A DNA stretch of 21,726 bases, taken from positions 1-21,726 of IMG/VR virus record IMGVR_UViG_3300021962_007927. The stretch is one strand, 5' to 3'. Below the pieces are notes generated by a model that saw only the letters and a list, made by a program, of their open reading frames with translations, searched no databases and was not told the DNA's origin. This document shows, one piece after another, positions 1-21,726 of the stretch (position 1 is the first letter of the stretch; each line of letters opens with the position of its first letter). A program made the position numbers and the translations under genes. Source of the stretch: a virus.

Positions 1-24
1 GGTTCTATGACAAAATATGCATAA
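1..24 (+). CDS. Possible C-terminal end of an upstream gene (partial)
   Basis: The first 24 bases read as seven codons (GSMTKYA) followed by TAA, leaving a 16-base gap with a ribosome site before the next gene. That spacing fits the tight packing of this genome. The upstream part lies outside the window, another frame is also open here, and no function can be assigned. Confidence 0.3.
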   Translation, partial: GSMTKYA

Positions 25-40
25 TTATAGGAGTAAATAA

Positions 41-961
41 ATGCCTCTGATAGCTGCTGTTTGTACAATTTCATCATCAATTATTGCTAAAGCTCTTGCA
101 ATAGTTGTTGAAGATACATTTAATAGACCTGACGGCTCTCTGGGATCAACTTCGACAGGCAATGTCGCTTGGGAGGTATTGTCTGGTGATTTTGCAATTG
201 TTAGTAATACAGCACGCTCTGTCCCAGCAAATGCCAACTCTGGAATCGCTGTCGTTGAAACATATACACCAAATGTTAATCTATCTGTAGATACATCAAG
301 TGGTGGTGATGCTCTATATTTTCGTGTCGTTGATGACCAGAATTGGTGGAGGCTCGTTCTGGATAGAATAACTGAGACAACTCAAACAGCATATGGCCAT
401 ACTGAATATTACTGGTCTTCATACAGAAGTGGTGCTGAATACTACGTCACATCAGCAGAATTCAGCGCTGGCTGTCAGCAGACTTATCATGACCATAATA
501 GTGATTGGCCTACTCGTAGTGCCTGGGGGACAAGTAGCACATCGCCTCCTGCAAGTATTGCATACAATGACTATACACATACGCATGCAATTACACTAGC
601 TGGTTGTGGTCAAAGTGTTACTTATACTCACACCCATGCCGCTTCGCATTTTTATTCATCAACTCAATTTGTTATTGATGGTTATACAACAACATACAGT
701 TATTATACAAATTTTCAATTACAAAAATCTTTATCTAATGTTATATCAAATGTAGGGGGGCCGAGTACACAGACTGTCTCATCTGTTCAAGCTATTCTTG
801 ATGGATCCTCTATTGCAATAAGGAAAAATAGTGCAGTTACAGATATTATTACATCTGTAAGTAGTGATAACATTAGTGGTACAAAACATGGCTTTGGCCG
901 TGCGACATCAAATACCGTGCAGAATAGCACTTTTGATAATTTTTCAGCGGTCCCAATCTAG
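41..961 (+). CDS. Tail-tip protein: lectin-like jelly-roll domain with a His/Tyr-rich insertion
   Basis: Start ATG has an AGGAG site at 29-33. The 306-residue product is probably a virion surface protein involved in host recognition. Residues 24-110 (VEDTFNRPDGSLG, WEVLSGDF, YFRVVDDQNWWRL) and 225-306 (QLQKS, SIAIRKN, KHGFGRA, TFDNFSAVPI) look like the two halves of a concanavalin/laminin-G-like beta sandwich common in phage tail proteins. Between them, residues about 114-224 form an insertion rich in His, Tyr, Thr and Ser. It has three HxH motifs (H150/H152, H180/H182, H197/H199), two inside YTHTH, plus Cys145 and Cys189. HxH pairs bind metal in trimeric phage fibre tips such as T4 gp37; the same role here is inference. 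The N-terminal segment (SSSIIAKALAIV) resembles one repeat of the protein encoded at 1257. It opens the tail-gene run. Structural role is fairly sure, exact function is not. Confidence 0.7.
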   Translation: MPLIAAVCTISSSIIAKALAIVVEDTFNRPDGSLGSTSTGNVAWEVLSGDFAIVSNTARSVPANANSGIAVVETYTPNVNLSVDTSSGGDALYFRVVDDQNWWRLVLDRITETTQTAYGHTEYYWSSYRSGAEYYVTSAEFSAGCQQTYHDHNSDWPTRSAWGTSSTSPPASIAYNDYTHTHAITLAGCGQSVTYTHTHAASHFYSSTQFVIDGYTTTYSYYTNFQLQKSLSNVISNVGGPSTQTVSSVQAILDGSSIAIRKNSAVTDIITSVSSDNISGTKHGFGRATSNTVQNSTFDNFSAVPI

Positions 962-969
962 GAGATATT

Positions 970-1239
970 ATGAAGTATGCAGTTACAATAGTGTTAGAAC
1001 ACGATTCAGACAAGTTATTAGAGATACATGATTATTTTTCTAATTTAGAGTCAATTGGTACTAAAATATCTACTCATGTGTCTGAGTTTGGGGACACTTT
1101 GATAGATTTTTACACAAATACAGCGGCAGATGCTACGCCGAGCTTGACTTACCCTAATTATGCCCCACCGGATGGTGGTGGTTGGGTATGGGATTTTGTG
1201 AAAACAGAGTGGATTCCCAGTTCAGAAGTAGATGTATAA
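970..1239 (+). CDS. Small protein of unknown function in the tail module
   Basis: An 89-residue protein starting at ATG 970, just after GGAG at 961-964 and eight bases past the preceding stop. I do not recognise the family. The N-terminal part (MKYAVTIVLEHDSDKLLEIHDYF) looks like a small alpha/beta fold. The C-terminal part has PPDGGGWVWDFVKTEWIPS, a Gly/Trp-rich tail of the kind seen in short phage proteins encoded beside tail fibres. It lies between two tail-structure genes, so it could be a minor virion component or an assembly factor. This rests on position only. No signal peptide, membrane segment or Cys cluster is visible. Confidence 0.6.
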   Translation: MKYAVTIVLEHDSDKLLEIHDYFSNLESIGTKISTHVSEFGDTLIDFYTNTAADATPSLTYPNYAPPDGGGWVWDFVKTEWIPSSEVDV

Positions 1240-1256
1240 ACTGTCTTAAGGTATAA

Positions 1257-2624
1257 TTGAGTAATATGGCCGCAAACTGGAATGATTCATATTATTCAGT
1301 AACAATGAACTCTTCGGGTTATATTTTTTATAACCCTGAAGAATTCCTGGCCAAATCGTTTATTTTTATTGAGTCATCTGCGTCAGCTACGATAACTGCC
1401 GTAAAGACTGCTAGTGTCAGCATTGCTATTTCTTCAAATGTCTATACTAATGGCAAAGAGATAGCCAGATGCTCAATCAATGTTTTGACGGACGCTCAGG
1501 CATCAGCTACTACATCTAAGATTGCATATGCGTCTGCCGCTGTGTCTGGGGATTCATCATGTTCCGCCTCTACCTTAAGGATCACAGGCGCTTTAGCGTC
1601 AAGTTCTGCTGATGCTACGGCATCTGCAACAATTAAAAAGACAACAAATGCGATAATTTCAATCGGTCCTTTGGTTTATGATGATTCGTTTGAATATGAT
1701 GAGCCGATTGCCTATGATCCCCAGTTTGGGGCTGTTGTGGTGGCCACTGCTGGAGAACTGGTTCCGGCTTCATCCTCTGTTTCCGGTGATCTGAATGTTG
1801 ATACATCTGCTATCAAGATCGCCCTCGCTTCCAGCTCTATCCTTGTCCCTGGTTTCACAGCGACAGTTGCTAAAGAAATTCAGTACCCGTCTATATCCAT
1901 AGATGTGTCTTCTAATGTCTCTGTCTCTGCTTCTAAGGTTTCCTATGCAAGTTGTTCGTTAAGCGCTTCTGCTTCCGTGTCTGTCCAGGCAATTAAGTAT
2001 GCATATGCATTATCTGATGTTAGTGGTGACAGTGATGTAGTTCCGACATCAATTAAGATTGCTTATGCTCAAGCGGCTCTAGATGGGATAGCCTTCAATG
2101 TTATTGTTGGTAAAGAAATTCTTCTAGCCAAAATAATTATTGCGGCTACTTCATCACTATTTGTTAACACACCGGTTAGATTTGGTGATAATATTGTTGA
2201 AGATGTCGGGCTGATCAGAACACTTCTTCTTATCAATGATAAACCAATTACTGAACATAATAGAAAACTAAGTAATACTATAAATCATTCTACTTTTGAA
2301 AACAGCAACTGGTCGGGTAGAAGAAGCCGGTATTACAAGACATCATCTGGTCGAAAGATGTTCTCTCTATCGTGGTCAATGCTACCGGGGACCAGGTTTA
2401 ACTCGGTGGATTCTAATTTTGCTAGAAACTATATAAGTGAAGTCGGATCCGATCCAGATGTGCATTCGTTAAAGATATTAAAAATGGACTCAGATAATAC
2501 AACGCCATATTCTGAGGAAGACTATAATGTAATAGTCAGAAATTATTCTGAAACGCTAGTTAGACGGGATCTTGTCGGTGACGAGTATTACTGGGACTGT
2601 CAACTCGAATTAGAGGAAGTGTGA
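1257..2624 (+). CDS. Tail protein with ~20-residue Lys-phased repeats and a conserved-looking C-terminal domain
   Basis: The TTG at 1257 is chosen because AAGG at 1248-1251 lies five bases upstream; ATG 1266 would give a 14-base gap. The 455-residue protein has three parts. Residues 1-45 are a short N-terminal region. Residues about 50-305 are Ala/Ser/Val/Ile-rich repeats of 19-21 residues, most beginning with Lys (K67, K88, R108, K127, K187, K206, K227, K247, K267, K286). VSGD recurs at 96, 175 and 255, giving an ~80-residue superperiod. A Tyr/Asp-rich loop (residues 141-158) interrupts the array. Residues about 312-455 form a non-repetitive domain (FENSNWSGRR, FSLSWSMLPGTRF, YYWDCQLELEEV) resembling C-terminal domains of tail-tip proteins. 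The alternating small and hydrophobic residues suggest beta strands, perhaps a solenoid or fibrous stalk. Role as a distal tail or fibre protein is inferred from context; the family is not recognised. Confidence 0.65.
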   Translation: MSNMAANWNDSYYSVTMNSSGYIFYNPEEFLAKSFIFIESSASATITAVKTASVSIAISSNVYTNGKEIARCSINVLTDAQASATTSKIAYASAAVSGDSSCSASTLRITGALASSSADATASATIKKTTNAIISIGPLVYDDSFEYDEPIAYDPQFGAVVVATAGELVPASSSVSGDLNVDTSAIKIALASSSILVPGFTATVAKEIQYPSISIDVSSNVSVSASKVSYASCSLSASASVSVQAIKYAYALSDVSGDSDVVPTSIKIAYAQAALDGIAFNVIVGKEILLAKIIIAATSSLFVNTPVRFGDNIVEDVGLIRTLLLINDKPITEHNRKLSNTINHSTFENSNWSGRRSRYYKTSSGRKMFSLSWSMLPGTRFNSVDSNFARNYISEVGSDPDVHSLKILKMDSDNTTPYSEEDYNVIVRNYSETLVRRDLVGDEYYWDCQLELEEV

Positions 2625-2625
2625 C

Positions 2626-5600
2626 ATGATAACTACAGACATTTATGGCAAAGAACTTAGTAATACCTTTACGTCTAAATTATCTAGTTCATCTCAAAGA
2701 ATTAAACCGAAAGTTCTAGTTAATTGGCTTGATAGTCGTCACACATCTAATTTATCTATAACAACTAATGATGCTCATGCGAATACAGCGCAGGGCGATA
2801 TTGGCTACTACTTTAGCCCGGCTCAGGCTGGCAATGGCGTGGAGAGGCAATCGTTCACATGGGGTGTTGCTGGCGCTTTAGATAAAAATGGCAAGATAAT
2901 CAGAGCTGATGGAACATGGCATGCTATGCCGTCTGATCTAAAAGAAAATTTTGAGTTCGGGTGGTGGTCAGGAACAAAATCAACATCTAATGTTAATTCT
3001 ACGTATGGTGGTTATTCATTTGATACAAATCCTGTAATTACAATGCAGTTTGATGATAGAAAATGTAATATTATTCGGGTCGTAACATCAGAGTACTATG
3101 GCCAAGTAGGAACATACACTATATCTGTTAGAAGCAATACATCAGGTGTGTCTGATCCACTGTATTCTGAGACAGTTACAATACCAGCAGACCGCTATTA
3201 CTTTGACCACTTCCTACCTGACTCATTAGGCCATGATGATATATATAGAATTGACATTACAGTTTTAACAACAAAAAATGCTGGTGATTACGCAAGAATA
3301 CAAGAAATTAATCCAATATATCAAACTGATATATCTGACTATGTAATTACATATAGTCTTTCTAAAACTAGAGATCTCCATGATTCTAGTTTGCCGATTG
3401 CTGGTAGTAGTTCTGGTAGTCTATCGATTCAATTAGACAATATTGATAAAGATTTTAATATATTTGGTTCATCATCACAATTTGGACCGTATATGAAAAA
3501 AGATTTAAAGATATATGTTACATCTGGCTGGCAAATTATAAAAAACAATAATCAGTATATAGATAATATTTTAAGAACCAATATATCTAATGTTAGTTCT
3601 ACGATATCTATTACAAGCACGGATGACCTGCCATCTGGCGGTCTTGGTAATTATTTTGTTATTACAGTAGACCCAGATACAGAAAATATAGAGCATATTC
3701 TGTGCTCTTCGACATCAGGAACTTATGATATTAATGTTGTTGAGAGAGGCTATAGCAATACTGTAGCAAGATCCCATTCATCTGGCGCTACAGTTAGATT
3801 TGATACTTATGAGTATCCATTGTATAACGAATATTATGTTGATGAGTGGGCTTCGTCAAGTGAGGGTATGACTGTTACTATTAATGCTACTGATTGGTCA
3901 AAGTATTTATCTGAAAAAATTATTACAAACGGATTCTTTATTGAAAAATCAACAGTTCCTCAAGCTTGTGAAAAACTTTTAATGCTGTCAAATTTCCCAA
4001 AGGCAGAAATAGACAGCTTGGATAGATATAATATTTCTGACAAAAAGTACGGTTCAATATTGTACTTTGATTTTAGTGAGTCTGCGGTTGATCGGTCTGG
4101 CAATAGCATTGACGTTAGTGACGGTCTGCGTGCAAGATTCTTTGCACTGCCTATTACATCTTTAAGCAAAGTAACTGATATAACAGCTGACGGTATTGAC
4201 AGAGAACTGACAGAACTTGAAAAAGCACTTGGTGAACTTAGCTTTGTATCACCAGACTATGTTGTTAACAGCGCAAGTATCTCAAACTCATCGATGGCGG
4301 TTAATATAGGTGATTCAGGTAGTTTTTCCTTTACATCTGTAAATGGCAGTACATACTCAGAATATTTTAATTGTGTATTTGATGGATTTTATATTCCGCA
4401 AGAGTCGGGGTCACAGTATATCAGTATTGACATAGCGAACGGCGGTGTGAGAGTTTACCTAGATGACACTATGGTTCTGAATGAATGGAGGCTTCATCCG
4501 GTATCTGCTGGATCGTATGCGACAGTCGAATCAGAAGAATTAACCTTAAGCGCTGGCAAGCCATACAAAATTAGAATTGAAGCATTTCATAAAACTGGTG
4601 ATTTTGCATTAAAGCTTAAATCAGCTATAGGAATATATGCTGCTACTGATGTATCGGCTGGAATGACTAAAACTATTGCTGTTCTTGACAAGATCGGTTC
4701 TAAAAATTCCGGTTATGAGCCAGCGGATCAGGACAGAAATAAGCAAAACAATTATGCATTGTATCTTGGCGGCGGTGATATATCTCTTCCTGGCGGTATA
4801 ACTTCTGCATCAGAGAATAAGTCATGTTTGCTCGGTGGTACTAAATATATAAGATTGCCATATGATCAGTCATGGGACGTAGTTAACTCATCAAGTAGTA
4901 CATATACGGGTGATTGGTCAATAGAAATATTTATTAAACCTGTTGAAACATTTTTATCTGATGGCGAGTATCTAAGCACATGGGCTGACTCTGGGGCTAC
5001 TGCTGATGGCTTCGAATTCTACAGCAATTCATCGTCTAATGGATTTAAGATATTTACATCATCAGGCTATGAGACAGTATCATCAAATACAGTCCTATCA
5101 AATTCTTCATGGAGTCATGTGTGTGTTACTTTTAATAATACGTCAAGTACTTTATCATATTACTTGAATGGTGAATTGTCTGACTCTCTTGTTGTATCTA
5201 ATACAATTAATTCGTGGACTGATCTTGACTTAACGTTTGGCGGTCGTGGATCGTCATATGATGGTGCTCTTTATTCCGAGTCAGCCCCGGCAACTATTCA
5301 AAATATTTACTTTGATCAATTTATTATTTATAACAGTTGTTTATCTGAATCAAATGTTAAGGATAGATATACCGAATCAAATATGCAGGAGTTAAGCATT
5401 TATCCTTTCCTATATGGAGGAGAAGCTTCTACTAGAGAAATTATTGACGAGATTACCTTGGCGGATCTTGGAAGATTTTATATAAATCAAAAAAATAAAG
5501 CGACGTATGAGCACTATTATAGATTTTTTGAGCCGACAATCGATCAGCATGCAAACGTCCAAACAACTATAAACGATAGTTCACACATACTAACAGCCGA

Positions 5601-6513
5601 CTACAATGTTCAATTACAAGCGAACAAAGTTGTTGTAAAGATAGCTGGCATTTCGTCCAATCTTGTCGGCGTTCAATCGCTCTGGAGGGCGAGTGATCCA
5701 ACAACACTTGCTGTCGTTAATCTTGAATCTAATATAACTGCCAATGCTGTATCGATGTATGTATCTACAACTGTAGAGCCTCCATTCGCTAAGGCGGGTT
5801 ATTTGGTTATTGATGATGAAATAATTAAATATTCTAGTAAGACAAGTAATCAGTTTTTAAATCTTGAGAGAGGCGCGTTTAATACCACAGCGGCATCTCA
5901 CAACGCTAATTCCTCAGTGAGGGAAGTGAGATACTGGGACGTTAAGTATGATAAAGCACCCGCATTCCAGGTGAAGAATCCGTTCATTACGGGTATTCAG
6001 TTCGAAGAGCCAGATCAGATTTCAATATTGAGATTTGTTGCTCAAGCGTATGGTGCAGAGCTGATTATATCCGCAAGTAATAATGTACCTAAAGGTGGTA
6101 TTATTTTTGCTGAAGGTACAAATCCAATAACTGGTAAAGTTAATTATACGGCTATTGCCGGTATACCTGTTGTTGTTACTGAATCTAACAATCAAATAAC
6201 AGAGCAGGTTGCATCATTGGAAGAAAATATCAGATTGTACGGGCTGAAAGAAGTTGTTATAGAGAATAAGTTTATAACTGACTATAATCACGGCCAGAAG
6301 ATTGCTGACTTTATTATTAGCAAAATGAGCACCCCAGTCCCTATCCTAAATGTGTCAACTACATTAAACCCAAAAACTGAAATAGGTGATAGAATAAGAA
6401 TATCTCAATTAGGTGCTTTTGATATAATAAATGGTGACTACTGGGTGGTTAGTAAAGACTATCAGTATGGAACATCGCCATCGCAAAGTATGATGTTGAG
6501 GAAGGTTGTCTAA
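2626..6513 (+). CDS. Large tail-tip (baseplate hub-like) protein with PA14-like and LamG-like domains
   Basis: ATG 2626 is one base past the previous stop, with AGAGGA at 2612-2617. The 1295-residue protein is the largest tail product here. Residues 1-480 carry virion beta domains. Residues about 500-670 look like a PA14 carbohydrate-binding fold (GLRARFF, FDGFYIPQESGSQY, GGVRVYLDDTMVLNEW). Residues about 725-905 look like a LamG/concanavalin domain (WSIEIFIKP, WSHVCVTFN, YYLNGE, IYFDQFIIYN). Residues about 930-1295 resemble the C-terminal hub part of siphophage minor tail proteins (YGLKEVVIENKFI, TEIGDRIRI, GDYWVVSKDYQY). A small module occurs twice, at about 320-392 and 1034-1101: each has a hydrophobic lead, an EHI or DEIIKY element, an ERG motif, and SH near its end. 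The protein probably anchors fibres at the tail tip and binds cell-surface glycans. It overlaps the next gene by one base (TAATG). Confidence 0.8.
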   Translation: MITTDIYGKELSNTFTSKLSSSSQRIKPKVLVNWLDSRHTSNLSITTNDAHANTAQGDIGYYFSPAQAGNGVERQSFTWGVAGALDKNGKIIRADGTWHAMPSDLKENFEFGWWSGTKSTSNVNSTYGGYSFDTNPVITMQFDDRKCNIIRVVTSEYYGQVGTYTISVRSNTSGVSDPLYSETVTIPADRYYFDHFLPDSLGHDDIYRIDITVLTTKNAGDYARIQEINPIYQTDISDYVITYSLSKTRDLHDSSLPIAGSSSGSLSIQLDNIDKDFNIFGSSSQFGPYMKKDLKIYVTSGWQIIKNNNQYIDNILRTNISNVSSTISITSTDDLPSGGLGNYFVITVDPDTENIEHILCSSTSGTYDINVVERGYSNTVARSHSSGATVRFDTYEYPLYNEYYVDEWASSSEGMTVTINATDWSKYLSEKIITNGFFIEKSTVPQACEKLLMLSNFPKAEIDSLDRYNISDKKYGSILYFDFSESAVDRSGNSIDVSDGLRARFFALPITSLSKVTDITADGIDRELTELEKALGELSFVSPDYVVNSASISNSSMAVNIGDSGSFSFTSVNGSTYSEYFNCVFDGFYIPQESGSQYISIDIANGGVRVYLDDTMVLNEWRLHPVSAGSYATVESEELTLSAGKPYKIRIEAFHKTGDFALKLKSAIGIYAATDVSAGMTKTIAVLDKIGSKNSGYEPADQDRNKQNNYALYLGGGDISLPGGITSASENKSCLLGGTKYIRLPYDQSWDVVNSSSSTYTGDWSIEIFIKPVETFLSDGEYLSTWADSGATADGFEFYSNSSSNGFKIFTSSGYETVSSNTVLSNSSWSHVCVTFNNTSSTLSYYLNGELSDSLVVSNTINSWTDLDLTFGGRGSSYDGALYSESAPATIQNIYFDQFIIYNSCLSESNVKDRYTESNMQELSIYPFLYGGEASTREIIDEITLADLGRFYINQKNKATYEHYYRFFEPTIDQHANVQTTINDSSHILTADYNVQLQANKVVVKIAGISSNLVGVQSLWRASDPTTLAVVNLESNITANAVSMYVSTTVEPPFAKAGYLVIDDEIIKYSSKTSNQFLNLERGAFNTTAASHNANSSVREVRYWDVKYDKAPAFQVKNPFITGIQFEEPDQISILRFVAQAYGAELIISASNNVPKGGIIFAEGTNPITGKVNYTAIAGIPVVVTESNNQITEQVASLEENIRLYGLKEVVIENKFITDYNHGQKIADFIISKMSTPVPILNVSTTLNPKTEIGDRIRISQLGAFDIINGDYWVVSKDYQYGTSPSQSMMLRKVV

Positions 6514-8138
6514 TGGCTATTATAAGAACCAATGCTATATCCGAAAGCGGTATCGTGTTTTTTTCGGCTGGTGGTCATAGTCATGATGGTATCAATTCAT
6601 CAATTATTGATACTTCTAAATATTCTATTTTTGATTTTGGATTTGGCTTAGTTGGATCTAATCAAGATAGAATACAAAAGCAAATAATTAACCAGACTGG
6701 CTTTAAGAATTTTATTATAAAAACAGTCAATGAATCAGTTCTTGAGCCTGCTGGCGTTGTCCTTCAAGACAATATTATTAATTCAAGAAATATTATTGCT
6801 GGGTCTATAACATCTGTAGAAATCGCTGCTAATACTATTACTGCTGACAACATTGCTGCTAATACAATTACTGCTGATAAACTGCAAGTTGGAGCTATTA
6901 CTGCCGGCTCTGTTGAGATTGCTGCAAATGGCGTGCCTAACGGCGATTATTGGAGTAGTAATGGAACATTCCAACTTGGTGGTAATACTGGAATGATTTA
7001 TGATGGTAACACCATTACTCTTGGCTCTAACACTGTTATTACAGGATCTGTTGATATTGGCGGCCCAGACAATGCATCTCTACAGATTGATACAAGCGGC
7101 GCTCTTTGGGTAGGACATAGAACGTTTGGCTCAGCCCCATTTAGGGTTTATTCTAATGGTCGTGTTGTTGCCGGTAATGGCGGTGTTGACATCAGCACAG
7201 GTGGAACACTGAATGTTTCTGGTTCAACAACAGTTGGTGGTACATTAGTAGTTAATGGTACAACAATATCTCTTGGTGCTGCCGGTAGCTCTACTACAGT
7301 AGCTGGTACGTTGCAGGTGAATAGCTCAACATCAATTGCTGGGAGCTTGACGGTGAATGGCGCTACAAATATTAATGGTCCTCTGAATTTCAACTCCGCA
7401 ATCGGAACAATACAGATGAACGCCAATGTTCAGATTACTGGTAGTGTCTACACAACAGGAAGTATTGGTATTGGTAGTAATACAGTCACTATATCATCTA
7501 GTGGTGACATAACAAGATCAGGTGTGTGGAGTTTAACAAATACTGGGTTTTATGCCGGACCATCAAATATTGTCTCTGTTACTGCTACCGGTGTGGGCTT
7601 CTCGGCTGGCGGTATATTTGATTCAGGCGGTGGTGTTGGTATTAGAATTGGACCATCAAACTTTAGATTTATTGTAACTAACACCGACACCATCGCTTCT
7701 ATCTCTATCATTGGGTCAGGCAACCAAATGCATTATGATAATACATTCGGTACATTGCAAAAAACATCTTCTATGAGAGAGTTGAAGGACAATATCAGCT
7801 ATGATGTTTCTGGTCTTGACACCATTAAGCAATTGAAGCCAGCGTCATTCACTTGGAAGCCGCAACCCGGCGATAGCGAGGATGTCGCTGCTTTAAGACC
7901 ACTAAAAATTCAATACGGTTTTATAGCAGAAGATATTGCCAATATTAATAGATCACTTGCAATTTGGGATGCGGGAATTGATAGTTGGGACTTGTCTGAT
8001 GAAGAAAAAAGAGCAAAAATCTTGGATCTTGAGAGCTGGCGACCAAGTTATTATGACCATGCTGGTATTTTATGCTTTCTTGTTGCAAGTGTCCAAGAAC
8101 TTGCCGCTAAAGTGGAGGCTTTGGAAGCAAGATTATAG
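6513..8138 (+). CDS. Tail fibre with C-terminal self-cleaving S74 intramolecular chaperone
   Basis: ATG 6513 shares one base with the preceding TAA. The 541-residue protein starts with a short domain containing GGHSHDGINSS (residues 20-30), a motif frequent near fibre N-termini. Residues about 85-140 hold short ITADNIAANTITADKL-type repeats, which recur in central tail-fibre proteins and favour trimeric coiled-coil or beta structure. A long Gly/Ser/Thr/Val-rich beta region follows (about 145-410). Residues about 418-541 are a Peptidase_S74 chaperone domain: TSSMRELKDNI, then LKPASFTWKP and YGFIAEDI, and a likely C-terminal helix. In this family a Ser attacks the peptide bond before it, helped by a Lys five residues later; S420 and K425 fit. 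The chaperone probably drives fibre trimerisation and is then released, leaving a mature fibre of about 419 residues. Confidence 0.87.
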   Translation: MAIIRTNAISESGIVFFSAGGHSHDGINSSIIDTSKYSIFDFGFGLVGSNQDRIQKQIINQTGFKNFIIKTVNESVLEPAGVVLQDNIINSRNIIAGSITSVEIAANTITADNIAANTITADKLQVGAITAGSVEIAANGVPNGDYWSSNGTFQLGGNTGMIYDGNTITLGSNTVITGSVDIGGPDNASLQIDTSGALWVGHRTFGSAPFRVYSNGRVVAGNGGVDISTGGTLNVSGSTTVGGTLVVNGTTISLGAAGSSTTVAGTLQVNSSTSIAGSLTVNGATNINGPLNFNSAIGTIQMNANVQITGSVYTTGSIGIGSNTVTISSSGDITRSGVWSLTNTGFYAGPSNIVSVTATGVGFSAGGIFDSGGGVGIRIGPSNFRFIVTNTDTIASISIIGSGNQMHYDNTFGTLQKTSSMRELKDNISYDVSGLDTIKQLKPASFTWKPQPGDSEDVAALRPLKIQYGFIAEDIANINRSLAIWDAGIDSWDLSDEEKRAKILDLESWRPSYYDHAGILCFLVASVQELAAKVEALEARL

Positions 8139-8158
8139 TATAATTATAAAGGATATTT

Positions 8159-8815
8159 ATGGCTTACGAAAACTACAGATTTGTATCTTGGACTAATGGT
8201 ACACCGATTACAGGTGAAAGACTCGCTCAGATGTCTACTAACATTGAGCAGGTTAAGGATGCAACAGATAATCGCCCGCAAGGTGTCATTCAGTTACATC
8301 AGATTACCGCTGATGTACCAAACAGCACAGGGTACTCAGACTTTGTAGAGTATGAACTTATATCGTTAACCGAGGATCCCCCTGCTGATCGCCGTGTTAG
8401 CGTTGATGGTAATAGATACTATAAGTTATCTCTTCACTTCCCTGGTTTTCTTGTCAAAGAAAGAGGCGCAGAGGATTCAACATTCTTGATTAAGTTTTAT
8501 CAAGGAACTTTTGGTAATGCAAGTACTCTTTTGAATACTTGGAAAATTACACCTCCTATTTTTTCTTTTTATGATGTTTCATCAAATGCATCAACAACTA
8601 GTATTGATGTTAAATCAGCCGGGTATCCCACTAGATTTGGCGCTGGGGATTATTCTGTTATCCTAACATCGTCGTCTTCTGGTTTAACAACTGAGTCATT
8701 CTATGTATCCATAAAAAGAGATCAGGGTGCTAACACTACAAATGCACCATCGTATTATGTGCCTAGCGGGGGTACTGCTATGCAGTTTTATGTTGAGGAT
8801 GTTGGCGGAACCTGA
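8159..8815 (+). CDS. Minor tail or fibre-associated protein, function unknown
   Basis: ATG 8159 follows AAAGGA at 8148-8153. The 218-residue product begins MAYENYRFVSWTNGTPITGERLAQMSTNIEQV, a helical-looking N-terminus of a type I associate with small actinophage tail proteins encoded after the fibre. The rest looks like a beta-rich domain (residues about 55-218: RRVSVDGNRYYKLSLHFPGF, FLIKFYQG, YSVILTSSSSG, ESFYVSIKRDQG, MQFYVEDVGG). No catalytic motif, signal peptide or membrane segment is visible. Its place at the end of the tail run suggests a virion component, possibly binding the fibre or a ligand. Its stop codon overlaps the start of the HNH gene (TGATG), so the two are probably translationally coupled or the HNH gene landed exactly at the junction. 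Confidence 0.65.
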   Translation: MAYENYRFVSWTNGTPITGERLAQMSTNIEQVKDATDNRPQGVIQLHQITADVPNSTGYSDFVEYELISLTEDPPADRRVSVDGNRYYKLSLHFPGFLVKERGAEDSTFLIKFYQGTFGNASTLLNTWKITPPIFSFYDVSSNASTTSIDVKSAGYPTRFGAGDYSVILTSSSSGLTTESFYVSIKRDQGANTTNAPSYYVPSGGTAMQFYVEDVGGT

Positions 8816-9249
8816 TGCACCGCAGAGAACTTGCTTCTCAAAGAAAAGATATATCTTGGAACCCAAGAAATAACACTGGTGTTAATAATCCTAATTTTTC
8901 TGGTGGAAAGTACATCGATGATAAAGGGTATGTCCGAGTCTTGTTGCCCGACCATCCGCGAAATATTCGTGGATATGTTTATGAACATCGACTTTTGATG
9001 GAACAATATATGGGTCGATATTTGGAACCTTGGGAAACTGTCCATCATATTAATGAGATAAAAACAGACAATCGTATAGAAAATTTCTTTCTTTGCACTC
9101 ATAAAGAGCATAGTGCTGTTCACATGGAAGGAAGAAAAACAAGCGTTGCTCAAAAAGAAAAGCTCAGAACCAGCATTAAAGGCACTAAGCCTCATACTAA
9201 AAAACGAGATTTTGCTAAGAAAACTATACCCATAAAAAAAATATCATAA
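8815..9249 (+). CDS. HNH endonuclease (HNH_3-type, probably a free-standing homing endonuclease)
   Basis: The 144-residue protein starts at ATG 8815, overlapping the previous stop by one base. Residues about 33-105 form a typical phage HNH module: GYVRVLLPDHP, then YEHRLLMEQYMGRYL, the core VHHINEIKTDNRIENF with H77, H78 and N86, and CTHKEHSAVH with H96/H103. This His-Asn-His set binds one divalent metal and nicks or cuts DNA. The basic C-terminal tail (residues 105-144, many Lys) probably adds DNA contacts. Homing endonucleases of this kind spread by cutting genomes that lack them. The gene lies exactly between the tail module and the metallophosphoesterase, a usual insertion spot. An inter-gene regulatory or packaging role cannot be excluded. 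Confidence 0.85.
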   Translation: MHRRELASQRKDISWNPRNNTGVNNPNFSGGKYIDDKGYVRVLLPDHPRNIRGYVYEHRLLMEQYMGRYLEPWETVHHINEIKTDNRIENFFLCTHKEHSAVHMEGRKTSVAQKEKLRTSIKGTKPHTKKRDFAKKTIPIKKIS

Positions 9250-9306
9250 TGACTGATTTTTTCCCCCTACGGTGTGATACCATTGAAGAACACCTTAGGA
9301 GTGATA

Positions 9307-10479
9307 ATGAAAAAATGCGAAGGTCAAAACTGTGATTTGGAATTCGAGCCAAATACAGCAAACCAAAAATATGCCCACCCTACATGCCGTAAATCTCTTG
9401 ATTCACTCGGTCTCTGTAAGTTTAGAAAGGAAAATGGTTTAGTGGATATACCCGGTATAGACGTATCTCTGTCGGATGCAGACGACAGCAGTCTCAAAGT
9501 TGCTTATGCCAAGCTTCTCTCGGAATACGAGAAGGCTAAGTCAAAACAAGATCAGCTTGTTAATGCAGTTTATAGAGCAGTTAAGGATACTATTGTTGCA
9601 AATCCTCCTGTGAGGATGGACCCAACGTTTGTTCCTGTGAAAAACAAGAAGTCACTCAAAGATGAAGAGGTTGCTGTAGCAGTGCTTGCAGACTGGCAAC
9701 TTGCAAAGGTTACGCCTGACTATAACTCTTCTGTTTGTGAAGAGAGAATAGAGAGGTATGCAGAGAAAGTAATCCATTTAACGAATATCCAGCGAGCAGA
9801 CCACCCGGTTAATGAAATTAGAATTTGGGCGCTGGGGGATATTGTTGAGGGCGAATTGATTTTCCCCGGCCAGAGTTTTCTTGTGGACGGAGGTTTGTAT
9901 CGTCAGGTAACTGTTGATGGCCCCAGAATCTTGAGTAAATTTATTAATAAGATGCTTGAGAACTTCGAAAAAGTAACATTTGTTGGGGTTATTGGTAATC
10001 ATGGTGCTATCGGCGGTCGCTCAAGAAGAGACCACGATCCAGAGACAAATGCCGATAGAATGCTATATAGAATTATACAGTTGATGTACGAGAATGAGAA
10101 GAGAATTTCTTTCCACATACCAGACGGTCGCGGTGATAGAAATTGGTATGCGATTGATAAAGTCGGAAACTATAAGTCTCTTCTGATTCATGGCGACCAG
10201 TTCAGTGGACTATCTACCATGTATTCTTTCCAAAAGAAAGTATATGGTTGGAAAGTCGGTGCGATTCAAGAAGAGTTTGACGATGTTTATTGTGGGCATT
10301 TTCATACTCCAACAAAAATGACATTCAATACGGTGCAGTTCCGTATTTCTGGTAGTCCTGAGTCTACAAACACATATGCGATGGAGAGTTTGGCCGCCGT
10401 TGGTCAACCTTCTCAGCCTTTGATGTTTGTTCACCCTAGCAAGGGTATTGTTACAGCAGAATATAACTGCTGGTTATAG
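9307..10479 (+). CDS. Calcineurin-like metallophosphoesterase with N-terminal zinc-ribbon-like segment
   Basis: ATG 9307 is chosen because AGGAG at 9297-9301 precedes it; an upstream in-frame GTG at 9274 has no site. The 390-residue protein begins with a Cys cluster (C4, C9, C27, C37) that may bind zinc, then a Lys/Glu-rich helix at about 60-95, probably a coiled coil. Residues about 120-385 carry the metallophosphoesterase motifs in order: ADWQ (D129, Q131), GDIVEGE (D178), GNHG (N231, H232), HGDQ (H295) and GHFH (H331, H333). The family usually has DxH in motif I; here the His is Gln. Such enzymes hydrolyse phosphoesters with two metals, and phage members are thought to be Mre11/SbcD-like nucleases or phosphatases. 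The substrate is unknown. It is followed by the holin after eight bases, so they are probably co-expressed. Confidence 0.83.
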   Translation: MKKCEGQNCDLEFEPNTANQKYAHPTCRKSLDSLGLCKFRKENGLVDIPGIDVSLSDADDSSLKVAYAKLLSEYEKAKSKQDQLVNAVYRAVKDTIVANPPVRMDPTFVPVKNKKSLKDEEVAVAVLADWQLAKVTPDYNSSVCEERIERYAEKVIHLTNIQRADHPVNEIRIWALGDIVEGELIFPGQSFLVDGGLYRQVTVDGPRILSKFINKMLENFEKVTFVGVIGNHGAIGGRSRRDHDPETNADRMLYRIIQLMYENEKRISFHIPDGRGDRNWYAIDKVGNYKSLLIHGDQFSGLSTMYSFQKKVYGWKVGAIQEEFDDVYCGHFHTPTKMTFNTVQFRISGSPESTNTYAMESLAAVGQPSQPLMFVHPSKGIVTAEYNCWL

Positions 10480-10487
10480 GAGGAAAA

Positions 10488-10712
10488 ATGGTTGATCCCA
10501 AAATTATTCTAGATAAGTCTTTGTTAAAGGATATCGCTGAAAGAGCATTATGGACTGCAGCTCAGGCTTTTATTGCTGTGTATACAGTAGGTGGTGTTGA
10601 TGAACTTAAGTCTGCTGCTACTGCCGCTGTTGCTGCTGGTATTAGTGTTCTTAAGGGTTTATTTTCAACGCAGGTGGGAGATCCTAAGTCTGCGTCTAGT
10701 TTGAAGAAGTAG
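10488..10712 (+). CDS. Holin, r1t-like family
   Basis: ATG 10488 follows a strong AGGAGG (10478-10483) that overlaps the preceding stop. The 74-residue protein matches the layout of r1t-type holins of Gram-positive phages: an N-terminal stretch with LLKDIAERALWTAAQAFIAVY (residues 17-37) as a first hydrophobic or amphipathic span, a short turn (GGVDELKSA), a second span of small residues (ATAAVAAGISVLKGLF, residues 44-59), and a C-terminal tail ending VGDPKSAS, the counterpart of the G-x-P-x-S-A-S-like end of the family. Holins form membrane holes late in infection, timing lysis. No endolysin gene is recognised in this window, so its partner is probably encoded upstream or elsewhere. Confidence 0.8.
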   Translation: MVDPKIILDKSLLKDIAERALWTAAQAFIAVYTVGGVDELKSAATAAVAAGISVLKGLFSTQVGDPKSASSLKK

Positions 10713-10714
10713 TC

Positions 10715-10900
10715 ATGGTTAGAAACCCTAAATTTAAAATGAAATGTAAACATTGCGGAGGCGCTAAATATGTTGGAGATGAATTCCATCTTTTTGGTGA
10801 GATGTGGGTAGATATTACTTGCTTAATGTGTTCGCATAGTGTTGATATTAGGGTTAAAGAATTTAATGATTTTGTCGAAAGAGTAGAAGGTATTACATGA
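10715..10900 (+). CDS. Small zinc-ribbon protein
   Basis: A 61-residue protein starting at ATG 10715, two bases after the holin stop. It has two CxxC knuckles, C11-K-H-C14 and C36-L-M-C39, 21 residues apart, as in a zinc ribbon, with strand-like segments between them (YVGDEFHLFGEMWVDI). The N-terminus is basic (residues 1-12, several Lys and Arg). It may bind nucleic acid or a protein partner. It shares the ATGA overlap with the next gene, so the two are likely co-translated. No exact family is recognised. Confidence 0.65.
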   Translation: MVRNPKFKMKCKHCGGAKYVGDEFHLFGEMWVDITCLMCSHSVDIRVKEFNDFVERVEGIT

Positions 10901-11331
10901 TAACTAATAAAATTATAGAAAACAAATTCTACTTGTATAAGGGTAAGTCAGTTAAAGTCAAGAAAATTCACAGATCTTCAAATAGTGTTATTGTAAAATA
11001 TCTATTGGAAGATATTGAAGAAACTATTCCTTTCAATGGCGGTGAACTTTTGCTGCAAAGGTTGTATACAATTGGTGAACTTGCTAAAATTACTGAAAAG
11101 AGATCTGACACCTTGAGAAAGTATGAAAAGGGCGGTCTGATTCCAAAGCCTTCTTATATCATTGATGAAAATCAAAATTGCTATAAGAATTGGAGATTCT
11201 ACACCGAGTCTGAAGTGTATGATGTGGTATCGTTCTTTTCAAATCGGACTCCTGGCCGACCGGCCCAGGGTAGAAAAACAAATATCAAATCAAATATTAT
11301 CTCACTAAAGGAGAGAGTGAATAGGTTATGA
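10897..11331 (+). CDS. MerR-like helix-turn-helix DNA-binding protein
   Basis: ATG 10897 overlaps the preceding TGA (ATGA). The 144-residue protein has an N-terminal region of about 52 residues with strand-rich basic sequence (FYLYKGKSVKVKKIHR, VIVKYLLEDIEETIPF), perhaps a small SH3-like barrel. Residues about 56-115 resemble a MerR-type winged helix: LYTIGELAKITEKRSDTLRK, YEKGGLIPKP, then NWRFYTESEVYDVVSFF. The C-terminus has a basic GRPAQGRK segment (residues 120-127) like an AT hook. There is no effector domain of classic MerR regulators, so it may be a phage transcription regulator or an excisionase-like architectural protein. It sits in a run of four small genes ahead of the replication genes. 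Confidence 0.7.
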   Translation: MITNKIIENKFYLYKGKSVKVKKIHRSSNSVIVKYLLEDIEETIPFNGGELLLQRLYTIGELAKITEKRSDTLRKYEKGGLIPKPSYIIDENQNCYKNWRFYTESEVYDVVSFFSNRTPGRPAQGRKTNIKSNIISLKERVNRL

Positions 11332-11522
11332 TGGAAAATGACAAAGCTGAAATCTGGGCTTCTATTGGCATTACAAAGAACCTGGGTAATTATGAATCAC
11401 TGAGACTTGATGCAGGTGCTAAGATTATGGCTTCTGGTCTTGATGATGGTTCTGCTTGGGAAAAACTTTGGGCTTCGATTGATGAGCAAATCGAATCTAA
11501 GCTTAAAGAGTTGGATAAGTGA
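11328..11522 (+). CDS. Small acidic protein of unknown function
   Basis: A 64-residue protein whose ATG at 11328 overlaps the MerR-like stop (ATGA); the adjacent ATG 11331 is an equally possible start. It contains WASIGITKNLGNYESLRLDAG (from residue 10), then a helical, acidic C-terminus (AWEKLWASIDEQIESKLKELDK). The layout of a short strand pair plus a helix resembles small phage proteins of actinophages whose role is unknown. Its stop overlaps the start of the WhiB gene (GTGA). No motif gives a function. Confidence 0.6.
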   Translation: MMENDKAEIWASIGITKNLGNYESLRLDAGAKIMASGLDDGSAWEKLWASIDEQIESKLKELDK

Positions 11523-11767
11523 GTTGGCTAGACAAGGCTGTTTGCGCTTCTGATAAGCATTCTGATTACTGGCTTTCTTATGACCTTGAAAAGATAGATT
11601 ATGCCAAAGCTGGTTGTGATAAATGCACTGTGCATATTGAGTGTTTTACTAATAGTATTGCAATGGATGATGAACCTGTCGGTGTCGTTGCAGGTGTATC
11701 AGAGTTTGAAAGATTACTTGCTGACTGGAAGGAGGTGACTGATATAAATGGCTCTAACTGGGAGTGA
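11519..11767 (+). CDS. whiB: WhiB-like iron-sulfur transcription regulator
   Basis: GTG 11519 overlaps the previous TGA. The 82-residue product has four Cys (C9, C33, C36, C42) in the WhiB order C-x23-C-x2-C-x5-C, which bind a [4Fe-4S] cluster. The segment GVVAGVSEFER (residues 55-65) matches the turn after the cluster, usually G-[VI]-W-G-G-x-(T/S)-x-x-E-R; here Trp is Val and the first of the two following Gly is Ala. The basic C-terminal DNA-binding tail of many host WhiB proteins is missing: the end is TDINGSNWE. WhiB proteins are confined to Actinobacteria and their phages, and phage copies such as that of TM4 interfere with host regulation by binding the sigma factor. Its 3' end contains the ribosome site of the next gene and overlaps it by 20 bases. 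Confidence 0.87.
   Translation: MSWLDKAVCASDKHSDYWLSYDLEKIDYAKAGCDKCTVHIECFTNSIAMDDEPVGVVAGVSEFERLLADWKEVTDINGSNWE
11729..11738 (+). promoter_or_regulatory. Very strong Shine-Dalgarno inside the whiB 3' end
   Basis: AAGGAGGTGA is a ten-base match to the complement of the 16S rRNA 3' end, nine bases before ATG 11748. It lies within whiB coding sequence and fixes the start of the next gene in spite of the 20-base overlap. Confidence 0.85.
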
Positions 11768-12059
11768 TGTTGTAGAAGTATTTAAGATTTACTGTAAAGA
11801 GTACAGTAAGTTATTTGTACCGGACTCTCCACGCCAGGATGAGGTTGCTGATAGCCTTGCTAATCACTATGATAGTGATACGCTGCTTGATGCGATAAAG
11901 TGGTATATTGAAAAAGAAGACGGGCCGATTCTTGTTTTTGATTTTGCACTTAAGTCAAGAGACTATGTGGAAAAAGTCAAGAAAGAAAAGGCTTCCGTTG
12001 ATAGATTTAAACAGACCGTTGCGGAGACTAGAAAGCTTATAGAAAATAATGAACTATGA
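11748..12059 (+). CDS. Small protein before the helicase; possible helicase loader
   Basis: The 103-residue protein starts at ATG 11748 behind an unusually strong ribosome site. It is mostly helical: residues 5-40 (VVEVFKIYCKEYSKLF, SPRQDEVADSLANHY), 41-75 (LLDAIKWYIEKEDGPILVFDF) and a charged C-terminal helix (EKVKKEKASVDRFKQTVAETRKLIENN). Its stop overlaps the start of the DnaB-type helicase by 11 bases. A small helical protein directly before a phage helicase is where helicase loaders or replisome organisers are often encoded. There is no ATPase motif, so it would not be a DnaC-type loader. Function is inferred from position only. Confidence 0.6.
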   Translation: MALTGSDVVEVFKIYCKEYSKLFVPDSPRQDEVADSLANHYDSDTLLDAIKWYIEKEDGPILVFDFALKSRDYVEKVKKEKASVDRFKQTVAETRKLIENNEL

Positions 12060-13269
12060 AATGCGCTTAATTAATTCGATTGTTGAAACCGGAGATATGG
12101 TTACAGCAGTTAATCAAGGCGTTGATGGTGTATTTTCTGAGTACAGAGATATATGGAACTTTGTTCTCAGTCACTACGATAAGCACAGTAAAGCACCTTC
12201 AAAGGATACAATCAAGTCACACTTTTCTGACTTTGAATTCATCAATGCGACAGAGCCTCTCGAATACTATATAGATCAGGCTAAAAAAGAGTCTCTGTCC
12301 ATCCAGACAAGGCGTATTGTCGCTCAAGCGCACTCTTTGCTTGGCGAGATGGGGCCAAAAGAAGCTTTGTCTTTCTTGATGGAAAATACATCAAAACTTT
12401 ACAAGTACTCAAGCAATCTAAAAGATACTGATCTCGTCAGCGAATGGCGTGACAGGTTTGAAGACTTGAAGGAAAGAGCTAGTAATCCAGATAAAAACAC
12501 TCTTGGTATTCCTAGTGGTGTGTCTGTTATTGATAAAGTGTTTGGTGGTTGGCAACCAGGTGACTTTATTGTACTGCTCGGTTGGACTGGCGTGGGCAAG
12601 TCATTTATTGCCAGACTTTTTGCCGTAAATGCATGGCGTGCTGGCTACCGGCCAATGATTATCTCATTGGAGATGAATAAACAGCAGGAGGGGCAGAGGC
12701 TTGATACTTTGCTGAACAATGGTGAGGGTAACTTTACCAATACTGATTTAGTAAAAGCCAACCCTGGCATTGTAGATAGATATGGGCAGTGGGCTGAGGT
12801 GACGTTTGAAGGCAAACAGCCAATTTACTTGATTACATCAGAGGGTCTTGAAACAGCAGACCAAAACATGGTTCAGGCTAAGATTGATCAGTATCAGCCA
12901 GATATGGTTATTCTGGACTATCATGGTCTATTTGATGATTCAAGTGGTGCTAAGAATGAAACAGAGAAGGCTAAGAACCTGTCTAAAGCTTTTAAAAGAA
13001 TAGCGGTTAAAAACAACGTGCCTATCATTGACGTTGCTGCTGTAACGATGTCGGAAGGTCATAGTGAAAGACCACCGGAGTTAGAAGAAGTTGCTTGGTC
13101 AAAGCAGTTGGCATATGATGCTGATCTTGTTCTTGCAATCCACAGAGAGTACAACTCGGACGTATTCCAGGTTGTGTCTAGAAAAGTAAGAAGAGCTACG
13201 CATTTTGGTTTTTATTTGAAATGGAATCTGGAAACTGGCAAGTGGAACGAAGAATGGGATCTAACATGA
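12049..13269 (+). CDS. dnaB: DnaB-type replicative helicase
   Basis: ATG 12049 is used; ATG 12061 (four residues later) is possible and neither has a clear ribosome site, so coupling with the preceding gene is likely. The 406-residue protein has a reduced N-terminal helical domain (about 1-125) and a RecA-fold C-terminal domain (about 150-406). Visible motifs are GIPSGVSVIDKVFGGWQPGD leading in, Walker A GWTGVGKS (178-185), RPMIISLEMN (201-210), and Walker B MVILDYHGLFDD (286-297). The next DnaB motif usually reads like SQLNR; here it is VAAVTMSEGHSERPPELEEV (329-348), so the sensor Gln is not conserved. DADLVLAIHRE (357-367) fits the arginine-finger region. The ring helicase unwinds DNA at the fork using ATP, with the primase encoded just downstream. 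At 406 residues it is shorter than bacterial DnaB, as in other phages. Confidence 0.88.
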   Translation: MNYEMRLINSIVETGDMVTAVNQGVDGVFSEYRDIWNFVLSHYDKHSKAPSKDTIKSHFSDFEFINATEPLEYYIDQAKKESLSIQTRRIVAQAHSLLGEMGPKEALSFLMENTSKLYKYSSNLKDTDLVSEWRDRFEDLKERASNPDKNTLGIPSGVSVIDKVFGGWQPGDFIVLLGWTGVGKSFIARLFAVNAWRAGYRPMIISLEMNKQQEGQRLDTLLNNGEGNFTNTDLVKANPGIVDRYGQWAEVTFEGKQPIYLITSEGLETADQNMVQAKIDQYQPDMVILDYHGLFDDSSGAKNETEKAKNLSKAFKRIAVKNNVPIIDVAAVTMSEGHSERPPELEEVAWSKQLAYDADLVLAIHREYNSDVFQVVSRKVRRATHFGFYLKWNLETGKWNEEWDLT

Positions 13270-13463
13270 AAATTGAATTAGATGAGAATGTGCTTTATGT
13301 TCTTAATGGAATCAGCCGGGATGTTGAGACAATCGTTAGGATCAGACCTTGGATTGAAGACGAGATAAAAAGCATGTACGGTGATTTTGCATTCACTAAG
13401 TTGTATACTGATTATAAGCCCAGCAATGAAACTTTCGAATATAAAATTGTCTTCTACAAGTAA
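13266..13463 (+). CDS. Small protein of unknown function between helicase and primase
   Basis: ATG 13266 overlaps the helicase stop (ATGA) and gives a 65-residue protein; an upstream in-frame ATG at 13221 lies deep in the helicase gene and is less likely. The sequence (MKIELDENVLYVLNG, then IRPWIEDEIKSMYGDFAF and YKPSNETFEYKIVFYK) looks like a small alpha/beta protein of unknown family. Its 3' end overlaps the probable primase start by 38 bases, a long overlap for this genome, so either the primase start is later or the two genes are coupled. Confidence 0.6.
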   Translation: MKIELDENVLYVLNGISRDVETIVRIRPWIEDEIKSMYGDFAFTKLYTDYKPSNETFEYKIVFYK

Positions 13464-14361
13464 TTTAGAAACAGAGATCAGAAAGCTGCTGTCTGATTAT
13501 AATGTTGTGATACAGACAGAGAGTGGTAAAGAGGCAACAATTTATTGCCCCTTTCATAAAAACACGCATAGTCCTGCTTTCTACATCAATTTAAAAACCG
13601 GCCTATGGCAGTGCTTCAACCCTTCTTGTGATAAAAGAGGCAACTTCAGGCAACTCTACAAGCACTTCACTGGTAAAACTCTCGGTTACCAGAAGTCAAT
13701 AGATCCAGTCAACCTACAGCGTGAATTAGAAGCTGGCCTCATAAAGGTTACCGATAAGAATCTGGAAATAGATTCTATTGAGATTGATTATGACGGCGAC
13801 GACTTCTCTCTGCTTCAGCCCCTCGTTGAGCGCGGTTTCTCGAAAGAAACACTACAGTACCTTGAAATCGGATTTTCAAAAATCAAAGAAAGAATTGTGA
13901 TACCAGTCAGGGATATTAATTTCAAAGTCGTCGGCTTAATTGGTAGAGCAGTCCATGATTGGCAAGACCCCAGATATTTATATAATAAAGGATTTAAAAG
14001 AGCAGATGTTCTATTCAACATACAAAATGCAAAGAAATATGACGAGTGCATCGTGGTTGAAGGCAGTCTTGACTGCGCCAAAGTAGTGCAGTCAGGATTT
14101 AAAAATTGTGTAGCAACTCTCGGAGCAAAACTCTCAGAAAATCAGGCATCAATGCTCAGAAAGTGGTTTGATAAAATAATCATATTTTCTGACAACGATG
14201 AGGCTGGTTCGGCCATGAGGGATGCTATAATAAGATCTTGCGAAGGCAAAGACATATATGTTATGTCAATACCTGATGGTCTAAAAGATCCAGGTGAAAT
14301 GTCTGAGCAGGAAATAAAACAATCATACGAAAGTAAAATTTCCATTATTGGAGGAAGGTAG
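13426..14361 (+). CDS. dnaG: DnaG-type primase, short phage form
   Basis: The start is uncertain: ATG 13426 is used, giving 311 residues, but no clear ribosome site precedes it and TTG 13447 is also possible. The N-terminal zinc motif is C41-P-F-H44 with C63 and C68 (CPFHKNTHSP and WQCFNPSCDK), as in the CHC2-type finger of DnaG. A Toprim domain follows: VVEGSLDC (E212) and SDNDEAG (D256, D258), the metal-binding acidic residues that catalyse primer synthesis. The RNAP-fold region between (IVIPVRDINFKVVGLIGRA) is intact. The protein lacks the long C-terminal helicase-binding domain of bacterial DnaG. It makes RNA primers for replication, working with the helicase encoded upstream. Arginine codons here are mostly AGA/AGG (12 of 14), unlike the polymerase. 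Confidence 0.87.
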   Translation: MKLSNIKLSSTSNLETEIRKLLSDYNVVIQTESGKEATIYCPFHKNTHSPAFYINLKTGLWQCFNPSCDKRGNFRQLYKHFTGKTLGYQKSIDPVNLQRELEAGLIKVTDKNLEIDSIEIDYDGDDFSLLQPLVERGFSKETLQYLEIGFSKIKERIVIPVRDINFKVVGLIGRAVHDWQDPRYLYNKGFKRADVLFNIQNAKKYDECIVVEGSLDCAKVVQSGFKNCVATLGAKLSENQASMLRKWFDKIIIFSDNDEAGSAMRDAIIRSCEGKDIYVMSIPDGLKDPGEMSEQEIKQSYESKISIIGGR

Positions 14362-14366
14362 GTTAC

Positions 14367-15008
14367 ATGTTTGAATCATTAAAGACACTAAAAGATTTGG
14401 AAAAGAATATTCCAACAAAAGCTGGAGGGTCTGGAGTTAAGAAGTTTTTCTCCATCTCTTCTGGTGAAACATTCAAGATTAGATTCCGTCAGGAACTGAC
14501 AGAGGATTCTAAGAATTTTGACGAAGAGATTGGTACAGCCATTACTGTGCCGGTTGTTACTTCGCCTATTAACTGGAAGTGGCGTGCTGCTTCTACTGCT
14601 GGGCTTGAGAAGTTCAATTATCGTTGTTGGGCTAGTGAGCAGATTTCCAAGGATACTCGTTGGAAGCCGAAGCCTCATTTGCTGATCAATGTTGCTGTTG
14701 AGACTGAGCCTGGTACTTGGGAACCGCGTATCATTGATACTACGTTTAATCAGCGACACATCGGTTTGACGTTGATTGAGTATGCTAAGGAGTTTGGTAC
14801 AATTACTGACCGTTACTACAAGTATGGTCGCACCGGCTCTGGCGCTCAGGATACTAATTACACGCTGATTCCGTTGGATCAGTCGCCTATGCCCGACAAC
14901 ATTAGATCGTTGCCTACGCACGATCTTAACACTGTTTATATGACGCTTCCTTATGCGAAGCAAGAGTCTTTCTTTACAACTGGTGAGTTGACGAAAGACG
15001 AGTGGTGA
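14367..15008 (+). CDS. ssb: Probable single-stranded DNA-binding protein
   Basis: ATG 14367 lies downstream of a GGAGG/AAGG stretch at 14350-14358, five bases past the primase stop. The 213-residue protein has a short basic N-terminus (residues 1-26) and a beta-rich, aromatic core (FKIRFRQEL, NWKWRAASTAGLEKFNYRCW, WKPKPHLLINVAVET, WEPRIIDTTF) that looks like an OB fold. Its acidic end (GELTKDEW) resembles the acidic C-terminal tip by which SSB proteins contact partners. There is no catalytic motif. Position between primase and polymerase fits an SSB, which coats and protects unwound DNA. No DNA ligand has been shown, so the call rests on similarity of layout and context. Codons are T/G-ending and CGT-rich, like the polymerase core and unlike the adjacent primase. 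Confidence 0.6.
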   Translation: MFESLKTLKDLEKNIPTKAGGSGVKKFFSISSGETFKIRFRQELTEDSKNFDEEIGTAITVPVVTSPINWKWRAASTAGLEKFNYRCWASEQISKDTRWKPKPHLLINVAVETEPGTWEPRIIDTTFNQRHIGLTLIEYAKEFGTITDRYYKYGRTGSGAQDTNYTLIPLDQSPMPDNIRSLPTHDLNTVYMTLPYAKQESFFTTGELTKDEW

Positions 15009-15019
15009 GAAAGTGCATC

Positions 15020-15045
15020 GCCGGTAGGGAGAAATCCCTACCGGC
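15020..15045 (+). promoter_or_regulatory. Perfect 11-bp hairpin with GAAA tetraloop after ssb
   Basis: Left arm 15020-15030 (GCCGGTAGGGA), loop GAAA at 15031-15034, right arm 15035-15045 pairs at all 11 positions. It starts 12 bases after the ssb stop and ends right against AGAGG (15046-15050), the ribosome site of the HAD gene at 15058. No T-run follows, so it could be a stabilising 3' stem, a processing site or a weak terminator rather than a standard intrinsic terminator. Confidence 0.75.
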
Positions 15046-15057
15046 AGAGGCATTATC

Positions 15058-15597
15058 ATGACTAAGACTATTTGTTTAGACCTTGACGGTGTTATCACCG
15101 ATATTGGTGCTAGTTTAAAAAATTGCGCTGAAAAAGATCTTATTGATTTTGATGCTTCGCATATTGGTGAAGCATTATTAACTCCTGATGGTGTTGACTA
15201 TCTTGAGTTTATATTTGAAGATCCTCTGTTCTGGAGGAATCTTAAACCAATTCGTGAGTCATGGCACGCTATTAATCACTGGTTCATGGCCGGGTATGAC
15301 ATTGTGTTTGTTACAGCTCGGCGCTCTGATACATCCATTGGTGAAATGGTCCCTTGGTTAGACGGTTGGCGTGTCATGTACTCTGACATTATTGTTTGCG
15401 ACATGGGTTATAAGTATGAGCATCTGCTCAGATTAAATCCTGTTTTTTATGTGGATGATAATCCGTCAGAGATTGAAAAAGTAAATAAAGAGACTGACAT
15501 CAACTCTTTTGTCATCAAGCATTGGTACAATGAGAGTTTGATCAGTAAGTCTACTAAATGGATTAACGACATCTCACATATACAGGTTCAAAAATAG
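15058..15597 (+). CDS. HAD-family hydrolase, 5'(3')-deoxyribonucleotidase-like
   Basis: ATG 15058 follows AGAGG at 15046-15050. The 179-residue protein has HAD motif I DLDGVITD (D8 nucleophile, D10 acid), motif II in FVTAR (T86), a likely motif III Lys (K119, YKYEHLL) and motif IV VDDNPSEIE (D133, D134). The short cap insertion between motifs I and II fits the NT5C/deoxyribonucleotidase-like group of phosphatases. Such enzymes dephosphorylate nucleoside monophosphates, or, in other HAD members, DNA 3' phosphate ends. The exact substrate is not clear. The gene sits between ssb and dnaE, so a role in nucleotide pools or end processing during replication is likely. The stop codon TAG shares a base with the GTG start of dnaE. 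Confidence 0.78.
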   Translation: MTKTICLDLDGVITDIGASLKNCAEKDLIDFDASHIGEALLTPDGVDYLEFIFEDPLFWRNLKPIRESWHAINHWFMAGYDIVFVTARRSDTSIGEMVPWLDGWRVMYSDIIVCDMGYKYEHLLRLNPVFYVDDNPSEIEKVNKETDINSFVIKHWYNESLISKSTKWINDISHIQVQK

Positions 15598-18500
15598 TGA
15601 CTGACTTTGTACACCTTCATTGCCATTCTGAGTATTCATTGCTTGACGGTATGTCCACACCTCTTGATATAGCAACTATTGCTTCCACTAATGGTCAATA
15701 TGCTGCCTCTATCACAGATCACGGAACAATGGGGGGTGTATTGAAGTTTCAGAATGCCTGTAAGAAAACCGGTGTAAAACCGATCTTTGGTGTTGAGGCT
15801 TATTTTGTTGATTCTGTTGATAATGATGGTGATGGTCGGCATGAGCGTTTTCACCTAATTTTGCTGGCTAAGAATAATGAGGGTTTGCAGAAGCTGTTTA
15901 AGGCTAGCCAAGTTGGTTGGACTAATAATTTCTACTACAAGCCTCGTATGGATTTTGATTTACTTGAAGACATTGTAGATAACGATATTGTCGCCCTGTC
16001 CGGTTGTCTTGGTGGTGCTATCTGTAAAGCAATTGAGGCCGGCAATACTGCCAGGGCTGAGCAATTGTCTGAGCGTTTCATCAAGATATTTGGTGATGAT
16101 TTCTACTATGAAGTGCAGGCTTGGAATCCTGAATATATAAATAAGGGCTTGTTTGATTTGGCGGCCTCATTCAATAAGAAGCCTGTCGCTACTGCTGACT
16201 GCCATTTCCCTACTCATGATGATCATGGCCATGAAGAAGTTCTACTGATGATCTCTCAGTACCCCTCCCTTAATGCTGGTGATTTGCGTAAGGCCAAAGA
16301 GAATATTCGTCATGACGGTAGCATTATTGACAAAATGAATGCTATGTATCCTGATCGTTTCTTGCGTTTTGATCAGATTAATCCTTATATTGCCTCTGCT
16401 TCTGAGATTCAGTCGTGGTTTCAGGAAGTTGGTGTTGATAGAACTGACATCCTCGAAAACACTATGGAAGTGGCTGAGAAGTGTAGCGCCGAAATACCGA
16501 CTAAGCAGAGGCTTCTTCCTAAGTTTATGAAGTCGCTTGATTCGGATAGTTATTTGCGTGAGGTTGCGACTTTTGAGTTGGAACAGCGTGGCCTCGGTAA
16601 AGACTATGTTGATCGTTTGGATGAGGAACTTGAGGTTATTTCTCGGCTTGGGTTTAGTGATTATTTTTTGATGGTGTGGGATTTGGTGAAGTGGGCTGAC
16701 AATAATCATGTTGGTCGTGGGCCTGGTCGTGGTTCTGTTGGTGGTAGTTTGTTGGCGTTTTTGTTGGATATTTCTAAGGTTGATCCTATTAAGTATGGGT
16801 TGTTGTTTTCGCGGTTTTTGAATCCTGAGCGTAATGATTATCCTGATATTGATTTGGATTTTGAGGATAAGCAGCGTGATCGTGTTAAGGAGTATTTGAA
16901 GGAGCGTTGGGGTTCTGATAATGTTGCGGCGATTTCGATTTATGGTACGTTTAAGGCTAAGAGTGTTGTTAAGGATATTTCCCGTGTGTATCAAGTGCCG
17001 TTTGAGGAAATCAATAATATTACGCCGTTTTTTGAAACGTTAGATGAACTTGAGCAGTCGCCTAAGGGTAAGGTTTTTAATTCTAAGTATCCTGATGTGT
17101 TGCCGATTGCTCGTAAGTTGGAGAATCGTATTCGTACTGCTGGTATTCATGCTGCTGGTATGGTTGTTTCGTCTGTGCCACTGAGTGAGGTTTGTCCGGT
17201 GGAGAGTCGTAAGAATTCTGGTGGTGATGCTAGGGCGCTTGTTACGGCTTTTGATATGGAGGACGCTGAGGCTGTTGGGTTGATTAAGGTTGATGTTCTT
17301 GGTCTTCGCATGGTTTCGGTGGTTAAGGATTGTTTAGAGAAGATTCGGGAGCGTCATGGTGTTGATGTAACTGGGTTGTCTCTTCAGCTTGATGATGAGG
17401 TTGTGTTCAAGAACTTTAATGATGGCAATACGGTCGGTATTTTTCAGGTTGATGCTGCTGCTTATCGTAATTTGATTGAACGCATGGGTATTTCTGATTT
17501 TAATGATCTTGCTGTGAGTAATGCTCTTGTTCGTCCTGGCGCTCTTCTTTCTCAGGGTCAGCGTTATATTGATTGCAAGAAGGGTGTGGAGAAGCCTAAG
17601 TATCCTCATCCGTCTGTTGAGGGCATTTTGAAGGAAACTTATGGCACGGTGATCTTTCAAGAGCAGTTGATGCAAATGGCTGTGAGTATTTCTGGTTTCT
17701 CTTGGGCTGAGGCTGACAAACTTCGTAAGATCATTGGTAAGAAGCGTGATGCTGCTGAATTCGAGCAGTTCAAGGATAAGTTTATTAGTAATGCTATTAT
17801 TGAGAAGTCTGCTGCTAAGAAGATGTGGTCTGAGTTTGAGCTAGCGGCTCTGTATATGTTTAATAAGTCCCATGCTGTTGCTTATTCTATGTTGTCGTAT
17901 CAGACAATGTGGTTGAAGGTTCATTATCCGATGGAATTCATTTGGTCGCTTCTTTATAATGAAGATGCTCAAGACCGTATCACTGCGTATCTCATGGAGG
18001 CGAATAGGCTTGACATAAAGGTTAATCCGCCCGATGTGAATTTGTCTGACGAGTCATTTACGATTGATGATGATGGTATTCGTTTCGGTTTGAGAAATGT
18101 TGCTAATTGTGGTACGAGTGCTATTACTGAGATTATGGCAAAGCGTCCATTTGATTCTTTTGAGGAGTTTTCTGCTAAGTGTAGCAAGCGGGCTATTAAT
18201 TCTAAGTTGAGAGATAACTTAGATAAGGTCGGTGCGTATGGCAGTATGAATCATGTTTCGGCATATGATCATGAACGGTATTATTTGCCGATTCTGGGTT
18301 TTGCTATCAATCTTGATCAGGAAGAAAATGAGATTGATAAGTATGTTCAGCCGTTGGCTGGCTTCCACGAAATCAACTCTCCTTTGACGTTTGTAAAGGC
18401 TGTGGTGCGTTCTACGAAGAAAACTCCCCAGTACCTGCGTGTGGAGATAGAGGATCAATCAGGGTCCACTACGATCTTCTGTGATCGCAATGCTGAAATA

Positions 18501-18971
18501 GCCAACCGTGATCTGATTTATGCTTTGATCGGTGACAGAACATTGCATATGTTCTGTAACGCCTATGAGTATGCTTCATCTGAGATTATTGATTTGATTG
18601 AGTTGATGGATGAAGGCAAGCAGCATCGGTATTCATGGCTGTATGAGGAAGAACTAGGCACATCTGAGTCAGATAAGAGTCTTATTTACATTTTTAGTAT
18701 TAGATCTTTTGTTACCTCTAAGGGCAAGAATATGTCTAATATTTATGCCTGGGACGGGGAGAAGATTATTAAGATTGTTGTATTCCCTGCCGTGCATAGC
18801 AAAGTTAAGGCTGTTATTAAGGATAAACAGTGGTTTGCTGTGAAGATGTCAAAAATTGTTGAAAAGGAGTCCTTGACTCGCTTGGATTCATATAAACTTG
18901 CTAGTGACACTTCAATTATTTCTATTGAGGATTATATTGAGAGGAAACAATTGCATGCTCCAGCGCACTGA
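15597..18971 (+). CDS. dnaE: DNA polymerase III alpha subunit (DnaE)
   Basis: GTG 15597 begins FVHLHCHSEYSLLDG after overlapping the previous stop by one base. The 1124-residue protein is a full-length DnaE. The N-terminal PHP domain keeps the metal-binding residues H6, H8, D17, H42, E67, H86, C137, D201 and H203. The palm has the catalytic pair D417 and D419 (YPDIDLDF) and a third Asp at D566 (VDVLGLR). Other landmarks are GRGPGRGSVGGSL (373-385), IHAAGMVVS (517-525) and NKSHAVAYSMLSYQTMWLK (756-774). An OB-fold segment is near 928-963. It is the replicative polymerase of the phage. No DnaQ-type exonuclease gene is seen, so the PHP domain may proofread. Codons from about 16540 to about 18300 almost never end in A or C, unlike both gene ends. 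Confidence 0.95.
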   Translation: MTDFVHLHCHSEYSLLDGMSTPLDIATIASTNGQYAASITDHGTMGGVLKFQNACKKTGVKPIFGVEAYFVDSVDNDGDGRHERFHLILLAKNNEGLQKLFKASQVGWTNNFYYKPRMDFDLLEDIVDNDIVALSGCLGGAICKAIEAGNTARAEQLSERFIKIFGDDFYYEVQAWNPEYINKGLFDLAASFNKKPVATADCHFPTHDDHGHEEVLLMISQYPSLNAGDLRKAKENIRHDGSIIDKMNAMYPDRFLRFDQINPYIASASEIQSWFQEVGVDRTDILENTMEVAEKCSAEIPTKQRLLPKFMKSLDSDSYLREVATFELEQRGLGKDYVDRLDEELEVISRLGFSDYFLMVWDLVKWADNNHVGRGPGRGSVGGSLLAFLLDISKVDPIKYGLLFSRFLNPERNDYPDIDLDFEDKQRDRVKEYLKERWGSDNVAAISIYGTFKAKSVVKDISRVYQVPFEEINNITPFFETLDELEQSPKGKVFNSKYPDVLPIARKLENRIRTAGIHAAGMVVSSVPLSEVCPVESRKNSGGDARALVTAFDMEDAEAVGLIKVDVLGLRMVSVVKDCLEKIRERHGVDVTGLSLQLDDEVVFKNFNDGNTVGIFQVDAAAYRNLIERMGISDFNDLAVSNALVRPGALLSQGQRYIDCKKGVEKPKYPHPSVEGILKETYGTVIFQEQLMQMAVSISGFSWAEADKLRKIIGKKRDAAEFEQFKDKFISNAIIEKSAAKKMWSEFELAALYMFNKSHAVAYSMLSYQTMWLKVHYPMEFIWSLLYNEDAQDRITAYLMEANRLDIKVNPPDVNLSDESFTIDDDGIRFGLRNVANCGTSAITEIMAKRPFDSFEEFSAKCSKRAINSKLRDNLDKVGAYGSMNHVSAYDHERYYLPILGFAINLDQEENEIDKYVQPLAGFHEINSPLTFVKAVVRSTKKTPQYLRVEIEDQSGSTTIFCDRNAEIANRDLIYALIGDRTLHMFCNAYEYASSEIIDLIELMDEGKQHRYSWLYEEELGTSESDKSLIYIFSIRSFVTSKGKNMSNIYAWDGEKIIKIVVFPAVHSKVKAVIKDKQWFAVKMSKIVEKESLTRLDSYKLASDTSIISIEDYIERKQLHAPAH

Positions 18972-19668
18972 GTATCTTGATATTGAGAATGAGTATGGTC
19001 GGTTAAGATATTATAAAAATGACCAACATATGGTTGAACAGTATCGTAATCAGTTGTTTTTTGAACAAGAGTATATTCTGAAGCATCTGTCTAAGTTTAT
19101 TACTGATTCTAAACATATTATAGATATTGGAGCTCATGTTGGCTCCCACTCCATCTTGTATAAGAAGATCAATCCTCACGCCATTGTTTATGCGTTCGAA
19201 CCGCAGAAGATGATGTACAGCTTACTAACTCATAATATTTCTTCAAACAATTTAGATTCTGTGTACTCATATAATTGTGCGGTCAGCAATTACGTTGGCA
19301 GAGGGCATATGTGTGTGTCTGCTTCTGATGGTTATAATTGTGGTGAGCCTGTTGAGTATGGAAGCGACAAGGTGTTTAATCTTGCAGGTGTGTCACTAGG
19401 TGATGGCGGTGAGCCTGTGCAGGTCGTGACAGTTGATTCTCTTAAGTTTTCTGCGTGTGACTTCATAAAGATTGATGTTGAAGGTTATGAGCCTAATGTT
19501 CTTGTTGGTGCGTTAACTACAATTGCTTCTTTCAATCCGGTGATTAGTTTTGAGTTTAATCAAAAGAGATCTCCTGATATTGGAATGTCATCTTTTGATA
19601 TTTTAGATAAACTTGGCTATGTGTACTATAATGCATGGCAAGATAATTGGATAGCTTACAAAGAATAG
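18955..19668 (+). CDS. FkbM-family SAM-dependent methyltransferase
   Basis: ATG 18955 is chosen with GAGG at 18941-18944; an earlier in-frame ATG at 18898 lies inside dnaE and has no site. The 237-residue protein overlaps dnaE by 17 bases. It has the FkbM methyltransferase layout: FEQEYILKHLSKFI before motif I IIDIGAHVGSHSILY (55-69, SAM-binding), YAFEPQKMMYSLLTHNI (79-95), and FIKIDVEGYEPNVLVGA (170-186). Family members methylate hydroxyl groups on sugars and other small molecules. The phage target is unknown: cell-surface or virion glycans are possible. An accessory gene inserted between the polymerase and the recombinase is unusual. Other SAM-methyltransferase families are less likely given the EPQ and VEGYE motifs. 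Confidence 0.84.
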   Translation: MLQRTEYLDIENEYGRLRYYKNDQHMVEQYRNQLFFEQEYILKHLSKFITDSKHIIDIGAHVGSHSILYKKINPHAIVYAFEPQKMMYSLLTHNISSNNLDSVYSYNCAVSNYVGRGHMCVSASDGYNCGEPVEYGSDKVFNLAGVSLGDGGEPVQVVTVDSLKFSACDFIKIDVEGYEPNVLVGALTTIASFNPVISFEFNQKRSPDIGMSSFDILDKLGYVYYNAWQDNWIAYKE

Positions 19669-19676
19669 GAGACTAA

Positions 19677-20594
19677 ATGCTATTTGTTGATAAAAGAAAG
19701 GGCGATAGGATGCCCACACATCAGATTATTCCAACACCGAGTTTGGGCTTAAATAAAGCTCTTGGTGGTGGTTTGAATACTGGTGCAACACACCTGTTTT
19801 GGGGTACGCCTTCTGTTGGTAAAACAACGATGTGCTTCAGGATATTGGCCGATGCTCAAAAACTTGGGTTTAGGCCGGTCATTGTAGACTCAGAGTATTC
19901 TTACTCAGATGAGTATGCAAAGAAGTGCGGAATTGACACAGAGGATATTGTTGTTGTACAATCGACTATTGTTGAGGATATCCTCAAGCATCTCATTGGG
20001 TATTTAAATCACCCTGATGAGAAGCACATATTCTTGTTTGACAGTTTGTCAAACATTATTAAAGAAGAGTTTTACGATAAACCTGATGGCGGTAAAGCAA
20101 TGGGGCTTCAGGCCAGATCTCAGGGCTACTTCCTTCAGAAGTTGGTTAATCATCTTCACAAGGAAAAGAATATTATGCTCTTTATTGCTCATCAGACAAT
20201 TGACTTAAGCGGCATGTATGCTGTGACTAAGGCTAAGATGGGTAACACTGTTCATCATAATATGCACAATATTGTAAAGCTCTTCCTTTCAATGTCGCAG
20301 AAGGAGATGGAAAGAGATGAAAGCAGCAGAATTACTAGCCAAAGAGCAACGTGGACGATTGAGAAAACCAAGCAGTTGCCCACGATTGGAACGACAGGCT
20401 ACTACTATGTTTTACCTGAAATTGGTTCTATAGATCAAAGTCGTGAACTGATCGATATGGCTGTTGAATATAATATTATTGAGCGTCGTGGTGCTTGGTA
20501 TAGTTATGGCGATAGTAAGTGGAACGGTCTAAGTGCTATTGATCTGACCGAGGATCAGCAAGAAGAAATCTATAAACAAATCATGGAGAAATAG
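19677..20594 (+). CDS. recA: RecA/UvsX-like recombinase
   Basis: ATG 19677 follows AGGAG at 19667-19671; a second ATG at 19710 (residue 12) is possible. The 305-residue protein has Walker A GTPSVGKT (43-50), a probable catalytic Glu in VDSEYSYSDEYA (E73), Walker B HIFLFD (117-122), LFIAHQT (168-174) as the usual RecA glutamine-containing motif, and a C-terminal RRGAWYSYGDSKWNG (270-284), close to the RecA signature that ends the core. It lacks the long C-terminal tail of bacterial RecA, as do phage UvsX forms. It forms filaments on ssDNA and drives strand exchange, repair and recombination-dependent replication. It is the last gene before a terminator hairpin, so it ends the replication unit. 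Confidence 0.88.
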   Translation: MLFVDKRKGDRMPTHQIIPTPSLGLNKALGGGLNTGATHLFWGTPSVGKTTMCFRILADAQKLGFRPVIVDSEYSYSDEYAKKCGIDTEDIVVVQSTIVEDILKHLIGYLNHPDEKHIFLFDSLSNIIKEEFYDKPDGGKAMGLQARSQGYFLQKLVNHLHKEKNIMLFIAHQTIDLSGMYAVTKAKMGNTVHHNMHNIVKLFLSMSQKEMERDESSRITSQRATWTIEKTKQLPTIGTTGYYYVLPEIGSIDQSRELIDMAVEYNIIERRGAWYSYGDSKWNGLSAIDLTEDQQEEIYKQIMEK

Positions 20595-20598
20595 TCAC

Positions 20599-20624
20599 GA
20601 AAGCCCCGATTCGTCGGGGCTTTC
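20599..20624 (+). terminator. Intrinsic-type terminator after the recombinase gene
   Basis: GAAAGCCCCGA (20599-20609), loop TTCG, then a perfect 11-base complement to 20624. The stem is GC-rich at its core and its right arm ends in TTT, but no longer T-run follows. It starts five bases after the recombinase stop codon (TAG 20592-20594), and a fresh gene set starts 35 bases downstream. Confidence 0.8.
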
Positions 20625-20633
20625 TGCTATCAT
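20625..20633 (+). promoter_or_regulatory. Candidate extended -10 promoter element
   Basis: TGCTATCAT has the TG-n extension and a TATCAT hexamer, just after the terminator and 25 bases before the next start codon. No -35 element is visible, since that position falls in the hairpin. It may start transcription of the following genes; this is a weak call. Confidence 0.3.
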
Positions 20634-20658
20634 TTGCAAATTCACAACAGGAGGGATT

Positions 20659-21066
20659 ATGCAAACTTTTCTACCACTTCCAGATTTCAAAGCTTCGATT
20701 GAGGTTCTTGATTACCGAAGACTAGGTAAGCAACGTGTTGAGACATATCAGGTTCTTAACATTCTTCTTGGCCGCACAGATACGAAAGGCTGGGTCAACC
20801 ACCCTGTTACCCGAATGTGGAGGGGTTTCGAAGAGGCGTTGAAGGTCTATCAGAATTTCACCATTGGTGAGTGGATTCGCCGTGGTTACAATAACAATAT
20901 GTCATTTGAGGAAGTTGATGAATCTAATATCATCATGCCATTCTGGTTCGGAGATGATAGAATACATAGATCTCACAGATCGAATCTTCTTAGAAAGGAC
21001 TATGAGTATTACTCACAGTACTTTGATGAGCCGACAGATCTGGAATATTATTGGGCGGTGCAGTGA
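20659..21066 (+). CDS. Pyr_excise/MSMEG_6728-like protein, possible DNA repair glycosylase
   Basis: ATG 20659 follows AGGAGGG at 20649-20655. The 135-residue protein begins MQTFLPLPDFKASIEVLDYR, continues RRLGKQRVETYQVLNILLGR (20-39) and has GWVNHPVTRMWRGFEEAL (44-61) then EWIRRGYNNN (71-80). I recognise this as the MSMEG_6728 protein family, which is grouped with pyrimidine-dimer glycosylases (T4 endonuclease V-like). Such enzymes cut at UV photoproducts. The overall length is close to T4 DenV, and the RRLGKQRVET segment is the part most like it. Whether the active-site residues match has not been shown. It begins a new transcription unit and overlaps the next gene by four bases (GTGA). Confidence 0.72.
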   Translation: MQTFLPLPDFKASIEVLDYRRLGKQRVETYQVLNILLGRTDTKGWVNHPVTRMWRGFEEALKVYQNFTIGEWIRRGYNNNMSFEEVDESNIIMPFWFGDDRIHRSHRSNLLRKDYEYYSQYFDEPTDLEYYWAVQ

Positions 21067-21362
21067 AAAGAGATGAAAAGCAAGAGGCAAAACGTGACGG
21101 GGCCAAAACAGTTAAAAATTCTGGTCGTGGTCTTAAGAAGGGTGATGCAACCCTGAACAAGTTTTTGCTTGATTACAAACATAATGCATCAACATTCACC
21201 TTATCCAACGATGCGTGGGTTAAGATGAGAAAGGACGCATGGCGATCCAATTACAGATATCCATGTATATCTGTTGTTTTAGGTGAGAACTCAGAAAACA
21301 AAGTAGCCATTATTGACTGGGATGTTTTCAAGGATCTCATCGAAGGCTCGGAGTATGAGTAA
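21063..21362 (+). CDS. PD-(D/E)XK nuclease-like protein, possibly a Holliday junction resolvase
   Basis: GTG 21063 overlaps the preceding TGA, giving 99 residues; an upstream in-frame TTG at 21051 lies inside the previous gene and is less likely. The core KKGDATLNKFLLDYKHN (residues 25-41) has D28, D37 and K39, the spacing of a PD-(D/E)XK active site. SGRGLKKGDA and the strand DYKH resemble Hjc-type resolvases, and KVAIIDWDVF (residues 81-90) looks like a later core strand. A resolvase would cleave four-way junctions made by the recombinase encoded just upstream or clear branches before packaging. The N-terminus is basic (RDEKQEAKRDGAKTVK). Identity as a nuclease is moderately sure, the resolvase role less so. 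Confidence 0.58.
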   Translation: MKRDEKQEAKRDGAKTVKNSGRGLKKGDATLNKFLLDYKHNASTFTLSNDAWVKMRKDAWRSNYRYPCISVVLGENSENKVAIIDWDVFKDLIEGSEYE

Positions 21363-21471
21363 TTTTATTATTATTGTAGCAATATTCTACGTTGTGTTTA
21401 TTGTTGCATCTAGAGTGATATTGAAATCAATTAAAGAAATAGACGAAGAGGATCCTTTTGATGAAACCTAG
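21355..21471 (+). CDS. Small single-span membrane peptide, function unknown
   Basis: ATG 21355 overlaps the preceding gene end by eight bases, with AAGG at 21343-21346. The 38-residue peptide has a hydrophobic span (FIIIVAIFYVVFIVASRVIL, residues 4-23) and an acidic C-terminus (EIDEEDPFDET). A Lys/Arg-bordered span and acidic tail would sit in the membrane. It ends inside the start of the methyltransferase gene (11-base overlap). Small membrane peptides are common in phages; a role cannot be given. Confidence 0.5.
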   Translation: MSNFIIIVAIFYVVFIVASRVILKSIKEIDEEDPFDET

Positions 21472-21726
21472 TTTTGGTTCTTTATTTGCCGGTGTCGGTG
21501 GTTTTGACATGGGCTTTGAGCAGGCAGGCTGGGAATGCTCATGGCAAGTTGAGTGGGACAAGAATTGCCAAAAAGTTTTGTCTCATAAATGGCCCGATGT
21601 TCCTAAGCATCTTGATGTTCAGACAGTTAGTGGGTATCAACTGAAGCCGGTTGATACGGTCATATTTGGTTCACCGTGTCAGGATCTCTCTGTCGCTGGA
21701 CGTAGAGCTGGTCTTGCTGGCGAAAA
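21461..21726 (+). CDS. C5-cytosine DNA methyltransferase (Dcm-like), partial at window end
   Basis: ATG 21461 with AGAGGA at 21447-21452 opens a frame that runs off the window after 88 codons. The visible part has motif I SLFAGVGGFDMGFEQAGW (residues 7-24), the SAM-binding FxGxG element, and motif IV GSPCQDLSVAGRRAGL (70-85) with the catalytic Cys at residue 73. These are the signatures of C5-cytosine methyltransferases. Phage copies protect DNA from host restriction or alter gene expression. No restriction endonuclease is seen beside it in this window, so it looks like an orphan. Specificity and C-terminal domain cannot be judged. Confidence 0.9.
   Translation, partial: MKPSFGSLFAGVGGFDMGFEQAGWECSWQVEWDKNCQKVLSHKWPDVPKHLDVQTVSGYQLKPVDTVIFGSPCQDLSVAGRRAGLAGE

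Follow-up and report, generated by a model that had tools for sequence, protein, structure and literature searches.

G/T-rich islands at synonymous sites in and around the dnaE gene of a phage and its uncultured relatives

The dnaE locus and its G/T island

The window, by which we mean the whole stretch of DNA that was analysed, is a virus record of 21,726 bases, numbered here along the + strand. Its dnaE gene (15597..18971, + strand) encodes a DNA polymerase III alpha subunit-like protein of 1124 amino acids with PHP, pol3 alpha NTPase, finger and HHH domains, and matches PF07733 (2e-76), PF17657, PF02811, PF14579 and phrog_405. Upstream lie an ssb-like gene (14367..15008, + strand; phrog_9721, single-strand DNA binding) and a small gene (15058..15597, + strand; phrog_420, polynucleotide-kinase-like). 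A gene for a RecA/UvsX-like recombinase follows (19677..20594, + strand; Pfam RecA 7e-21, phrog_97), in which no island starts in the window. Genes for a pyrimidine-dimer DNA glycosylase (20659-21066, + strand; PF03013, 7e-23) and an HNH endonuclease (8815-9249, + strand; PF13392) are also present, and the window gave no Rfam match.

The maximum-scoring G/T-rich segment of dnaE, referred to below as the island, extends over 16499..18359 (+ strand), with 11% A+C at third codon positions compared with 31% elsewhere in the gene. In its core (16632..16979, + strand) only 1 of 116 third positions is occupied by A or C. The initial annotation had described an abrupt synonymous-codon shift inside dnaE, and recounting gave the same figures: of the 100 codons at 16680-16979, 63 have T, 36 have G and one has C at the third position, whereas none has A, and the seven Arg codons of this block are all CGN (CGT six times, CGG once), against 12 AGA or AGG codons among the 14 Arg codons of the primase. 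The remainder of dnaE is mixed, as had also been stated, with A or C at 30.6% of third positions in the 504 codons outside 16499-18359. Relative to this remainder, one A/C codon end in 100 corresponds to a binomial p of 7e-15; the block was picked by eye and is still extreme after correction for every window in the contig. The weaker shift reported for ssb is likewise found (A3.13, C3.14). The bounds first proposed, 16540 and 18300, are close to those of the fitted segment. The abrupt 5' edge stands, the logistic fit placing it at 16496 with a width of about 0; the 3' side is gradual and fades over about 2.6 kb.

The list of open reading frames includes an antisense frame of 250 codons opposite dnaE (16242..16994, - strand), which is open because third-position A is missing. 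We do not propose it as a gene: opening the frame needs the loss of A only, not of C, and the islands move between relatives.

Islands in related phages

Scanning viral contigs for dnaE yielded 80 relatives at 65-95% identity, and further scans added many more. Third-position A/C content of dnaE is 30-50% in most relatives, and some have islands at 0-10%. The dnaE of the window phage carries one copy of a feature that recurs in its family. In these related uncultured phages the islands occupy about nine positions, ranging from the gene before dnaE to ruvC. In L017, L022 and L028 the island begins in the gene before dnaE and continues into the latter, and the 5' edge in the L017/L028 clade falls about 60-100 bases inside the homologue of the window's small gene. 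In L040/L087 the whole of dnaE and further sequence are covered. The window, L005, L006 and L008 share an island at dnaE codons about 298-905, L075 and L110 have one at codons about 250-460, L277 at codons about 240-720, and L290 from codon about 660 onward. In L042, L046, L223 and L224 the start of the island lies within the homologue of the RecA-like gene. Finally, in L154 it comprises ruvC and two further genes (11266-12888), and the dnaE of this phage is without an island, its protein being almost identical to that of L004.

A contig usually has a single strong island, and the islands are without exception on the coding (+) strand. Ten long contigs that were read from end to end contained one dominant island or none, the long contigs G002 and G003 being without one. 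Since nearly all genes share one orientation, the directions of transcription and of replication are inseparable. A mild G/T third-position bias, with about 14-17% A/C in parts, was also observed in very long genes, probably tape-measure genes, of two contigs (G007:8069-13462 and G011:5835-12167).

The close relatives L002, L003 and L004 have no islands. L002 retains a residual dip over dnaE codons 298-900 (35% vs 50% A/C, p = 5e-7). L058, which shares 95-98% amino-acid identity with L005 across most of dnaE, is losing its island, with 18 derived T>C and 4 derived G>A changes, and a remnant is left at L058:10888-12739. According to the initial annotation, the same pattern in all related dnaE genes would have spoken for local selection and not for transfer; depending on the relative, the pattern is instead present, absent, decaying or displaced. 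Turnover of sites and relaxation after loss, both of which are expected of biased gene conversion, are thus observed. Mechanism aside, two bases are emptied from thousands of neutral sites in a patch of 1-5 kb that moves between close relatives and then relaxes, and the islands constitute a natural experiment on mutation, repair and replication. No description of movable G/T islands was found in the literature searched, the coverage of which was partial.

The cultured relatives Moab, TunaTartare, Genie2 and NiceHouse, whose hosts bear NucS, have no islands. Three of them, the Streptomyces phages Moab, TunaTartare and Genie2 (Stanwilliamsviridae), have the same gene order around dnaE. Annotated tRNA genes are found near the terminase end of the module in cultured relatives (L084:23760-24034, L085:23391-24047), and a tRNA-like sequence was noticed by eye in L040, at about 540-620, upstream of the gene before dnaE.

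Logistic fits were used to describe the edges at 19 loci, which represent only about nine independent positions because several are close relatives. The 5' edge had a width of no more than 116 nt at 17 of the 19 loci, and the 3' edge one of 500 nt or more at 16, the exceptions with a sharp 3' edge being L001, L005 and L006. The islands set in over roughly 100 bases and as a rule taper off across 0.5-6 kb. They ignore gene boundaries, starting inside genes and crossing from one gene to another. With their abrupt starts, gradual fades and displaced positions, the islands look like the traces of a DNA process that runs in one direction and is specific to one strand. In the L017/L028 clade, a G-run/C-run hairpin-like sequence, e.g. 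GTGGGGGGAGCAATCCCCCCAC, lies just 5' of the gene that contains the island start (L017 8230-8350, L028 9320-9360 region) and is found in most members.

Base preferences inside the islands

The pressure is on DNA and not on codons. A is most disfavoured, then C, whereas T and G are about equally preferred and interchange freely; wherever the protein tolerates it, the coding strand has lost A and C. First codon positions shift as well, Leu from CTR to TTR and Arg from AGR to CGN, with odds ratios between island and flank of the same genes of 0.10-0.32 for Leu CTR:TTR and 0.25-0.37 for Arg AGR:CGN. In the island-encoded protein segments Lys, Thr, Asn, Ile and Gln are less frequent and Gly, Val and Asp more frequent. 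Noncoding bases follow the same trend more weakly, with 68.5% G+T inside islands compared to 53.8% outside.

In L017-type phages the C5-methylase gene contains a second reading frame, about 118 codons long. A/C content at methylase-synonymous sites is 47-63% in this frame and mostly 0-13% in the methylase stretches on either side. The second frame thus keeps its A and C within an island, which indicates that only neutral sites yield. This dual-coding frame (about 117 codons, + strand) is conserved inside the C5-cytosine methylase gene (L003:17699-18049, L001:16176-16523, L017:9169-9522, L154:8893-9252, L019:9253-9600) and has a weak to moderate match to phrog_16143. The A/C-rich gap had also been considered as a fresh recombinant patch, a reading that was dropped since the gap coincides with the second frame and the frame is present in phages without islands there.

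Among the 267 third-position differences between L028 and L040, 208 are G/T exchanges. Transition differences are almost absent in islands, purine-pyrimidine divergence is not raised, and T>G changes are commoner than in flanks. At four-fold sites, islands have a T:G ratio of 2.84 and flanks one of 3.17, whereas A>G and C>T changes by themselves would give 1.82. A model in which G and T are equal and A (3.1) and C (2.0) are disfavoured beats transition-only mutation by 15.6 lnL units and is ahead in 85-93% of bootstraps, the comparison being based on six overlapping sequence pairs. Base-context preferences of the kind left by deaminases showed weak effects only. The substitution pattern therefore mimics base selection at neutral sites with no rise in mutation rate, as expected of biased gene conversion. 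Moreover, A and C are lost to both G and T while G/T exchange is free, which is the pattern expected of a NucS filter.

The effects of translation or mRNA structure that had been offered as alternatives are not supported. Codon selection is hard to reconcile with islands that disregard gene boundaries and with shifts at the first positions of Leu and Arg, and folding energy does not change consistently (z-scores of -1.8 to +2.0, with no common direction). The islands call for caution in analyses of codon usage, antisense ORFs and divergence in phages. A search for a mutator gene common to island contigs and absent from the others found none, these contigs being incomplete. The islands resemble antibody somatic hypermutation in being localised and directional, and diversity-generating retroelements in being sharply bounded. 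They differ from both systems in that no mutator gene was found to correlate with them and a conserved polymerase gene is affected, its synonymous sites changing while the protein is conserved.

Possible origins of the islands

The initial annotation had proposed either recombination with a phage of different codon preference or a selected local composition. A local composition under pressure agrees with the data; import by recombination does not. The directionality of the islands, their sharp start, the single dominant copy per contig and the setting among replication and recombination genes suggest a one-directional start site. We infer, tentatively and at less than even confidence, that a zone of one-directional replication or recombination initiation combined with mismatch rejection by NucS results in G/T-biased gene conversion. 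The fuller proposition, in which this conversion is strand-specific, arises from the one-sided specificity of NucS and acts at movable one-directional phage start sites, is possible but somewhat unlikely.

In the proposed mechanism, the 5' edge would be the putative beginning of a one-directional event, either a start of the R-loop or D-loop type or a one-ended strand invasion. Downstream of this edge the coding strand would be exposed and would pair with the complementary strands of further copies of the genome. The host, presumably an actinobacterium, would be devoid of MutS/MutL and would use NucS, expected to attack mismatches of G and T only (G/T, G/G, T/T) and to spare A/C, A/A and C/C. 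For A to replace G or T on the coding strand, the incoming strand would have to carry T, and the resulting T/G or T/T would be rejected. Replacing T or G by C would call for an incoming G, and the resulting G/T or G/G would be rejected as well. Installing G or T over A or C would involve an incoming C or A and would be accepted. The base rule would thus follow from NucS filtering of the new partners of the exposed coding strand. A and C would lose in each round and G and T would interchange, an effect equivalent to weak selection on DNA. The 3' fade would reflect the declining length of paired tracts, and an island would decay once its start site had moved or been lost.

Biochemical and genetic data on NucS are compatible with such a filter. 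The Streptomyces enzyme cleaves G/T, G/G and T/T; archaeal NucS also cleaves T/C and A/G with variable efficiency, and A/C, C/C and A/A are cleaved by neither (PMC11109965). When oligonucleotides were directed to the lagging-strand template in M. smegmatis, dG-dT and dG-dG were rejected and dC-dC, dA-dA, dC-dA and dA-dC were accepted (PMC11551744). The mismatches through which A or C would come back to the coding strand opposite G or T are exactly those rejected by NucS/EndoMS repair. This repair is known, however, as a host replication repair system, and the phages themselves do not appear to carry it (no phage-encoded NucS in 12 contigs); no base-composition footprint of NucS in phages was found in the literature searched. 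Cultured kin of the window phage infect Streptomyces, and the 80 nearest cellular dnaE genes listed are almost all from Actinomycetota.

The islands have features in common with known systems. GC-biased gene conversion at recombination hotspots of animals and yeast likewise exerts a selection-like local pressure, with polarity from a start, turnover of sites and decay after loss. The islands differ from it by favouring G and T on one strand with hardly any change in overall GC, by their occurrence in phages and by the proposed NucS filter. T4 origins are R-loops with an exposed non-template strand and one-directional leading-strand priming, and share no local motifs (PMC3016281). The T4 origins oriF and oriG are like the islands in combining a one-directional start in a gene array, an exposed non-template strand and the lack of a common motif, but the island edges are putative starts, known here from sequence alone.

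Several observations argue against NucS-filtered conversion. The cultured relatives with NucS-bearing hosts have no islands, and the 5' edges show no excess of promoters of the sigma-70 type, which an R-loop origin should have, and no shared motif, the best common words being no better than controls. The G+T content of noncoding bases is less extreme than it should be at neutral free sites. In addition, the preference for C over A, seen in the Arg AGR to CGN shift, would need stronger rejection of T/C than of A/G, and T/C rejection does not predict the higher rate of T>G changes in islands. If NucS-filtered conversion is nonetheless correct, the islands would map phage replication or recombination start sites in uncultured genomes directly from their sequence, and synonymous sites would show the position and direction of strand exposure and of recombination onset. 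The mismatch specificity of a repair enzyme would then leave a base-composition fossil, and biased gene conversion would be widened from GC versus AT to a single-strand G/T form.

A rather unlikely alternative is strand-specific mutation in an initiation zone near an R-loop or D-loop origin, with A>G and C>T changes accumulating on a single-stranded or unrepaired new coding-sense strand. The direction, sharp start and fade of the islands would all fit, as would the near disappearance of transition differences inside them. T4 R-loop origins leave the non-template strand single-stranded and prime one way (PMC3016281), and in Streptomyces without nucS the leading strand of one replichore shows an excess of A>G (1150 vs 412 T>C) and of C>T (715 vs 274 G>A) (PMC11109965). 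The mitochondrial H-strand is GT-rich (PMC3269014); in animal mitochondria, as in the islands, G and T are enriched and A and C depleted on one strand. However, the mitochondrial bias is genome-wide and transition-driven, whereas the islands span 1-5 kb, are movable with one strong copy per contig, and lose A and C to both G and T. The island T:G ratio likewise exceeds the transition-only expectation, and purine-pyrimidine divergence is not up, as noted above. The Arg AGR to CGN shift exchanges A and C and is neither an A>G nor a C>T change, although mutational robustness at Arg codons could explain part of it. Finally, the loss of A exceeds that of C, the reverse of the usual order of spontaneous deamination, which hits C more than A.

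Direct selection for an A/C-poor coding strand, such that displaced single-stranded DNA would be unstructured or well bound by SSB or by the UvsX/RecA-like recombinase, is unlikely. The islands do sit among replication and recombination genes, and RecA and Rad51 prefer GT-rich DNA in other systems, according to literature as cited by PMC3763553. The fit at four-fold sites is equal to that of biased conversion; the two are mathematically alike and lead to one and the same equilibrium. What speaks for biased conversion is the loss and decay of islands in close relatives: L002, L003 and L004 have none, and the rates of decay in L058 and L002 are apparently neutral, so that a selected function would have to be dispensable. 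Selection on hundreds of sites along as much as 5 kb would also be demanding, and RNA folding is not consistently weaker.

A transcription-linked pressure, in which a strong promoter near the 5' edge would keep the non-template strand exposed downstream, is improbable; its shape would be comparable to that of antibody-gene hypermutation. The 5' start and 3' fade do follow the direction of transcription, and L154 has a TATAAT about 20 bases before its island edge. However, promoter scores at 11 edges were equal to those of controls (8.27 vs 8.52) and no promoter match was found near 16499 in the window, both with a sigma-70-type consensus only. Moreover, contigs have one strong island and not one for each strong promoter.

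Import of a G/T-rich segment from another phage, which the sharp 5' edge and the existence of G/T-rich dnaE lineages (L028, L040) might suggest, is very hard to credit, since island positions differ among close relatives and the island and flank protein trees are congruent. Splitting dnaE into codons 1-297, 298-905 and 906-1119, along the lines suggested in the initial annotation, placed the window compatibly in all three segment trees, with its sister L001 nearest and then L002 among the nearest. For the island segment, placing the window beside the distant G/T-rich clade is rejected by the AU test (p = 2.3e-5), as is a placement with the L005 group, which has a similar island (p = 0.017). 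Amino-acid identity orders the relatives alike inside and outside the island.
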